In this document: piece after piece, positions 1 through 64,000 of the stretch
How the letters are laid out: each line of letters begins with the position of its first letter
Position numbering within the stretch: position 1 is the stretch's first letter
DNA from: Prevotella heparinolytica
GTDB lineage: Bacteria > Bacteroidota > Bacteroidia > Bacteroidales > Bacteroidaceae
Length of the DNA: 64,000 nt
Assembly (NCBI RefSeq): GCF_004342845.1
Contig: NZ_SLXB01000020.1
Span: forward strand, 1-64,000
Reading direction: 5' to 3'
Program-made: the position numbers and the translations under genes
The notes under the pieces: model-generated
Told to the model about the DNA's origin: nothing
Databases searched by the model: none
What the model saw: the letters and a program-made list of their open reading frames with translations, nothing else

Positions 1-19
1 TGAAATAAGGGGGCTTGTC
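1..19. repeat. Outer inverted repeat, left copy (cut by window edge)
   Basis: The segment begins TGAAATA and ends in GGGGGCTTGTC. The right flank at 7421-7446, read on the minus strand, also begins TGAAATA and ends in GGGGGGCTTGTC, with a 6-7 nt insertion between the two blocks. The copy may extend left beyond the window. Confidence 0.6.
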
Positions 20-67
20 CGAAAAAAGAAATACTCCCAACACGTAATAGTTAACGAGTTGGGAGTA
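20..67 (-). terminator. Rho-independent terminator closing the GTPase operon
   Basis: Read on the minus strand, a perfect 10-bp stem (TACTCCCAAC at 32-41 with GTTGGGAGTA at 58-67) is followed by a T-rich run (complement of 20-31). It lies just past the stop codon of the last gene of the operon, so it probably ends that transcript. Confidence 0.7.
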
Positions 68-76
68 GATAATTAT

Positions 77-106
77 GGTTTAGCGGACAGTAATAGTTAC
101 GAATAA
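77..106. repeat. Inner inverted repeat, left copy
   Basis: This 30-bp sequence pairs in inverted orientation with 7356-7385, with 27 of 30 positions identical; the three differences are all C/T. With the outer repeats (1-19 and 7421-7446) it brackets the six-gene GTPase operon. It overlaps the 3' end of the 130-aa gene. Confidence 0.8.
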
Positions 107-472
107 TTCCTTATCGCGACGATGCCAATGTTTCAGTAATTCATATACCTCGATAGTCTGCCTGCGCATATCGAGTAGAGCCTTCTTCAGTTTTTCATTC
201 ATAGCCGCAATGCGAGCAATATTCTCGTCAGTCCACTCAAATTGGTCTCTCATTAGGCGCCATCGTTGGAATTTTAGCCCAACGATACATTCTATGGCAT
301 GCTCTTTAGTTTTGCCAGACATGTATTTTTCATTGATTAATGCTATCCGTTTTTCAACTTCGCGCACGTTCTCTGTAGGCAGCTCCTCTACTAAATGGTG
401 TTCGGCATCAGTTACCGGTTCTAACTCGCTTTTAATATAATCTATTATCCTATCTATTATGTATTGTTCCAT
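80..472 (-). CDS. Hypothetical protein, last gene of the dynamin-like GTPase operon
   Basis: This 130-aa protein has no family I can name. It is charged and probably mostly helical, with no signal peptide or membrane segment, so it should be cytosolic. It follows the 192-aa gene with a 19-nt gap and is the last gene before a hairpin terminator, so it belongs to the same transcript as the three GTPases. Its last codons and stop (FVTITVR) lie inside the inner inverted repeat at 77-106. The matching copy at 7356-7385 keeps the same frame open (FVIITVR then stop), so this end of the gene may be shaped by the repeat. Its role is unknown; a small accessory or regulatory partner of the GTPases is only a guess from position. 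Confidence 0.75.
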   Translation of the reverse strand: MEQYIIDRIIDYIKSELEPVTDAEHHLVEELPTENVREVEKRIALINEKYMSGKTKEHAIECIVGLKFQRWRLMRDQFEWTDENIARIAAMNEKLKKALLDMRRQTIEVYELLKHWHRRDKELFVTITVR

Positions 473-491
473 TGCCTTCTCTTTTTGTCAG

Positions 492-1070
492 TTACTCTTT
501 CCCATTTAATATTTTAGCCACGTATCCGCGATGTCGGAACCATTTGTGCGCCCAATTGGGCACCATGAAGATGTGTCCGGAAATATCCTCGTGGGGCGCA
601 CAATCCAACTGATTACCGATAGCTTCAGCAGCTTCTTTCAAAGACATGTTGCATTGTAGGGCTATTTCTTTGCGAAGTATCTCGTAGGTAACGGCACGGA
701 TGGCACTTGCCGTCACAGGGCGCTCCGGGAGTATTTTCAGTAACTCCTCTTTACTTGGCGTTTTCACTACCGGCCCCACACGGAGTTCCCAAAAACAGTA
801 TTCACCGTCTACTTTATACATAGTGAAACCCTCTTTGCGATTACGGCTGTTGCACTCTTCCGCCATTTGCCGTATTTTAGGGTGAGTAATCTGCGCCATT
901 AGTTCCGGAATAATAGGCTGATGGCGCAGTTCCCCATAAGTATATCCTTCCTTATTAATGCCGCCGTTGCCGGAAGGAATGTCGGTGTCGGAAATTTTGC
1001 AAACCTCTACGTAGAGGTTTGCAAAAGAAGATGGTATATTCATTGTTGCTAAAAAACTTTTTGTAGTCAA
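492..1070 (-). CDS. Putative HNH/EndoVII-like nuclease of the GTPase operon
   Basis: This 192-aa soluble protein has no signal peptide. Near its C-terminus a His-rich stretch (PHEDISGH, then MVPNWAHKWFRHRGYV) resembles the closing motif of HNH/EndoVII-superfamily nucleases of the WHH/LHH type, in which a VP-x3-H-x4-H-x-G signature follows the catalytic HH. The central DIPSGNGG...GYTYGEL stretch is also like the NGxW/GxRG segment that precedes the catalytic core in such toxins. This similarity is by eye only; without a profile search the nuclease call is inference. The gene sits 75 nt after the third GTPase and 19 nt before the 130-aa gene. Codons near its 5' end form a perfect 32-bp palindrome at 995-1026. 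If the call is right, this is the obvious effector of the operon. Confidence 0.6.
   Translation of the reverse strand: MTTKSFLATMNIPSSFANLYVEVCKISDTDIPSGNGGINKEGYTYGELRHQPIIPELMAQITHPKIRQMAEECNSRNRKEGFTMYKVDGEYCFWELRVGPVVKTPSKEELLKILPERPVTASAIRAVTYEILRKEIALQCNMSLKEAAEAIGNQLDCAPHEDISGHIFMVPNWAHKWFRHRGYVAKILNGKE
995..1026. repeat. Perfect 32-bp palindrome inside a coding region
   Basis: The half-site TTTTGCAAACCTCTAC is followed directly by its reverse complement, with no loop and no mismatch. It lies near the 5' end of the 192-aa gene and encodes part of FANLYVEVCK. It could be a dimeric protein's binding site, a cruciform, or a strong mRNA hairpin at the start of the gene. Confidence 0.85.
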
Positions 1071-1145
1071 ACTCTTTTTTACTCTGATACATTTCTGAGA
1101 AAGAGTTTTCTGAGCCTTTTTTACTTGGTTATTCGATGTAGATAT

Positions 1146-3248
1146 TTAAGCAATATCTTGCTTCATTTGCGTGATTACTTCAAGTTGCTCCATGATTTTC
1201 TCTTTTAATATCTTCATTTCTTCCTGTTTCTTTCGAGCTTCTTCAAGCTCTTTTTCTTTATCGTATTTCTTAGAGCGTATTTCTTCAATTTGCAGCTGAA
1301 GAGGTTCGATCAGTTCTGTAATGAATCTACTCTTAACAAACTTAATAATAGTTTTTTTGCTAGCAAAAGCTGTTTCAAGATACGGCTTTGGATCAAAATC
1401 ACGACTTATACCATTGATTTCCTTTTTAATTTCCTTCACATTCTCTTCATGCTCAAATATATTGTTCAACGTAGAGAAAAGGCCCAAAGATACCCTATTT
1501 AGGAATCGAACGAAGTCTCCAAATCCGTAGTTGGATTCATCTGACTCAGAGTCAAACGAGAATAAATCTGTTTCTTCTATATCCATTTTAATCTTACTTT
1601 GAGTGGACTTGACAAAATCTTTTGATTCAAAATCGGGCAAATAGCGCATCAACAAATCTTCTGTGTCAGCAAAGAAATCGTTAATGTTACGTATGATTTT
1701 CTTCTTTCCTTCGTTAGCTAATTTTTCTGTGGCTCTTTTGAGATCTCGAGTAAATAACTTCTGTAATTCGGCATCCATACTAGGTCGTATGCTTTCAAAA
1801 CTCTTCGTTAGGCCCCACTTATTGCGAACGATTCCTCTCAATTGTTCACATGATTTATCTACGATATCTTCAAGTTCGTTTTTGCCTTTACGAACAAGTT
1901 CTTGAATATCTGCATCCAAATCTTCACCCAATAAATCTATTTTTTTAGAAATACGCTTGTTTGCTTTCGCAAGCTTTTCTTCCTTATCATTAATTTCTGA
2001 ATCCGGCATCATGAGAAGTTCTATCTTGCTGTTTAATAATCTCAATTCGCTATCATTGTCAGACTTCATCTTGCCTCCAGCAGCCATAATTGCATTTAGT
2101 GGCTTTGCAAACAGAATCTTGTTTTTTTCGTTTTCAATAAGATTCTTGACGGCTGTGATAAAATCCTTAAGATGGCTCCACTGATACAGATCGCTCTGTG
2201 TGCTAATGCCAAAATTTGAGCAATGGCGTCTAAAAGCAAAATCCAGTGCTTCTGCTGAAGTGATCTTACTCATTGGGAGCTTAGACAATAATGCCATTTC
2301 GGCAGACAATGGTATTGGCTCAACATCATTAAGAATTTCGACCAATGTATTGTCATTACAGTCACGACATGCTTTTTTGATTTCTGCCTTTACATACTCC
2401 TTTATTTGATTTTCATCCTCTGGATTCGTTTCATTGCAATAAGGAATATCATATTTGTTGATGCCAACCAATACTTTTCCTATTCCACATTGACGGACAT
2501 TTTTGAAGATGATATCACGGTCTGTTGCATCAAAAGGTCTACCTGCATAGAGCATCATGATAACCACATCAGCTTTTTTCAGAAATGCCTTTGTTCTTTC
2601 TTCGCGAGAAACAATAGGATCATTAAAGCCCGGAGTATCTACAACTTCAACTCCTTTCAGATATTCGTGCGGATAATATATGGTAACTGATTTTGTTATT
2701 GACACAAACTTACCGTCTGCACCAACGTAGTCAATTAGATTGCTAAAATTATCCTCCTGAGTTTTTCCTAAGTATCCATCTAAGGAGGAACCTAATTTTA
2801 TAGCTTTTGATACTAACTCTTTTGCCGCTTTAATTTTAGATTCGTCAAGGCTATTTGCTGCAGCATTTTCATCTTTGGATGCCTGCATTTTTTGTTCTTC
2901 CCATTCATCTTTAGTATAGAACTCGGCAATAATATGTTCTTTCTCTCCATAAGTGATTACGGAAAGAGCAGCTGTCATTGGAGTTGTTGCTGCAGGTAAA
3001 ACATCATCTTCAAAAACAAAAGCATTTAGAAATGTGGACTTCCCGCACTTCATTTGTCCGATTACGCCAATTGTAAGAGTGTCTTTTTCAAGTTTTTCTT
3101 TTATCTCTTCCACAGAAATAATTCCATTCTTTTCAAAGGAGATAGATTGCTTGTCTTTTGGAATCCATCCATACTCTGCTGCCTTATTTGCAAGGTTGAT
3201 TAAGTTTTGTTTTTTGCCTTGCAGCTCTTCAAATATATTTTGAGTCAT
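1146..3248 (-). CDS. Dynamin-like GTPase, third of the operon
   Basis: This 700-aa protein is a large GTPase of the bacterial dynamin-like family, which binds and remodels membranes. The P-loop GQMKCGKS is at about residues 64-71, followed by the G3 motif DTPGFNDP and the G4 motif NKYD. The C-terminal half is helical and charged and ends in a coiled coil rich in K, E and M, as expected of stalk and effector segments. There is a short hydrophobic stretch after residue 570 (FVRFLNRVSLGLFSTL) that could be a membrane paddle. The ATG overlaps, as ATGA, the stop codon of the -1 frame extension of the preceding GTPase, implying translational coupling to that extended frame. Bacterial dynamin-like proteins often act as pairs; three in one operon is unusual. 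GTPase identity is secure; its biological role is not. Confidence 0.92.
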   Translation of the reverse strand: MTQNIFEELQGKKQNLINLANKAAEYGWIPKDKQSISFEKNGIISVEEIKEKLEKDTLTIGVIGQMKCGKSTFLNAFVFEDDVLPAATTPMTAALSVITYGEKEHIIAEFYTKDEWEEQKMQASKDENAAANSLDESKIKAAKELVSKAIKLGSSLDGYLGKTQEDNFSNLIDYVGADGKFVSITKSVTIYYPHEYLKGVEVVDTPGFNDPIVSREERTKAFLKKADVVIMMLYAGRPFDATDRDIIFKNVRQCGIGKVLVGINKYDIPYCNETNPEDENQIKEYVKAEIKKACRDCNDNTLVEILNDVEPIPLSAEMALLSKLPMSKITSAEALDFAFRRHCSNFGISTQSDLYQWSHLKDFITAVKNLIENEKNKILFAKPLNAIMAAGGKMKSDNDSELRLLNSKIELLMMPDSEINDKEEKLAKANKRISKKIDLLGEDLDADIQELVRKGKNELEDIVDKSCEQLRGIVRNKWGLTKSFESIRPSMDAELQKLFTRDLKRATEKLANEGKKKIIRNINDFFADTEDLLMRYLPDFESKDFVKSTQSKIKMDIEETDLFSFDSESDESNYGFGDFVRFLNRVSLGLFSTLNNIFEHEENVKEIKKEINGISRDFDPKPYLETAFASKKTIIKFVKSRFITELIEPLQLQIEEIRSKKYDKEKELEEARKKQEEMKILKEKIMEQLEVITQMKQDIA

Positions 3249-3436
3249 AATTTTGAAAAATATTTTGATACTTGTTTGTAATATTCATGACAACTATTTA
3301 TCCTTTGCCAAATAGCTTTTAGATTGCATAAACTTTGGTATTCACTTTGGGTATCTTGAACCTTCTCGAGGCATAGCCCTATATGATTCACCAATGCTTT
3401 AATATCTTCTTCGGTTATTTTTTCTAATAGCTCTTT
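3245..3436 (-). CDS. -1 frame extension of the second GTPase (63 residues)
   Basis: Reading on in the -1 frame after TTA at 3436-3438 gives 63 codons with no stop until TGA at 3245-3247, which overlaps the ATG of the 700-aa GTPase as ATGA. The peptide begins KELLEKITEEDIKALVNHIG and looks like a normal amphipathic helical tail. The exact ATGA junction, the same as the one at the other end of this gene, argues that this frame was or is translated as part of a 636-aa protein. It is not an independent gene: there is no plausible start of its own. Confidence 0.65.
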   Translation of the reverse strand, partial: KELLEKITEEDIKALVNHIGLCLEKVQDTQSEYQSLCNLKAIWQRINSCHEYYKQVSKYFSKL

Positions 3437-5154
3437 AAAAAAAATCCTTCTTCCTCTGACATTTCATAGCGATTACTACTCCAAAAATGTTTTTTCAACT
3501 GAGGCATTTCTTTTATCTCTTCACAATTATCTTTTAACTTATTTATATTATCTAGAAGTTTATCCAGCAGCTCCTCCCTTTCCTTCTTATCCTGATGGTA
3601 GGAATTATTGACGGTTTTCAATTTCTCATCAAAGCTGTTTAGTTGTTTCTGCAAGTCATCTGCTACGTCTGTGACAAATGTATCACGGACTTTAAGTTTA
3701 TTCACAGCCTTAATAGGTTGCATTATTTTGTCAAGAGGTGCTTTCGAAGAAAATTTAATCACTTGTTGGACGCTTAATCCTTCATCGGTCAAAGTGTTTT
3801 TTATCAGTTCTTCCACTTTCTGAACCTCGGATTCCGATTTGGTGTCTACTTTGTTGATGACGATATACAATGGCTTGTTTAGTTTCTCTTTAATAATGGA
3901 GATGGAACTTCTATTGACGGTACCTGCATTTACATCAAATACCCAAAATAAAGCATCACATTCATTGATTACATCAATGGTACGTTCCTTATCTTCTCTA
4001 TCATTAGAATTAAATCCGGGAGTATCGAGAATACTTAAGCCGTCCAAATTAGCATTTTTATAGGTCATTACGAAGTATTTTATAAGGGCTGAGACTCCTT
4101 TGACCTGATCTAAGATATCCTTGGAAACTTTCTTGAAAGTTTCCTCTGCAATAGTTTTTCGCTTTCCATCGCCTGAGATGAAACTATAAGATATGGTTGG
4201 ACCACCTGCTATGTAAGTTGGAATAGCGGTTGTGGCTTTGGTGCTAACCGGAAGTTGAGGAATGTTTGGATTATCCTGAGACAGAATCCTATTTACGATG
4301 GATGTCTTACCTGCGGAAAATTCACCGACAAAGGCGATGGTAGTTTTACCATCGAGCCAACTCTTCCTCTTCGTAGAAGCCCATTGGTCAAATGTATCAA
4401 TGAAAAATTTTCTTTTCTCTTCGAAACCCTTTCTGCCCTTAATGCCGTTCCAATCGAGTGATTTATCTTCCTCATACAAAAATGCATTCAGCTCAGTGAA
4501 GTGTCCTTTGATAAAAGCCTCAAAAGTATCAATCTGAAGATATAAGGTTTTTATGTCTTCAACAGTGATCTCTTTAGCCGATAAAATTTCTTGGAGAAAA
4601 ACCAGAGAATTTGTTCTGAGATGAAGTTCTTCTGCTTTCTCTTCAAGCTCCAGCCTGACAGATGAAAGCTCCTCGTTCAGTAACTTTGATTCTTTTTGCT
4701 CTTTATGAAGGCTGTTTTGTAAATCAGCAATATTATTATCTTTATTTTTTACTCTCTTTTTAAGTTCAGACAAATCTTCTTCATTCTCTTCAAGTTCTTC
4801 TTCCAATCCTTTTATTTTCTTCTTTAGTTCTTCAACTTCAGCCAATTGTTTTTTGATAGAATCATCAATTATCCCATCTAAATCATTTTTGAGTTGCTTA
4901 TCTAATTTTTCGTATTGCAGATTAGCTTCTTGAAGGAGGAGTTCATATTGCTTTTTTATCTCGCTCACCTTTATGTTACTTTCATTGTCTATACTGGACA
5001 GCTTGGACAATAAAGATTCTTTCTCAGCCATCAATATTTCTATTTGCTGAGATATTTCAGGCTTTTTTTTGCCTTTTTTTATTATGAGTGCGATGATTGT
5101 ACCTGCTGTAAAAGCCAAAAGCAACATGATTGTTGTAGGCACATCTATCATCAT
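3424..5154 (-). CDS. Membrane-anchored coiled-coil dynamin-like GTPase (zero frame)
   Basis: The 576-aa zero-frame product starts with a membrane segment (about residues 7-26) followed by basic residues, then a long coiled coil (about 30-185), and a dynamin-type G domain: P-loop GEFSAGKT at 277-284, G3 DTPGFNSN, G4 NKVD. This order would hold the G domain on the cytoplasmic face of the inner membrane at the end of a coiled-coil stalk. The start overlaps the stop of the upstream 131-aa gene as ATGA. Close to the end the mRNA carries T8 followed by AAAG, and the zero frame stops four codons later. A -1 shift there gives 63 more residues ending at 3245. The zero-frame end is therefore likely either one of two programmed products or the result of an indel in the homopolymer. 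Confidence 0.9.
   Translation of the reverse strand: MMIDVPTTIMLLLAFTAGTIIALIIKKGKKKPEISQQIEILMAEKESLLSKLSSIDNESNIKVSEIKKQYELLLQEANLQYEKLDKQLKNDLDGIIDDSIKKQLAEVEELKKKIKGLEEELEENEEDLSELKKRVKNKDNNIADLQNSLHKEQKESKLLNEELSSVRLELEEKAEELHLRTNSLVFLQEILSAKEITVEDIKTLYLQIDTFEAFIKGHFTELNAFLYEEDKSLDWNGIKGRKGFEEKRKFFIDTFDQWASTKRKSWLDGKTTIAFVGEFSAGKTSIVNRILSQDNPNIPQLPVSTKATTAIPTYIAGGPTISYSFISGDGKRKTIAEETFKKVSKDILDQVKGVSALIKYFVMTYKNANLDGLSILDTPGFNSNDREDKERTIDVINECDALFWVFDVNAGTVNRSSISIIKEKLNKPLYIVINKVDTKSESEVQKVEELIKNTLTDEGLSVQQVIKFSSKAPLDKIMQPIKAVNKLKVRDTFVTDVADDLQKQLNSFDEKLKTVNNSYHQDKKEREELLDKLLDNINKLKDNCEEIKEMPQLKKHFWSSNRYEMSEEEGFFLKSY
3436..3444 (-). other. Slippery site, T8-A (candidate -1 frameshift signal)
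   Basis: On the coding (minus) strand the run reads GGA TTT TTT TTA AAG. The heptamer T TTT TTA, in the zero-frame phase X XXY YYZ, is the UUUUUUA class of -1 slippery sequence. A purine-rich GAGGAAGAAGGA lies directly upstream, like the internal Shine-Dalgarno that stimulates frameshifting in E. coli dnaX, although Bacteroidetes ribosomes make little use of such sequences. No clear downstream hairpin was seen. A true indel in the run, or transcriptional slippage, would have the same outcome. Confidence 0.55.
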
Positions 5155-5546
5155 ATGTTCATTCCCTCTTTAAGTTTTGTAATCTCTATTTCTTGCATCT
5201 CACAAGCTGTTCTATATTCTTTTAACTTGCACACCAACTCCTCGTTCTGTAGCCGAAGATCTTTAAGTTCTTTCTTTGCCTTATCTAAATCATCTTCAAG
5301 ATTTTCATTTTCATCATCATGGATTTTCGCTTGTTTACGAACTTTGTTGAGCTCGGATAGTAAATCTTCGATTTGGCGTTTCATCTCTTTGTTACGCTTA
5401 CTGAACTTTTCATTCTCTGCGTAGAGAGAGTCTACTTCTCTCTGTTTATCTTCTTTTTGTGATTCTGATCCGAACAATTTGTCTTTCATTGTAATGCCGA
5501 TAGCACCACCAATAATAAAGGAACTGATTATAGCTAACATTTTCAT
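5151..5546 (-). CDS. Small membrane-anchored coiled-coil protein
   Basis: This 131-aa protein has an N-terminal membrane segment with Gly-rich small residues (about residues 4-19, including GGAIG) and then an almost unbroken coiled coil (about 27-125) rich in E, K, L and N. Its layout copies the N-terminal third of the following GTPase (membrane anchor then coiled coil), so the two may pair through their coiled coils. It has no enzymatic domain. It begins 5 nt after the stop of the first GTPase, and its stop overlaps the start of the second as ATGA, so all three should be made in a coupled ratio. I do not recognise a named family; scaffold or tether is inference from architecture. Confidence 0.85.
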   Translation of the reverse strand: MKMLAIISSFIIGGAIGITMKDKLFGSESQKEDKQREVDSLYAENEKFSKRNKEMKRQIEDLLSELNKVRKQAKIHDDENENLEDDLDKAKKELKDLRLQNEELVCKLKEYRTACEMQEIEITKLKEGMNI

Positions 5547-5551
5547 TATGA

Positions 5552-7345
5552 TTAAAGGGTCATTAATAAGGATTTATATTTTCTTAGTTGAAGAATTCTC
5601 TCATCAAACTTATCTTTCTTTTCTTTATATTCAGATTTTAGTTGATTAAGAGTTTTTGTTTTTTGCTCTATCATTTGCGAAGCTTCTTCTTGCAAATTGA
5701 AGCGAATACTGGAGACCAAATCGTCGGAAATATTATTGAGTTTTTCCTTGAAGTCAGGCGCAAGTGAATTCTCAATATAATCTCGGATGGCGCGCTTACG
5801 TTGAGGTTTTGATAACATTTTCTCGGTAATAGAACCAATAAAAGAGTCTATCATATTTGTGTTCGCTGTTAGGTTACGGTCGATGATGTTATACTGATCA
5901 GCGGTTTTAGAAGCTAAACTGACAGTTTTTCTAATTCTATCTACAGTTCTTCTGTTTGAAATGATACTTCCTACATCAGATGCGGTGTCAATTATATCAA
6001 TGGCTTTACTCGCAACAGTAGAGGCAGCGCTTCTTGCAACTGCAACTCCAGTAGCTCCAGCGGTGAGGGCTACAGTGGCAACTGTAGTTGCCGCAATGAG
6101 TCCGTTTTTAATCATTTTATCATATTTGTGTCCCATGGAGGCCAAGTCAAGGTTGTAGCTCAGTCCCGATATCTGCATCTCTGATAGGTTTAAATTGTTT
6201 AAGGAGTTGAGTTTTAACTCATTGTCTGTTCCTCGTTGGCTTAATGCCTTCTCACTGAGAATGGTTTGGATCCCGGTTTTATATTTATTCAAAAGAAGGG
6301 TCGCGGTATTATTTATGATAGAGACAGCTTCTGCATCAAGGTTCTTGCTCTTGCCTGTTACTAGGTTGTCTAGTTTTAAAGTTATATCATCCTCGAATTT
6401 TCTGGAAATCGATTTTTCTTGTTCTTTAATGTCGTCCGACATTGATTCGACCAAACTAACGATATTCCTATTTATTTTTTCCAATTCATATTTACATTCT
6501 CTAATGGCTTTCTCCAAATCATCATCAGAGGAGGATGATTTTATAAGTTCGTCAATGTAATTAATAAGATATTTAGCAATATTCTTCAGCTTTAGTGAAT
6601 CTACCTGCTTGATTATTTCTTTTTTGTTCTTTTGGATATTGTCAAGTAAGGAATATAATTCCTCCATCTTATTGCTATGTGCAGAGACTGCTGCCATTTG
6701 TTCAAAAGGTATCTGACTTTCTTTTCTTATATATGCTTTTGCCGCTTCAATATCCTGCTCCGATTTTGTATCGCTTTTGGTGAGAATCAAAAAGATCGTT
6801 TTTTGAGATAGTTTCATTGTTTCGATGAAATCTGTCAAAGAACGCGTGATTTGCTGATTTATGTCTATAACTAATAATATTCCATCGGCTTTCGGTAGAA
6901 AATCAACCAGAGTTTGTCTATGTTTTGGGTCAGGTGAAGACAGCCCCGGAGTATCTACTAAAATAGTAGTTGAAGGAATCTTGGTTGAAGTGTCGAAAAC
7001 AGTCACGACTTTCGCGTCAGCCAATGTTTCATTTTTTAAGTCTTCAATATTCGACACTTCAATATGGTCTGATTCCTCATTGAGGATTGTTGCATGGCAC
7101 ACATCACAACCAAAATGAACTTCATAAATGGTAGCGGTTGTAGGCTTTGTGGCGGTTTCTAACTTTTTGCAATCAGTGAGTGCATTAATTAAAGTTGTTT
7201 TTCCGGAACTAAATTCCCCAATCAGTGGTAATACTATATTGGCGTTTTCTTGCTGTGCACGATATTTTATAGCGTTTAATTCAGCTTCTATATCAGTGAG
7301 CTCTAAATATTGAGCAATGCTGGATAGGGTTTCAAAATATTTCAT
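5552..7345 (-). CDS. Dynamin-like GTPase, first gene of the operon
   Basis: The 597-aa product has an N-terminal G domain of the dynamin-like type: P-loop GEFSSGKT at 43-50, G3 DTPGLSS near residue 130, G4 TKSD near 190. Around residues 410-450 is a strongly hydrophobic Ala/Thr/Val-rich stretch (ATTVATVALTAGATGVAVA) that fits the membrane-inserting paddle of bacterial dynamin-like proteins. The C-terminal 150 residues return to helical stalk-like sequence. It is the first gene of the six-gene minus-strand operon, with the right inner inverted repeat starting 10 nt upstream of its start codon. A TATCTTTG -7-like box on the minus strand at 7731-7738 is a possible distant promoter. GTPase and membrane-remodelling family are clear; function in defence is inference. 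Confidence 0.92.
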   Translation of the reverse strand: MKYFETLSSIAQYLELTDIEAELNAIKYRAQQENANIVLPLIGEFSSGKTTLINALTDCKKLETATKPTTATIYEVHFGCDVCHATILNEESDHIEVSNIEDLKNETLADAKVVTVFDTSTKIPSTTILVDTPGLSSPDPKHRQTLVDFLPKADGILLVIDINQQITRSLTDFIETMKLSQKTIFLILTKSDTKSEQDIEAAKAYIRKESQIPFEQMAAVSAHSNKMEELYSLLDNIQKNKKEIIKQVDSLKLKNIAKYLINYIDELIKSSSSDDDLEKAIRECKYELEKINRNIVSLVESMSDDIKEQEKSISRKFEDDITLKLDNLVTGKSKNLDAEAVSIINNTATLLLNKYKTGIQTILSEKALSQRGTDNELKLNSLNNLNLSEMQISGLSYNLDLASMGHKYDKMIKNGLIAATTVATVALTAGATGVAVARSAASTVASKAIDIIDTASDVGSIISNRRTVDRIRKTVSLASKTADQYNIIDRNLTANTNMIDSFIGSITEKMLSKPQRKRAIRDYIENSLAPDFKEKLNNISDDLVSSIRFNLQEEASQMIEQKTKTLNQLKSEYKEKKDKFDERILQLRKYKSLLMTL

Positions 7346-7355
7346 GGGAGTTGAT

Positions 7356-7385
7356 TTATTTGTAATTATTACTGTCCGTTAAACC
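7356..7385. repeat. Inner inverted repeat, right copy
   Basis: This copy matches the reverse complement of 77-106 at 27 of 30 positions. It lies just upstream of the first GTPase gene, so together with the left copy it encloses the whole operon. Confidence 0.8.
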
Positions 7386-7420
7386 TATTTTTATCCCCAT
7401 ATTTACGGAAATCGCTGCTT

Positions 7421-7446
7421 GACAAGCCCCCCTTTGGACTATTTCA
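7421..7446. repeat. Outer inverted repeat, right copy
   Basis: GACAAGCCCCCC followed after a short insertion by TATTTCA; the reverse complement of the first 19 bases of the window carries the same two blocks in the same order. Position and orientation mirror the left copy. Confidence 0.6.
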
Positions 7447-7906
7447 ACGGCTGTCCGCTAAAAATTGGGCTCTGTATTTGATATTGGAGCTATGAAGCAT
7501 GCCCCTATTTGCGTTTTTTAGCCTTTTCCTGCGATTTTAACCCTGAAATAGGCTCTCTACATGTCCAAGACATCGGCTGTCCGACAAAACAGACATTTCT
7601 AAACACTGCTATTATTTTTAGCGGACACCAATATATTAAAATCAAATAAATTAGCTCTCATATTCTTCTTTGCCGCATTTTACATCTTTGCCCATGCGTT
7701 GGAATAAAGTTGGCTTTATAAGTTTCACCTCAAAGATAAGGCGTGAGACTTTGCTCCATAGGTATAAATGCTCACGGCGCAGATTTTGGCATCGGAAGCG
7801 TCTTTCGGTGGAATAATTTAGTGATAATTCTTTACATTAATCAAGCCGCCTCTCTTTCAGCCTGCCACCCTCTTCAGAAAGCTTTCTGAGCGGGCTATTC
7901 TTTCGA

Positions 7907-7994
7907 CACCGAGGAACGATGTCTTCCTCACCGAGGAACGAGCTCTTCCTCGGTGTCGGAGGCCTCGTTTCTCGGTGAGGAAGAAAACGGATGT
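7907..7994. repeat. Period-22 array with interleaved inverted repeats
   Basis: Units start at 7907, 7929, 7951 and 7973, all 22 nt. Units 1 and 2 (CACCGAGGAACGA...TCTTCCT) differ at two positions; units 3 and 4 start CGGTG and are partly reverse-complementary to them. Arms 7923-7942 and 7964-7983 pair at 19 of 20 positions; arms 7905-7916 and 7946-7957 pair perfectly. The two stems interlock, so only one can form at a time. Confidence 0.8.
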
Positions 7995-8116
7995 CGGTGA
8001 AAGCTCATGCGAAGCCCTCTTTTTATTTCCATTTATCTATACATCCGGCAACTGCTTCCCAAGAGGGGGAGAGGAACGGTAGGTGTGCGGGTGCGGATTG
8101 CGTGGAGCGATCCGTG

Positions 8117-8926
8117 TCACTCCTTCATCTTCTGGTCGATCAGCGTGCAGGCAGGGGGTAGTACGGTTACGTGGTCGAAACCTTCCAGCTGATAGAGCGT
8201 GACCTTTTGCCCCATTGCTTTCAATAGCGCATATAGGTGGGCGTTCTCTTCATAGCGGGCCAGCATCTCCAAATCTTTGTCTCCGGTGATAAGCACCATG
8301 GGGGAAGCGCCTTTTCGGATGTTGTTGGAAGGTGCGTAACGGTCTATGATGGGGACGTCGGAAGGGAGGCCACGCTCTTTGCGTATGGTGTAGTGCGTCG
8401 TGGTCTGTCCGCTGATAGGAAAGACACCTGCCAGCTTGTCCGCATCAATGTTCCATTTGGCAAGGTAGTTCTTGTCGAGGCTCAGCATGAGGCATAGATA
8501 CCCTCCGGCAGAATGGCCGGCAATGTATATCTTATTCCTGTCTCCGCCGTATTCTTCTATGTGCTCGAACATCCATGCTACCGCTTCGGCGGCATCTTCC
8601 GTGTAGGCCGGATTTTGGGCGCGCGGACTCAACCGATAGTTCACGGCTACTACTGCGTAGCCTCTATCCATCAGCTCTTTGGGAAAATGCTTCTCACCGG
8701 CTTCAAGGCCTCCACCGTGGAACCAGACAAGGGTGGCAAAGCCTTTTTTGTCCGTGGGGTAGTGGATGTCGAGTTTGCAACGTTCCAGTTTGTAACTATC
8801 CGTCTCGCCCGGATGAAGATAGAATATCTCTTTTTGCGTACGGTAGCTCTCGGTGGCACCCCGATTTTGACCGTAACATAACAGTGCGCAGCACGCAACT
8901 AAAACACACGCGATTATCTTTTTCAT
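8117..8926 (-). CDS. Secreted alpha/beta hydrolase (carboxylesterase-like)
   Basis: This is a 269-aa secreted esterase/lipase of the alpha/beta hydrolase fold. The start chosen (8926) gives a clean signal peptide, MKKIIACVLVACCALLCYGQ; an in-frame start 12 codons earlier would spoil it. Fold markers: HGGG oxyanion motif, nucleophile elbow GHSAGGYL, a late Asp in TGDKDLE and the catalytic His in EGFDHVTV. The protein would hydrolyse an ester in the periplasm or outside the cell; the substrate cannot be read from sequence, though relatives remove acyl groups from polysaccharides or cleave small esters. It is divergent from rpsA; the minus-strand -7 box TATCTTTGC at 8959-8967 fits its promoter. 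It ends with no clear terminator before the 22-nt array region. Confidence 0.85.
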   Translation of the reverse strand: MKKIIACVLVACCALLCYGQNRGATESYRTQKEIFYLHPGETDSYKLERCKLDIHYPTDKKGFATLVWFHGGGLEAGEKHFPKELMDRGYAVVAVNYRLSPRAQNPAYTEDAAEAVAWMFEHIEEYGGDRNKIYIAGHSAGGYLCLMLSLDKNYLAKWNIDADKLAGVFPISGQTTTHYTIRKERGLPSDVPIIDRYAPSNNIRKGASPMVLITGDKDLEMLARYEENAHLYALLKAMGQKVTLYQLEGFDHVTVLPPACTLIDQKMKE

Positions 8927-8958
8927 GGCAAATATACAAAACACTAAAATGATACTTC

Positions 8959-8967
8959 GCAAAGATA
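8959..8967 (-). promoter_or_regulatory. -7 box for the hydrolase gene
   Basis: TATCTTTGC on the minus strand matches the Bacteroides -7 consensus TAnnTTTG and lies 33 nt upstream of the chosen start. Confidence 0.55.
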
Positions 8968-8976
8968 GCTTTTTGT

Positions 8977-9008
8977 TTTGTGATTCAAGAAAATACTTCT
9001 ATCTTTGC
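8977..9008 (+). promoter_or_regulatory. Housekeeping promoter of rpsA
   Basis: TTTG at 8977-8980, a 19-nt spacer and TATCTTTGC at 9000-9008 match the Bacteroides -33/-7 promoter. The leader to the rpsA ATG is about 60 nt. Confidence 0.75.
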
Positions 9009-9074
9009 GCCCGATTTATAATGAGTCGATATAATGTCTCACTTAATTAAACGAGTTAAACAATTTATTTATTA

Positions 9075-10868
9075 ATGGAAAATTTAAAGAATGTATCTCC
9101 CGTTGAAGACTTCAATTGGGATGCTTACGAAAATGGCGAAACAGTGGCCGGTGCAAGTCACGAAGAACTGGAAAAAGCGTATGACAACACACTGAACAGA
9201 GTTAACGACCGCGAGGTGGTTGACGGAACCGTAATCGCAATGAACAAGCGTGAAGTAGTTGTGAACATCGGTTACAAATCAGACGGCATCATTCCGATGA
9301 GTGAGTTCCGTTACAATCCCGACCTGAAAGTGGGCGATACCGTAGAGGTGTACATCGAAAATCAGGAAGACAAAAAAGGACAGCTTGTCCTCTCTCACCG
9401 CAAGGCTCGTGCTACCCGTTCTTGGGACCGCGTGAACGCGGCTTTGGAAAACGAAGAAATTATCAAGGGGTACATCAAGTGCCGCACAAAGGGTGGTATG
9501 ATCGTAGACGTATTCGGCATCGAGGCTTTCTTGCCGGGTTCTCAAATCGACGTGAAGCCTATCCGCGACTACGATGTATTCGTTGGCAAAACGATGGAAT
9601 TCAAGGTTGTCAAAATCAATCAAGAATTCAAGAATGTGGTTGTTTCTCACAAGGCGCTTATCGAGGCCGAACTGGAACAACAGAAGAAAGAAATCATCGG
9701 TAAACTCGAAAAAGGCCAAGTGCTTGAGGGTACCGTTAAAAATATCACTTCCTATGGCGTATTTATCGACTTGGGCGGCGTAGACGGTTTGATTCACATC
9801 ACCGACCTGTCTTGGGGCCGTGTCAGCGATCCGAAAGAAGTGGTTGAACTCGACCAGAAACTCAATGTGGTTATCCTTGACTTCGACGACGAGAAGAAGC
9901 GTATCGCTCTCGGCTTGAAGCAACTCACTCCGCATCCTTGGGATGCACTGAGCGCCGAATTGAAGGTGGGCGATCACGTGAAGGGTAAAGTTGTTGTTAT
10001 GGCCGATTACGGTGCATTCATCGAAATCGCTCCGGGCGTAGAAGGTTTGATTCACGTTTCCGAGATGTCTTGGTCGCAGCACCTGCGCTCTGCACAGGAC
10101 TTCATGAAGGTAGGCGACGAAGTAGAAGCCGTTGTACTGACTTTGGATCGTGAAGAACGTAAGATGTCTCTCGGCATCAAGCAGTTGAAGGCCGATCCTT
10201 GGGAAACCATCGAAGAGAAATATCCCATCGGCAGCAAGCACACCGCTAAAGTACGCAACTTCACTAATTTCGGTGTATTTGTTGAAATCGAAGAGGGCGT
10301 TGACGGCTTGATTCACATCTCTGATCTGTCTTGGACGAAGAAAGTAAAACATCCGTCAGAATTTACTCAGATTGGTGCCGACATCGACGTACAGGTTCTG
10401 GAAATCGATAAGGAAAACCGTCGTTTGAGCCTCGGCCACAAGCAACTCGAAGAGAATCCTTGGGATGTATTCGAAACAGTATTCACCGTAGGTTCGGTAC
10501 ACGAAGGCACTATCATCGAAATGCTGGATAAGGGTGCTGTTGTTGCTCTGCCTTATGGTGTAGAAGGTTTCGCTACTCCGAAACACCTTGTTAAGGAAGA
10601 TGGTTCTCAGGCACAGTTGGACGAGAAACTCGAATTCAAGGTTATCGAGTTCAACAAAGATGCCAAGCGCATCATCCTCTCTCACAGCCGTATCTTTGAG
10701 GATGCTGCAAAGGCAGAAGAGAGAGCCGAGAAGAAGGCTGCCAAGAAAGCAAACAGCAAGAGAGAAGAAGCAACTCCTGTTATCCAGAATCAGGCTGCAT
10801 CTACCACTCTGGGCGACATCGACGCCTTGGCTGCTTTGAAAGAGCAATTGGAAGCCGGTAAGAAGTAA
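9075..10868 (+). CDS. rpsA: 30S ribosomal protein S1
   Basis: This 597-aa protein has six tandem S1 (OB-fold) RNA-binding domains, recognisable by repeated GVFVDLGGVDGLIH- or GAFIEIAPGVEGLIH-like cores and HPW spacers (HPWDAL, DPWETI, NPWDVF). It binds mRNA on the 30S subunit and supports initiation, which is notable in Bacteroidetes because they rarely rely on Shine-Dalgarno pairing. The length is typical of the Bacteroides protein. The C-terminus ends in a Lys/Ala/Glu-rich tail (KAEERAEKKAAKKANSK) as in relatives. It stands alone between a good promoter and a hairpin terminator. The nucleotide repeats seen inside the gene reflect the repeated domains. Confidence 0.97.
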   Translation: MENLKNVSPVEDFNWDAYENGETVAGASHEELEKAYDNTLNRVNDREVVDGTVIAMNKREVVVNIGYKSDGIIPMSEFRYNPDLKVGDTVEVYIENQEDKKGQLVLSHRKARATRSWDRVNAALENEEIIKGYIKCRTKGGMIVDVFGIEAFLPGSQIDVKPIRDYDVFVGKTMEFKVVKINQEFKNVVVSHKALIEAELEQQKKEIIGKLEKGQVLEGTVKNITSYGVFIDLGGVDGLIHITDLSWGRVSDPKEVVELDQKLNVVILDFDDEKKRIALGLKQLTPHPWDALSAELKVGDHVKGKVVVMADYGAFIEIAPGVEGLIHVSEMSWSQHLRSAQDFMKVGDEVEAVVLTLDREERKMSLGIKQLKADPWETIEEKYPIGSKHTAKVRNFTNFGVFVEIEEGVDGLIHISDLSWTKKVKHPSEFTQIGADIDVQVLEIDKENRRLSLGHKQLEENPWDVFETVFTVGSVHEGTIIEMLDKGAVVALPYGVEGFATPKHLVKEDGSQAQLDEKLEFKVIEFNKDAKRIILSHSRIFEDAAKAEERAEKKAAKKANSKREEATPVIQNQAASTTLGDIDALAALKEQLEAGKK

Positions 10869-10890
10869 TTGAAAATACAATAGATTATTA

Positions 10891-10939
10891 AAAGAGTCGT
10901 ATCATATTTTTGTTCAAGGATGATATGGCTCTTTTTTTT
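10891..10939 (+). terminator. Rho-independent terminator of rpsA
   Basis: A 15-bp stem with G-U pairs (10891-10905 with 10920-10934) is followed by a run of T starting at 10932. Confidence 0.85.
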
Positions 10940-10972
10940 ATGTAGAAAATGTAATAATATTATTAAAACTGA

Positions 10973-11338
10973 ATGAAAATAAAAAAGATTTGTTTGTGTA
11001 TTTTGTTGTCTGCTATAATGCTTGGATGTGAGCAGGCTGTGGATAATGAATTGATTGCTGTCCATGAGAAGCATGAGTTGAAGCAGGGACAGTTTGCGTT
11101 TGATTATGAGGGTTGTAAGATGTATGGTGAAGTAATGCCTATTGTTACTCAGACAAGAGGAATTACTGAAGATAGTAAAACCTACAATTTGATTATCAGA
11201 TCTGAATATTTAAAAAAGACTGTTGTAACTCAGTTGGTACAGACCTTTAATAATGATGGTAGTTTTATATTAACTCATTATGTCGAAGGAGTGAAAGTGG
11301 CTTCTCTTTTTTATAAATGGTGCAGGAAAACTTTATAA
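10973..11338 (+). CDS. Small lipoprotein, frameshifted at a T6 run
   Basis: The visible frame gives 121 aa with a lipoprotein signal (KKICLCILLSAIMLGC), so it should be exported and lipidated at the Cys near residue 19. No domain is recognised. The frame ends at 11338, but a +1 shift at the T6 run 11307-11312 opens a further 77 codons that end at 11546, exactly overlapping the ATG of the next gene as TAATG. The intact protein would have about 190 aa. The visible 121-aa product is therefore probably truncated, by a mutation, phase-variable homopolymer or read error. The gene is AT-rich relative to rpsA and has no clear family. Confidence 0.65.
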   Translation: MKIKKICLCILLSAIMLGCEQAVDNELIAVHEKHELKQGQFAFDYEGCKMYGEVMPIVTQTRGITEDSKTYNLIIRSEYLKKTVVTQLVQTFNNDGSFILTHYVEGVKVASLFYKWCRKTL

Positions 11339-11546
11339 TATAGAGGTAGAAGAATTTCCTACTACTAGAGCTGCATCTAACTTTCTAAAATGCTTTAATG
11401 CTAAGTATTCAGCTCTGAAAAAGGAATATCAAGAGGCTGTGGGTGAGTTTGTGTCAGATATGACTATAGATTTGGTTGCACCGGCTTTGGCTGCTACAGC
11501 CGCAGCTGATTGTGCTGGTATGTTTGATTATCCGGGTATTAAATAA
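11313..11546 (+). pseudogene. Out-of-frame 3' part of the small lipoprotein
   Basis: 77 open codons in the shifted frame follow the T6 run. The peptide (INGAGKLYNIEVEEFPTTRA...) looks coding, and its TAA at 11544-11546 overlaps the ATG of the next gene. It has no plausible start codon of its own and is best read as the displaced C-terminal half of the upstream lipoprotein. Confidence 0.55.
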
Positions 11547-11938
11547 TGACACCTATCATACTTTTATGCACCTGCCTGCCCTTATGGGCATTGGCTTTAC
11601 TACTGTTTGCACAACGTTTCCCGAAAAACACAAAGCAATGGTTCTCGTGGGCTTCCGTATTGTTCCTTCTTATTCCTGTATTGTTTTTCCCGTTGTCTGC
11701 CTATGCCGATAAGCGGGAGGCGATGCGAATGGGGAATTATACGCTTGAAGCGCGGCAAGAGTTCAGACTTCGTCTCTGGATTTGTGCATGCAGCTACATG
11801 GCGGAGTTGATAATCGGCTTTCTGCTGAAATACATAGGCGTGGAGCTTTATGGAGAATTGGCTGTGAGTTGTGGCAATATTTTCCTGTTCCTGCTGATTC
11901 TGACATGTTGGGATTTGTTCCGTCCTCTTCGGTATTGA
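11546..11938 (+). CDS. Small integral membrane protein
   Basis: This 130-aa protein has about four hydrophobic segments: an N-terminal one (IILLCTCLPLWALALLLF), one at about 34-51 (WASVLFLLIPVLFFPLSA) and two in the C-terminal half (WICACSYMAELIIGFLL and GNIFLFLLILTCW). It is an inner-membrane protein of no family I recognise. Its ATG overlaps the stop of the extended lipoprotein frame (TAATG), which suggests translational coupling and a shared job with that lipoprotein. Confidence 0.7.
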   Translation: MTPIILLCTCLPLWALALLLFAQRFPKNTKQWFSWASVLFLLIPVLFFPLSAYADKREAMRMGNYTLEARQEFRLRLWICACSYMAELIIGFLLKYIGVELYGELAVSCGNIFLFLLILTCWDLFRPLRY

Positions 11939-12023
11939 TGCAGGTCATATATTTGATATAAAAAGGGAATTGCGGATTGTTTCCGTAGTTCCCTTTTTGT
12001 TTTCGTATTTGCGGTGCTTTGAT

Positions 12024-12031
12024 TATCTTTG
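12024..12031 (+). promoter_or_regulatory. -7 box of rnz
   Basis: TATCTTTG, 7 nt upstream of the ATG chosen for rnz, so the transcript would have almost no leader. The box also shows that the longer upstream in-frame start at 11970 is wrong. Confidence 0.5.
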
Positions 12032-12038
12032 CCCCGTT

Positions 12039-12953
12039 ATGGAAAAATTTGACATACACATCCTCGGCTGCGGCTCCGCATTGCCTACCACACGCCATTT
12101 CCCCACTTCGCAGATAGTGAACGTGCGTGATAAGTTGTTTATGATAGACTGTGGGGAAGGCGCCCAACTGCAGTTTCGTAAATCCCGATTGAAATTCTCC
12201 CGGCTGAACCATGTCTTTATTTCTCATTTGCATGGAGATCATTGTTACGGCCTGTTGGGCCTAATCTCTACGCTGAATCTTTTGGGACGTACTGCCGAGC
12301 TGCACATACATTCTCCCAAAGGCCTGGAAGAACTCTTGACGCCGATGCTCGACTTTTTCAATCGGCAGATGTCGTACAAGGTGCTCTTCCATGTGTTCGA
12401 GACAAAGGAACCCATGCTGATTTATGAAGACCGCTCGCTGACGGTGACAACCATTCCGTTGCGTCATCGCATGCCCTGTTGCGGTTTCCTGTTTGCGGAG
12501 AAACCTCGCCCCAACCACATCATCCGTGATATGGTAGACTTCTACCAAGTGCCGGTGTACGAACTGAACCGTATAAAGAACGGAGAAGACTATGTGACGC
12601 CGGCAGGAGAAACCATTCCCAACCATCTGCTGACGCATCCTGCCGACCCTCCCCGCCGTTATGCCTATTGCTCGGATACAATCTGTCTGCCTTCTATCGT
12701 CGGACAGATACAAGGCGTAGACCTGCTTTTCCATGAGGCCACCTTTGCCGAAGAAGATGCGCCGCGTGCCGGAGAAACATTCCATACAACTGCGGCACAA
12801 GCTGCCGGGATAGCCAAAGCCGCCGGAGTGAAGCGGTTGCTTATAGGCCACTTCTCTGCCCGGTATGAGGAAGAAACTGTACTGCTACAAGAGGCTTCGA
12901 CCATATTCCCCGATACGCTGCTTGCTAAAGAGACACTTTGCGTGTCGGTGTGA
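12039..12953 (+). CDS. rnz: Ribonuclease Z (tRNA 3' endonuclease)
   Basis: The 304-aa protein is a metallo-beta-lactamase-fold endonuclease that trims the 3' trailer of tRNA precursors lacking encoded CCA. Zinc ligand motif HLHGDH is near residue 65, preceded by the GCGSALPT N-terminal signature and the MIDCGEGAQ strand; later ligands include the His in PLRHRMP, the Asp in YCSDT and the His in GHFSARY. The start at 12039 (MEKFDIHILG) gives the usual family length; the open frame extends 23 codons upstream but across the -7 box. It runs in the same direction as the downstream sigma factor but has its own promoter. Confidence 0.95.
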   Translation: MEKFDIHILGCGSALPTTRHFPTSQIVNVRDKLFMIDCGEGAQLQFRKSRLKFSRLNHVFISHLHGDHCYGLLGLISTLNLLGRTAELHIHSPKGLEELLTPMLDFFNRQMSYKVLFHVFETKEPMLIYEDRSLTVTTIPLRHRMPCCGFLFAEKPRPNHIIRDMVDFYQVPVYELNRIKNGEDYVTPAGETIPNHLLTHPADPPRRYAYCSDTICLPSIVGQIQGVDLLFHEATFAEEDAPRAGETFHTTAAQAAGIAKAAGVKRLLIGHFSARYEEETVLLQEASTIFPDTLLAKETLCVSV

Positions 12954-12966
12954 ATTAAACTTTTTG

Positions 12967-12974
12967 TATCTTTG
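12967..12974 (+). promoter_or_regulatory. -7 box of the sigma factor operon
   Basis: TATCTTTG, 33 nt upstream of the sigma-factor ATG, fits the Bacteroides -7 element; no convincing -33 element was found at the right distance. Confidence 0.45.
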
Positions 12975-13007
12975 GCAGTCTAAAACAACAAATGCGAACG
13001 GAAGTTT

Positions 13008-13562
13008 ATGACCTCTTCTTATAATGAACGCGAAGTGTTGGCCCTTTTGCTGGACGAAAGTACGCAAAAACAAGGGTTCGAGATGATTGTTGCCCGGTAT
13101 AGCGAACAACTGTACTGGCAGATTCGCCGCATGGTTCTTTCTCATGAAGATGCCAACGATTTGCTTCAGAACACTTTTATTAAAGCATGGATAAATATCG
13201 ACTATTTTCGGGCGGAGGCCAAGCTCTCCACTTGGCTTTATCGCATTGCTTTGAACGAGTGCCTTACCTTCCTGAACAAGCGGCAGGCTTTATCTACCGT
13301 CTCTTTGGACGATGCGGAGGCTGATGCGCTCCGAAAGCTGGAGAGCGACCCGTACTTCTCCGGCGACAAGGCGGAAATGACTCTTCAAAAGGCTTTGCTC
13401 ACCTTGCCGGAAAAGCAACGCATGGTGTTCAATCTGAAATATTATCAAGAGATGAAATATGAAGAGATGTCCGAAATCTTTGGCACATCGGTGGGGGCTT
13501 TGAAAGCGTCCTATCATCATGCCGTGAAGAAAATCGAAAGGTTTATAAGCGAAGCGGATTAA
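13008..13562 (+). CDS. ECF-type RNA polymerase sigma factor
   Basis: This 184-aa group-4 sigma factor has region 2 (about residues 25-95: DANDLLQNTFIKAWINI, then FRAEAKLSTWLYRIALNECL) and region 4 (about 125-180: LPEKQRMVFNLKYYQEMKYE followed by a helix-turn-helix with GTSVGALKASYHHAVKKI). It would direct RNA polymerase to a stress regulon. It heads a three-gene unit with a small membrane protein that looks like its anti-sigma factor and a Spy/CpxP-like periplasmic protein, so the signal is likely envelope or metal stress. It is distinct from the SusCD-linked sigma factor at 28707. Confidence 0.9.
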   Translation: MTSSYNEREVLALLLDESTQKQGFEMIVARYSEQLYWQIRRMVLSHEDANDLLQNTFIKAWINIDYFRAEAKLSTWLYRIALNECLTFLNKRQALSTVSLDDAEADALRKLESDPYFSGDKAEMTLQKALLTLPEKQRMVFNLKYYQEMKYEEMSEIFGTSVGALKASYHHAVKKIERFISEAD

Positions 13563-13613
13563 ACCTTTGCCGTGAAACAATGTCTAATTGAACAGGAAGG
13601 AGAAAGAAACTTT

Positions 13614-13979
13614 ATGAAGGAAGAAGATAAAATACGGAAAAAGATAGGAGCGGAGAATCCTTTCCGCGTTCCCGACGGTTACTTTGACAATCTTACCTCG
13701 GAGGTGATGAGCCGACTTCCCGAAAGAGAGAAAAATGCTATCGCTCAAAGAGAGCCTACAAGATGGGAAAGGATGAGACCGTGGCTGTATATGGCTGCCA
13801 TGTTCATTGGTGCGGCATTGATTATCAGGGTGGCTTCTTCAGACCGTACGCCTGCCGCGGATAGCGTGGTTGCCGATGAGACGGAAGCCCAGATGGAATA
13901 TATTAATATGGCTGTGGAAAACTCCATGATGGACGACTATTCATTGTACGTCTTCTTGGCAGATTCTGATGCCGAATGA
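13614..13979 (+). CDS. Putative anti-sigma factor, single-pass membrane protein
   Basis: The start at 13614 gives 121 aa beginning MKEEDKIRKK; the longer open frame from 13572 has a weaker beginning. The N-terminal cytoplasmic part has the motif NPFRVPDGYFDNLTSEVMSR, seen in small Bacteroidetes proteins encoded next to ECF sigma factors, followed by one membrane span (about residues 59-77, WLYMAAMFIGAALIIRVA) and a short acidic periplasmic tail. It lies 51 nt after the sigma gene in the same direction. Anti-sigma function is inferred from position and topology. Confidence 0.75.
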   Translation: MKEEDKIRKKIGAENPFRVPDGYFDNLTSEVMSRLPEREKNAIAQREPTRWERMRPWLYMAAMFIGAALIIRVASSDRTPAADSVVADETEAQMEYINMAVENSMMDDYSLYVFLADSDAE

Positions 13980-14007
13980 AAAAACAACTACTTAGCTGAT
14001 TGAAAAA

Positions 14008-14484
14008 ATGAAAAGACTAATCGTTTTATTGGTAATGGTATGTGGCGTAATGCCTTTGCTTCGGGCTGGTAATGGAATCAATCAATACTTGTCACCCGAT
14101 GAGTTTCGTACCAAACAGAAGGCCTTTATCATTGAAAAGGCCGGATTGACAAATGAGGAAGCTGCTATATTCTTCCCCTTGTATTTCGAGTTGCAGGATC
14201 GGAAAAAGCAGTTGAACGATGAAGCATGGACATTGCTTCGGAAGGGTAAGGATAAAGAAACTACCGAAGCCCAGTATCAGGAAATTTTGGAGGGAGTATA
14301 CGACGCCCGTATCGCTTCCGACCGTTTGGATAAGACTTACTTCGATAAATTTAAGAAAATATTATCCTACAAGAAAATATATCTGGTACAGAGAGCTGAA
14401 ATGCGTTTCCATCGCGAACTGCTGAGGGGCATGCACAAGAAAGGTGAAAGGCCTCAAAGAAGGATGCAAGGACGTAGCAAGTAA
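14008..14484 (+). CDS. Spy/CpxP-like periplasmic protein
   Basis: This 158-aa protein has a signal peptide (MKRLIVLLVMVCGVMPLLRA) followed by a helical, charged domain. The pattern EKAGLTNEEAAIFFPLYFEL with a later KKILSYKKIYLVQRAEMRF is that of the small sensor-like Spy/CpxP family, which binds misfolded proteins or metals in the periplasm. It lies 28 nt after the anti-sigma gene, making a sigma/anti-sigma/periplasmic protein operon typical of envelope stress regulation. It ends with a basic tail (KKGERPQRRMQGRSK). The exact ligand is unknown. Confidence 0.75.
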   Translation: MKRLIVLLVMVCGVMPLLRAGNGINQYLSPDEFRTKQKAFIIEKAGLTNEEAAIFFPLYFELQDRKKQLNDEAWTLLRKGKDKETTEAQYQEILEGVYDARIASDRLDKTYFDKFKKILSYKKIYLVQRAEMRFHRELLRGMHKKGERPQRRMQGRSK

Positions 14485-14511
14485 GAAGCAGCTTTGCATC
14501 TAACCTGTTTT

Positions 14512-14553
14512 GCATTGGAAAAGGGGTTATGCTTTGCGTCCCTTTTCCAATGC
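14512..14553. terminator. Inverted repeat between convergent genes
   Basis: A perfect 14-bp stem (14512-14525 with 14540-14553) separates the Spy-like gene from mazG; its right arm lies in the last codons of mazG. There is no long T run, so the terminator role is likely but not certain. Confidence 0.5.
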
Positions 14554-15327
14554 TTTGGCTTCGTTCCATAGCACATCCATTTCTTCCAGCGTCATGTCGT
14601 GCAGGCTCTTTCCTTCTTTGATGGTATGTGCCTCCAGATAGTTGAAGCGGTTGATGAATTTCTGATTGGTTCGTTCCAGCGCATTGTCCGGATTGATTTT
14701 GTATAGGCGGGCGGCATTGATGAGGCTGAACATGACGTCACCGAATTCCGCTTCCGCTTTGTCTTTTTCCATCTGCCCCACTTCCGCTTGAAATTCTTTG
14801 ATTTCCTCTTTCACTTTCTCCCAAACCTGTTCGCGTTCTTCCCAATCGAACCCTACGTTGCGAGCCTTATCTTGAATGCGGTAGGCTTTAATCAGTGAGG
14901 GAAGAGCAGCCGGAACACCGCTTAGTACGGTTTTATTGCCGTTTTTCTCTTTCAACTTCAGTTGTTCCCAGTTTTCAGAAACCTGTCCGGCTGTCTCTGC
15001 TTTTACATCGCCGAACACGTGAGGATGACGGAAAATCAGTTTTTCGCAAAGACGGTCGCAGACGTCTTTCATGTCGAAATCACCGGTTTCACTGCCTATC
15101 TTTGCATAGAAAGCCACGTGCAGCAATACATCGCCCAACTCTTTGCAGATGTCATCCTTGTCATCGCGCATCAGGGCGTCGCAAAGCTCGTAAGTTTCTT
15201 CGATGGTGTTGGGGCGCAAGCTTTCATTGGTTTGTTTGCGATCCCACGGGCATTTCTCGCGGAGTTCGTCGAGTATATCGAGGAAGCGTCCGAAAGCTTC
15301 CATCTGTTCTTTTCTGTTATGTATCAT
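14527..15327 (-). CDS. mazG: Nucleoside triphosphate pyrophosphohydrolase
   Basis: MazG hydrolyses (d)NTPs to the monophosphate and pyrophosphate and is thought to clear damaged nucleotides or tune ppGpp levels. The start at 15327 (MIHNRKEQMEAF) gives 266 aa, the usual Bacteroides length; the frame is open further to a TTG at 15369 that is not needed. It carries two MazG domains. The first has CPWDRKQTNESLRPNTIEET followed by the ELGDVLLHVAFYAKI metal-binding helix; the second has FDWEEREQVWEKVKEEIKEF and EFGDVMFSLINAARL. It lies 28 nt after the DUF3810 gene on the same strand and probably shares its transcript. Confidence 0.95.
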   Translation of the reverse strand: MIHNRKEQMEAFGRFLDILDELREKCPWDRKQTNESLRPNTIEETYELCDALMRDDKDDICKELGDVLLHVAFYAKIGSETGDFDMKDVCDRLCEKLIFRHPHVFGDVKAETAGQVSENWEQLKLKEKNGNKTVLSGVPAALPSLIKAYRIQDKARNVGFDWEEREQVWEKVKEEIKEFQAEVGQMEKDKAEAEFGDVMFSLINAARLYKINPDNALERTNQKFINRFNYLEAHTIKEGKSLHDMTLEEMDVLWNEAKALEKGRKA

Positions 15328-15355
15328 TATCTGTATCTTTTTAAGTAATTTCTGT

Positions 15356-16522
15356 TTATCGTGGGACAAATAGCCTCATTTCCTCTCTTAGATCATCTGC
15401 ACTTGGGAATGACAGTTGCCTCACTCCTTCTTTCTCTTCGGCATTCAAGCGGTTCGTTGCTTGTATTATTTGTTCATATTCATAATAGGAGACCAGCAAT
15501 CCCACAACCTCCGAGTAATTCTTACGACCGCTCGAAATGTTGTTCCCTTTCAGATACCAATCGTAAATCCTATCCTGTATCTTTCCAAGGAGCGGACTGT
15601 ATTTCTCCATCCAATACTTCCGGTTGCTCTGCACTTGTTCGATGATTTCCGGCCTTATGCGGTGGACAAGCAGTGCATATTCTTCTTCGGTCATCAGTAG
15701 GGCAGCATTGCCGAGCACATGTGGGAGTACCGACAAGTAGCCGCTGAAGCGAATGCCGCGTGCTTTGGAACAGATGCATACCTGATAGGCATAGAAGTTG
15801 GCTTCCGCTTCGCCGGCAATGCCTAACAGATGTGCCAGTTCGTGGGCATAAGTGGCAGGATATTGCGATGGGAGCAGATCGCCGTTCAGCGTGAACTCGC
15901 AAAAGAAAGGTCCCATGCTTCCGGTGACCCCAACCATCGAGATGAGAGGAGTGAAAAGCATGGTTTTCGCACGCGGAGAATCTTGGAGCGGGTAGTGCAC
16001 GCCCAGACTATCGCTGATTTGGCGGTAAGCGTTGACGCTTTCTCGGCGCACCAACGGCTCATTGATAGAAGTGATACGAACGTAAGAACCGTTCAGCTTG
16101 TCGATATAATCGTTTGCGAATGCCTGAAAAGCGGTCTTGCTGTATTCCCGCCGCGACATATCCGTCCGTTCATATATGTCTTTTTGAAAATAGTTCAGCC
16201 CCCATGCCAGATAAAACCAAGCATATATCCACGCCAGATATTCCGCTTCGTTCAACAGAATCTGCTTCCATTTCTTTTTCTGTACGTAGTATGCTTTGAC
16301 GGGATAAAGAAAAAGGCCGATGATGCTCAGAAAGATGAATAAGTCGCCTATGGCAAAAGGGATAAGCCCGGAAAAAGACGATAGGCAGAAAGCGATTATC
16401 GGATAAACGATGCGCGCATACATGTCGCTCAATGATGGAATAAGTTGAGTTGCCCATGTGGCAGACAGCAGCACGATTAGTATAACATGTCTGAATTTCA
16501 GCTTGTACCTCATTTTATCCAT
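15356..16522 (-). CDS. DUF3810 membrane protein with zinc-protease motif
   Basis: The 388-aa protein has three hydrophobic segments in its first 115 residues (about 12-28, 38-56 and 58-74) and a soluble C-terminal domain carrying YAHELAHLLGIAGEAEANF, an HExxH-type motif (HELAH) with a downstream Glu pair that could complete a gluzincin-like zinc site. This matches the DUF3810 family of Bacteroidetes and Firmicutes. A membrane-tethered peptidase role is inferred from the motif; no substrate is known. It lies upstream of mazG, probably in one operon, and is divergent from valS with about 95 nt between the starts. Confidence 0.85.
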   Translation of the reverse strand: MDKMRYKLKFRHVILIVLLSATWATQLIPSLSDMYARIVYPIIAFCLSSFSGLIPFAIGDLFIFLSIIGLFLYPVKAYYVQKKKWKQILLNEAEYLAWIYAWFYLAWGLNYFQKDIYERTDMSRREYSKTAFQAFANDYIDKLNGSYVRITSINEPLVRRESVNAYRQISDSLGVHYPLQDSPRAKTMLFTPLISMVGVTGSMGPFFCEFTLNGDLLPSQYPATYAHELAHLLGIAGEAEANFYAYQVCICSKARGIRFSGYLSVLPHVLGNAALLMTEEEYALLVHRIRPEIIEQVQSNRKYWMEKYSPLLGKIQDRIYDWYLKGNNISSGRKNYSEVVGLLVSYYEYEQIIQATNRLNAEEKEGVRQLSFPSADDLREEMRLFVPR

Positions 16523-16564
16523 TGTTTTATAGGGGCAAAAATATATATTTAATTTTTAATTCAT

Positions 16565-16572
16565 TAATTTTG
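16565..16572 (+). promoter_or_regulatory. -7 box of valS
   Basis: TAATTTTG matches TAnnTTTG and is 45 nt upstream of the valS ATG. The surrounding 60 bases are very AT-rich. Confidence 0.45.
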
Positions 16573-16617
16573 CACGCGTTATTCGAAATAAATTAATCGT
16601 AGATATTTAAAAAAAAC

Positions 16618-19269
16618 ATGGAATTAGCAAGTAAGTACAATCCTGCTGACGTGGAGGAAAAGTGGTACCGGTATTGGTTGGGCCACAAATTATTCAGTTC
16701 GAAACCCGATAGTCGCGAGCCTTACACTGTCGTCATTCCGCCTCCTAACGTCACCGGTGTGTTGCACATGGGACACATGCTTAATAATACCATTCAAGAT
16801 ATTCTGGTGCGTCGTGCTCGCATGGAAGGTAAAAACGCCTGCTGGGTGCCGGGCACCGATCATGCTTCCATCGCTACCGAAGCCAAAGTGGTGAACAAAC
16901 TCGCCGAACAAGGAATCAAGAAGACCGACCTCACTCGTGAAGAATTTCTGAAGCACGCTTGGGAATGGACTGACGAGCATGGCGGAATCATCCTGAAGCA
17001 ACTTCGCAAGTTGGGTGCTTCTTGCGATTGGGAGCGCACGGCTTTCACCATGGACGAAACTCGTAGCGAGAGTGTGCTGAAGGTTTTTGTAGATTTGTAT
17101 AATAAAGGTTTGATATACCGGGGTGTCCGCATGGTGAACTGGGATCCGAAGGCATTGACTGCTCTCAGCGATGAGGAAGTTATCTATAAGGAAGAGCATA
17201 GCAAACTATATTATCTGAAATATATGGTAGAAGGTGATCCCGAAGGGCGTTATGCGGTGATTGCCACTACCCGTCCCGAAACCATTATGGGTGATACTGC
17301 AATGTGTATCAATCCCGAAGACCCCAAGAATACTTGGTTGAAGGGGAAAAAAGTGATTGTTCCATTGGTAGGCCGTGCCATTCCGGTGATTGAAGACGAT
17401 TATGTGGATATCGAATTCGGTACCGGCTGTTTGAAGGTTACTCCTGCGCATGATGTGAACGACTATATGCTGGGCGAGAAGTATAATTTGCCGAGTATCG
17501 ACATCTTCAATGATAACGGAACACTTAGCGAAGCAGCGGGGCTGTATGTCGGCATTGATCGTTTCGACGTGCGCGAGCAGATAGAGAAAGATCTTGCCGC
17601 CGCCGGATTGCTTGAAAAGGTGGAGGCATATACCAATAAGGTAGGCTTCTCTGAGCGAACCAATGTACCCATCGAACCGAAGCTTTCCATGCAATGGTTC
17701 TTGAAAATGCAGCATTTTGCGGATATGGCATTACCGCCGGTGATGAATGATGAATTGAAGTTTTATCCTGCCAAATATAAGAATACGTATAAGAATTGGC
17801 TGGAGAACATCAAGGACTGGTGCATCAGCCGTCAGTTGTGGTGGGGACATCGCATCCCGGCTTATTTCTTGCCGGAAGGCGGCTATGTGGTAGCTGCCAC
17901 TGCCGAAGAGGCGTTGAAGTTGGCTAAAGAAAAGACCGGTAATTCCGGCTTGAAAATGGAAGATCTCCGTCAGGACGAAGACTGCTTGGACACTTGGTTC
18001 TCTTCATGGTTGTGGCCTATATCTTTGTTTGATGGCATCAACAACCCCGGTAACGAGGAAATCAAATATTATTATCCTACAAGCGACTTGGTGACCGGGC
18101 CGGATATCATCTTCTTTTGGGTGGCACGTATGATTATGGCCGGCTACGAATATGAAGGCGAGATGCCGTTTAGAAATGTTTATTTTACGGGTATTGTTCG
18201 CGACAAGCTGGGACGTAAGATGTCGAAATCGTTGGGCAACTCTCCCGATCCGTTGGAGTTGATAGAGAAGTATGGCGCCGATGGTGTGCGTATGGGTATG
18301 ATGCTTTCGGCTCCTGCCGGCAATGATATTCTTTTCGACGATGCGCTGTGCGAACAGGGGCGCAACTTCTGTAACAAGATATGGAATGCTTTTCGCTTGG
18401 TGAATGGCTGGAAGGTAGACGAGGAAAAGCAGGTTTCCGAAGCCTCGCGTCTGGCTGCCGAGTGGTTTGAGTCCAAACAAAATGAAGTGGCTGCCGAAGT
18501 GGCCGACCTTTTCGGCAAATATCGCCTGAGCGAAGCCTTGATGGCTGTATACAAATTATTCTGGGATGAATTCTCTTCTTGGTATCTGGAAATTATCAAA
18601 CCGGCTTACGGCGAAGGAATTCCAAGCAGTATCCACGACTGCACCCTGCGTTTTTTTGATAATTTGCTGCATTTGTTGCATCCTTTTATGCCGTTCATCA
18701 CCGAGGAAATCTGGCAGCATCTCTACAATCGTACAGAAGAGGAGATAGAGGAGGAACACATCAGCCTGATGATAGACACGATAACCATAGATAGCGTGGT
18801 ATATAAAGATGTGCTTGCCCGCTTTGAAACCGTAAAAGAAGTAATCAGCAGCATACGCTCTATCCGTTTGCAAAAGAATATTGCCCAGAAAGAAGCGTTG
18901 GAATTGCAGGTCATCGGTGAAAATCCGGCGGTTGAATTCAATGCTGTTATTGAAAAGATGTGCAACCTTTCGACAATCAATGTGGTGGAGGCCAAGGCTG
19001 AAGGAGCTGCCGCATTTATGGTAGGCACGACTGAATATGCAGTGCCTATCGGCAATATGATTGATGTGGAAGCCGAAATAGCCCGTATGGAGGCCGAGCT
19101 GAAGCATAAGGAAGGCTTCCTTCAAGGTGTACTGAAGAAATTGGGCAATGAGAAGTTTGTGAGCAACGCTCCGGCTGCCGTCATTGAAATGGAACGTAAG
19201 AAGCAGGCGGATGCCGAAAGCATTATCAACTCTTTGAAAGAAAGCATAGCGGCGTTGCGTAAAGCATGA
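16618..19269 (+). CDS. valS: Valine-tRNA ligase
   Basis: This 883-aa class I aminoacyl-tRNA synthetase charges tRNA-Val. The HIGH-type motif HMGH is at residues 50-53 in [17 protein letters not shown], the editing domain follows ([13 protein letters not shown]), and the KMSKS motif is exact at 534-538. The anticodon-binding domain and a C-terminal coiled coil ([21 protein letters not shown]) complete the protein, which has the length expected for ValS. It stands alone and is closed by a strong symmetric terminator. Confidence 0.98.
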
Positions 19270-19283
19270 GTAGAATTAGTATG

Positions 19284-19326
19284 AAAAAAAGAACTCCGAG
19301 ATGGAAACATCTCGGAGTTCTTTTTT
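19284..19326. terminator. Bidirectional rho-independent terminator
   Basis: A 13-bp perfect stem (GAACTCCGAGATG, GAAA loop) spans 19291-19320, with A7 before and a T run after, so it can stop valS on the plus strand and the 148-aa gene on the minus strand. Confidence 0.95.
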
Positions 19327-19366
19327 ATTTGTATAATAGAAAGCTTTGGGAAGCTTCTAACCGCTT

Positions 19367-19813
19367 TTATTTCTCCAATAGATTCTTCAAGAAAGCGTCC
19401 AGTTCTTCATCCAGTCCTTTCAGTAGTTCATCATTTACCAATAAGGTTTCATCGTCTATCAACAAGAGTTCGGCAAGGGTTTCTTTCTCATCATCTACCA
19501 GTACAAAGGAGAAAGGTTTTAGAATGGTCAGTTTGTCAAAAACTCCTGCGTTTTTCATGTTGCAGAGCAGGGTGGTGAGGATACGTTCCGTATTCTCGTA
19601 GAAATCATCCCCTTCGTAAGTAGTCCATTCTTCGATAGTGGTATTGATAAGCTCTTCATCCTCATCATCAAAGACAGACAGCTCGCCCGAGTTTTGGTTC
19701 GGTTGCAGATGAATATCCGTAACGATGGTCTGTTCGCAACCGCAAGTATATTTCCCAATTGCTTTTTTGATGCTATCCTCCAAGAGTGATAATGACGATT
19801 GACTGAGCTTCAT
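19367..19813 (-). CDS. Conserved acidic hypothetical protein
   Basis: This 148-aa soluble protein is very acidic (SVFDDEDEELIN, LLLIDDETLLVNDELLKGLD) with no signal peptide or membrane segment. A CGC pair near residue 25 in KYTCGCEQT is the only cysteine cluster. I recall similar proteins in Bacteroidales but no functional family. It has its own -7 box (TACCTTTG on the minus strand at 19838-19845) and shares the terminator with valS. Confidence 0.75.
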   Translation of the reverse strand: MKLSQSSLSLLEDSIKKAIGKYTCGCEQTIVTDIHLQPNQNSGELSVFDDEDEELINTTIEEWTTYEGDDFYENTERILTTLLCNMKNAGVFDKLTILKPFSFVLVDDEKETLAELLLIDDETLLVNDELLKGLDEELDAFLKNLLEK

Positions 19814-19897
19814 AATTGCTTTTTCTTAATAGTTGTTCAAAGGTAGGGAAAATTATTTATAATGTATGGTTAAAGGTGAAAAAAAACAGATATATAG

Positions 19898-21007
19898 CTA
19901 TTCTTCCTCTTTAAACCGCATCATTTGCATGTTCAGCCGTGCCATTCCTTCCTTTCGTTTCTGCAATTCGTTCACGTATGAGGTGGTGAAGAGATAATAG
20001 GAAGTCATGCTGTCACTGAGTTCGGCACTATCCTTCGATGTATTCTTTCCTTTTCCATCGGTGAGGGCTTGCGCTTTCGATGCCCATTCCAGAGCAGTGT
20101 CTATGCTGTCTTGCATCTCATATCCCAAGGCAATGTTGCAGGCGGCATGTATTTTTTGCTTTCCCTTCTTGCTATTGTAAGTCTGCTTCCAGAGGGCGAT
20201 GGCTTCTGCCCAATTCTCTTCTTTGGCATATATTGCACCGTCGCGCATGTTCACTGAACCACTGCTGAAGAGATATCGGTTATCGGTTTTCCAATAAGGG
20301 AGTAGGTGTTTGGTAGGTATTGTGCCGGCAAACTCCGATGCTTGTTTCAGCATATCTTCTTCTTTGATGAGGTGGCTACGCACGTAAGCTTCTCCGCTTC
20401 CTACTTCCTCCCAGAAAATGCTGTCATTGGTACTGACAGTCACCATGGGACCTTTACGGTTGGGCAGATACACTTTTACTGTGGGATAAACCTTTACATC
20501 TACAGTGCCATGAAAAACTCCCCAATCGGGTATATAGCTTATCTTGCGGGTGGAACGCATCTGTACATTCTCCAAGGCGATCAGGAAATCTACATCAAGG
20601 TTTTGGATAAGATGATTTACTTCTTCCGTCGACAATGTGCTTTCTCGTGGACTGATGTCTTTGCTGCGCAAGGCGGAGTCGCAGATCACTACTTCTTCAA
20701 AATAGTTTTCATCGGCTAGGGTCTTTGCCAGCGATTCGGCGGTTGTTGCGGCATCTCCATTATAGTAGTTGGTCATCCGCATCCACTCGTTTGCTCCTTT
20801 GTTCTGCTCTTCTTTTGTGATAATCAGTTTGTTGTCGGGAACAGAAGGCATGTTGTTGACAACAGCTACCCGTTTCAGAGTAGTAGGAAAGCTGACTTCT
20901 GCCGGAAGCATATACTCAATGGACAGTTGTTCTACACTCCGACAACTGCCCAAAAGCAGTAAAATTGTCAGTAACAGACAATAGTGATATTTTGCCATCT
21001 TCTTCAA
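19898..21007 (-). CDS. DUF6340 lipoprotein
   Basis: The 369-aa protein has a lipoprotein signal peptide (YHYCLLLTILLLLGSC, Cys near residue 22) and the conserved body of DUF6340: ALENV and DWGVFHGTVDVKVYPTVKVY segments and TPR-like helices in the C-terminal third (AEAIALWKQTYNSKKGKQKI, then CNIALGYEMQDSIDTALEWA). It is an envelope lipoprotein found in Bacteroidetes with no known activity. A start three codons downstream is possible. A TAATTTTG box on the minus strand at 21024-21031 could be its -7 element. Confidence 0.85.
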   Translation of the reverse strand: MKKMAKYHYCLLLTILLLLGSCRSVEQLSIEYMLPAEVSFPTTLKRVAVVNNMPSVPDNKLIITKEEQNKGANEWMRMTNYYNGDAATTAESLAKTLADENYFEEVVICDSALRSKDISPRESTLSTEEVNHLIQNLDVDFLIALENVQMRSTRKISYIPDWGVFHGTVDVKVYPTVKVYLPNRKGPMVTVSTNDSIFWEEVGSGEAYVRSHLIKEEDMLKQASEFAGTIPTKHLLPYWKTDNRYLFSSGSVNMRDGAIYAKEENWAEAIALWKQTYNSKKGKQKIHAACNIALGYEMQDSIDTALEWASKAQALTDGKGKNTSKDSAELSDSMTSYYLFTTSYVNELQKRKEGMARLNMQMMRFKEEE

Positions 21008-21366
21008 GATCTTGTTTTAAAAACAAAATTACGCTTTTAAGCTGATATATATAAAGATTAGAAGTTATAAAAAGGTTAGACGAAAATAAAAAATGCAAAT
21101 GTCTAAAACATCTATGTATCTTTAAACTGCTGGATGCAGATAGCATCCCGATACACAGCTCTTGAATAAAGAAAAAGAGCGTTTGGGGCGTCTGCGCCTG
21201 AGAAAAGCTCTCTTTTTGAAGGTCAGCTATCCATTCCGGACAGTGCGTAAGAGACTTAATCTCTTCTTGTGTTAAGAATTGGGGCAAACACTCCCCCAAA
21301 AAGAATCCTATAAAAAAACGCAGAGCAAGAATTACCAAGCTCTGCGCTGCCTCATACCGTTTGGCT
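21008..21366. other. Gene-free stretch between DUF6340 gene and secA
   Basis: It holds the terminator of secA (21312-21346), the presumed promoter of the DUF6340 gene, and two further weak hairpins (GGATGC...GCATCC near 21132-21149; AAGAGC...GCTCTC near 21176-21213). No gene is supported; the open frame crossing it on the minus strand is a secA shadow. Confidence 0.6.
21312..21346 (-). terminator. Rho-independent terminator of secA
   Basis: The arms CGCAGAGC (21319-21326) and GCTCTGCG (21339-21346) form a perfect 8-bp stem, followed on the minus strand by seven T. Confidence 0.85.
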
Positions 21367-24300
21367 TTAGGCATTTCTTCCGTGACAATTCTTAAATTTC
21401 TTACCGCTGCCACAAGGACAAGGATCATTACGTCCTACTGTTTTTTCGGTACGGATCGGTTCCCGTCTGGGTTGTTCGCGCGTATCTTGCGCTGCGGCGG
21501 CCTGCTGATGCGGGTCGTTCAGGTCTACCTTCTGTTCGCGGTATTTACTCATATCCTGACGTTGTTCCGGAGCAGCCTGGCGTACCTCCACATGGCGAGC
21601 CGACCGTTGAACTTCCTGATTTTCGGCAGGTGCTTCCTGCATCGGAATCTGTCCGCGCATAAGGATAGAAATGGTCTGGTTGTTTATTTTGTCAACCATG
21701 GCATCAAACAAGTTTACGGATTCCAGCTTATAAATCAACAACGGATCTTTCTGCTCGTAGCTTGCATTCTGTACAGAGTGCTTCAAATCATCCAGTTCGC
21801 GCAGGTTTTCTTTCCATGCTTCGTCGATAACGTGCAACAGGATTGATTTCTCGAACGACTTCACTACCTCCTTGCATTCGGTTTCGTAAGCTTTCTTCAA
21901 GTTGCAGGAGATGTTGTACATCCGTTTGCCGTCGGTGATAGGTATCAAGATGTTTTCGTACATGTGACCTTGTGCTTCGTACACCTGCTTGATGACCGGA
22001 TGGGCAATCTGTGCCATGCGTTCGGTTTTACGCTTGAAGAGTGTCATGGCAGCTTCGAAAGTTCTGTCTGCAAGACTTTCTTTCTTCTCGTTGCGGAATT
22101 CCTCTTCGGTGAAAGGCACCTCCATGGCAAGGGTCTGGAGCACATCCATCTTGCAGTTTTCATAATCGGGGGCTTCTACGGCGTTGGCGCAGCGATCCCA
22201 AATCATGTTTACGATATCCATGCCGATGCGTTCGCCCATCAGCGCGTGGCGGCGTTTGGTGTAGACCACCGTACGCTGTTTGTTCATCACGTCATCGTAT
22301 TCCAGCAGTCGCTTACGGATGCCGAAGTTGTTTTCTTCCACTTTCTTCTGCGCACGTTCTATGGATTTGGAAATCATGCTGTGCTCAATCATTTCGCCCT
22401 CTTTGAAACCAAGCTTATCCATCACGCCGGCAATACGGTCGGAAGAGAAGAGGCGCATCAGGTCGTCTTCCAGTGACACGAAGAAAACAGAGGAACCGGG
22501 GTCACCCTGACGACCTGCACGACCGCGCAACTGGCGGTCTACACGACGGCTTTCATGGCGTTCCGTACCGATGATGGCAAGACCACCGGCAGCTTTCACC
22601 TCGGGACTCAGCTTGATATCCGTACCACGGCCGGCCATATTCGTGGCGATGGTCACCGCACACTTCAAACCGGCTTTCGCCACAATGTCCGCTTCCTTTT
22701 GGTGCAACTTGGCGTTCAATACGCTATGTTCTATCTTACGCATGGCAAGCATCTTGCTCAGCATTTCGGAAATCTCCACTGATGTAGTACCCACCAGAAC
22801 CGGACGTCCGGCTGCTACCATCTTTTCTATTTCCTCGATGACGGCTTTGTATTTCTCGCGTTTCGTCTTGTAAACGCGGTCGTTCATGTCATTACGGGCA
22901 ATGGGACGGTTGGTGGGGATAACTACCACATCCAGTTTATAGATGTCCCACAACTCGCCGGCCTCTGTTTCAGCGGTACCTGTCATACCGGATAGTTTGT
23001 GATACATGCGGAAGTAGTTCTGCAACGTAATCGTGGCGAAAGTCTGTGTGGCTGCTTCCACCTTCACGCCCTCTTTGGCTTCGATGGCCTGATGCAAGCC
23101 GTCGGAATAGCGGCGACCTTCCATGATACGTCCGGTCTGCTCGTCCACGATCTTCACTTGTCCGTTGATGACTACGTATTCGTCGTCTTTCTCGAACATG
23201 GTATAGGCCTTCAGTAGCTGGTTGATGGTGTGCACGCGCTCGCTCTTCACGGCATAGTTCGTCATTAGAGCATCCTTCTTCTCCAGACGTTGCTCGTCCG
23301 TCAGTTCGGTCTCATTTTCCAAGGCCGAGAGCTGGGCGGTGATGTCGGGCAGTACAAAGAAAGTGGGGTCTTCGGCATTTCCGCTGATAAGATCTACGCC
23401 CTTGTCCGTCAGATCCACGCTGTTCAGTTTCTCGTCTATTACGAAGTACAGCGGATCTGTCACTTCGTGCATACGTTTGTTGTTCTGCTCCATGTAGATT
23501 TCCTCGGTCTTCAGCATGCCGGCCTTGATGCCCTGTTCGCTCAGGAACTTGATGAGAGGCTTGTTCTTGGGCAGACACTTGTGGCTGCGATATAAGGCGA
23601 GGAATCCCTCTTCCTGGTCTTTCTTGTCGTTCGAGGCAATGAGCCGTTTGGCATCGGCCAGATATTGGGTAGCTATTCTCTTTTGTGCCTCTACCAAACG
23701 TTCCACTTGCGGGCGGAGCTGCTCGAAAAGCTGGTCGTCACCTTTGGGCACGGGGCCGGAGATGATAAGCGGAGTACGGGCATCGTCTATCAATACCGAG
23801 TCCACCTCATCCACGATGGCATAATTGTGCTGACGCTGTACAAGGTCTTTCGGGCTGATAGCCATGTTATCGCGCAGGTAGTCGAAGCCGAATTCATTGT
23901 TTGTTCCGAAGGTGATGTCCGCCATATAAGCTTTTCGACGGGCGTCGGAGTTGGGCTGGTGCTTGTCGATGCAGTCCACGCTCAAGCCGTGGAACATATA
24001 GAGCGGTCCCATCCACTCGGAGTCACGTTTGGCCAGATAGTCGTTCACAGTCACTACGTGTACCCCGTTACCTGTCAGGGCATTGAGGAATACCGGCAGG
24101 GTAGCCACCAGTGTTTTACCTTCGCCCGTTGCCATTTCGGCAATTTTTCCCTTGTGTAATACCACACCACCAAACAATTGCACGTCATAGTGCACCATGT
24201 TCCATACGGTGTCATTGCCTCCGGCTATCCAGTGGTTTTGGTAGATGGCCTTGTCGTTTTCTATGCGGACGAAGTCTTTGGTGGCTGCCAGTTGGCGGTC

Positions 24301-24702
24301 AAATTCGGTGGCCGTCACCGTCACTTCTTCATTTTCGGCGAAGCGTTGGGCAGTTTCCTTTACGATGGCAAAAGCGGTGGGAAGCACTTCGTCCAATGCC
24401 TTTTCGTAAATGTCCAATATTTCTTTTTCTATTTTGTCAATCTGATTGAAGATGTCTTCGCGTTTTTCCAGTTCGGTGTCTTCCACGCTTGCTTTCAATT
24501 CTTCTACTTTGGTGCGCTGTTCGGTAGCCGATTCGAGGATGTAGACCTTCAGTTCCTCAGTCTTGGCGCGCAAACCATCGTTGTCGAGCTTGGCTACTTC
24601 CGGATAAGTGGCTTTAATTTTCTCCACCCACGGCTGTATTTCTTTCATGTCGCGTGTGGACTTATTGCCGAAAATCGAGCTTAAAAATTCATTGAATCCC
24701 AT
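21367..24702 (-). CDS. secA: Preprotein translocase ATPase SecA
   Basis: SecA (1111 aa) is the cytoplasmic motor that pushes unfolded preproteins through SecYEG. Visible parts: Walker A in [15 protein letters not shown] near residue 190, the [19 protein letters not shown] Walker B segment, the long preprotein cross-linking domain, the second RecA fold with [13 protein letters not shown] and [20 protein letters not shown], the helical scaffold and wing, and a C-terminal zinc finger [15 protein letters not shown] linker rich in Gln/Ala precedes the finger. The length agrees with Bacteroidetes SecA, which has insertions relative to E. coli. A -7 box TAACTTTG lies at 24746-24753 on the minus strand. 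Confidence 0.98.
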
Positions 24703-24745
24703 TATATATCTGTTTTTATTATTATTGCTGAATTAATTAGGCGTG

Positions 24746-24753
24746 CAAAGTTA
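24746..24753 (-). promoter_or_regulatory. -7 box of secA
   Basis: TAACTTTG on the minus strand, 43 nt upstream of the secA ATG, fits TAnnTTTG. Confidence 0.5.
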
Positions 24754-24862
24754 CTGATTTCTATATAGATTACCCAGATTTGCACAGATTATTTTAATCC
24801 TCCCGAAATCATTCTTAAAGAAATTCCACGTTGTCCTGAAAGCTTTGTATTTCGATTTATCA

Positions 24863-24921
24863 AGTACAGATGACACAAGTGATAGGCAGTATCGTTTTTT
24901 GAAAATCTGTGTCATCCGTGC
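24863..24921. repeat. CACGGAT-family inverted repeat
   Basis: AGTACAGATGACACA on the left pairs imperfectly with TGTGTCATCCGTGCT on the right. It belongs to the same loosely conserved family as the hairpins near 45250, 51776 and 57711. Confidence 0.55.
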
Positions 24922-24979
24922 TGTTTGCATCCGAAAAGTTCTCCTTCTGAGACCTTCCATTCTTCTATCGAGACAGGCT

Positions 24980-26548
24980 TTAGAAATCGAGGGGAGAAGC
25001 TGTGCTTGCATTCGGAGCGCGAATGCGCATTATACCGGCCAGGGTGGGGGCGATGCGTTCTATGCTGACAGGTATGCGGATGGTTTCCGCTTTTATGCCA
25101 CTGCCCAGCAGGATAAGGGGGGCAGGGATATTGGCTTTGCGCACCACACGATTATCGGTGTTGTTTTCCTGCATCACGGTCCAACCCGGCAGTACATCGA
25201 TGGTCAAGTCGCCGGAACGCTTGCGATGGAAGCCGTTGCGGATGCGCTCTATCTGTGGCGACCAAGAGCCTAACAGCAGGCGGTGAGCCGAATATACCTC
25301 GTTTACACCGCTGAACTGTACTAAAAACTCAGCTGCCTTTTCCTGAATCTCTGCCAGGTTCAGTTGCTTACTTTCTATCAATTTATGGTTGAGGTAGATT
25401 TGCCGGTCGTAATAAGCTTCCACATACTGGCCTTCGCCGTAGGTGGCCATGAGGAACATGTTCAGCAACGTGGCGCATCGGTTCAAGTGGAACTCTCCGC
25501 CCGGTGTGCGATAGATGCCCGGGTCGGCGTCTTCGGCATCGGCATAGCCCGTAGAGGTGATGCAGAAAAGCACGTTGTGCAATCCCACCTTGTGGTCGAT
25601 GATCTCAAGCAAAGCAGCTATGCTTCTGTCCAGCCGGACGTAGGTATCCTGCATCTCCGTGGCACACTCTTGCACGCTTCGGCGATTGTAGTTTCCGGCG
25701 TAGTAGGTCAGCGAAAGCAGGTCGGGTACTTCGTCTTGCCCCACGGTGCTTTTGTTCAGCAGTTCTTCGGTCAGCAAGTTCACTTCCTCGTTGATGAAGG
25801 GAGTGGTGAGCAGCCGTCGGAACTTATTGCTCCGTTCGCTGTCCGGTTTATATTTAAAAGGCTCGTCTCGCCATTCGGGTAAGAAAGTATAGTAAGCAAA
25901 AGGAAGTGCAGGCGTCCACACCATGTCCTTGATGCGGAAGTCGGGCGATTTGCGTTCGTTGTATAGGCTCAGCCACCACGGGAACTCACTGTAATAGGTC
26001 GTACTGCACCATTTTCCCGTGTTTTTGTTAAGCCAAAAAGCACCGTTTCCAGCATGGCCTGCTCCCAATATGGCGGCATCGCTGAAGGGTGCTATGGCAT
26101 AGACCAGTCCTTTGTTCCGGGTGGCTATTCTCAATTCGTCGGCAATAGTAGAGGTCAGCAATCGTGAGGGAGAAGTACTTTCGTCCGTGTAGTTGCCCAT
26201 GAAGTCGGGATCTTCCACACAGTTCACGGGGCGTAGCGTATGGGCGTCCAGCCAGTTTTCGGCAATGATGCCGTTCATGGAGGGCGTTGTACCGGTATAG
26301 ATGGCGGCTATGGCCGATGCCCGGTCGGTTCCGTTGAAAGCGAATTCTGCCTGACGGAACACTTTGCCTTCGCGTAGCAGGCGTTTGAATCCTTTTTCCC
26401 CATATAAGGACGAGAAAGCTTCCATATAGTCCGTGCGCAGTTGGTCAATGGTGAGCGTCACCACCAGTTTGGGGGTGGCAGGCAGCGGTTGGGCTTGCAG
26501 GCCACCGAATGTCAGTGCAAGTATGGAGGTTATCAGTCCTTTTTTCAT
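24980..26548 (-). CDS. Alkaline-phosphatase-fold protein, probably inactive
   Basis: The 522-aa protein has a signal peptide (MKKGLITSILALTFGGLQAQ) and the fold of the type I phosphodiesterase/PafA-like alkaline phosphatases: VVTLTIDQLRTDY near residue 30, AIYTGTTPSMNGIIAENW near 82, PDLLSLTYY, and the closing RIAPTLAGIM. However, the expected catalytic T-x-P-G-H before IYTG is replaced by RASAI, the metal-binding DYxGH by NYNRR, and the ADHG by STGY; the late His before P-L-I is also absent. Only D35 of the metal ligands seems kept. The protein is therefore likely a secreted pseudo-phosphatase with a binding or structural role. Its start overlaps the end of the DUF4105 gene as ATGA, so the two are translationally coupled. 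Confidence 0.85.
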   Translation of the reverse strand: MKKGLITSILALTFGGLQAQPLPATPKLVVTLTIDQLRTDYMEAFSSLYGEKGFKRLLREGKVFRQAEFAFNGTDRASAIAAIYTGTTPSMNGIIAENWLDAHTLRPVNCVEDPDFMGNYTDESTSPSRLLTSTIADELRIATRNKGLVYAIAPFSDAAILGAGHAGNGAFWLNKNTGKWCSTTYYSEFPWWLSLYNERKSPDFRIKDMVWTPALPFAYYTFLPEWRDEPFKYKPDSERSNKFRRLLTTPFINEEVNLLTEELLNKSTVGQDEVPDLLSLTYYAGNYNRRSVQECATEMQDTYVRLDRSIAALLEIIDHKVGLHNVLFCITSTGYADAEDADPGIYRTPGGEFHLNRCATLLNMFLMATYGEGQYVEAYYDRQIYLNHKLIESKQLNLAEIQEKAAEFLVQFSGVNEVYSAHRLLLGSWSPQIERIRNGFHRKRSGDLTIDVLPGWTVMQENNTDNRVVRKANIPAPLILLGSGIKAETIRIPVSIERIAPTLAGIMRIRAPNASTASPLDF

Positions 26549-27765
26549 TTCTTTTTATATGTCAAAAAGAGGTTGCTTCCTGAGCGTATTAGCAAACACA
26601 GTGCCAAAGGTAATACTGTCAGCGGGAATTCTTGAGGAATTATTACCCAAAGGGCTATAAAAAGAGTTAAAACAATGAAATTAGCCCGCATATAGCGGCT
26701 TGCCTTCTTTCTTTTTACCCGAATCAGCATAGAGGGAAGACAGAGCAAGTGCAGCGGATGAAACACGAACAGCAGGTAGTTGGGGCTTACTGCCGGATGT
26801 TGCGAGAAGAGAGCCAGAAAAGCCAATATACAGCCCGCCGTACCTGCTGCCGCGAAGAGTATAAGGTCTATCCCCCACAAGGATTTCCGCCTGCTTACTC
26901 CCCATAGGGTGACGCTTGCCACCACCGTCAGCAACAGCAGAGCCGCCTGCATGGGTGTGATGCCCCCGGTGCGGAAGTCGGCAGGAGTTTTTCCTGTCAG
27001 CACGATTTTCTTTTCCGATGCCACCAACGGTCGTGTTCGTCCTTGCCGGTCCGTGATCTGCGCTTTGCTGATGTGCTCTTGCAGATAGAAAGGGACGAAC
27101 ATCATTTCTCTTCTGCTGATAGGTTTATCGGCCTTGCTGCCCATGCACAAGTCCATGCCGAAACGTGCCCACGGATGTCCTTCGCTGTATTTATGCAGCA
27201 AATCGCGGAAGCTGATTCCGGTGTTGCTGTCGGTCATGTTTTCGGCATACCGCAAAGTGCCGTCTATGGCATGCTCTATTTGGTCGCGTGGACGGGTGGC
27301 GCAGTTGTCGTAAAAGAAATTGTAGAGATACATGCGGTTTTCCGGTTTGTAATTCTCCTGAAGCCGTCGGAAGAGGTGCTCTTTTTCACCGTATGTCAGG
27401 TTCAGCGTCTGTTGCCATACGTCACGTCCTAAAGCGGTGTACTCGTTGGCAAAATACCGATATTCCGTCACTCCTAATTGATAATACGTATCTCCCAAGG
27501 CAAAACGAAAGGTGAAATTGGGAGTATTGAAATCAAACACCCCGTAATTGAACACGACGTCCACGCCCCGTGTGAAGTTCTCATAGCGGATAGCAGTATG
27601 ACCGAAGAGGTAATATATCTCTCCGCCAGCGGCACATGTCAGCAGGCTGATGCGGGTGGAATCTTCGGGGGCATTGTTCTCGGTCGTTGTTGCTTGCAGG
27701 GTGGCAACGGGCAGGAGAAGAGCGACGAAGACGAAGCGGAGGAGAATGGAGGAAAAATGTTTCAT
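26545..27765 (-). CDS. DUF4105 membrane protein
   Basis: This 406-aa protein has a signal peptide, a periplasmic N-terminal domain of DUF4105 type (LFGHTAIRYEN near residue 54, and LYNFFYDNCATRPRDQIE near 147) and four to five membrane spans in the C-terminal 150 residues (ALLLLTVVASVTLWG onwards). The conserved His and Cys of the N-terminal domain recall a papain-like or NlpC-type dyad, so a hydrolase on a lipid- or wall-derived substrate is possible but unproven. It is upstream of, and overlaps, the pseudo-phosphatase gene; a -7 box TATCTTTG on the minus strand at 27815-27822 could drive both. Confidence 0.85.
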   Translation of the reverse strand: MKHFSSILLRFVFVALLLPVATLQATTTENNAPEDSTRISLLTCAAGGEIYYLFGHTAIRYENFTRGVDVVFNYGVFDFNTPNFTFRFALGDTYYQLGVTEYRYFANEYTALGRDVWQQTLNLTYGEKEHLFRRLQENYKPENRMYLYNFFYDNCATRPRDQIEHAIDGTLRYAENMTDSNTGISFRDLLHKYSEGHPWARFGMDLCMGSKADKPISRREMMFVPFYLQEHISKAQITDRQGRTRPLVASEKKIVLTGKTPADFRTGGITPMQAALLLLTVVASVTLWGVSRRKSLWGIDLILFAAAGTAGCILAFLALFSQHPAVSPNYLLFVFHPLHLLCLPSMLIRVKRKKASRYMRANFIVLTLFIALWVIIPQEFPLTVLPLALCLLIRSGSNLFLTYKKK

Positions 27766-27965
27766 ACCTGTTCTCGTAATATCTCAATAAAACTATTCTT
27801 TGGTAATATGGGCGCAAAGATAGTCTTTTTTAGGCGTTTGCGGGTGGGGAAGTCTCCTTTTTTTGGTTATTAATACGTATTCGGAATAAGAAAATGGTAA
27901 TCTCGCTTATTTTTTGTAATCTTATAGTTATAAATCAATTTAGAGAACAAACCGGATACATCGCT

Positions 27966-28053
27966 CGCAACTCTGCACTTCATCGTCCGCAACTCCGCAC
28001 TTCGTCATCCGTAAGCCCGCACTTCATCGTCTGCAATCTCACACCTCGCACCA
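27966..28053. repeat. Period-22 array
   Basis: Units of exactly 22 nt start at 27966, 27988, 28010 and 28032. The first three share the core (T/C)(C/T)(T/C)GCACTTC(A/G)TC; the fourth is degenerate. The sequence is unrelated to the other arrays. Confidence 0.8.
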
Positions 28054-28377
28054 GTTGCGCCCTCACGTTACGACGCATGCGGTGTGGTGTTCCTCCACCT
28101 CCTCCACCTTAATCCACCTCCTCCGCCTTAAGAGGAGGAATTATATGGAGGAGGTATTTTCTATTCTCTTCTTCTCTATTCTTCTCTTCTCTCGCGCGCG
28201 AGAGGGGAGATCCGCGCGATAACTCGCTAATAAGCTGCATGTTATCCTGCTTTTTACCGCTTTCCGGACTGCTTGCCGGCAGGCAGTCGGCAGGCAGTCG
28301 GCTACAAGTTCGTCCGAAGTCGCCGCGTAAGCTTCGGACACTTCCGCAGCAGCGGCAGGAGAAGTTGCCGCCTGAAA

Positions 28378-28482
28378 ATCCCCGTCCTCTTCTACAAGCG
28401 GGCTTGCTTCTTCGACAGCCGACCCTGCCTCTTCGACAACCGGCGCTGTCTCTTCGGGCATCGGCCCTGTTTCTTCGGCAAC
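28378..28482. repeat. Period-21 array
   Basis: Five 21-nt units start at 28378, 28399, 28420, 28441 and 28462, with the common core CNTCTTCG. Read on the minus strand the frame gives seven-residue repeats of the type VxEExGP. It could be a coding heptad repeat or, like the other arrays, a non-coding element. Confidence 0.75.
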
Positions 28483-28631
28483 CTTCATACTTTCCGTCAT
28501 CGCCTCCTCTTCTTCCGCTCCTCTTTTGGAGTTGTTCCGGAAAAACTTATCCCGAACCGGCTTATTAATTCATGTCGCACCGTATGACAGTAGTTTTATT
28601 CTTTAACAGGATTGAATTATTACACCTAATC

Positions 28632-28663
28632 TTGTTTCTTTTTAAAGTAAAAGTGTATATTTG
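28632..28663 (+). promoter_or_regulatory. Promoter of the PUL sigma/FecR genes
   Basis: TTG at 28632-28634, a 21-nt spacer and TATATTTG at 28656-28663 match the Bacteroides -33/-7 pattern, about 43 nt before the ATG. Confidence 0.6.
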
Positions 28664-28706
28664 TAGCATCTTTTCCTTATGTTTTAATACTATTATTAAT
28701 TGAACG

Positions 28707-29267
28707 ATGGCCTTTAATCTGAGTGATTTCAATCAATTCTTCAGGGAATATCAACAACGCTTTGTCCACTTTGTCGTTACTTATGTGCACGATGAAGCTG
28801 TTGCCGAAGACATTGTCATCGAATCCATGATGTATTATTGGGAAAACAAGGGACGCCTTGCTGCCGACACTAATATTCCGGCCTATGTGCTGACTGCCAT
28901 TAAACATAAGTGCATCGATCACCTGCGTCGCCGGCGGCTTCACCAAGAGATTTCGGACGAGTTATCCCGCCTGTATGCCTGGGACCTGTCTAACCGCATC
29001 CTGTCATTGGAAGATCTGGAACCCGATGAGATTTTCACCCATGAGATACAGGAAATAGTGGACAAGGCACTGTCTGCCCTGTCCGAACAGACACGGCGTA
29101 TCTTCGTCATGAGCCGTTATAAAAACAAATCTCATAAAGAAATAGCCGAATCACTGGGAATAACCACCAAAGGAGTGGAATTTCACATATCGAAAGCCAC
29201 CAAGGTGTTGCGTCTTGCCTTGAAGGACTATCTGCCCGCCGCGCTGCTTTTTTTCTATCTTCATTAA
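28707..29267 (+). CDS. ECF sigma factor of the SusCD locus
   Basis: This 186-aa sigma factor belongs to the expanded Bacteroidetes ECF family paired with FecR-type anti-sigma factors. Region 2 is at about residues 10-75 (FREYQQRFVHFVVTYVHDEA, then VIESMMYYWENKG and IPAYVLTAIKHKCIDHLRRR), region 4 at about 125-175 (LSEQTRRIFVMSRYKNKSHK and LGITTKGVEFHISKATKVL). It should activate the downstream SusC/SusD/GH30 genes when the cognate glycan is sensed. It is the first gene of the locus, 76 nt ahead of the FecR gene. Confidence 0.92.
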   Translation: MAFNLSDFNQFFREYQQRFVHFVVTYVHDEAVAEDIVIESMMYYWENKGRLAADTNIPAYVLTAIKHKCIDHLRRRRLHQEISDELSRLYAWDLSNRILSLEDLEPDEIFTHEIQEIVDKALSALSEQTRRIFVMSRYKNKSHKEIAESLGITTKGVEFHISKATKVLRLALKDYLPAALLFFYLH

Positions 29268-29343
29268 AAAAAAACGGTTTTTCCGCTAGGGGAGTTTCTT
29301 TTCTATCCGCTATTACCATAGATACGCAAAATAAGAAGTATTT

Positions 29344-30291
29344 ATGGATAAGGATATATTATATCGTTTTTTCGAAGGCTATGCCTCTGTGGAAGAAATG
29401 AAGCAGGTGGAGGAATGGGCCGAGGCTTCCGATGAGAACCGCAAGCAGTTCTTGCGTGAACGCAAGTTGTTTAACGCCATGATTCTGGCAGGCAGGCCGC
29501 AACGGGACGATGTGTGGAAAACGAAGAATAAGAGGCTGCACCGCTTTATCGGCGAATTTCTGAAAATAGCCTCTGTGATTGCGATAACGGTGAGTGTGAC
29601 GGCTGCCTTGTTTTCAATAGGAAAAGATAGCGATGAAGTAAATATGAACATGCAGACCATCACCGTACCGGCCGGCCAGCGTGTGAACCTGGATTTGCCC
29701 GACGGTTCCAACGTATGGCTGAATGCCGGTACCCGCATGCAGTATCCCACCGCCTTTATGAAAGGAAAACGTGAAGTGGTGCTGGACGGAGAGGCTTACT
29801 TTGAAGTAACGCGCCATGAGAAAAGTCCGTTTGTGGTGCATACCTCTGTGATGGATGTGGAAGTGCTGGGCACAAAATTCAATGTGGAGGCTTATTCAAA
29901 ACGCAAGGTGTTCGAGACTTCTCTGATGGAGGGGAAGGTGAGGGTGAAGTCTCCTTTGAACGAGAAAGCCTCCATCGTCCTTTCACCTCATTATAAGACG
30001 ACGTTGAAGGATGGCAAGCTGGTTGTGAGCCGGATAGAAGACTATAATGTGTATCGATGGAAGGAAGGATTATATTGCTTCAAGAATAAGTCTTTTGCCG
30101 AAATTATGAGAGATTTGGAACGGTATTATGACTTGAGGATACAGATGGACAACTCCGCTGTTTCCGGAGTGATGCTGACAGGCAAGTTCCGCATATCCGA
30201 CGGTCCGGACTATGCGTTGCGTGTGCTGCAAAATGATGTGTCTTTCAGCTATCGAAGAGGTAAAGAAAATGATATCATTTATATAAAGTAA
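29344..30291 (+). CDS. FecR-type anti-sigma factor
   Basis: The 315-aa protein has a cytoplasmic N-terminal sigma-binding part (about 1-75), a single membrane span (about 78-96, FLKIASVIAITVSVTAALF) and a periplasmic FecR domain (TITVPAGQRVNLDLPDGSNV, VLDGEAYFEVTRHEKSPFVV and LGTKFNVEAYS) followed by a DUF4974-type C-terminal domain (SFAEIMRDLERYYDLRIQM). It would hold the ECF sigma factor until the N-terminal extension of the SusC protein, loaded with glycan, contacts it across the periplasm. Position and domain order fit a standard ECF/FecR-controlled polysaccharide locus. Confidence 0.93.
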   Translation: MDKDILYRFFEGYASVEEMKQVEEWAEASDENRKQFLRERKLFNAMILAGRPQRDDVWKTKNKRLHRFIGEFLKIASVIAITVSVTAALFSIGKDSDEVNMNMQTITVPAGQRVNLDLPDGSNVWLNAGTRMQYPTAFMKGKREVVLDGEAYFEVTRHEKSPFVVHTSVMDVEVLGTKFNVEAYSKRKVFETSLMEGKVRVKSPLNEKASIVLSPHYKTTLKDGKLVVSRIEDYNVYRWKEGLYCFKNKSFAEIMRDLERYYDLRIQMDNSAVSGVMLTGKFRISDGPDYALRVLQNDVSFSYRRGKENDIIYIK

Positions 30292-30353
30292 AGAATCTAT
30301 TAACTACCTAAAACCGGAGAATAGCCTATGGAACAATACTGTTGAAAAACAAA

Positions 30354-30384
30354 GGCCGGCGGATGTTTGCCCCATCCGTCGGCC
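30354..30384 (+). terminator. Strong hairpin between fecR and susC
   Basis: A 12-bp stem with one mismatch (30354-30365 with 30373-30384, 7-nt loop) is followed after 12 nt by a T6 run. It may be a terminator separating the regulators from the susC operon, or a leader hairpin. Confidence 0.6.
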
Positions 30385-30436
30385 GGGACTAATACAATTT
30401 TTTAATCAATCGTATCAATAACTCATTTGCAAAGAT

Positions 30437-33400
30437 ATGAAAAATACTCTTTTGCCGGATTTTTATTGCCTTGAAAATCCGAAATCAAAACATTTATTTA
30501 GAATCATGCGAATATCGATATTCTTATTGTTCTTTTGTCTGTTCAGCCTGACGGCCGGGAACAGTCGTTCACAAAACGCAAGGGTGACCATAAACAGTAG
30601 TAATACCCGTTTGGAATCCATTTTGAATGAGATAGAGACTCAAACGGATTATCTTTTCATATACAAGGAAGACGTAAACGTGAAGACACGTAAAAGCATA
30701 CAGGTGAACGGCAAGCCTGTGTCGGAGGTGTTGCCGCTGTTGCTGGCCGGCTCTTCCATCGGCTACAAAATGGAGGGGAATCATATAATCCTTACTCGTA
30801 ACGCTGCGTTAGCGGCACAACAGCAGAGAGTGACGGGAGTGGTGACCGATGCCTCGGGCGAACCGCTGATAGGTGTCACTGTGAGGTTGAAAGGGGGCAC
30901 GCAAGGTGCGGTGACGGATATGGACGGAAGATTCTCGCTACCTGCCGGGGTGGGAGACGTGATTGTGGTGAGCTATATAGGATATGTCTCGCAGGAGATA
31001 AGACTGAAAGATATGAAATTGCTTCGCGTCACGATGAGGGAAGATGTGGAACTGCTGGATGAAGTGGTGGTGATAGGTTACGGTTCCGTTTCGAAGAAGG
31101 AACTGACCAGTGCCGTCTCTCACGTATCGGCTAAGGATATGTTACAGATTGCTAACGGTAACCCTGCCATGAAAATTCAAGGAAAGGTTGCAGGTGTGAA
31201 TATCGATAATACGGCTTCGGCGGATCCTAATAGCAGAGCGAACATACAAATTCGCGGGGTGTCTTCACGTACTGCCGGTTTAGGCCCTCTAATTGTCATT
31301 GACGGTATCCCCGGCGGAAGTCTTGACAATGTGAATGAAAACGATATTGAGTCCATCGATGTGTTGAAAGACGGTGCGGCTTCGGCCATCTATGGAACTC
31401 GCGGATCTAACGGTGTAATTGTCATTACCACAAAGAAAGGCTCTGTCGATGGCAATATCCATACGTTCTATTCGGGATTTGTGAATGTTGCAACTCCGAT
31501 TACAGAGCTGGAAGTCCTGGATGTGGATGAGTTTAGAAAATATAGTCGCGGAAATGACTATGGAGCCGATACCAATTGGTTTGACGAAATTACAAAAGTG
31601 GGTATATCTCATAGTCATACTTTACAGGTGACCGGGGGGAACTCGAAGAATAATTATAAAGGTACGGTGGATGTAAAAAACTCTGAAGGAATCGATTTAC
31701 GGTCTTCTAAAAAAGAAATAGGCGCACGTCTCAGTTTGAACCATACCGCTAAGTCTGAACTATATAATATAGTATTGAATGTGGCTCCGCGAACAATAGA
31801 TTATGACCATGCGGATTATAGCGTTTTCTGGACTGCTTTGACTGTAAATCCCACTATTCCCGTGATGGATCCCAAAGAACCCAATAAGTATTATAAACTG
31901 ACGGGGTGGGATACTTACAATCCTGTAGAGACGCTGAAATTGGAAGATCATGGCGGTAAGAGCAAGATCTTAAACTGGGACGGGACCTTTAAATTGAATT
32001 TATTCCCTTTGTTGTGTCGGAATAAATCTCATTATCTCAGCACACAGATAACTTTGGCCCAGCAAATTATGGATTATGATAAATTCTTTTTCCGTCCTTC
32101 GACTTCTACTCGTGCGGAGCAGAAAGGTTTTAAAGGAGAAGCCAGCAAAAGTTATGATAAACACGAACAGGAGTCTTTAGAGTGGTTGGTGAACTATATG
32201 TTCGATAAAAACAACCATCACCTGAAGTTGATGGGAGGATATTCTTATCAATATTTCGTAAACTCCGGTTTTAATGCGGAAAACAAGAATTTCGCTTCGG
32301 ATCTGTTGTCATATAACAACCTTGGCGCAGGCTCTTATAATAGTGCGGCAATCGGGCGTTTGGGCATGGGGTCGTATAAGAATGATTCAAAACTGATAGC
32401 ATTCTTCGGGCGTATCAGTTATAATTGGTCCGATAAATATTTCGCTACTTTTTCATTGCGCCGTGAAGGTTCTTCTAAATTCGGTATAAATAATAAGTGG
32501 GGATCTTTTCCGGCTGCATCGGCGGGGTGGAGAATTAGTGAGGAAAAATTTATGAAGAATCTTAAATGGATTGATGAATTGAAAATCAGGGGAGATTATG
32601 GCGTGACGGGTAATCAGGATTTCGACAGTTACCAGTCTTTGGCTACAATGGGAAGTTATGATTTGAATTTTTATAAAGGACGATATATCCGAGGATGGTC
32701 GTTTAATTCTAATCCTAATCCTGACATAAAATGGGAGAAAGGTAAAAATTGGAACGTAGGCGTTGATTTTGTCTTTTTTAATCATCGTTTGACGGGAAGC
32801 ATGAATTATTATTCGAGAAGGCAATCCGACTTGTTGGGCAGCTATAATGTATCTCTTCCTCCCAATGGCTCTCCCACCACTTTTGTGAATGTAGGTACGA
32901 TGAAGAATTCCGGTTGGGAGATTGATTTAAATTGGCATGCGGTCAAGACCGGGAAATTTGATTATACAGTCGGATTTGTCGGAGCTACATCCAATAATCG
33001 TTTTGTCTCTTTTTCCAATCAGATGCATAAAGGACAGTCTTTTTATTGGATGAGTTCATTTCCCACTTATCCGGGCGACCCGGGACCGGTGCAGCGTATC
33101 GAGGAAGGAGAACGTATCGGTAATTTCTACACGTTTGAATATGCAGGCGTCAATGATGAAGGTCAATGGTTGATTCGTTCCAAAACCGGCGATGTCATTC
33201 CTATCGATAAAGGTACCGATGAGGATAAGCATGTGGCAGGAAACGGATTACCCAAATTTACGATGTCGATGACTCATGCTTTCAAATATAAGAACTTTGA
33301 TATGAGTTTGTTCTTTCGTGGTAATTTCGGTTTTCAGATTTATGATACCCATAATCTGTATTATGGTCTGCAATCGGCGGCACCTAACACAAATGTTTTA

Positions 33401-33712
33401 AAATCGGCATATAAAGAAAATATAGCCGTTACTACAGGAAAAAATGTGCATAGTGATTATTTTGTGCATAATGGTAACTTTTTAAAGTTGGATGTAGCCA
33501 CATTAGGATATAATTATAACGTAAATTCGAAGTGGGTGGAAAAAGTACGTATTTATTTCACGGCGCGTAATTTATTCACCATTAGCGGATATAAAGGATT
33601 GGACATGGATGCATTTGCCGTAAACGGAATGGAGCCGGGAGTGTCTGCCAACAAAATAAGTTACTATCCTTCTTCGCGGCAATTTTTATTGGGTGTTCAA
33701 ATCGACTTTTAA
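30437..33712 (+). CDS. SusC/RagA-type TonB-dependent receptor
   Basis: This 1091-aa outer-membrane transporter has a signal peptide (ISIFLLFFCLFSLTAGNSRS), an N-terminal STN domain (about 45-115, ILNEIETQTDYLFIYKEDV), a carboxypeptidase regulatory-like repeat (about 130-205, GVVTDASGEPLIGVTVRLKG), a TonB-box region (LLDEVVVIGYG), a plug (IQIRGVSSR, DGAASAIYGTRGSNGVIVIT) and a long beta-barrel ending in FLLGVQIDF with the C-terminal Phe. The STN domain is the part that signals to a FecR anti-sigma factor, matching the two genes upstream. Together with the SusD lipoprotein it imports glycan oligosaccharides. Substrate cannot be read from the barrel alone. Confidence 0.97.
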   Translation: MKNTLLPDFYCLENPKSKHLFRIMRISIFLLFFCLFSLTAGNSRSQNARVTINSSNTRLESILNEIETQTDYLFIYKEDVNVKTRKSIQVNGKPVSEVLPLLLAGSSIGYKMEGNHIILTRNAALAAQQQRVTGVVTDASGEPLIGVTVRLKGGTQGAVTDMDGRFSLPAGVGDVIVVSYIGYVSQEIRLKDMKLLRVTMREDVELLDEVVVIGYGSVSKKELTSAVSHVSAKDMLQIANGNPAMKIQGKVAGVNIDNTASADPNSRANIQIRGVSSRTAGLGPLIVIDGIPGGSLDNVNENDIESIDVLKDGAASAIYGTRGSNGVIVITTKKGSVDGNIHTFYSGFVNVATPITELEVLDVDEFRKYSRGNDYGADTNWFDEITKVGISHSHTLQVTGGNSKNNYKGTVDVKNSEGIDLRSSKKEIGARLSLNHTAKSELYNIVLNVAPRTIDYDHADYSVFWTALTVNPTIPVMDPKEPNKYYKLTGWDTYNPVETLKLEDHGGKSKILNWDGTFKLNLFPLLCRNKSHYLSTQITLAQQIMDYDKFFFRPSTSTRAEQKGFKGEASKSYDKHEQESLEWLVNYMFDKNNHHLKLMGGYSYQYFVNSGFNAENKNFASDLLSYNNLGAGSYNSAAIGRLGMGSYKNDSKLIAFFGRISYNWSDKYFATFSLRREGSSKFGINNKWGSFPAASAGWRISEEKFMKNLKWIDELKIRGDYGVTGNQDFDSYQSLATMGSYDLNFYKGRYIRGWSFNSNPNPDIKWEKGKNWNVGVDFVFFNHRLTGSMNYYSRRQSDLLGSYNVSLPPNGSPTTFVNVGTMKNSGWEIDLNWHAVKTGKFDYTVGFVGATSNNRFVSFSNQMHKGQSFYWMSSFPTYPGDPGPVQRIEEGERIGNFYTFEYAGVNDEGQWLIRSKTGDVIPIDKGTDEDKHVAGNGLPKFTMSMTHAFKYKNFDMSLFFRGNFGFQIYDTHNLYYGLQSAAPNTNVLKSAYKENIAVTTGKNVHSDYFVHNGNFLKLDVATLGYNYNVNSKWVEKVRIYFTARNLFTISGYKGLDMDAFAVNGMEPGVSANKISYYPSSRQFLLGVQIDF

Positions 33713-33723
33713 TTTATTGCATT

Positions 33724-35469
33724 ATGAAAAGAAAAAGTTTAAAACAAATATTGGTTTGCTTAGGCATTTTTGTGATAACCGGTTGTACCGATTTGTCCGA
33801 AACCACTTATAGCATTATCCCTCAAGATGAATTTTATCGAACGCGGGAGAATGTGCTTCAAAGTTTTGTCCGGCCTTTCGGACATGCGTATTGGCTGTGC
33901 TCCAGAAGTTCTTACTTGTTCGGCGAACTTTCTGCAGATCAATATATGATAGTACAGAGAGAAGAACATTGGTATGATGGAGGGGCTTATTTCCGCCTTC
34001 ATTATCATACTTGGACCATTGACGACTGGTTTGTTAATAATATGTGGAAAGATACTTATCGGGGCATCATTCAGTGTAATTCGGTGATAGCTGATTTCTT
34101 GAAATTGAATCCTGCTCGTTTAGGGTATTCAGAACAAGAATTCAATGATTTTATATCACAACAAAGGGTGTTGCGGGCATGGATGTATATGACGCTTTTT
34201 GATTTAATGCATAATATTCCGCTTGTAACACAATATCCAAGTCAAGAGTTGCCTTTTCAATCTACTCCTGAAGAAACTTTTGCTTTCCTTGAAAAAGAAC
34301 TTTTGGAAGCTCTTCCGACTTTGAGCGTCAAATCGGAAAGTGGAGGAAATGGACCGGATCAAGGATTATGGAATCAGGCCGGAGCGGCAGCATTGTTAGC
34401 CCGGCTCTATATGAATGCCTGCTGGTGGATCGATGAAGATAAAAGCGCTGAATGTGAGAAAATTTGTGAAGATATCATCAATGGCAAATATGGTTACTAT
34501 AAAATAGCTGACAGATGGGATGCTCCTTTTGATTGGGATAATGATAAATGCGATGAGGTGATTTATGCATTTGCCAGCTCTTATGGAGGAGCCCATTGGG
34601 CATATACGGGAAATATGCATTGGTATGTGGCTCCTTTCATGTCAGCACTGTATTTTGGTTTTACAGACTGGGGGAGATGTAATCCTAAGTATGCATTGCA
34701 ACCGGGACTGGATTTGAAAGGAAAGGAATATACGTTTGATAATGGGAAACCTGTACGTAAATTTATGAACTATCCGGATGATGTGCGTTTGAAAAAATAT
34801 CGAAATTTGGAAAACGGAAAACGAGAAGGATTATTTTTGTATGGAACGTTGGATTATTCTACTGCGGATGGAAAAACAAAATATGTGCGTTCGGATAATG
34901 ATGCTTATCAGTTGTATATTCGAGACCAAGTAGGCATCTTTCAGGATACGGATACACTAAGTGTCTCACCTGCGCCTTCCAGCGGTAAAGAGACTCCTGA
35001 ATCGGCTATGCCTTATGGTGACCAAAATTCGGGATGGTGTTTGATTAAGTATCCTATTTACAGGTCGGATGATCCTGCAAAAATAGAATCTGATTACACC
35101 GTGATTCGTCTGGCAGAAATTTATTATTACTTGGCGGAAATAAAATTTAATAAAGGAGATCGCGCTTCTGCCGCAAAATTGCTTAATACCGTAAGAAAGA
35201 GGTATTATCCGGAAGGGTCTCCCAGTTTATATAACGAAGATGGTAGCCAAATTACCAAACAAGAGTTATTGGATGAATGGGGACGAGAATTTATTGGTGA
35301 AGGACAACGAAGGCGTGTCTTATGCCGATTCGGAGTTTATAATTCCGGGACTTGGTGGGATAAAAAACCGGATGCGGATAAACACACCATGTGGATTCCT
35401 CTTTCACGTACTGTTCTTCAAACGAACCCTAACCTGAAGCAGAATCCCGGCTATCCTACTATTAATTAA
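33724..35469 (+). CDS. SusD/RagB-type glycan-binding lipoprotein
   Basis: This 581-aa outer-membrane lipoprotein has a lipobox at VITGC (Cys 21) and the SusD family pattern: helical TPR-like N-terminal half with RVLRAWMYMTLFDLMHNIPL and the C-terminal RLAEIYYYLAEIKFNKGD and LLDEWGREFIGEGQRRRVLC blocks. It forms the lid of the SusC channel and captures the glycan. It begins 11 nt after the SusC stop, so both are co-translated. Long Trp/Tyr-rich stretches (WAYTGNMHWYVAPF) may be part of the sugar-binding face. Confidence 0.96.
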   Translation: MKRKSLKQILVCLGIFVITGCTDLSETTYSIIPQDEFYRTRENVLQSFVRPFGHAYWLCSRSSYLFGELSADQYMIVQREEHWYDGGAYFRLHYHTWTIDDWFVNNMWKDTYRGIIQCNSVIADFLKLNPARLGYSEQEFNDFISQQRVLRAWMYMTLFDLMHNIPLVTQYPSQELPFQSTPEETFAFLEKELLEALPTLSVKSESGGNGPDQGLWNQAGAAALLARLYMNACWWIDEDKSAECEKICEDIINGKYGYYKIADRWDAPFDWDNDKCDEVIYAFASSYGGAHWAYTGNMHWYVAPFMSALYFGFTDWGRCNPKYALQPGLDLKGKEYTFDNGKPVRKFMNYPDDVRLKKYRNLENGKREGLFLYGTLDYSTADGKTKYVRSDNDAYQLYIRDQVGIFQDTDTLSVSPAPSSGKETPESAMPYGDQNSGWCLIKYPIYRSDDPAKIESDYTVIRLAEIYYYLAEIKFNKGDRASAAKLLNTVRKRYYPEGSPSLYNEDGSQITKQELLDEWGREFIGEGQRRRVLCRFGVYNSGTWWDKKPDADKHTMWIPLSRTVLQTNPNLKQNPGYPTIN

Positions 35470-35502
35470 ATAAGAGATTATCCAATTTTAGTTGAATTTA
35501 AA

Positions 35503-36999
35503 ATGGAAAGAAGAAGTATGAAAAGATTCTTGAAAAAGATATTGCTGGTTAGCGGCTTGGCAATAAGTATGTCTGATTTGTATGCTCAATCTTATACATG
35601 GTTTTGCAGTACGGAAAACGATGTATGGAAAGAGACGAAAATAAAGCTGCAATCGAAGAGTGAAACGACTCCCGTTTTGAAGGTTCTCGGAACAGAAAGT
35701 ATACAAATATTTAAAAAATGGGGGACATGTTTTAATGAATTGGGATGGGATGCCCTTAATCTGTTATCTCTTGAACAACAGAATGTCGTTTTAAATAAGC
35801 TGTTCTCACCCGATGGGGAATTGCATTTCACTATGGGACGTATACCGATGAATGCTAATGACTATGCTCGTGATTGGTATAGCTGTGATGAGGTCGATGG
35901 CGATTTTCAATTGAAATATTTTAATGTTGATCGTGATAAAAAAACGATTATACCTTTCATAAGAAGAGCGCTGCATTATAATCCGAATATGACTTTCTGG
36001 GCTTCTCCATGGTCACCTCCTTCTTGGATGAAAGTAAATCATTATTATTCGATTCTTAGTAACGATAAAGTGAATAAGATGTCTCCTTTATCTAATATTA
36101 TTCTTCATGAAAACAATACAGAGAGGAATGATGCTTATTATCCGAGGAGACTTGCCGTAAATGACTACTTTATTCAAGATCCACGTTACTTGAAAACCTA
36201 TGCAGATTATTTTTGTAAATTCATTTCTGCTTATCGAGATGAAAATGTTCCTGTGACAAGGGTGATGTTCCAAAATGAGCCATGGGCGTTTACCATATAC
36301 CCCGGTTGTGCATGGACTCCGGAAGGCATCATTCGTTTTAATGTTGAATATTTAGCTCCGGAATTAAAAAAACAGCATCCCGATGTCTCTCTTTACCTGG
36401 GAACACTTAACACCAATCGTTTTGAAGTTGTTGATAAGATTCTCTCCGATCCTCGCATGCATGAAACGGTTGACGGTTTGGGATTTCAATGGTGGGGTGG
36501 ACAGATTTTGCCCGGCATTCGTAAAAAATATCCTCAGTATAAATATATGCAAACAGAAAATGAATGCGGTTCGGGTACTTTTGACTGGAAAGCGGCGGAG
36601 CATACGTTTGATTTGATAAATCATTATTTGGGAAATGGTTGTGAAGAGTATACTTTTTGGAATGCGATATTGTGTGATGAGGGTACAAGTGCATGGGGAT
36701 GGAAACAAAATGCACTGATTCATGTCAATTCTAAAACCGGTGCTGTAACTTATACTCCGGAATATTATGCTGTGAGGCATTTTAGTGATAAAGTAGTTTC
36801 GGGCACAAAGGTGTTGCAGTACAAAGAAAAAGGTGATGATAAATTACCCGCCATGGTTTTTCTAACTTCAGATAATAAATATTTGGTAGTAGCGGGTAAC
36901 TTTAATGATGAACCACGGGAATTGACAATACAATTAGGAGCTAAATTTTTAATTGTAACTTTAAAACCGCATTCGTTTAATTCCTTCTATATGAAATAA
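35503..36999 (+). CDS. GH30-family glycosidase (possible beta-1,6-glucanase)
   Basis: This 498-aa secreted enzyme has a signal peptide (MKRFLKKILLVSGLAISMSD after a short N-terminal MERRS; a start at 35518 is equally possible) and a GH30 (beta/alpha)8 barrel with a C-terminal beta-sandwich. The acid/base Glu is E259 in FQNEPW and the nucleophile E352 in MQTENECGSG; FWASPWSPPSWMK is the conserved barrel strand. GH30 members cut beta-1,6-glucan, glucosylceramide or xylan; next to a SusCD pair the nearest known type is GH30_3, acting on beta-1,6-glucan such as that of yeast walls. That subfamily assignment is an inference. It is the last gene of the locus, which has no GH3 or surface glycan-binding protein. 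Confidence 0.9.
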   Translation: MERRSMKRFLKKILLVSGLAISMSDLYAQSYTWFCSTENDVWKETKIKLQSKSETTPVLKVLGTESIQIFKKWGTCFNELGWDALNLLSLEQQNVVLNKLFSPDGELHFTMGRIPMNANDYARDWYSCDEVDGDFQLKYFNVDRDKKTIIPFIRRALHYNPNMTFWASPWSPPSWMKVNHYYSILSNDKVNKMSPLSNIILHENNTERNDAYYPRRLAVNDYFIQDPRYLKTYADYFCKFISAYRDENVPVTRVMFQNEPWAFTIYPGCAWTPEGIIRFNVEYLAPELKKQHPDVSLYLGTLNTNRFEVVDKILSDPRMHETVDGLGFQWWGGQILPGIRKKYPQYKYMQTENECGSGTFDWKAAEHTFDLINHYLGNGCEEYTFWNAILCDEGTSAWGWKQNALIHVNSKTGAVTYTPEYYAVRHFSDKVVSGTKVLQYKEKGDDKLPAMVFLTSDNKYLVVAGNFNDEPRELTIQLGAKFLIVTLKPHSFNSFYMK

Positions 37000-37130
37000 T
37001 TCGGGATAGGCAGTTCCTTCTTCTAAAGATGAGGGACTGCATCCTATCGGTCGGATATTTCCTGAATGCACCGGTTTGCAGTGGTTAGGCAGAAGAGAGC
37101 CTTTTACGCCGAGCGCCCTCCCCCCTGTTT

Positions 37131-37240
37131 GACAGCTGCAAGCCTTTGTCATGACAGACGCAAATGTTCAAGCCGACAGACACAAGTTCCTGACGTGACA
37201 GACACAGGTGTTTGAGCCGTCAGACACTTGTGTCTGATAG
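37131..37240. repeat. Period-22 array
   Basis: Five units of exactly 22 nt start at 37131, 37153, 37175, 37197 and 37219. The shared part is GACAG(A)C(G/A)CA; the last unit contains the palindrome CAGACACTTGTGTCTG (37221-37236). A few bases are unit-specific, and the array has no matching spacers, so it is not a CRISPR. Confidence 0.85.
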
Positions 37241-37355
37241 GGTAGGGGTAAACGTCTGATAAACAATGGACTTTAACTCTAAAATACAAGTCTCAGTGTG
37301 AGTTTATCGACCAGCTTCTTATCCCGACTCAGGTAAGAATCTGTAGTTTGCTTAT

Positions 37356-37396
37356 AGTGTGTCAGATTAACTTGTCATGGTTAATTCTGACACTCT
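37356..37396. repeat. Long imperfect hairpin
   Basis: AGTGTGTCAGATTAAC pairs with GTTAATTCTGACACTCT with one bulge and an 8-nt loop. It may mark the end of a decayed element, or a terminator without T run. Confidence 0.6.
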
Positions 37397-37399
37397 CTA

Positions 37400-37606
37400 T
37401 TGTTAAAGGGCACGGCCAACCACGACATTCAGAATCTGGCGCAAAAAGATATTCTGCGAGAAGACATCCCGGAAGCCAAGCATCCTGCTTACTCTATCTG
37501 TTGCCGTGCAAAAGATTCCGGTATCGCAAACCTTTTTTCGGATATCTGCATTGTCGAAGAAAACAAAGAGTTCTCTGATTTCCCTTGTTTATACACCTCG
37601 AATTAA
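37400..37606 (+). pseudogene. Possible gene remnant (68 codons)
   Basis: The frame gives a peptide of ordinary composition (KGTANHDIQNLAQKDILRED, SICCRAKDSGIANLFSDICI) but lacks a plausible start context and a recognised family. It looks like a C-terminal scrap of a protein gene left after deletion. A chance open frame cannot be excluded. Confidence 0.3.
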
Positions 37607-37648
37607 AAAAACAGCCTCCAGAATGATGAGGGGTAGTGATATTGATTA

Positions 37649-37656
37649 TATCTTTG
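37649..37656 (+). promoter_or_regulatory. -7 box of coaX
   Basis: TATCTTTG, 25 nt upstream of the GTG start of coaX. Confidence 0.55.
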
Positions 37657-37681
37657 TACACTGAAGATAAGGAGCTGTGCT

Positions 37682-38413
37682 GTGAATCTGATTATCGATA
37701 TAGGAAATACGGTGGCTAAAATGGCGGCATTCAACGGTAAGGAGATTGTCGAGGTGGTGTATGACTCCAATTGCACATTGGAGCACCTGCCCGTTTTTTG
37801 TAGTAAATATCCGTTTGAGAAGGCTGTCGTGGCTACTGTCATTGACGTGGACGGACAGGTGCGCGAACGCTTGGACAATCTGCCCTTCCCGATACTGTGG
37901 CTTGATGAAAAGACCTTACTCCCGGTGGAGAATCTCTACGATACGCCTCACACCTTGGGCTACGACCGCATAGCCGCCGTGGTGGGTGCCAACGAGCAAT
38001 ATCCCAGTAGGGATATACTGGTGGTGGATGCAGGTACCTGCATCACCTACGAGTTTATCGATGCGGCAGCACGCTACCATGGAGGGAACATTTCGCCCGG
38101 CATGCAGATGCGTTTCAAGGCGCTTCACCGGTTCACTGCCCGATTGCCTTTGGTGTCTGCCGAGGGGGCTTTGCCTCCGATGGGCAAAGATACCGATACC
38201 GCCATCCGTGCAGGAGTGCTGAAAGGAATAGAATACGAAATAGCCGGCTACATAAAGGCTATGAAGTATAAATATCCTGAACTTTTGGTTTTTTTAACGG
38301 GCGGGGATGATTTTTCTTTTGATACAAACTTAAAAAATATCATCTTTGCAGACAGATTTTTAGTATTGAAAGGATTAAATAGAATTTTAAACTATAATAA
38401 TGGCAAGCTATAA
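37682..38413 (+). CDS. coaX: Type III pantothenate kinase
   Basis: CoaX phosphorylates pantothenate in the first step of coenzyme A synthesis and, unlike CoaA, is not feedback-inhibited by CoA. The 243-aa protein has the ASKHA-fold signature motifs: [13 protein letters not shown] at the start (phosphate 1), [11 protein letters not shown] near residue 96, [12 protein letters not shown] near 117 and [11 protein letters not shown] near 134, and LTGGDD near 205. The start codon is GTG, the only one that keeps the ATP motif complete. It overlaps the following outer-membrane gene by 14 nt and has its own -7 box. Confidence 0.95.
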
Positions 38414-39662
38414 ACAAACACCTTTGGTGCTTTTGCTCATGATATTATCCGGAGCGACAGTCGCTCAAAATAATACGAATTCTCCCTATACGCGATACGG
38501 ATACGGACAGCTGGCGGAACATGGTTCAGGCAACAGCAGGGCTATGGGGGGCGTTGCTTATGGTTTGCGCGATAATTCACAGGTCAACTTTGCCAATCCG
38601 GCATCTTATACGGCCGTGGATTCGCTGACTTTCATTTTCGATGGAGGGGTTTCTTTCCAGAATGTGAATTTCGGTATCGGAAGTGTGAAACGGAATGCCA
38701 AGAATTCCAGCTTCGACTATATCACGATGCAGTTCCGCGCCGGTAAGTGGGCTGCCGTTAGCTTGGGATTATTACCCTATTCGAACGTGGGATACAACAT
38801 GGGAGAATATCGCGAGAATACGGAGTATCCCGACAATTCCAACTCTGTGACCTATTCGGGTGAAGGCGGTTTGCATCAGTTGTTCTTGGGAGCAGGCTTT
38901 AAAGTCCTTAAGAACTTTTCCGTGGGTGCCAATGTTTCCTATTTTTGGGGAGACATAACGAGAACCTCGGAGATGAATTTTACATCCGCTTCGTCCGTGT
39001 TTCCCTATAAGAAGCAGCTGAATGTGGCGATAAAAAGTTATAAGATTGACTTGGGAGCGCAATATACCCATCGGTTTGGAAAGAAGCATGTCGCCACTTT
39101 GGGAGTGGTCTTCTCGCCGAAGCAGGATTTGAATAACGATGCTTACAGGGTGACTCAATTGGGTAACTCCACCACCGGGGTGAGTACTACCACGAAAGAT
39201 ACCCTTCTCACTTGCGGCCTTCCGGCAAGTTTGGGCGTGGGTGTGACGTATGTGTACGACGGACGGCTGACACTGGGTATGGACCTGCTGACCCAAAAGT
39301 GGAGCGATGTGACTTTTATGAATGACTGTTCGGCACTTTGCGACCGTACAAGATTGTCGGTCGGTGCAGAATATCTGCCCAATCCTGTGGGAAGAAGTTA
39401 TCTCTCTCATGTGAAGTACCGGTTGGGAGCTTACTACTCCAAACCTTACTATAAGATAGATGGTGTACGTGCTGCCGATGAATATGGCGTGACAGCCGGC
39501 TTCGGATTGCCTATCCCGCGAACACGTTCTATGCTGAGCCTTTCGGCACAATATGCGAGGGTGAATGGCTCCCGTGCGGAATTCTTGAATGAAAACGTGT
39601 TGCGTGTTTCCGTCGGAGTCACTTTCAATGAACGCTGGTTCTTTAAACGGAAGGTGAATTAA
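38400..39662 (+). CDS. Outer-membrane beta-barrel protein
   Basis: The 420-aa protein has a signal peptide ([15 protein letters not shown]) and alternating hydrophobic strands with many aromatic girdle residues ([33 protein letters not shown]). The RAMGGV...NPA pattern is that of FadL/PorV-like barrels of Bacteroidetes. It would sit in the outer membrane; the ligand is unknown. The start lies 14 nt inside coaX, so it is probably co-translated with it and with the TPR gene 48 nt downstream. Confidence 0.85.
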
Positions 39663-39710
39663 TGGGAATGAAGGTTTTTGATTATAATAACGACTAAAAA
39701 TTAGAATACA

Positions 39711-41033
39711 ATGAAAATGAAGACGCTTGTAGCTGTCTTGCTCCTTTCGGGTGGAGTGACCGGCGCTTTTGCACAGACAGACAATTGCAAAGCTCAGAGC
39801 AGTATCTCGCACGAGGCTGTAAGAGCGGGAAATTTTAAAGATGCGTATGCTCCATGTATGGAGGTGCTGAAGAATTGCCCGACGTTGAGATTTTATACCT
39901 ATTTGGATGCTATTAAAATTTTGAGAGCTTTTCTTGGCGACATTAAAGACCGTAATTCTGCGGACTACAAGAAATATTTCGACGAACTGATGCAGGTCTA
40001 TGATCAGGAATTACAGTATTTACCGGACCTCAACAGAAGTCTAAAGACTCCGATGAGTCCTGCTAAGGAATTGGGTAAGAAAGCTATCGATTATATTCAA
40101 TATGCTGCGAATCCGGATAACGAACAAGCTTACAAATGGTTGAAGGAAGCCGTCCAGGGAACAGCCGATGATCCGGATGGCGCCATTCTTCACTATTTCT
40201 TGGAAACGTCCATGAACAAAGTGAAAGCCGATAGTAATCATACCGATTTGTTCTTCCAAGGCTACATCGATGCCTCCAAATCAGCCGACGATGCGATTGT
40301 CGCTGAAACGAACGAACAGAAGAAAGCTGTGCTGCAGACCATCAAGGACAATCTGGTGGCCATGTTCGTGCAGAGTGGCGTTGCTGACTGCGAATCTTTG
40401 CAAAATATCTATGGTCCGAAAGTGGAAGAGAATAAGACCGACTCTGCTTTCCTGGCTAAGACCGTTGCCATCTTGAAGATGATGAAGTGTAACGAAAGCG
40501 AGGTTTATTTCAAGGCTTCCGATTATCTGTATCAAGTTAACCCGACGGCCGATGCAGCCGTAGGTGTGGCTTATATGTATTACAAGAAAGGCGATTATAA
40601 CGTGGCCGTGAAATACTTCGATGAAGCGCTGGATATGGAAACGGATAATGGAAGAAAGGCTGAAATGGCTTATCTCACAGCAGCTTCCTTGATGCAGGCC
40701 AAGAGATTGTCACAATCGAGAATGTATTGCCAGAAAGCGATCAGCTATAAGGAGAATTATGGTGAACCTTATATCCTGTTGGCACAGCTGTATGCTTCTA
40801 ACCCGAATTGGAATGATGAGCCGGCTTTGAATAAGTGTACTTATTTCTTGGCAATAGATAAGCTACAGAGGGCTAAGGCAGTGGATCCTTCCGTTGCCGA
40901 AAGAGCCAATGAATTGATCGCTTCTTTCTCACGCCACACACCTCAGGCCAAAGACCTCTTCATGTTGGGGTATAAGGCCGGTGATCGTATCACCATCGGT
41001 GGGTGGATAGGTGAGACTACAACTATCAGATAA
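39711..41033 (+). CDS. Periplasmic TPR protein
   Basis: This 440-aa protein has a signal peptide (KTLVAVLLLSGGVTGAFAQ) and several tetratricopeptide-like repeats, clearest at about 280-380 (AVGVAYMYYKKGDYNVAVKY, AEMAYLTAASLMQAKRLSQS, GEPYILLAQLYASNPN). It is exported and may serve as a scaffold for envelope assembly. It lies between an outer-membrane barrel and lptC, all in one direction with short gaps, so a link to outer-membrane biogenesis is likely. No enzymatic motif was seen. Confidence 0.85.
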   Translation: MKMKTLVAVLLLSGGVTGAFAQTDNCKAQSSISHEAVRAGNFKDAYAPCMEVLKNCPTLRFYTYLDAIKILRAFLGDIKDRNSADYKKYFDELMQVYDQELQYLPDLNRSLKTPMSPAKELGKKAIDYIQYAANPDNEQAYKWLKEAVQGTADDPDGAILHYFLETSMNKVKADSNHTDLFFQGYIDASKSADDAIVAETNEQKKAVLQTIKDNLVAMFVQSGVADCESLQNIYGPKVEENKTDSAFLAKTVAILKMMKCNESEVYFKASDYLYQVNPTADAAVGVAYMYYKKGDYNVAVKYFDEALDMETDNGRKAEMAYLTAASLMQAKRLSQSRMYCQKAISYKENYGEPYILLAQLYASNPNWNDEPALNKCTYFLAIDKLQRAKAVDPSVAERANELIASFSRHTPQAKDLFMLGYKAGDRITIGGWIGETTTIR

Positions 41034-41037
41034 AATC

Positions 41038-41664
41038 ATGTTGTTTCGTTTCGTAAACGCGATCTATTATAGATTTTTTAGCATAACCATTGTCCTTGGG
41101 GCGATGGTTATGTTTCTTTTATTTTCGGCTTGTTCGCACAGGGAGAAGGCATTGGGTAAGGCCATTACCGAACGCGATTCTTTGCCTATACTCGATACTC
41201 GCGGTGTGACTTCGCTCATTTCCGATTCAGGCGTGACACGCTATCGTATCCATACGGAAGAGTGGCTGGTCTTCGACCGTAAAGATCCTCCTCACTGGGC
41301 TTTTGAAAGAGGGGTGTATCTGGAGAAATTCGACTCCATTTTTCAAGTGGAAGCCAGCATCAAAGCCGATACGGCCTACTACTATAATAAAGATGAATTA
41401 TGGAAACTGATGGGGCACGTAGACATCAAGAACCTGAAAGGCGAACGTTTCTCCACTGAATTGCTGTATTGGAATCAACGGGAGCAGAGAATTTATTCCG
41501 ACAGGTTTATCCGTATAGAACAGCCGGACAGAATCATCACCGGGCGTGGATTTGAGTCAAATCAGCAGATGACTGTCTATAAGATCCATAAGCCGGAAGG
41601 CGTCTTTTATATTGACGAAGAGGCATTGGCAGGGGACAGCCTGCAAACCGATAGCATAAACTGA
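41038..41664 (+). CDS. lptC: LPS export protein LptC
   Basis: The chosen start (MLFRFVNAIYY, 208 aa) is 4 nt after the TPR gene; an open frame starts 27 nt earlier inside it. An N-terminal membrane anchor (about residues 13-29, with a Cys at 30 that may be lipidated) is followed by the beta-jellyroll domain of LptC: RYRIHTEEWLVFDRKDPP, FQVEASIKADTAYYY and LMGHVDIKNLKGERFSTELL. LptC receives lipopolysaccharide from LptBFG and passes it to the periplasmic bridge. Its partner LptE is encoded at 49996. Confidence 0.9.
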   Translation: MLFRFVNAIYYRFFSITIVLGAMVMFLLFSACSHREKALGKAITERDSLPILDTRGVTSLISDSGVTRYRIHTEEWLVFDRKDPPHWAFERGVYLEKFDSIFQVEASIKADTAYYYNKDELWKLMGHVDIKNLKGERFSTELLYWNQREQRIYSDRFIRIEQPDRIITGRGFESNQQMTVYKIHKPEGVFYIDEEALAGDSLQTDSIN

Positions 41665-41676
41665 AAAGATACAAAG

Positions 41677-42933
41677 ATGGATACCGTCATTTTTTTATTG
41701 ATCACAATGGCTTTCTCGGCTTTCTTTTCGGGAATGGAGATTGCCTTTGTCTCTGTGGATAAGCTTCGCTTTGAAATGGAAAAGAAATCAGGCGTCACTT
41801 CAGGCATCATCTCTTATTTCCTGCGCAATCCCAACAACTTCATTTCAACCATGTTGGTCGGTAACAACATTGCGCTCGTCATCTACGGTATCCTGATGGC
41901 ACAGATTATAGAGGTGAATCTGCTGGCAGGTATCATCTCCAACCATTTTGTCATGGTGCTGGTGCAGACCATTATCTCTACGCTTATTATCTTGGTGACG
42001 GGAGAATTCCTTCCCAAGGCCTTGTTCAAGATTAACCCCAACCTGATGCTGCGCTTCTGCGCGCTTCCTCTCTTTGTTTGCTACGTTGTCTTGTTCCCCG
42101 TCTCGAAACTGGCTTCCGGATTATCATATCTGTTCCTGCGGTTGTTCGGGGTGAAGATAAACAAGGAAGCTTCCGATAAGGCTTTCGGCAAAGTGGATCT
42201 GGACTACTTCATACAGACGAGCATAGAGAATGCCGGCAATGAAGAGGAGCTGGATACGGAAGTAAAAATTTTTCAGAATGCGCTGGACTTCTCTAATATA
42301 AAGATACGCGACTGCATTGTGCCGCGTACGGAAGTGGTGGCGGTGGATCGCACTGCGCAGCTGGAAGAGCTGAAGAACCTTTTTGTTGAGTCGGGTATCT
42401 CGAAGATCATCGTATATGATGGGAATATAGATAATGTGGTAGGCTATATCCATTCGTCGGAAATGTTTCGGAATCCGACAGATTGGAGAAATAATATCAA
42501 GGAAATGCCTATCGTTCCCGAGACCATGTCGGCGCATAAGCTGATGAAACTGTTTATGCAGCAGAAAAGGACCATTGCCGTGGTGGTGGATGAGTTTGGC
42601 GGTACGGCAGGTATTGTCTCGCTGGAAGATTTGGTGGAAGAAATATTCGGGGACATCGAGGATGAGCACGACAATTCTTCTTATATCTGCAAGCAGATTT
42701 CTGAGCATGAGTATGTGCTCTCGGCACGTTTGGAAATAGAAAAAGTGAATGAAACATTCGGTTTGGACTTACCCGAATCGGATGAGTATCTGACGGTGGG
42801 CGGATTGATCTTGAGTCGCTATCAGAGCTTCCCGAAACTGCATGAGGTGATTGCCGTAGATAACTATCTGTTCAAAATAATCAAAGTCACGGCTACGAAA
42901 ATAGAATTGGTAAAGCTGAAAGTCGTGGAATAA
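41677..42933 (+). CDS. CNNM/CorC-type membrane protein (hemolysin family)
   Basis: This 418-aa protein has an N-terminal DUF21 domain with four membrane segments (about 1-140), two CBS domains (about 205-325: MRDCIVPRTEV-like IRDCIVPRTEVVAVD and AVVVDEFGGTAGIVSLEDL) and a CorC_HlyC domain at the C-terminus (about 340-418). Relatives transport or regulate Mg2+ and other divalent cations. It sits 12 nt after lptC in the same operon; lptC and this family are often together in Bacteroidales. Function as ion transporter is by family, not shown here. Confidence 0.9.
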   Translation: MDTVIFLLITMAFSAFFSGMEIAFVSVDKLRFEMEKKSGVTSGIISYFLRNPNNFISTMLVGNNIALVIYGILMAQIIEVNLLAGIISNHFVMVLVQTIISTLIILVTGEFLPKALFKINPNLMLRFCALPLFVCYVVLFPVSKLASGLSYLFLRLFGVKINKEASDKAFGKVDLDYFIQTSIENAGNEEELDTEVKIFQNALDFSNIKIRDCIVPRTEVVAVDRTAQLEELKNLFVESGISKIIVYDGNIDNVVGYIHSSEMFRNPTDWRNNIKEMPIVPETMSAHKLMKLFMQQKRTIAVVVDEFGGTAGIVSLEDLVEEIFGDIEDEHDNSSYICKQISEHEYVLSARLEIEKVNETFGLDLPESDEYLTVGGLILSRYQSFPKLHEVIAVDNYLFKIIKVTATKIELVKLKVVE

Positions 42934-43055
42934 TTCCGTATAAGCGTATTTTTTTACGCAATAAATAGATGTATATTAGCATTTTTTGTATCTTCGTGCG
43001 CTAAAAAGGAATTGGATAGAGAATAATAATAAACAAATAAATCATACTAACTAAA

Positions 43056-45194
43056 ATGGCAACATTACAAAACATTCGGTCAAAAGGACCTTTATTGGTG
43101 ATTGTTATTGGTTTGGCGCTGTTTGCTTTCATTGCAGGCGATGCTTGGAAAGTACTTCAGCCACACCAGTCGCAAGATGTAGGTGAGGTGAACGGAGAGA
43201 GCATTTCTGCTCAGGATTATCAGGCATTGGTGGAAGAGTACACGGAAGTGATTAAGTTTTCCAGTGGCAACAGCGCATTGAACGATGAACAGACCAATCA
43301 GATCAAGGATGAGGTGTGGAGAACATACATCAATAATAAACTGATTGAGAGAGAAGCCAAAAAACTGGGACTGACCGTGACAAAAGCAGAAGTTCAGGCC
43401 ATCATTGATGCCGGTGTGCACCCGATGCTGCAACAAACACCTTTTCGCAATCCGCAAACCGGAGTATTCGACAAAGATATGCTGAAGAAATTCTTGGTGG
43501 ATTATTCCAAGATGGACAAGGCGCAGATGCCTTCTCAGTATGTGGAATATTATGAGTCGATGTATAAATTTTGGTCTTTCCTCGAAAAGTCACTTATACA
43601 AGGTCGTTTGCAGGAGAAATATCAGGCTTTGATCACGAAATCTCTGTTCTCTAATCCGGTGGAAGCACAGGGTGCATTCGATGCCAGAGTAAATCAGGCG
43701 AATTTGCTGTTGGCTGCCGTGCCTTATTCTTCCATTGTTGATTCTACTATTGTGGTGAAGGATGCCGATCTGAAGGCTGCTTATGACAAAAAGAAAGAAC
43801 AATTCAAGCAATATACCGAAACCCGTAATATCAAGTTCATCGACGTGCAGGTTACTGCAAGTGCTGAGGACAAGGCCGCTCTCCAGAAAGAAATGGAGGA
43901 ATATACGGAACAGCTTGCCGGTACTCCGACAGATTATGCTTTCTTTATCCGCTCTACCGGTTCGGAGGTTTCCTACGCTGACTTATTTTACACTACACGT
44001 TCTTTGCCGGCTGACGTGGTTGCTCGTCTGGATTCTGTTTCAGTAGGCGGTGTATTTGGCCCATATTATAATGTAGAAGACAATACCATCAACTCTTTCA
44101 AGAAGTTGGCTTTTGCCTCTATGCCGGACTCTATTGAGTTCCGCCAGATTCAGGTGGTTGCCGAAGATGCTGCGAAGACTAAGACATTGGCCGACAGCAT
44201 TTACAACGCCATTAAAGGTGGTGCCGATTTTGCAGAGGTTGCCAAAAAGTATGGTCAGACCGGTGAGCCTGCATGGATTTCTTCAACTAACTATGAAGGT
44301 GCTCAAGTAGAGGGTGATAACCTGAAATATATCACTGCAGTCACTACTTTGGCACAGAATGAATTGACTAATCTGACCTTGGGGCAAGCAAATGTTATTT
44401 TGCAGGTGACTGCCAAAAAAGCAGTGAAAGATAAATATAAAGTAGCTGTTATCAAGCGTCCGGTGGACTTCAGCAAGGAGACTTATAGTAAGGCTTACAA
44501 TGAGTTCAGCCAATTCATAGCAGCCAATAACACGTTGGAGAAGATGGTTGCCAATGCGGAAGATGCAGGATACAAATTGCTGGACAGAACCGATCTATAT
44601 AGCTCGGAGCACGGAATAGGTGGTGTGAGAGGAACCAAAGATGCATTGAAGTGGGCGTTTGAAGCCAAAGCCGGTGAGGTTTCGGGACTGTATGAGTGTG
44701 GCGAAAGCGACCGCATGATGGTGGTAGGTGTGGTAAGCATTGTACCGGAAGGCTATCGTCCATTGGCTTTGGTAAAAGAACAACTGAGAGCTGAAATCCT
44801 CCGTGATAAGAAAGCTGAGAAGATCATGGCCGACATGAAGGCTGCCAATGCCGTTTCATTCGACCAATATAAGAACCTGACGAACGCTGTCAGCGACTCT
44901 GTGAAGCATGTTACTTTCGGTGCTCCTGCTTATGTTGCAGCTCTTCGCAGCAGTGAGCCGTTGGTAAGTGCTTATGCCTCGGTAGCCGAACTGAATAAGT
45001 TGAGCGCCCCCATCAAGGGTAATGGCGGCGTTTTCGTTCTGCAGGCTTATGCAAAAGAAAAGCAGAATGAAACCTTTAACAAGGAGACAGAAGAGGTTGC
45101 CTTGAAGAATATGCATGCACGTATGGCAAGCCAATTCATCAATGACTTGTATTTGAAGGCAGAAGTTAAGGATAAACGCTACTTGTTCTTCTAA
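43056..45194 (+). CDS. SurA/PpiD-type peptidyl-prolyl isomerase
   Basis: The 712-aa protein has an N-terminal membrane anchor (about residues 10-28, GPLLVIVIGLALFAFIAGD), a SurA-like chaperone domain with VNGESISAQDYQ and a parvulin-type rotamase domain (about 345-450, EFRQIQVVAEDAAKTKTLAD and ADFAEVAKKYGQ), then a second degenerate region. Architecture and size match PpiD, an inner-membrane chaperone that helps newly exported proteins fold in the periplasm. It has its own -7-like TATCTTCG about 65 nt upstream and follows the CNNM gene. Confidence 0.92.
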   Translation: MATLQNIRSKGPLLVIVIGLALFAFIAGDAWKVLQPHQSQDVGEVNGESISAQDYQALVEEYTEVIKFSSGNSALNDEQTNQIKDEVWRTYINNKLIEREAKKLGLTVTKAEVQAIIDAGVHPMLQQTPFRNPQTGVFDKDMLKKFLVDYSKMDKAQMPSQYVEYYESMYKFWSFLEKSLIQGRLQEKYQALITKSLFSNPVEAQGAFDARVNQANLLLAAVPYSSIVDSTIVVKDADLKAAYDKKKEQFKQYTETRNIKFIDVQVTASAEDKAALQKEMEEYTEQLAGTPTDYAFFIRSTGSEVSYADLFYTTRSLPADVVARLDSVSVGGVFGPYYNVEDNTINSFKKLAFASMPDSIEFRQIQVVAEDAAKTKTLADSIYNAIKGGADFAEVAKKYGQTGEPAWISSTNYEGAQVEGDNLKYITAVTTLAQNELTNLTLGQANVILQVTAKKAVKDKYKVAVIKRPVDFSKETYSKAYNEFSQFIAANNTLEKMVANAEDAGYKLLDRTDLYSSEHGIGGVRGTKDALKWAFEAKAGEVSGLYECGESDRMMVVGVVSIVPEGYRPLALVKEQLRAEILRDKKAEKIMADMKAANAVSFDQYKNLTNAVSDSVKHVTFGAPAYVAALRSSEPLVSAYASVAELNKLSAPIKGNGGVFVLQAYAKEKQNETFNKETEEVALKNMHARMASQFINDLYLKAEVKDKRYLFF

Positions 45195-45249
45195 AACAAG
45201 TAGAAATCTGATAGGCTCAGAGGCGCTGCAACGCATCTCGAACCTCTAT

Positions 45250-45317
45250 AGGCATGGATTTCACGGAGTGCACGGATGGGTTATATAACAACCGTGTGGT
45301 TTCATGAAATCCGTGCC
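45250..45317. repeat. CACGGAT-family inverted repeat
   Basis: GGCATGGATTTCACGGAGTG pairs imperfectly with the downstream TTTCATGAAATCCGTGCC. It lies between ppiD and rlmN and may act as a terminator, though no T run as long as usual is present (CCTTTTTCC follows). Confidence 0.6.
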
Positions 45318-45334
45318 TTTTTCCATTTGCTCCA

Positions 45335-45365
45335 TTGAATTTATGTAACTTTATTGCTACCTTTG
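45335..45365 (+). promoter_or_regulatory. Promoter of rlmN
   Basis: TTG at 45335-45337, 20-nt spacer, TACCTTTG at 45358-45365; 125 nt upstream of the rlmN ATG. Confidence 0.6.
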
Positions 45366-45489
45366 CATTGTCAGAGGAATATTTGTGTCTTTGCGACAGG
45401 TCGGGCATTCCGGTGGGAGAAGTGGACGTTCTCTTATATGAAGCTTGTTGTTTTTCGGCGGGAAGTTCCTCTTAATAAAAAACTACAAA

Positions 45490-46530
45490 ATGCAGAAACG
45501 ACCTTTATTGGGGCTGACCCTAGCTGAATTACAAAACGTGGTGAAGAATCTGGGGATGCCTGGTTTTTCGGCCAAGCAGATAGCTTCTTGGCTGTACGAT
45601 AAGAAAGTGATTTCCATCGATGATATGAGCAATCTTTCGTTGAAGCATCGTGGGTTGTTGAAGGAGATTTATGAGGTTGGTGCCGAAGCTCCGATGGATG
45701 CCATGCGCTCGGTAGATGGTACGGTGAAATATCTCTATCGGACGGGGGAGGGGCATTTTGTGGAAGCGGTTTATATTCCTGAAGAAGATCGTGCCACACT
45801 TTGTGTCTCCTCTCAAGTGGGATGCAAGATGAACTGTAAGTTCTGCATGACAGGTAAGCAAGGATTCGCCGCCAATCTAACTTCCCATCAGATTATCAAT
45901 CAAATCAGTTCTTTGCCCGAAAGAGAGAAGCTGACTAATGTGGTGATGATGGGAATGGGCGAACCGCTTGATAATCTGGATGAGGTACTGAAAGCACTGG
46001 AGGTTATGACCGCCTCCTATGGGTATGGATGGAGTCCTAAACGTATCACCCTCTCTTCCGTGGGATTGCGGAAAGGATTGAAGCGCTTTATAGAAGAATC
46101 CGACTGTCATTTGGCCATCAGTCTGCATTCGCCCGTGCCTCTACAGCGCAGGGATCTGATGCCTGCCGAAAAGGCTTTCTCCATCACGGAGATTGTGGAG
46201 TTGCTAAGAAACTATGATTTCAGTAAGCAACGCAGGCTATCTTTCGAGTACATTGTCTTTAAAGGAGTGAACGACTCACTGACATATGCCAAGGAATTGC
46301 TGAAGTTGTTGCGTGGGGTAGATTGTAGGATTAATCTGATCCGTTTCCATGCCATACCGGATGTGGATCTCGAAGGAGCCGATATGGAAACGATGACTGC
46401 TTTCCGCGATTATCTGACGTCGCACGGATTGTTCACCACCATACGCTCTTCGCGCGGTGAAGATATTTTTGCGGCGTGTGGTATGCTTTCTACTGCCAAG
46501 CAAGAGGAGAATAAGGGCAAATTAATATAA
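45490..46530 (+). CDS. rlmN: Dual-specificity 23S rRNA/tRNA m2A methyltransferase
   Basis: RlmN is a radical SAM enzyme that methylates C2 of A2503 in 23S rRNA and A37 in some tRNAs. The 346-aa protein (start MQKRPLLGLTLAELQ; the upstream open frame adds 15 non-conserved residues) has the CxxxCxxC cluster as CKMNCKFC at about residues 112-119, the SAM-binding GMGEPLDN near 157, and the methyl-carrying Cys in FAACGMLS near the end. An N-terminal HhH-like RNA-binding domain precedes the barrel. The length is typical. It has its own promoter. Confidence 0.96.
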   Translation: MQKRPLLGLTLAELQNVVKNLGMPGFSAKQIASWLYDKKVISIDDMSNLSLKHRGLLKEIYEVGAEAPMDAMRSVDGTVKYLYRTGEGHFVEAVYIPEEDRATLCVSSQVGCKMNCKFCMTGKQGFAANLTSHQIINQISSLPEREKLTNVVMMGMGEPLDNLDEVLKALEVMTASYGYGWSPKRITLSSVGLRKGLKRFIEESDCHLAISLHSPVPLQRRDLMPAEKAFSITEIVELLRNYDFSKQRRLSFEYIVFKGVNDSLTYAKELLKLLRGVDCRINLIRFHAIPDVDLEGADMETMTAFRDYLTSHGLFTTIRSSRGEDIFAACGMLSTAKQEENKGKLI

Positions 46531-46599
46531 ATTATTAGCTTTGGTAGAAAGGATATTGTGCATTCTTCTTAGCTTTGTGAAAACTAAATTGACAGAGAT

Positions 46600-47655
46600 A
46601 TGAAAAAACACCTGTTTTATGTAAGTATGGCTCTTGTGTTGATGCTTTTTGCTGCATGCGGAAAGGACAAGAAGGGAGTGTTTACACCAACTTCCAGTGG
46701 TCGTGCGTATGAAGTTCTGGTGGTAGTCAACGCTGGATTGTGGGAACGTCCTGCCGGTAGAGCCTTGTTCGATGTGCTTGATTCGGATGTACCCGGATTG
46801 CCGCAGTCGGAACGTTCATTCCGTATCATGTATACCGATCCGGCTAATTATGATGCTACGTTGAAGATGATTCGCAACATCATCGTTGTAGATGTGAACA
46901 AAAGCCAGTACACTCAGCCCAAATTCAAGTCGGCAAAGAACGTCTATGCTGCTCCGCAATCTATCCTAACTATTCAGGCGCCTGATGAACCGTCGTTTGC
47001 CCAATTCGTGGAAGAGAACAGTCAGGTCATCATCGACTTCTTTACCCATGCGGAAATGAACCGGCAGATTTCGGTCTTGGAGGATAAACATAGTGACTAT
47101 ATCTCTACAAAGGTGAAAAGCATGTTCGATTGCGATGTGTGGGTTCCCGGCGAACTGACCTCTACCAAGCAGGGTGAGGGCTTCTTCTGGGCAGGAACGA
47201 ATGCAGCTACCGGTGACCAGAACTTCGTAATTTATTCTTATCCTTATACGGATAAAGAGACGTTTACCAAGGAGTATTTTGTGCACAAACGCGATTCTGT
47301 GATGAAAGCCAATATCCCGGGTGCCAGAGAAGGAATGTATATGATGACGGATTCCTTGATGACCGATGTGCGTCCCATCAGCGTGCAGGGTGAATATGCG
47401 CTGGAAGCTCGTGGCTTATGGCGTGTGAAAGGTGATTTCATGGGTGGCCCTTTTGTCTCTCATACACGCTTGGATAAAGCCAATCAGCGCATCATTGTGT
47501 CGGAGATCTTTATCTACTCACCTGATAAACTGAAACGGAATTTGGTTCGTCAGATGGAAGCTTCACTCTATACGCTGAAGTTGCCCGGTAGCAAGCAGGA
47601 AGGAATGGCTATTCAACTCAACACGGTTTCGAAAGATACAATAAACAATAAGTAA
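46600..47655 (+). CDS. DUF4837 lipoprotein
   Basis: The 351-aa protein has a lipobox in MALVLMLFAACGK (Cys near 20) and the conserved body of DUF4837: AYEVLVVVNAGLWERPAGRA, and RAYEV followed by IIVVDVNKSQY, then GFFWAGTN and RGLWRVKGDFMGGPF. The family is Bacteroidetes-specific, of unknown function, and predicted to lie in the periplasm, tethered by lipid. It leads a six-gene run with tiny gaps (DUF4837, pdxA, sigma-54 activator, lptE, TPR, secG). A TAGCTTTG box at 46570-46577 is its likely -7 element. Confidence 0.85.
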   Translation: MKKHLFYVSMALVLMLFAACGKDKKGVFTPTSSGRAYEVLVVVNAGLWERPAGRALFDVLDSDVPGLPQSERSFRIMYTDPANYDATLKMIRNIIVVDVNKSQYTQPKFKSAKNVYAAPQSILTIQAPDEPSFAQFVEENSQVIIDFFTHAEMNRQISVLEDKHSDYISTKVKSMFDCDVWVPGELTSTKQGEGFFWAGTNAATGDQNFVIYSYPYTDKETFTKEYFVHKRDSVMKANIPGAREGMYMMTDSLMTDVRPISVQGEYALEARGLWRVKGDFMGGPFVSHTRLDKANQRIIVSEIFIYSPDKLKRNLVRQMEASLYTLKLPGSKQEGMAIQLNTVSKDTINNK

Positions 47656-47659
47656 TAAA

Positions 47660-48757
47660 ATGGAAGATAACAAAATAAGAGTCGGCATTACGCAGGGCGA
47701 CATCAACGGAGTGGGGTATGAGGTTATTTTGAAGACTTTTGCAGAACCTGCCATGTTGGAGTTGTGTACTCCCATTATCTACGGTTCACCCAAGGTGGCA
47801 GCCTACCATCGTAAATCATTGGATTTGCCCACTAACTTCAGCATAGTCAACTCTGCATCCGAAGCCATTCATAATCGGTTGAGTGTAGTGAACTGTACCG
47901 ATGATGAGGTGAAGGTGGAGTTTTCCAAACCCGACCCCGAAGCCGGTAAGGCTGCGCTGGGAGCATTGGAAAAAGCCATCGAGGAATATGAAAAGGGCTT
48001 GATAGACGTGCTTGTCACTGCTCCTATCAATAAACATACCATTCAGTCGGAGGAATTCGCTTTTCCCGGACATACGGAATACATCGAACAAAAACTGGGA
48101 AATGGTGAAAAGGCGCTGATGATTTTGATGAAAGATGATTTCAGAATCGCATTGGTGACCGGACATCTGCCGGTGAAAGAGATTGCTGCGACTATCACGA
48201 AGGAGTTGATAGAGGAGAAACTGAGGATTTTCAATCACTCCTTGAAGCGTGATTTTGCCCTTGACGCACCTCGTATTGCTGTCCTGTCGCTTAATCCGCA
48301 TGCAGGAGATAATGGTTTGTTGGGAACTGAGGAGCAGGAAGTGATAATTCCCGCCATTCGTGAGATGGCTGCTCAGGGTGTGCTTTGTTATGGGCCTTAT
48401 CCGGCAGACGGATTCATGGGCTCGGATAATTATACTCATTTCGATGGCATTTTGGCAATGTATCACGATCAGGGATTGGCTCCATTCAAGGCATTAGCAA
48501 TGGACGAAGGGGTGAATTATACGGCGGGATTGCCGGTGGTGCGCACTTCGCCGGCTCATGGCACGGCGTATGATATTGCCGGAAAAGGGCTTGCCTCAGA
48601 AGATTCATTTCGACAGGCCATCTATGTGGCGATAGATGTATTTCGCAACCGTGTACGTGAGAGTGCGACGCGTGCCAATCCGTTGCGCAAGCAATATTAC
48701 GAGAAACGTGATGACAGTGACAAGCTGAAGCTTGATAGTGTAGAAGAGGATTTATAG
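47660..48757 (+). CDS. pdxA: 4-hydroxythreonine-4-phosphate dehydrogenase
   Basis: PdxA oxidises 4-phosphohydroxy-L-threonine in the DXP-dependent pathway to pyridoxal phosphate (vitamin B6). The 365-aa protein shows the family motifs: VGITQGDINGVGYEV at the start, a conserved APINKHTI near residue 116, PGHTEYIEQ near 135, LNPHAGDNGLLG near 213, and AMYHDQGLAPFK near 270, which contribute the metal-binding His and Asp residues. Length is at the upper end for the family, with a charged tail. The start lies 4 nt after the DUF4837 stop. Confidence 0.95.
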   Translation: MEDNKIRVGITQGDINGVGYEVILKTFAEPAMLELCTPIIYGSPKVAAYHRKSLDLPTNFSIVNSASEAIHNRLSVVNCTDDEVKVEFSKPDPEAGKAALGALEKAIEEYEKGLIDVLVTAPINKHTIQSEEFAFPGHTEYIEQKLGNGEKALMILMKDDFRIALVTGHLPVKEIAATITKELIEEKLRIFNHSLKRDFALDAPRIAVLSLNPHAGDNGLLGTEEQEVIIPAIREMAAQGVLCYGPYPADGFMGSDNYTHFDGILAMYHDQGLAPFKALAMDEGVNYTAGLPVVRTSPAHGTAYDIAGKGLASEDSFRQAIYVAIDVFRNRVRESATRANPLRKQYYEKRDDSDKLKLDSVEEDL

Positions 48758-48758
48758 A

Positions 48759-50009
48759 ATGACGAAAGCAGAGATACAACAAGTGAAATTACGTTTTGGT
48801 ATCATTGGCAATAACGAAGTGCTGATGCGTGCCATCGACATCGCCATCCAAGTGGCGCCTACCGACTTGTCTGTATTGATTACTGGAGAGAGTGGAGTGG
48901 GAAAGGAAAGTTTTCCGCAGATGATCCATCAATACAGCCGGCGTAAGCATGGGCAATACATTGCTGTGAACTGTGGTGCCATTCCGGAAGGAACGATTGA
49001 CTCCGAACTGTTCGGGCATGAGAAGGGTGCTTTTACCGGTGCCATTGGAGAGAGGAAGGGGTATTTCGGAGAGGCCAACGGCGGGACGATATTCCTTGAC
49101 GAAGTAGGAGAATTGCCTTTGCCTACCCAAGCTCGTTTGTTGCGTGTGCTCGAGAGTGGAGAGTTCATTAAGGTAGGATCCTCTAAAGTGGAGAAAACGG
49201 ATGTGCGGATAGTTGCCGCTACCAATGTGAACCTGGTACAAGCCATTGCCGAAGGGCGTTTTCGTGAAGATTTATATTATCGCTTGAATACAGTTCCTGT
49301 TCAAGTTCCACCGTTGCGCGAGCGTGGCGAAGATGTAGTACTGCTCTTCCGCAAGTTTGCTTCGGATTTTGCGGAGAAGTATCGTATGCCTGCCATTCAG
49401 TTGACGGAAGATGGTAAGCAGATGTTACTGACATATCCATGGCCAGGAAATGTGCGTCAGTTAAAGAATATTACCGAGCAAATCTCGATCATTGAAACCA
49501 ATCGTGAAATCAATGCAGCCATCTTGAAAGGCTATCTGCCCGAGCAAAACAATATACAACGTCTGCCTGCTTTGTTCGGAGTGAGAGAGAACAAGGGCTT
49601 TGGCAGTGAGAGGGAAATTCTTTATCAGGTGCTGTTTGATATGCGTCAGGATGTGACCGAATTGAAGAAGTTGGTGCATGATATCATGGCCGAACGTGGA
49701 ACGATGCCTAACTCCGTCGCTTCTGCTTCTGCTTACTATACGTCGGCTCCTTCGGCTGTGGTTCCTCCGGTAGCATCCGTTGTGTCTACTATCATACATC
49801 CCTCGGTGAAACCCATGACTTCGATAGATGACGACATTCTGGACACGGAAGAGTATGTGGAAGAGACGCTTTCGTTGGATGAAGTGGAGAAAGAAATGAT
49901 ACGCAAGGCGCTTGAAAGGCACCGTGGGAAGCGTAAAAGTGCAGCTCAGGACTTGAATATTTCCGAGCGGACCTTATACAGAAAGATAAAAGAGTATGGA
50001 TTGGATTAA
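48759..50009 (+). CDS. Sigma-54-dependent transcriptional activator
   Basis: This 416-aa protein is an AAA+ enhancer-binding protein that opens sigma-54 promoters. It starts directly with the ATPase domain: Walker A GESGVGKES near residue 47, the sigma-54-contacting GAFTGA loop near 90, Walker B GGTIFLDE near 110, sensor and arginine-finger residues (FREDLYYRLNTV), then a low-complexity Ser/Ala/Val linker and a C-terminal Fis-type helix-turn-helix (SAAQDLNISERTLYRKIKEY). It lacks an N-terminal receiver or GAF domain, so it has no obvious signal input and may be controlled by level or by a partner. The ATG is 1 nt after pdxA and its end overlaps lptE by 14 nt. Confidence 0.93.
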   Translation: MTKAEIQQVKLRFGIIGNNEVLMRAIDIAIQVAPTDLSVLITGESGVGKESFPQMIHQYSRRKHGQYIAVNCGAIPEGTIDSELFGHEKGAFTGAIGERKGYFGEANGGTIFLDEVGELPLPTQARLLRVLESGEFIKVGSSKVEKTDVRIVAATNVNLVQAIAEGRFREDLYYRLNTVPVQVPPLRERGEDVVLLFRKFASDFAEKYRMPAIQLTEDGKQMLLTYPWPGNVRQLKNITEQISIIETNREINAAILKGYLPEQNNIQRLPALFGVRENKGFGSEREILYQVLFDMRQDVTELKKLVHDIMAERGTMPNSVASASAYYTSAPSAVVPPVASVVSTIIHPSVKPMTSIDDDILDTEEYVEETLSLDEVEKEMIRKALERHRGKRKSAAQDLNISERTLYRKIKEYGLD

Positions 50010-50520
50010 GAAAATGGCGTCTGCCGCATTGTTGATAAGCTTGTTGTTACTGGTAAATTCCTGTCAGATGAAGTTTGGCCTTGCGCCCATTAGCTCCATC
50101 GATTATACAAGGGTGAAATCGATTTCCATTGCCGATTTTCAGAATCGGGCAGAATATGTATATGCACCTTTGGCTACGGAGTTTAACCAGAAAATGAAAG
50201 ACATGTTTATACAGCAGACTCGTTTGAAATTGGTCAACTCCGGCGGTGATCTTGATATAGACGGCGAAATAGTGGGTTATAACCAATACAATGAAGCTGT
50301 GGATGCCAGTGGCTACTCATCGAAGGTGAAAGTGACGCTGACGGTCAATGTGCGTTATGTCAATAATACAAATCATGAAGAAGACTTCGAGCAACAGTTT
50401 TCGGCTTTTCAGACATACGATTCTTCGCGATTACTCACAGAGGTGCAGGATCAGTTGATTGCTGTGATGGTGAAAGATATTACGGAACAAATCTTCAATG
50501 CGACTGTAGCTAATTGGTAG
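49996..50520 (+). CDS. lptE: LPS assembly lipoprotein LptE
   Basis: The 174-aa lipoprotein has a lipobox in SLLLLVNSC (Cys near residue 23) and the LptE family pattern YTRVKSISIADFQNRAEYVY...EFNQKMKDMFIQQTRLKLV. LptE plugs the LptD barrel and helps insert LPS at the cell surface. The gene overlaps the sigma-54 activator by 14 nt and is followed after 1 nt by a TPR gene. The N-terminal MDWIKK precedes a normal signal peptide. Confidence 0.9.
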   Translation: MDWIKKMASAALLISLLLLVNSCQMKFGLAPISSIDYTRVKSISIADFQNRAEYVYAPLATEFNQKMKDMFIQQTRLKLVNSGGDLDIDGEIVGYNQYNEAVDASGYSSKVKVTLTVNVRYVNNTNHEEDFEQQFSAFQTYDSSRLLTEVQDQLIAVMVKDITEQIFNATVANW

Positions 50521-50521
50521 A

Positions 50522-51349
50522 ATGATGACCTTTACTCATTTACAAAAATGGATTGAGCATCCTGATACATTAAACAAGGATACTTTGTACGAACTTCGCA
50601 CATTGGTAGCCCGTTATCCTTATTTCCAGTCACTCCGTTTGCTGTATCTGAAAAATCTTTATTTGCTACATGACATCAGCTTTGGGGCAGAATTACGCAA
50701 GTCTGTATTGTATGTGGCAGACCGGCGTGCATTGTTCTATCTCATAGAGGGTGAACGTTTTTCTTTGAAACCTGGCAAGATCTCTTCTGTCTTTTCCGAG
50801 GAGCTGGAGACAGAACCGAGCGTGGATCGTACTCTTTCTTTGATCGATGCTTTCCTGGCCACTATCCCCGAAGAGCACTCTCAGAGTTCTGAGTTGGATT
50901 ATGCCATGGACTATACTGCTTACCTGATTGAGGAGGACGAATCCTCTGAAGAACATTTGGAAAAAGAGATTGAAGTACCTCCTTTACGCGGGCATGAACT
51001 GATAGATGGCTTTATTCGTAAGAGTGAGTCGGAAACTATACCTCTGCTTGAGGTGCAATCCCTTTCTCAGGGCGATGAAGAGACAGCGGGTGATGTAGGA
51101 GTGGCTTCGGGTGAAAATGGGGATTTTTTTGATGAAGAGGAGAAGAGGAAAACGACTCCTGTAACAGACGAACTGGATGACAGCTGTTTTACAGAAACCT
51201 TGGCTAAAATCTATATCAAACAGCAGAGATATGACAAAGCACTCGAAATTATTAAAAAATTAAGTTTGAATTATCCAAAAAAAAATGCTTACTTTGCAGA
51301 CCAAATTAGATTTTTGGAAAAATTGATTATTAACGCTAAATCGAAATAA
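50522..51349 (+). CDS. TPR-containing cytosolic protein
   Basis: This 275-aa protein has no signal peptide. The C-terminal region has a tetratricopeptide motif (LAKIYIKQQRYDKALEIIKK) and the N-terminal half is helical with many aromatics; the middle is acidic and low in complexity (DEEEKRKTTPVTDELDDS). The ATG is doubled at 50522 and 50525. It sits between lptE and secG with 1- and 4-nt gaps, so it is co-translated; a protein-interaction role in export is plausible. I know this gene order from Bacteroides but no assigned function. Confidence 0.85.
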   Translation: MMTFTHLQKWIEHPDTLNKDTLYELRTLVARYPYFQSLRLLYLKNLYLLHDISFGAELRKSVLYVADRRALFYLIEGERFSLKPGKISSVFSEELETEPSVDRTLSLIDAFLATIPEEHSQSSELDYAMDYTAYLIEEDESSEEHLEKEIEVPPLRGHELIDGFIRKSESETIPLLEVQSLSQGDEETAGDVGVASGENGDFFDEEEKRKTTPVTDELDDSCFTETLAKIYIKQQRYDKALEIIKKLSLNYPKKNAYFADQIRFLEKLIINAKSK

Positions 51350-51353
51350 CAAA

Positions 51354-51713
51354 ATGTACTTATTATTAATTATCTTTATGCTGATAGCATCGGTTTTGAT
51401 GTGTTTCATTGTGTTGATTCAAAACTCTAAAGGAGGTGGTCTGGCATCAGGCTTCTCATCATCCAATCAGATTATGGGTGTGCGCAAAACTACCGACTTT
51501 TTGGAAAAGGCAACTTGGGCATTAGCATGCGCAATGGTAGTTTTCAGTATTGTATCTGCATACACAATACCTTCTTCTTCCGGTAAAGGTGGCGATGTTA
51601 TTATGGAACAGGCACAGCAAGAAGAGAAAACAAATCCTTATAATATGCCCGTGGGTACGGCAGCTCCGCAAGCGGAAACTCCTGCTGCTGAAACCGATTC
51701 TGCGGCTAACTGA
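51354..51713 (+). CDS. secG: Preprotein translocase subunit SecG
   Basis: This 119-aa protein has two membrane segments (about residues 1-22 and 52-72) separated by the conserved QNSKGGGLASGFSSSNQIMG loop of SecG. SecG aids the SecYE channel during SecA-driven export. The C-terminal tail is Ala/Pro/Glu-rich, common in Bacteroidetes. It closes the six-gene run and is followed by a hairpin with a T run. Confidence 0.93.
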   Translation: MYLLLIIFMLIASVLMCFIVLIQNSKGGGLASGFSSSNQIMGVRKTTDFLEKATWALACAMVVFSIVSAYTIPSSSGKGGDVIMEQAQQEEKTNPYNMPVGTAAPQAETPAAETDSAAN

Positions 51714-51741
51714 TAATAGGAATTTTACATTCTTTATATAA

Positions 51742-51775
51742 GAGGGTGTGTCTGAACGGTGCACTCTCTTTTTGC
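51742..51775 (+). terminator. Likely terminator after secG
   Basis: An imperfect stem (GAGGGTG with CACTCTC, about 10-nt loop) is followed directly by a T5 run. Confidence 0.55.
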
Positions 51776-51860
51776 GGGACGCGGATTGCACAGGACAGCA
51801 CGGATAGAGAAATAAGTTCGTGAATGCCGTGTAATTCGCGCCCTCTTTTATAAAGAGGGG
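51776..51860. repeat. CACGGAT-family inverted repeat plus second hairpin
   Basis: GGGACGCGGATTGCACAGGA on the left pairs imperfectly with ATGCCGTGTAATTCGCGCCC on the right (to 51843). A perfect 8-bp stem CCCTCTTT/AAAGAGGG at 51842-51860 follows. Confidence 0.6.
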
Positions 51861-51905
51861 TAATCCGGAGCTTTTAATTATTAACTTTATAGCAATACAA
51901 GAAAA

Positions 51906-53570
51906 ATGACTACTACGGACAAAATTCATCAGACATTGCGCGATTCTGCAGGAATGCGCTGGATGGTATTATTGTTTTTGGCTTTCGCCATGTTTTGTTC
52001 ATACATCTTTATGGACATCTTATCACCCATCAAGGACTTGATGCAATCTACTTGCGGATGGGATTCTACCGCATTCGGTACGATGCAAGGGTCTGAAACT
52101 TTCCTCAATGTATTTGTCTTTTTTCTTATTTTTGCCGGTATTATCCTCGATAAGATGGGGGTGCGTTTTACGGCATTGCTTTCGGGAGTGGTGATGCTGG
52201 TTGGCGCTACTATCAACTGGTATGCCGTGACTGAGGCTTTTCAGGGAAGCGGACTTGAAGCTTGGTTTAATAACAATCTGAATTATATTCCCGGTTTTGA
52301 TGAGTTGGGAATCTCGCCTTTCTATAAGGGTATGCCTGCATCGGCCAAGTTTGCCGCAGTGGGTTTCATGATTTTCGGCTGCGGTGTGGAAATGGCCGGA
52401 ATCACTGTTTCACGCGGTATTGTAAAATGGTTTAAAGGGCGCGAAATGGCGCTTGCCATGGGTTCGGAGATGGCGCTTGCCCGTTTGGGTGTGGCCACCT
52501 GTATGATATTCTCTCCTATGTTTGCCAAGTTGGGTGGGGTGATAGATGTATCGCGCTCAGTGGCATTCGGTGTTGTCTTGTTGTTCATTGCACTCATCAT
52601 GTTTATTGTCTATTTCTTTATGGACAAGAAGCTCGATGAGCAGACCGGTGAGGCGGAAGAAAAGGATGACCCGTTTAAAATCAGTGATCTTGGAAAAATT
52701 CTTTCCAGCGGAGGCTTCTGGGTGGTGGCTCTTTTGTGTGTGCTTTATTATTCTGCCATTTTCCCTTTCCAGAAATATGCGGTGAACATGTTGCAATGTA
52801 ATTTGGTATTCACGGAGGTTTCTCCTGAATCTTTTTGGGCTACCAATACTGTAACTATTATTCAGTATGGCATCATGCTGGTGGTGGCAGCGGCGGCTTT
52901 TGCAAGTAATTTCTCCAAGAAGGCCAACATGAAGTATGGCCTGCTGGTGGTGGCAGGTGTGGCATTGGTGTTGTTCTGCTACATGGGCTATATGCGTCAG
53001 AGTGCTGAAACGGTGTTTGCCGTATTTCCTTTGTTGGCTGTCGGCATCACACCGATATTGGGTAATTACGTAGACCATAAAGGTAAGGCTGCTTCCATGC
53101 TCGTGATAGGCTCTGTATTGCTGATTTTATGCCATCTGACCTTTGCGTTTGTACTACCGTTGTTCAAGGACAATGCAGTGGGCGGCATATTCATAGCTTA
53201 TCTCACGATTCTTGTACTTGGAGCCAGTTTCTCGCTGGTGCCGGCTTCCTTGTGGCCCAGTGTGCCCAAGCTGGTTGATGCTAAGATTATAGGGAGTGCG
53301 TATGCATTGATTTTCTGGATTCAGAATATTGGTTTGTGGCTTTTCCCATTGTTGATAGGTAAGGTGCTTGACAAAACCAATCCGCAGTTGGTGGAGGATT
53401 TGAAGAATGGACTGATTACGCCTGAAGAAGCAGCTGTGTCGTATGATTATACAGTTCCGCTGGTGATGTTGGCATGTTTGGGTGTTGCCGCTTTGGTGCT
53501 GGGTTTTGTTCTGAAAGTGGTAGATAGAAAGAAGGGCCTTGGATTGGAAGAGCCTAATATTAAAGAATAA
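51906..53570 (+). CDS. MFS transporter
   Basis: The 554-aa inner-membrane protein has about twelve membrane segments and the look of a major facilitator: RMVLLFLAFAMFCSYIFMD-like MRWMVLLFLAFAMFCSY at the start, a GIILDKMGVRFTALLSG stretch (motif-A-like between TM2 and TM3), and a second half beginning at FWVVALLCVLYYSAIF. Both halves and a long cytoplasmic loop with GEAEEKDDPFKISDL are visible. Substrate is unknown. It overlaps or abuts a PqqD-like gene at its 3' end. It has no recognised neighbour pathway. Confidence 0.9.
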   Translation: MTTTDKIHQTLRDSAGMRWMVLLFLAFAMFCSYIFMDILSPIKDLMQSTCGWDSTAFGTMQGSETFLNVFVFFLIFAGIILDKMGVRFTALLSGVVMLVGATINWYAVTEAFQGSGLEAWFNNNLNYIPGFDELGISPFYKGMPASAKFAAVGFMIFGCGVEMAGITVSRGIVKWFKGREMALAMGSEMALARLGVATCMIFSPMFAKLGGVIDVSRSVAFGVVLLFIALIMFIVYFFMDKKLDEQTGEAEEKDDPFKISDLGKILSSGGFWVVALLCVLYYSAIFPFQKYAVNMLQCNLVFTEVSPESFWATNTVTIIQYGIMLVVAAAAFASNFSKKANMKYGLLVVAGVALVLFCYMGYMRQSAETVFAVFPLLAVGITPILGNYVDHKGKAASMLVIGSVLLILCHLTFAFVLPLFKDNAVGGIFIAYLTILVLGASFSLVPASLWPSVPKLVDAKIIGSAYALIFWIQNIGLWLFPLLIGKVLDKTNPQLVEDLKNGLITPEEAAVSYDYTVPLVMLACLGVAALVLGFVLKVVDRKKGLGLEEPNIKE

Positions 53571-53574
53571 ACCT

Positions 53575-53937
53575 GTGGCAGATGAATATAGAGCGTCTCA
53601 AGGAAAGATTAGTCTGTTAGATGCTGTTCCGGTGCGCTGCGAACATATAATGACCGAGTGGGAAGGTGAGTGTGCTGTGCTCACCTATCCTCGGTTTAAA
53701 TACAGATGGGTGTGTCGATTCTTGTTGTCGAAAGGTATGTCGCCCAATATTCGTGTGACACTCGAAGAGCATGGTACAGCCGTTTGGCAACTGATAGATG
53801 GAAAGCACTCTGTAAGTGAAATTGTTTCCCTGCTTGCCGGACATTTTAAAGATGAAAGCAACTATGCTACGCGTGTCACTGCCTATGTGATGCAGTTGCG
53901 TAAGGACGGTTTTATCCGATTAACAGTCAAGTCCTGA
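53575..53937 (+). CDS. PqqD-like protein
   Basis: Starting at the GTG 53575 the product has 121 aa and does not overlap the MFS gene; an ATG at 53539 would add 12 residues but overlap it by 32 nt. The sequence matches the PqqD winged-helix fold: RVTLEEHGTAVWQLIDGKHS near the centre and YVMQLRKDGFIRL at the end. PqqD binds precursor peptides for radical SAM enzymes; no such enzyme or precursor is seen here, so it may have a different role, perhaps with the adjacent transporter. The N-terminal part is longer than classical PqqD. Confidence 0.75.
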   Translation: MADEYRASQGKISLLDAVPVRCEHIMTEWEGECAVLTYPRFKYRWVCRFLLSKGMSPNIRVTLEEHGTAVWQLIDGKHSVSEIVSLLAGHFKDESNYATRVTAYVMQLRKDGFIRLTVKS

Positions 53938-53938
53938 A

Positions 53939-54988
53939 TTACTCCCTATCTACTTTTATTAGTCCCCCTGTTGCTGTGTCGAACAGCACTTTGATCGTTG
54001 AATTTTTATTGAACAATACGGGTGCAAGATACTCTACTGTGCCGAATTGGGTAACAGGAAGTGATTCGTCAAGCAGTTTTTTATTGTTGTATACAAGGGT
54101 TAGCTGTGCTTTTCCCGGGAGGTTGTAGGCTATGCCATCTACCTTCTTTTTGCTTTCTTCGGTTGCAGAGATATCCGGTGTTTTGAGGTCGGCAATCGTG
54201 AGGTAATACGGTTCACCGGCTAAATCGGTGTCGGCTACTACGCCCAACTTCTTGGAAAAGCGGAAAGCAACTACGTTTTGCATTTCTTCGGGCGTTAGGC
54301 GGATAACAAACGTTTTGGACTCCTTTTCCACTTTACCTGAGAACATCTCTGTCATGGCACGTTCTTGCTGATTCAGGTTATCAAGCATGAGTTTGAGTTG
54401 GGCACCGTCCTTTGGCATGTTGTCTGCTTCGCCACGCAACAGGGCATTTTTGCTCTCGCGTATGCTGTAAATCTCTTTGGCTACCAATTCGGCCATTTTG
54501 GCTGTGGAATTTGACATCAGAATTTCTTCCGTCAGGAAACTACGTGGGTCAATGCTGCTTTCGGAGGTCGTCGCTTCAGGTGTCTTGGTATTTTGTCGGC
54601 CGCTGAAAGGAATGTTGATGGAGCGGACAATACCGTCTTCTGTGAGCTCCATGAGAGGAGCCACGGTTTTGTCTTTCATCTTGACGAAATACACGTTGTC
54701 CTTGTCCGGTAGGCCGATTACACGGCTTTCCACTTTGTCCAATGTCCAATATGTTTCCGATTCGGCAGATACGTTGTTGAGACGGAGGTAGCGGTCGGCA
54801 TATTTGCAAAACTCTCCAGGAGTATAGCTGTGTTTGGTGGTTTGTAATACAATTTCTATTTCCGTTTTGGGCAACAGATAGGTCACTCCGTAATCTTTTC
54901 CACGCATTACACCGGTTGTAACTTCTGTTTGAGCCATGGAAGTAGTGGTCAGTAGCAGGGCAGATAATATCAATATATTTTTCTTCAT
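53939..54988 (-). CDS. DUF4831 secreted protein
   Basis: The start at 54988 (MKKNILILSALLLTTTSMAQ) gives a clean signal peptide and 349 aa; the open frame extends upstream across the promoter. The body matches DUF4831, a Bacteroidetes family of unknown function: VTYLLPKTEIEIVLQTTKHS, PGEFCKYADRYL, and IDPRSFLTEEILMSNSTAKM. It is exported and probably periplasmic or attached to the outer membrane. It converges with the PqqD gene with one nucleotide between stops. A -7 box TAACTTTG lies at 55026-55033 on the minus strand. Confidence 0.85.
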   Translation of the reverse strand: MKKNILILSALLLTTTSMAQTEVTTGVMRGKDYGVTYLLPKTEIEIVLQTTKHSYTPGEFCKYADRYLRLNNVSAESETYWTLDKVESRVIGLPDKDNVYFVKMKDKTVAPLMELTEDGIVRSINIPFSGRQNTKTPEATTSESSIDPRSFLTEEILMSNSTAKMAELVAKEIYSIRESKNALLRGEADNMPKDGAQLKLMLDNLNQQERAMTEMFSGKVEKESKTFVIRLTPEEMQNVVAFRFSKKLGVVADTDLAGEPYYLTIADLKTPDISATEESKKKVDGIAYNLPGKAQLTLVYNNKKLLDESLPVTQFGTVEYLAPVLFNKNSTIKVLFDTATGGLIKVDRE

Positions 54989-55025
54989 AAATGCATACGT
55001 TCGTTTGGATAAACCTTGTTTGAGA

Positions 55026-55033
55026 ACAAAGTT
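55026..55033 (-). promoter_or_regulatory. -7 box of the DUF4831 gene
   Basis: TAACTTTG on the minus strand, 37 nt upstream of the chosen start; it lies within the upstream open frame and so supports the downstream ATG. Confidence 0.5.
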
Positions 55034-55061
55034 AATCAAGATATCGTTGTCCGGATGTGGT

Positions 55062-56183
55062 TTAGGGATTATTAACTGAATTGGTGAATTGTATGCATAC
55101 GGGTTTGTCCAATATGATATCCCGGTGGATGTCGCTCAGCAACCCGGTGTGCTCGTCACGTTGAAACACTTGAATGATATTGCTGTCACGGCAGGCAACG
55201 AGCAGAAACTTTCCATTAGGAGTGATGTTAAAGTTACGTGGGTGGATGCCTGTTTGCTGATACCCGACTTTGGCTAAGTTCCCATTTTGGGGATTAACGG
55301 AGAATATGGCAATGCCGTCTCCCTTCAGGCGATTGCTGGCATAGAGATATTTGCCGTCCGGACTGAGGTGTATGTCTGCGCTTCCGCGGGCGGCCAATGT
55401 ATCGGCGGTGATGGTTTGTATCTGATTAAGACGGCCATCGTCGTAGCTGAAGGCTATGACTTTGCCTGACAACTCGGTGATGAGATAAGCATATTTACCG
55501 TTGGGGCTGAAAATCAGATGACGTGGCCCGGAGTCGGCTTCAATGTCAGTTGTCTCCATTGAGGGATGAGGAGTGGCCGCATTGGGGTGCAGAACAAAAC
55601 GCAGGATGCGATCGGAGCTGAAGTCGGTGGCAAAGATATATTTTCCATCCGGCGAGAAGACAGCACAATGGATGTGTGGGGTGTTTTGGCGTATGGTGTC
55701 GGGACCTGTGGCAGTACCTTCAAAGAGAGTGTCTATAGGAGTTGCTGTTCCATTTTTACGTAAGGAGAATACGGACATGTTTCCACCACTATAGTTGGCT
55801 GTCACTACCTTGCTTCCATTTGTAGCCACATAACAGGGATCACCTCCCAGCGTGAGTTCCGTGTTCAGCAGGCACATGCTTCCCGTTTCTTTATCGAAAG
55901 AGAGGGTGTTGAGGGAGGCTGTGCTATCGTTCATTTCGCTTACGGCATAGACCAGCTTCCCATCTTCGGATGGAGTGAGGTAGGAGGGGTTGGCTAACTC
56001 TATGGAGTCGAGAGGAGTGGCCATACCCGTTTCTTGGTTGAAGCGAAAGGTATAAATACCTTTGCTTGTTCCATTGGTATAAGTTCCTACCAGCATGGCG
56101 AGTTCGTCTTGATTATTGCTTGCCTTCTTTGGCGTACAAGCAGAGATGCTTAATCCGAGCATACAAAAAAGAAATGTTTTCAT
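55062..56183 (-). CDS. Lactonase-family beta-propeller lipoprotein
   Basis: The start at 56183 gives 373 aa with a lipoprotein signal (MKTFLFCMLGLSISAC, Cys 16); the open frame goes on 25 codons upstream. The protein is a seven-bladed beta-propeller of the Pfam Lactonase family: MLVGTYTNGTSKGIYTFRF at the start, HIHCAVFSPDGKYIFATDF, GPRHLIFSPNGKYAYLITEL, SADIHLSPDGKYLYASNR and HPRNFNITPNGKFLLVACRD mark successive blades. Relatives hydrolyse 6-phosphogluconolactone; a lipidated periplasmic member more likely acts on another lactone or binds a ligand. Confidence 0.88.
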   Translation of the reverse strand: MKTFLFCMLGLSISACTPKKASNNQDELAMLVGTYTNGTSKGIYTFRFNQETGMATPLDSIELANPSYLTPSEDGKLVYAVSEMNDSTASLNTLSFDKETGSMCLLNTELTLGGDPCYVATNGSKVVTANYSGGNMSVFSLRKNGTATPIDTLFEGTATGPDTIRQNTPHIHCAVFSPDGKYIFATDFSSDRILRFVLHPNAATPHPSMETTDIEADSGPRHLIFSPNGKYAYLITELSGKVIAFSYDDGRLNQIQTITADTLAARGSADIHLSPDGKYLYASNRLKGDGIAIFSVNPQNGNLAKVGYQQTGIHPRNFNITPNGKFLLVACRDSNIIQVFQRDEHTGLLSDIHRDIILDKPVCIQFTNSVNNP

Positions 56184-56335
56184 GCAGAAGCTGTTAAAAA
56201 ATGAGGAAAATATCCCATCGGTCTGTGTAATGACCGATAAGCACGCAATATTAGGCATTTAAAGTGACAAATGCAAATGCGCGGTATTTCAACTTACGAT
56301 ACTCTCTTCTTTTCTTATGCTTCGCTTCAGTCTCT

Positions 56336-56419
56336 GTTCGCAGTGCGCGGATATATGTTCGCACGTTGCGGATATCTGTCCGCGCCGTGCGGATACAAAA
56401 ACGCACGGCGCGAACAGAG
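56336..56419. repeat. Period-21 array with long hairpin
   Basis: Units of 21 nt start at 56336, 56357 and 56378 with a GTTCGC...GCGGATA core; a fourth at 56399 is in inverted orientation. A perfect 11-bp stem CGCGCCGTGCG/CGCACGGCGCG (56381-56391 with 56402-56412) and an outer 10-bp stem (56332-56341 with 56410-56419) can form. Confidence 0.85.
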
Positions 56420-56521
56420 ATTTATCCGAACTTCGAACAAGTTTACTGTTTACAGCAAACGATTTTATTCTATGGATTCAAGAAGCTTTCTATATGTATA
56501 CATTGTACTGCCATATATTGC

Positions 56522-57169
56522 TTAATGCCACAGCATATTTCCTGTTACCGGTTTGAACTCAGCCTCATCGCTTCGGCGAAGCTTTATGCTTCCATCGTTC
56601 CAGTTGGAAAGCCATCCGCCAATAATATGTCCCAGAAATACGGTTTTTAGTTTATGAAGGCCTTTGGCTAAAGCAATAGAGGTGTCTTTACGAGAATGGC
56701 GTTTAACTTCACCACTATTGTTTATTAGTAGCTTATCGTCTAACCAGACTTCTTCTAAGTCGGACGAAAGGAAATAGACCCCATCGGCGGGAATTTCCAG
56801 GAAACCGGTGCCCACGGCAGCATATTGCTTGACACTGCGCATCGACTCGTCATACTTCTCTTGGGAAGTCAATTCGTTGAGTTGCTTTATTTCTTTTATG
56901 ACATCGGGAGTTTTAGCGGAAGCATTCAGTTCATTTATATTGAGATAGTAGCCGTAAGTCATTTCGACAGTCAGTCCTTGTTTTAGATTTTCGGCTCTGA
57001 TGGCAGGCATCGGTGTCTGTTTCTCAATGAGGATAGTGCGCACTCTACTCAACTTGCCCGAAGACAGTAAAGTGGCGATTTTCAGTGTTCCGTTTGTACT
57101 GAAGCTGATGGGGCTTTCATAACGGGCTGATCGGGCTGTTGGTTCGGTACCATCTGTGGTATAAACCAT
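56522..57169 (-). pseudogene. C-terminal remnant of a GH20 beta-hexosaminidase
   Basis: The minus-strand frame encodes about 215 residues that match the tail of Bacteroidetes GH20 enzymes: a chitobiase C-terminal domain (VYTTDGTEPTARSARYESPI) and a PA14-like carbohydrate-binding stretch (GFLEIPADGVYFLSSDLEEV, then GLHKLKTVFLGH). The catalytic barrel, normally about 400-500 residues, is absent. At 57165-57172 the frame runs into antisense of a response-regulator gene, so the N-terminal part was lost by deletion; the open frame to 57328 is artefactual. The intact enzyme would have removed terminal GlcNAc or GalNAc. Confidence 0.85.
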
Positions 57170-57685
57170 GTCGGTAGATGACCATCCGGACATGACAGAC
57201 TTCTTGAAGAAATCACTGAAAGAGTTTTTCAAACAGGTCATTACGGCTGCTGATGGTGTAGAGGCCCTGCAATTAATGAAGACACATGTGCCCGACGTCA
57301 TTGTGAGCGATGTGATGATGCCACGCATGAACGGCTATCAACTTTGTATGGAGATCAAGAAGAATGTTGATGTCAGTCACATTCCGGTCATATTGCTTAC
57401 TGCCCGCCACGATGAGCAAAGCCAGAAAGACGGCTATAAAAAGAGATGGGAATGAGTCGCGCTTCTCTCTACAATAAACTGAAAGTGCTGACAGATATGA
57501 GCGCCAATGAGTATATTAATAAATTCCAGATGGAAAGGGCTATACTGTTAATCCACTCTACTGACATGATATTTTCCGACATTGCCGAGAAAGTGGGCTT
57601 CACCACCTCTTCTTATTTCAGTACTGCTTTCAAACAATATACGGGAGAGACGCCGACACAATATAAGAAAAAGATAAGGCAGTGA
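57168..57685 (+). pseudogene. Remnant of a hybrid two-component (HTCS) regulator
   Basis: Two pieces of a hybrid two-component system regulator remain. The first (57168-57440) is a receiver domain with VDDHPDM, phosphoacceptor Asp in VIVSDVMMPRMNGYQL and LLTARHDEQS. The second (57446-57685) is an AraC-type helix-turn-helix (GMSRASLYNKLKVLTDMSAN, then IFSDIAEKVGFTTSSYFSTA). The sensor, kinase and linker are gone, and between GYK and the AraC domain about 80-100 residues are deleted, which also shifts the frame. The start abuts the GH20 remnant. It cannot act as a full regulator. It may have once controlled the GH20 gene. Confidence 0.88.
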
Positions 57686-57710
57686 AAGAGATTTGCATCA
57701 TATATGATAC

Positions 57711-57774
57711 AAGCACGGACTTTACGATGGACACGAACTTTGATGTTGTCCGTGAATCCGTAAAATCCGTGCTT
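57711..57774. repeat. CACGGAT-family inverted repeat
   Basis: AAGCACGGACTTTACGATGG pairs imperfectly with TGAATCCGTAAAATCCGTGCTT. It lies between the regulator remnant and the tmRNA 3' end and may be a terminator of either. Confidence 0.65.
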
Positions 57775-57821
57775 GAAAGCCAATCTTAAAGTTGTCCTTT
57801 AACACACCTTCATTTCATTTG

Positions 57822-58215
57822 TGGAGCTGGAGGGAATCGAACCCTCGTCCAAACGAGGAAATCATAAGCTTTCTACATGCTTATCTTTGCCTGGGTTTTC
57901 GTGCTGCGACAGAATCAAAGCCATCAATCGCAGCCTTATCCTCTAAATTTTCATTCGCGCCACGAGGCTGGCACGAACTATCCCCGATGTGACTGCACCA
58001 CTGAACCGGAATGCTTCGGAGCAACAGCTTCCGAGTGATGTCTCGTCCCGGCACCTTGTGCCGGGATTAAGCTAATCTACTATGATTCGATTAAGCAGCA
58101 AGAGCGTAATTAGTTTCGCCAGATAAAATTTTGAAGACTGAGATTTAAGTGCAAATCAACGACGCACTGCATGCTTACTTACCATTTCTGCCCGCTGTCA
58201 AATCCAGTCAACCCC
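57822..58215 (-). ncRNA. ssrA: Transfer-messenger RNA (tmRNA)
   Basis: On the minus strand the RNA starts GGGGUUGACUGGAUUUGAC and ends GGUUCGAUUCCCUCCAGCUCCA; the 5' GGGGUUG pairs with the 3' CAGCUCC to form the acceptor stem and the T-arm is complete. CCA is not encoded, so it is added. The tag frame at 58091-58120 reads GETNYALAA followed by TAA, the tag expected for Bacteroides. tmRNA with SmpB rescues stalled ribosomes and marks the unfinished protein for proteolysis. The protein-like frame at 57792-57992 is a shadow. A TATCTTTGC box at 58281-58289 upstream suggests a 5' leader that is trimmed off. Confidence 0.97.
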
Positions 58216-58683
58216 TTTACTTTGTTACTTACAGGAAAACAAAAATGTGGAAGAAACGGGATTATCCCGCTTTCTTCGGTGCAAAGATACGAAAACTTTA
58301 TTTAAACAGACTCTCATTTCGGGATAAAACTTTGAGCGTGGATTGTCCTGCTTTGCTTTCGATATCTGTTTTTTTAGAGAAAAGTGGTGTCCTTATGGTA
58401 AATAATCCTTATGTATGGGTTGCCTCCTCTTCCGGTTCACGTTTGGCTTCTCTTCTGCTTTTTATTTACTGCACGACCCACAATGCTTCTGCTGTAAACA
58501 GAAAAAACAATCTCAAAATGAATACTTAAAAGCTTGCCGACAGATTTAAGCCAATGTTTTATTCCCTATGAATATTTGTTTTCTTATAAAAATATGTTCT
58601 TATGGAAAACATTTGTGTTCCTTATTTGTTTTCTTGTGGAAAATAGTCTTATTGGAATATAAATCAGTTAAAATTGTACTGGA
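58216..58683. other. Gene-free stretch upstream of tmRNA and the small membrane genes
   Basis: It contains the tmRNA promoter (minus-strand -7 box at 58281-58289) and a very AT-rich segment with near-repeats TTTGTTTTCTTATAAAAATA (58575-58594) and TTTGTTTTCTTGTGGAAAAT (58625-58644). No gene is supported; the open frame 58149-58529 overlaps the tmRNA and has no protein-like features. Confidence 0.6.
58281..58289 (-). promoter_or_regulatory. -7 box of the tmRNA gene
   Basis: TATCTTTGC on the minus strand, 66 nt upstream of the mature tmRNA 5' end. Confidence 0.55.
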
Positions 58684-58890
58684 ATGGAAAAAATGTGGAA
58701 AAAGTATCGACCCACCCTGCTTGGCATTTTGCTGGGAGTATTGGCAGGTTATCTCTATTGGAGATTTGTTGGCTGTTCTACCGGAAGTTGTCCGATCACA
58801 TCATCGCCTGTTTATAGTAGTATGTGGGGTGGTTTGTTGGGAGGATTGGCGTTTAACTCTTTTCAAAAAGCACCGAAAGATGAGTCGTAG
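58684..58890 (+). CDS. DUF6132 small membrane protein
   Basis: The 68-aa protein has two short hydrophobic segments (TLLGILLGVLAGYLYWRFVG and SSMWGGLLGGLAFNSF) around a CSTGSC pair. This is the DUF6132 pattern found in Bacteroidetes near thioredoxin and rhodanese genes. The cysteines may take part in a redox reaction, but no function is established. The next gene starts inside its last codons (58880), so the two are coupled. Confidence 0.8.
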   Translation: MEKMWKKYRPTLLGILLGVLAGYLYWRFVGCSTGSCPITSSPVYSSMWGGLLGGLAFNSFQKAPKDES

Positions 58891-59119
58891 TCTGAAAAGC
58901 TGGGACGCCATACGTCTTGTACGATTGGTTGCCGGCATCGGCATTGGCTTTTATGCCTTGTATTCGACCGATTACGTGTTTCTTCTACCGGCTGTGGCAT
59001 TTCTGTTGCAAGCTGCCCTGAACCTCACTTGCGGAGGAAGTGGCTGCTCCACTGCAAATAGTCGGAAGCGTGTTTATGGAGATGTGATAAAGCCTTATCA
59101 ATCTGGAAATCGGAGATGA
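58880..59119 (+). CDS. Small membrane protein (DUF2892-like)
   Basis: The 79-aa protein starts at the ATG overlapping the DUF6132 gene by 11 nt. It has two hydrophobic segments (LVAGIGIGFYALYS and YVFLLPAVAFLLQAALNL) and a Cys cluster LTCGGSGCST. The layout resembles the DUF2892/YgaP membrane module that often accompanies rhodanese or thioredoxin genes. Together with DUF6132 and the thioredoxin downstream it may form a thiol-handling unit. The longer open frame from 58568 is not a good start. Confidence 0.65.
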   Translation: MSRSLKSWDAIRLVRLVAGIGIGFYALYSTDYVFLLPAVAFLLQAALNLTCGGSGCSTANSRKRVYGDVIKPYQSGNRR

Positions 59120-59171
59120 AAAATGAGTGATTATAGAAACTGAAAATGAATAATATAAAAATAAGGATAAG

Positions 59172-59558
59172 ATGAAAACAATTCAATTGACAAAAGGTGA
59201 ATTTTTGAGAAGAGTGGCGGATTATGAGACAAATCCCTCCGAGTGGAAATATTTGGGTGATAAACCTGCTATTGTAGACTTCTATGCGGACTGGTGCGGC
59301 CCTTGTAAGATGGTGGCTCCTATTCTGGAAGAGCTTGCTGCCGAATATGGCGATTCTATTTACATTTATAAGATAAACACGGAAGAAGAGCCTGAATTAT
59401 CGGCGGCTTTCGGCATTCGTTCTATTCCTTCGCTTTTGTTCATCCCGATGAACGAGAGTCCTCAAATGGCTATGGGAGCCATGTCGAAGGCTGACTTTAA
59501 ACGTGCCATCGAAGAGGTGTTGCTTGGGGGTGAAGCTGGCAAGAACTTAAAGGGATAG
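59172..59558 (+). CDS. Thioredoxin
   Basis: This 128-aa protein is a classic thioredoxin with the active site WCGPCK near residue 41, and the conserved cis-Pro in IRSIPSLLFI near 94. It has no signal peptide, so it would act in the cytosol as a disulfide reductase. Compared with E. coli TrxA it has an N-terminal extension of about 20 residues. It lies between two Cys-containing membrane proteins and an RND efflux operon, all in one direction, which suggests a link to redox or metal stress. Gap to the TolC gene is 28 nt. Confidence 0.93.
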   Translation: MKTIQLTKGEFLRRVADYETNPSEWKYLGDKPAIVDFYADWCGPCKMVAPILEELAAEYGDSIYIYKINTEEEPELSAAFGIRSIPSLLFIPMNESPQMAMGAMSKADFKRAIEEVLLGGEAGKNLKG

Positions 59559-59586
59559 TAACGGAATAATTACAAGTTTGTAGCAT

Positions 59587-60912
59587 ATGAATCGTAGGAA
59601 TATGTTTTTAATAGTGGGACTATGCTTCTTGGCTGTTGTTTTGCCGCTAAAAGCCCAGCAGGACACCTACCTGTCGGTTGACGATGCTTTGCTGATGGCG
59701 GTGCAGAACAATAAAAATATCCGGATGGCTGAGTTGGAGCATAGAATGGCTAATGCTGATTTCCATCAGACTGACGCCCTTTTTCTGCCCCAGTTGTCGA
59801 CGGGCTACCAAGCGGTAGTGACAAATAACCCGTTGAACGCCTTTGGTTTCTTGCTTCAGCAAGAGAAGGTGACGGCGCAGGACTTTGATCCGGCAAAATT
59901 GAATCATCCGGGCATTACACGGAATTATGGAGCAAGCGTCGATGTGCAAATGCCTTTATTCAATCCGGATATGATATATGCCCGTCAGGGAGCAAAAATA
60001 CAGAAGGACGTATATAAGCATAAAGCGCAATATACCGTAGATTATATAAAATTCGAAGTGCAGAAAGCATATACCCGGCTGCAATTTGCTTATCAAGCAC
60101 GGGCGGTGTTAAGGGCAACCTTATCGGACGTGGAGCAGATTCTTCGGTCTGTGCAAAACTTCTATGAGCAGGGTCTGGTTCAGAAGTCGGATGTGCTGAA
60201 TGCCCAAGTACAAGTGAACACCATAGAAAGTGCGCTTACCAAAGCGGAAAGCAGTATATCCAATGCTTCTGACGGGTTGAAACTGTTGCTCGGCATGGAA
60301 CAAGTGGAAGGCGGCAATGTTTTTCTGACGGATTCGTTGGTGTTGAAGGAGGAAACCGGGATTGCTGCTTCATTTTCGCCGATGAGGTCGGATGTGCTTG
60401 CCATGCAGAGGGTCGTGGATGCCTCCAATGCCATGGTGAAATCATCCGTAATGAAGTTCCTTCCTAAAGTCAATGCTTTCGGCAGTTATCAGTTTAACGA
60501 TACCAAGTTTTTCGGATTTGATAATAATTCTTATCTGGCAGGTGTCAGTTTGACTTGGACCATCTTTTCGGGAAACAGAAATGCAAGTAAGTTGCGTTCG
60601 GATATACTCCGGCGGGATAAGCTGAAACTGGATTTGGAGGAATACAAGGACAAAAGCCGTATGGAGGTGAATAAGACCGCACGGGATTTGCAAGACCTGA
60701 AACAAGAAATCAGGAAACATCAGGCCAGTGTGGAGCAAGCGGATGAGGCTTTGCGCATAATGAACAACCGTTATAAAGAAGGCTTGGCCAGTACAACGGA
60801 TTTGCTTGCTTCACAGGCTCAATTTTCTCAGCAGAAGCTCTCGCTGGCTCAGGCTGTGATGAGTTATAATGTCACTTATTATTATCAAGAGTTACTGACA
60901 TCCGTCAAATAA
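59587..60912 (+). CDS. TolC-family outer-membrane efflux protein
   Basis: The 441-aa protein has a signal peptide (MFLIVGLCFLAVVLPLKAQ) and the two long coiled-coil hairpins of the OEP family: AELEHRMANADFHQTDALFL near residue 40, NFYEQGLVQKSDVLNAQVQV near 195 and the matching repeat NNRYKEGLASTTDLLASQAQ near 395. It would form the outer-membrane duct of the RND pump encoded by the next two genes. The gap to the adaptor is 17 nt, consistent with a single operon. Confidence 0.93.
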   Translation: MNRRNMFLIVGLCFLAVVLPLKAQQDTYLSVDDALLMAVQNNKNIRMAELEHRMANADFHQTDALFLPQLSTGYQAVVTNNPLNAFGFLLQQEKVTAQDFDPAKLNHPGITRNYGASVDVQMPLFNPDMIYARQGAKIQKDVYKHKAQYTVDYIKFEVQKAYTRLQFAYQARAVLRATLSDVEQILRSVQNFYEQGLVQKSDVLNAQVQVNTIESALTKAESSISNASDGLKLLLGMEQVEGGNVFLTDSLVLKEETGIAASFSPMRSDVLAMQRVVDASNAMVKSSVMKFLPKVNAFGSYQFNDTKFFGFDNNSYLAGVSLTWTIFSGNRNASKLRSDILRRDKLKLDLEEYKDKSRMEVNKTARDLQDLKQEIRKHQASVEQADEALRIMNNRYKEGLASTTDLLASQAQFSQQKLSLAQAVMSYNVTYYYQELLTSVK

Positions 60913-60929
60913 GTAAGATAGAAATCACT

Positions 60930-62012
60930 ATGACAACATTTATAAAAATATTTTTTTCAGAGATTATACTTATTGCTGCATTATCCGCTTGCTCATCGAC
61001 TACCGATGAAAGAGCAGAAGAAACTGTTGTTGCAGTAGAAACCTATTTGCCGACCGCTTCGCATGAAAATGGCTTTTTTGTAAGCGGAATGGTGTCGGCC
61101 AAGCAAACAGCCATGATAAGTACCCGGGTAATGGGGTTTGTTGATAAAGTATACGTGAAGCAGGGAGACGCAGTAAGACAAGGGCAATTGTTGCTTGTAA
61201 TCAATAGTGATGACCTGAAAGCAAAAAAAGCACAGGCTGAGGCTATGGTGGCCGAGGCTGAAGCTGCCTCAAAAAATGCGAATCGGGACTATGAACGCTA
61301 CAAAGCCTTGTACGAACGGAAGAGTGTTTCACTGAAAGAGTTTGAAAACATGGAGTTGAATCAAACCTCTGTCAATGCCAAATTGCAAATGGCGCGTCAG
61401 GCGCACAACGAAGTAAATGCCATGCTGGCTTATACCGATATCCGTGCGCCTTTCTCCGGCATAGTCACACAACGGATGATTGACGAGGGAAGTACTGCCA
61501 CTTCGGGCATGCCTCTATTGAGCATGGAACAATCGGGTGAACTGGAGATTAAAGCTTCAGTGCCCGAAAACCATGTGTCCTACATAAAAGTGGGCAATCC
61601 CGTCAAAGTGGATATTAAATCGCTTGGCAAACGTCTGGATGGGAAAGTTAGTGAAATCAGTCCGTCTTCTGCACTCAGTGGCGGACAGTATGCCATGAAG
61701 ATTGCAATTGCTCCCGGGGAGAAAGAAAACCTTCGTGCCGGTATGTATGCCGGCATTTACATCCTTGGAAAAACGGGCAGGGAAAGCACGAAAAACGTTT
61801 GGATAGACGCTTCTTCCATTATAATGCGCGACCAGTTGACCGGTGTATATGTGGCTACTACCGATAACTATGCCCTGCTTCGCTGGGTGAGGCTTGGCAA
61901 AGAGATTGGCGGGCAAGTGGAGGTTTTATCCGGACTGAAGGCGGACGACAGAATTATCCGCCATGCCGAAGGCAAGTTATATAATGGAAAGAAAATCAGT
62001 GTACAAAAATAA
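60930..62012 (+). CDS. RND efflux periplasmic adaptor lipoprotein
   Basis: This 360-aa membrane-fusion protein has a lipobox (LIAALSAC, Cys near 21), a barrel-sandwich hybrid domain (FVSGMVSAKQTAMISTRVMG, VKQGDAVRQGQLLLVI), an alpha-helical hairpin (about 95-160) and a beta-barrel (YTDIRAPFSGIVTQRMIDEG, KASVPENHVSYIKVGNPVKV). It bridges the inner-membrane pump and the TolC-like channel. It is 11 nt ahead of the pump gene. Substrate class cannot be decided from sequence. Confidence 0.93.
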   Translation: MTTFIKIFFSEIILIAALSACSSTTDERAEETVVAVETYLPTASHENGFFVSGMVSAKQTAMISTRVMGFVDKVYVKQGDAVRQGQLLLVINSDDLKAKKAQAEAMVAEAEAASKNANRDYERYKALYERKSVSLKEFENMELNQTSVNAKLQMARQAHNEVNAMLAYTDIRAPFSGIVTQRMIDEGSTATSGMPLLSMEQSGELEIKASVPENHVSYIKVGNPVKVDIKSLGKRLDGKVSEISPSSALSGGQYAMKIAIAPGEKENLRAGMYAGIYILGKTGRESTKNVWIDASSIIMRDQLTGVYVATTDNYALLRWVRLGKEIGGQVEVLSGLKADDRIIRHAEGKLYNGKKISVQK

Positions 62013-62023
62013 AACGAACAACT

Positions 62024-64000
62024 ATGGAACAAGGAATATCGGGAAGAATAGCAAGGGTTTTTATCAAGTCCAAGCTGAGCCTCCTGCTGATGATTGCTTT
62101 TGTGCTGCTCGGACTATTCAGCATCTACTCCATTCCGCGCGAAGAAGAGCCTCAGATTGAAGTGCCTATGGCCGATATAATGATAGGCTATCCCGGAGCA
62201 AGTCCGGAGGAGATGGAAACAGCCGTGGTGCAGCCGGTTGAGAAACTCCTTTCGAATATAAAAGGGGTGGAAGACGTTTATTCCACTTCAATGAACGGCA
62301 TGGCCATGCTTACGGTGCAATTCTATGTGGGTGAGGATGTGGAGCGCTCGTTAGTGAAGCTGTACAATGAACTGATGAAAAACCTTGACCGGATGCCGCA
62401 GGGTGTCACCGTGCCGCTGGTCAAGACGCGTTCGATAGATGACGTTCCGGTTCTGTCATTCACGTTGTGGAGCGACCGGATGGGTGGTTATCAAATCAGG
62501 CAGATAGCCGAGGTGGTATCCAATGAAATCAAGAAAATACCGGATGTGGCGCAGGTCAATATATCGGGTGGGCAAAGCCGCCAGCTGAACGTTTGGCTTG
62601 ATAAGGACAAGATGGCGGAAAGCAGAGTGGATTTCAGCATGATTTCCCGTTCGCTGGAAGCCAATAATGCCCACATGCAAAGCGGCAATATGGTGACCGG
62701 TGATGTCGTTTATTCTGTGCAGACCGGCAATTTCTTCGCCAATGTGGAAGAAGTAAAGAATGCCATTGTGGGAACCAAGGACGGCCACCCCGTCTATCTC
62801 TATCAGATTGCGACAGTGAATGACGGGCCGAAATTGCCCGATACCTATGTCTCCTTTGGTTATGGTGCCGCCAGTCCGAAAAAACAGAACGAACATCCCG
62901 ACGAATATGATGCCGTAACCGTTTCTATCTCTAAGAAGAAAGGTGCGGATGCAATGAAGCTGGCAGATGTCATTATAAATAAGGTGGAGCATCTGAAGAA
63001 AGACCTTATTACGGACGATTTGAATGTAGAGGTGACCCGCAACTATGGCCTTACTGCCTCGCACAAGGTTTCCGAATTGCTTTGGCACCTCACGATTGCC
63101 ATTGTCATCGTTACACTGTTTGTGATGCTGGCCATGGGATGGAGGGGTGGCTTGGTCGTATTCCTATCGGTGCCCATCACTTTTGCTCTGACGTTGTTTG
63201 CATACTATTTTCTGGGTTATACGTTGAACCGGATAACGCTGTTCGCTCTTGTTTTTGTGACAGGTATCGTGACGGACGACTCGATTATCATAGCCGAAAA
63301 CATGTATCGCCACTTTAAAATGAGGAAATTGCCGCCGATGCAGGCTGCTCTTCATGCCATTAACGAGGTGGGAAATCCTACGATATTGGCTACGCTGACC
63401 GTCATAGCCGCAGTATTGCCCATGGCATTCGTGTCGGGCATGATGGGGCCTTATATGAGCCCGATGCCGATAGGCTCGTCCATCGCCATGATTTTCTCAC
63501 TTCTGTTGGCGCTTACGCTCACACCCTATTTCGGTTTCCTTTTCCTCAGGTATAAAGGAAAAAACGAAAAGGGTGCCGACGATAACAGTGTTGTTGAAGA
63601 TGAGGGCGCAGAGGTGCGGCAGACACGCATCTATAAGGCTTATTCAGCCATTACCACTCCTTTTCTTGACAGCCGGAAGAAGCGCTGGTCTTTTATGATC
63701 GGGCTGACGGTTGTGCTACTTGGGTCGCTTGTTTTGTTTTATACCGAATCGGTGCCCGTTAAGATGTTGCCTTTCGATAACAAAAGTGAGTTCCAGGTGG
63801 TGGTTGATATGCCGGAGGGGACAACGCTGGAACGCACTGCTGCCGTGGCGCAGGAATTGGGTGCCTACATTAGTCGGCACAAACTGGTGACCGACTATCA
63901 GATTTATGCAGGCACATCGGCTCCCATCAGCTTCAATGGATTGGTTCGCCATTACGACATGCGCAGTGGAGACAATGTGGCTGACATTCAGGTGAATCTG
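62024..64000 (+). CDS. RND efflux pump inner-membrane subunit (3' end outside window)
   Basis: The frame is open from ATG 62024 to the window edge, 659 codons of an expected 1000-1050. It shows the RND layout: first membrane span (SKLSLLLMIAFVLLGLFSIY), IPREEEPQIEVP, the porter domain, then a membrane block with VTGIVTDDSIIIAENMYRHF, which carries the paired Asp residues of the proton relay. The second half is cut. It is the proton-driven pump of the trx-TolC-adaptor cluster; drug, metal or lipid export are all possible. Confidence 0.93.
   Translation, partial: MEQGISGRIARVFIKSKLSLLLMIAFVLLGLFSIYSIPREEEPQIEVPMADIMIGYPGASPEEMETAVVQPVEKLLSNIKGVEDVYSTSMNGMAMLTVQFYVGEDVERSLVKLYNELMKNLDRMPQGVTVPLVKTRSIDDVPVLSFTLWSDRMGGYQIRQIAEVVSNEIKKIPDVAQVNISGGQSRQLNVWLDKDKMAESRVDFSMISRSLEANNAHMQSGNMVTGDVVYSVQTGNFFANVEEVKNAIVGTKDGHPVYLYQIATVNDGPKLPDTYVSFGYGAASPKKQNEHPDEYDAVTVSISKKKGADAMKLADVIINKVEHLKKDLITDDLNVEVTRNYGLTASHKVSELLWHLTIAIVIVTLFVMLAMGWRGGLVVFLSVPITFALTLFAYYFLGYTLNRITLFALVFVTGIVTDDSIIIAENMYRHFKMRKLPPMQAALHAINEVGNPTILATLTVIAAVLPMAFVSGMMGPYMSPMPIGSSIAMIFSLLLALTLTPYFGFLFLRYKGKNEKGADDNSVVEDEGAEVRQTRIYKAYSAITTPFLDSRKKRWSFMIGLTVVLLGSLVLFYTESVPVKMLPFDNKSEFQVVVDMPEGTTLERTAAVAQELGAYISRHKLVTDYQIYAGTSAPISFNGLVRHYDMRSGDNVADIQVNL

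Follow-up and report, generated by a model that had tools for sequence, protein, structure and literature searches.

The closest described relatives of the locus considered here are the HTCS-regulated susCD PULs of Bacteroides, which are recognised by a paired susC and susD, the GH20 beta-N-acetylhexosaminidases, which are defined by the catalytic domain PF00728, and the HTCS regulators, which unite a sensor propeller, HisKA, HATPase_c, a full receiver and an AraC domain in a single frame. The window, by which we mean the whole 64,000-nucleotide stretch of Prevotella heparinolytica DNA that was analysed (the genome is called G000 below), contains none of these in functional form: its GH20 remnant is without PF00728, its HTCS parts do not make up the full set of domains that the parent gene has in the sister species (G056, a single contig), and no susC and susD lie between the remnants, where G056 has both. 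What it does contain is a set of fragments collinear with an intact relative and interrupted by two defined missing segments, as expected of a deletion scar or pseudogene pair (Table 1). We are all but certain that the feature is a decayed PUL, in which two deletions left fragments of a locus that is still intact in G056. The anatomy of the remnants, their breakpoints, the intact sister locus and the lack of the missing DNA in the G000 assembly are all directly observed.

Table 1. Gene remnants, deletion joins and flanking genes in the window.
Feature	Position	Strand	Detail	Evidence
Lactonase-type 7-bladed propeller gene	55062..56258	-	intact left flank, common to G056	PF10282 6e-103
GH20 beta-hexosaminidase 3' remnant	56522..57172	-	last 216 of 785 codons	PF13290, PF13287, PF07691
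Deletion join 1	57172..57173		10,149 bp of sister locus missing	breakpoint alignment
Truncated receiver-domain ORF	57168..57455	+	profile positions 3-89 of 111	PF00072 6.2e-21
Deletion join 2	57439..57442		235 bp missing between receiver and AraC domain	alignment to G056
AraC-type DNA-binding tail of HTCS	57446..57685	+		PF12833 2.4e-19
ssrA (tmRNA)	57821..58215	-	right flank	ARAGORN tag GETNYALAA; RF00023 143 bits

The remnants are bracketed by the lactonase-type gene and ssrA. The former is 88% identical in DNA between the window and G056, with its order conserved, and positions 46333-56280 as a whole are syntenic with the G056 left flank at 88-89% identity. Just beyond this, at 56332-56498, lies one instance of an intergenic repeat that is dispersed and partly palindromic, with 33 matches in G000 (both strands, overlapping), a few weaker ones in G056 and none in 30 other relatives searched. 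Pfam matches and the G056 alignment both bear out the original prediction of a minus-strand GH20 tail and a plus-strand receiver/AraC tail, each without its 5' part. The GH20 remnant matches CHB_HEX_C (beta-hexosaminidase C-terminal), Fn3_assoc and PA14; Pfam found no Glyco_hydro_20 catalytic domain (PF00728) in 56522-57172, and the G056 parent has one. The assignment to GH20 is right, since these 216 residues recur at 95% identity as the C-terminus of the intact GH20 of G056. The frame ends ...NMLWH-stop and has neither a start of its own nor a signal in register. On the plus strand (57173-57685), the broken receiver and the AraC tail lie in different frames; the ATG of the receiver ORF comes from GH20 antisense sequence and its TGA stop was made by the second deletion, while the AraC tail, with an HTH_18 match spanning profile positions 5-79 of 80, has 92% DNA identity to G056. 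All three remnants are still open (216, 88 and 79 codons), with no internal stops.

In G056 the lactonase gene is followed on the minus strand by genes for GH20 (785 aa), SusD (569 aa) and SusC, and then by a divergent HTCS gene (1322 aa) on the plus strand. Pfam confirmed the GH20, the SusD-like protein and a TonB plug/carboxypeptidase-regulatory-domain protein of SusC type, and the HTCS carries Reg_prop, Y_Y_Y, HisKA, HATPase_c, Response_reg and HTH_18. A protein search with the GH20 tail matched 45 of 99 genus genomes; the best match outside G000 was in G056 (95% over all 216 residues, in a 789-codon open frame), with G099 (68%) and G097 (61%) next. When 56522-57700 was searched as DNA against 158 genus genomes, with scoring confined to the top two first-look candidates of each genome, which may miss weaker second places, 32 had matches at E <= 1e-20, and G056 was the sole genome besides G000 with pieces above 90% (94, 92 and 92%), the best other reaching 80%. 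These three pieces align at 92-94% to three separate places in G056; 56522-57172 matches L071:9986-10636 at 94.2% over 651 bp and another piece matches at 92.2% over 270 bp, far beyond chance. Among the 158 genomes searched, only G056 carries the intact locus at this site.

Alignment to this locus fixes both breakpoints. The two tails had been placed as meeting at 57165-57172, and they do join here, the exact join being 57172|57173: the first of these bases corresponds to C1:2835635 of G056, within GH20, and the second to 2845785, which falls in the receiver region of HTCS; the gap is resolved to the base. The missing segment runs from the 5' part of GH20 through susD, susC and the intergenic region to HTCS residue 1073 or thereabouts. 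It thus includes the first 569 residues of GH20 with the catalytic domain (G056 residues 167-510), the entire susD and susC, the region between susC and HTCS, and the sensor, kinase and receiver start of the regulator, and the proposal that one deletion took both 5' ends and a control region, with loss of a glycan locus, is upheld by the intact GH20-SusD-SusC and HTCS of G056. A second deletion between receiver and AraC domain had likewise been predicted correctly; in G056 coordinates it measures exactly 235 bp, between L076:4052-4055 and 4288, and lies in an A-run at about 57440 of the window. Since 235 bp does not divide into whole codons, the loss throws the sequence out of frame and brings in a TGA at 57453. 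The lost segment includes the receiver's NGADAYLMKPFE, present in G056 and absent in the window, which carries the conserved lysine of receiver domains.

The mechanism was probably short- or no-homology recombination. Repeat-mediated deletion was considered and rejected for both, there being no in-register homology or microhomology beyond scattered 2-bp matches at join 1 and, at join 2, no more than an A-run of 2-3 bp. The breakpoints bear no visible trace of a mobile element, and no link was found to an element targeting ssrA, both window breakpoints being inside genes and away from ssrA, and the ssrA-targeted element of G056 sitting on the other side of HTCS. This element is a ~62.7 kb insert at the ssrA 3' end (C1 about 2846677-2909390, L076:4678 onward), with a 428-aa integrase-like gene, named by eye, and an additional tmRNA, complete and divergent (71% identical, tag GENNYALAA, RF00023 137.9 bits) ~5.7 kb from one end; the ssrA site of the window is empty of it. 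An exact junction scan of viral contigs found no other carriers of the join, and a literature search of titles and abstract openings found no published work on this locus.

We reconstruct the history of the locus as follows. The ancestor shared with G056 had HTCS divergent from a susC-susD-GH20 operon, between the lactonase gene and ssrA. In the window lineage, one deletion removed ~10.1 kb and fused the 3' part of GH20 to the HTCS receiver region, and another took out the C-terminal part of the receiver together with the linker and the beginning of the AraC domain, shifting the frame. This polarity draws mainly on the single genome G056 and on the logic that a truncated gene pair cannot precede intact genes. 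Neither product can work as its parent did: the GH20 fragment is without a catalytic domain, and the HTCS fragment is frameshifted, has a truncated receiver and lacks both sensor and kinase.

Other members of the genus place the locus in a wider context. G099 keeps SusC, SusD and GH20 in this order, with protein identities of 80, 70 and 71%; a sulfatase comes next, and a BNR-repeat (sialidase-like) protein lies farther along. Given this context it is plausible that the target was a host glycan, and the lost locus would have served N-acetylhexosamine-containing host glycans. The closest HTCS homologue in G099 (64%) is on a different contig, not beside the SusC of the PUL, and adjoins what is presumably a GH89-like gene. 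The position of the PUL is special to G000 and G056 among the genomes read, since the surroundings of ssrA were read in ten further genus members and neither its GH20 nor its SusD is beside ssrA in any of them; one of these, G014, has a distant HTCS near ssrA (25-32% identity). The orientation of ssrA relative to the lactonase gene is reversed in G022, G014, G021 and G017 (L115, L116, L118, L120), so an inversion or relocation of ssrA probably took place in the lineage of G000 and G056.

The head-to-head arrangement of the remnants today had suggested an ancestral pair of adjacent, divergent GH20 and HTCS genes that lost a shared control region. The original prediction had looked to relatives for such a pair, and an intact locus on which the breakpoints could be mapped does exist in G056, but there the whole susC-susD pair stands between the two genes and the divergent neighbour of HTCS is susC. 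G056 being the sole intact relative found, we give an adjacent pair hardly any credence; as HTCS diverges from susC, and GH20 is last of the susC-susD-GH20 group, the control region that was lost is that between susC and HTCS. It is also very unlikely that the ends were misjoined in assembly and that the 10-kb segment is present in the real genome. The assembly is a draft in 69 contigs, but it is estimated to be 99.99% complete and the segment is nowhere else in it: a search of G000 with 9,701 bp of it gave nothing beyond short paralogous hits, the best covering 247 query bases at 66%, and no near-identical copy of susC or susD. Nor is there a shared repeat at the join to mislead assembly, the longest direct word within 40 bp being 7 bp, out of register and in the range of random pairs, and the same gene bears the second, independent 235-bp loss. 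Decay of the PUL does not deprive G000 of beta-hexosaminidase capacity as such, since six other GH20-domain matches remain in this genome.

Retention of the remnants as small proteins with a function, namely a PA14-type domain and a stand-alone AraC regulator, would agree with their open frames and with their low dN/dS against G056 (GH20 tail 0.127, receiver 0.119, AraC 0.091), but this signature is mostly older than the deletion. The receiver is without its C-terminal part, the AraC part without frame and N-terminus, and the GH20 tail without an in-register start or signal. When changes are polarised with G099, 15 synonymous and 13 nonsynonymous ones fall on the G000 branch, against 22 and 8 on the G056 branch. 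The difference is not significant: P is 0.17, or 0.19 if one omitted codon is counted, at which a change in two steps from one Arg codon to another was miscounted. Ambiguous sites, with 17 synonymous and 3 nonsynonymous differences, do not enter these counts. If G097 serves as the outgroup, no excess is seen in the GH20 part (synonymous to nonsynonymous, 11:4 in G000 and 9:4 in G056). The G000 branch counts thus lean, suggestively only, towards relaxed constraint after recent loss, and we consider retained function extremely improbable. Equally improbable is that the AraC remnant, which is open with an ATG, is expressed as a free DNA-binding fragment disturbing other HTCS regulons, which would give the scar a residual regulatory role. 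Returning to decay, the loss is probably recent, because the remnants keep open frames and show no significant relaxation. Dating is complicated by a possible exchange between lineages: pS of the GH20 tail (56525-57172) against G056 is 0.170, about half that of eight flanking genes (0.31-0.38), and among 435 sliding stretches of 216 codons taken from these genes none is as low. Exchange of this tract between the G000 and G056 lineages after their split is the likeliest reading of these values.

The PUL scar is an ordinary and clearly traceable gene loss, and not a new system. It is a cleanly resolved case of a Bacteroides-type species shedding a glycan niche, in which a single deletion took transporter, enzyme and sensor at once and left two tails that annotation could mistake for small genes. 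Compared with an HTCS-regulated susCD PUL of Bacteroides, G056 has the divergent HTCS, SusC, SusD and GH20, while the window keeps just the 3' third of GH20, part of a receiver and an AraC tail. Like a GH20 beta-N-acetylhexosaminidase with CHB_HEX_C and PA14, the window has the C-terminal domains, but it is without PF00728. Of an HTCS regulator (Reg_prop, Y_Y_Y, HisKA, HATPase_c, receiver, AraC) it retains a partial receiver and the HTH_18 tail, whereas sensor and kinase are gone, the receiver is truncated and the frame is broken.
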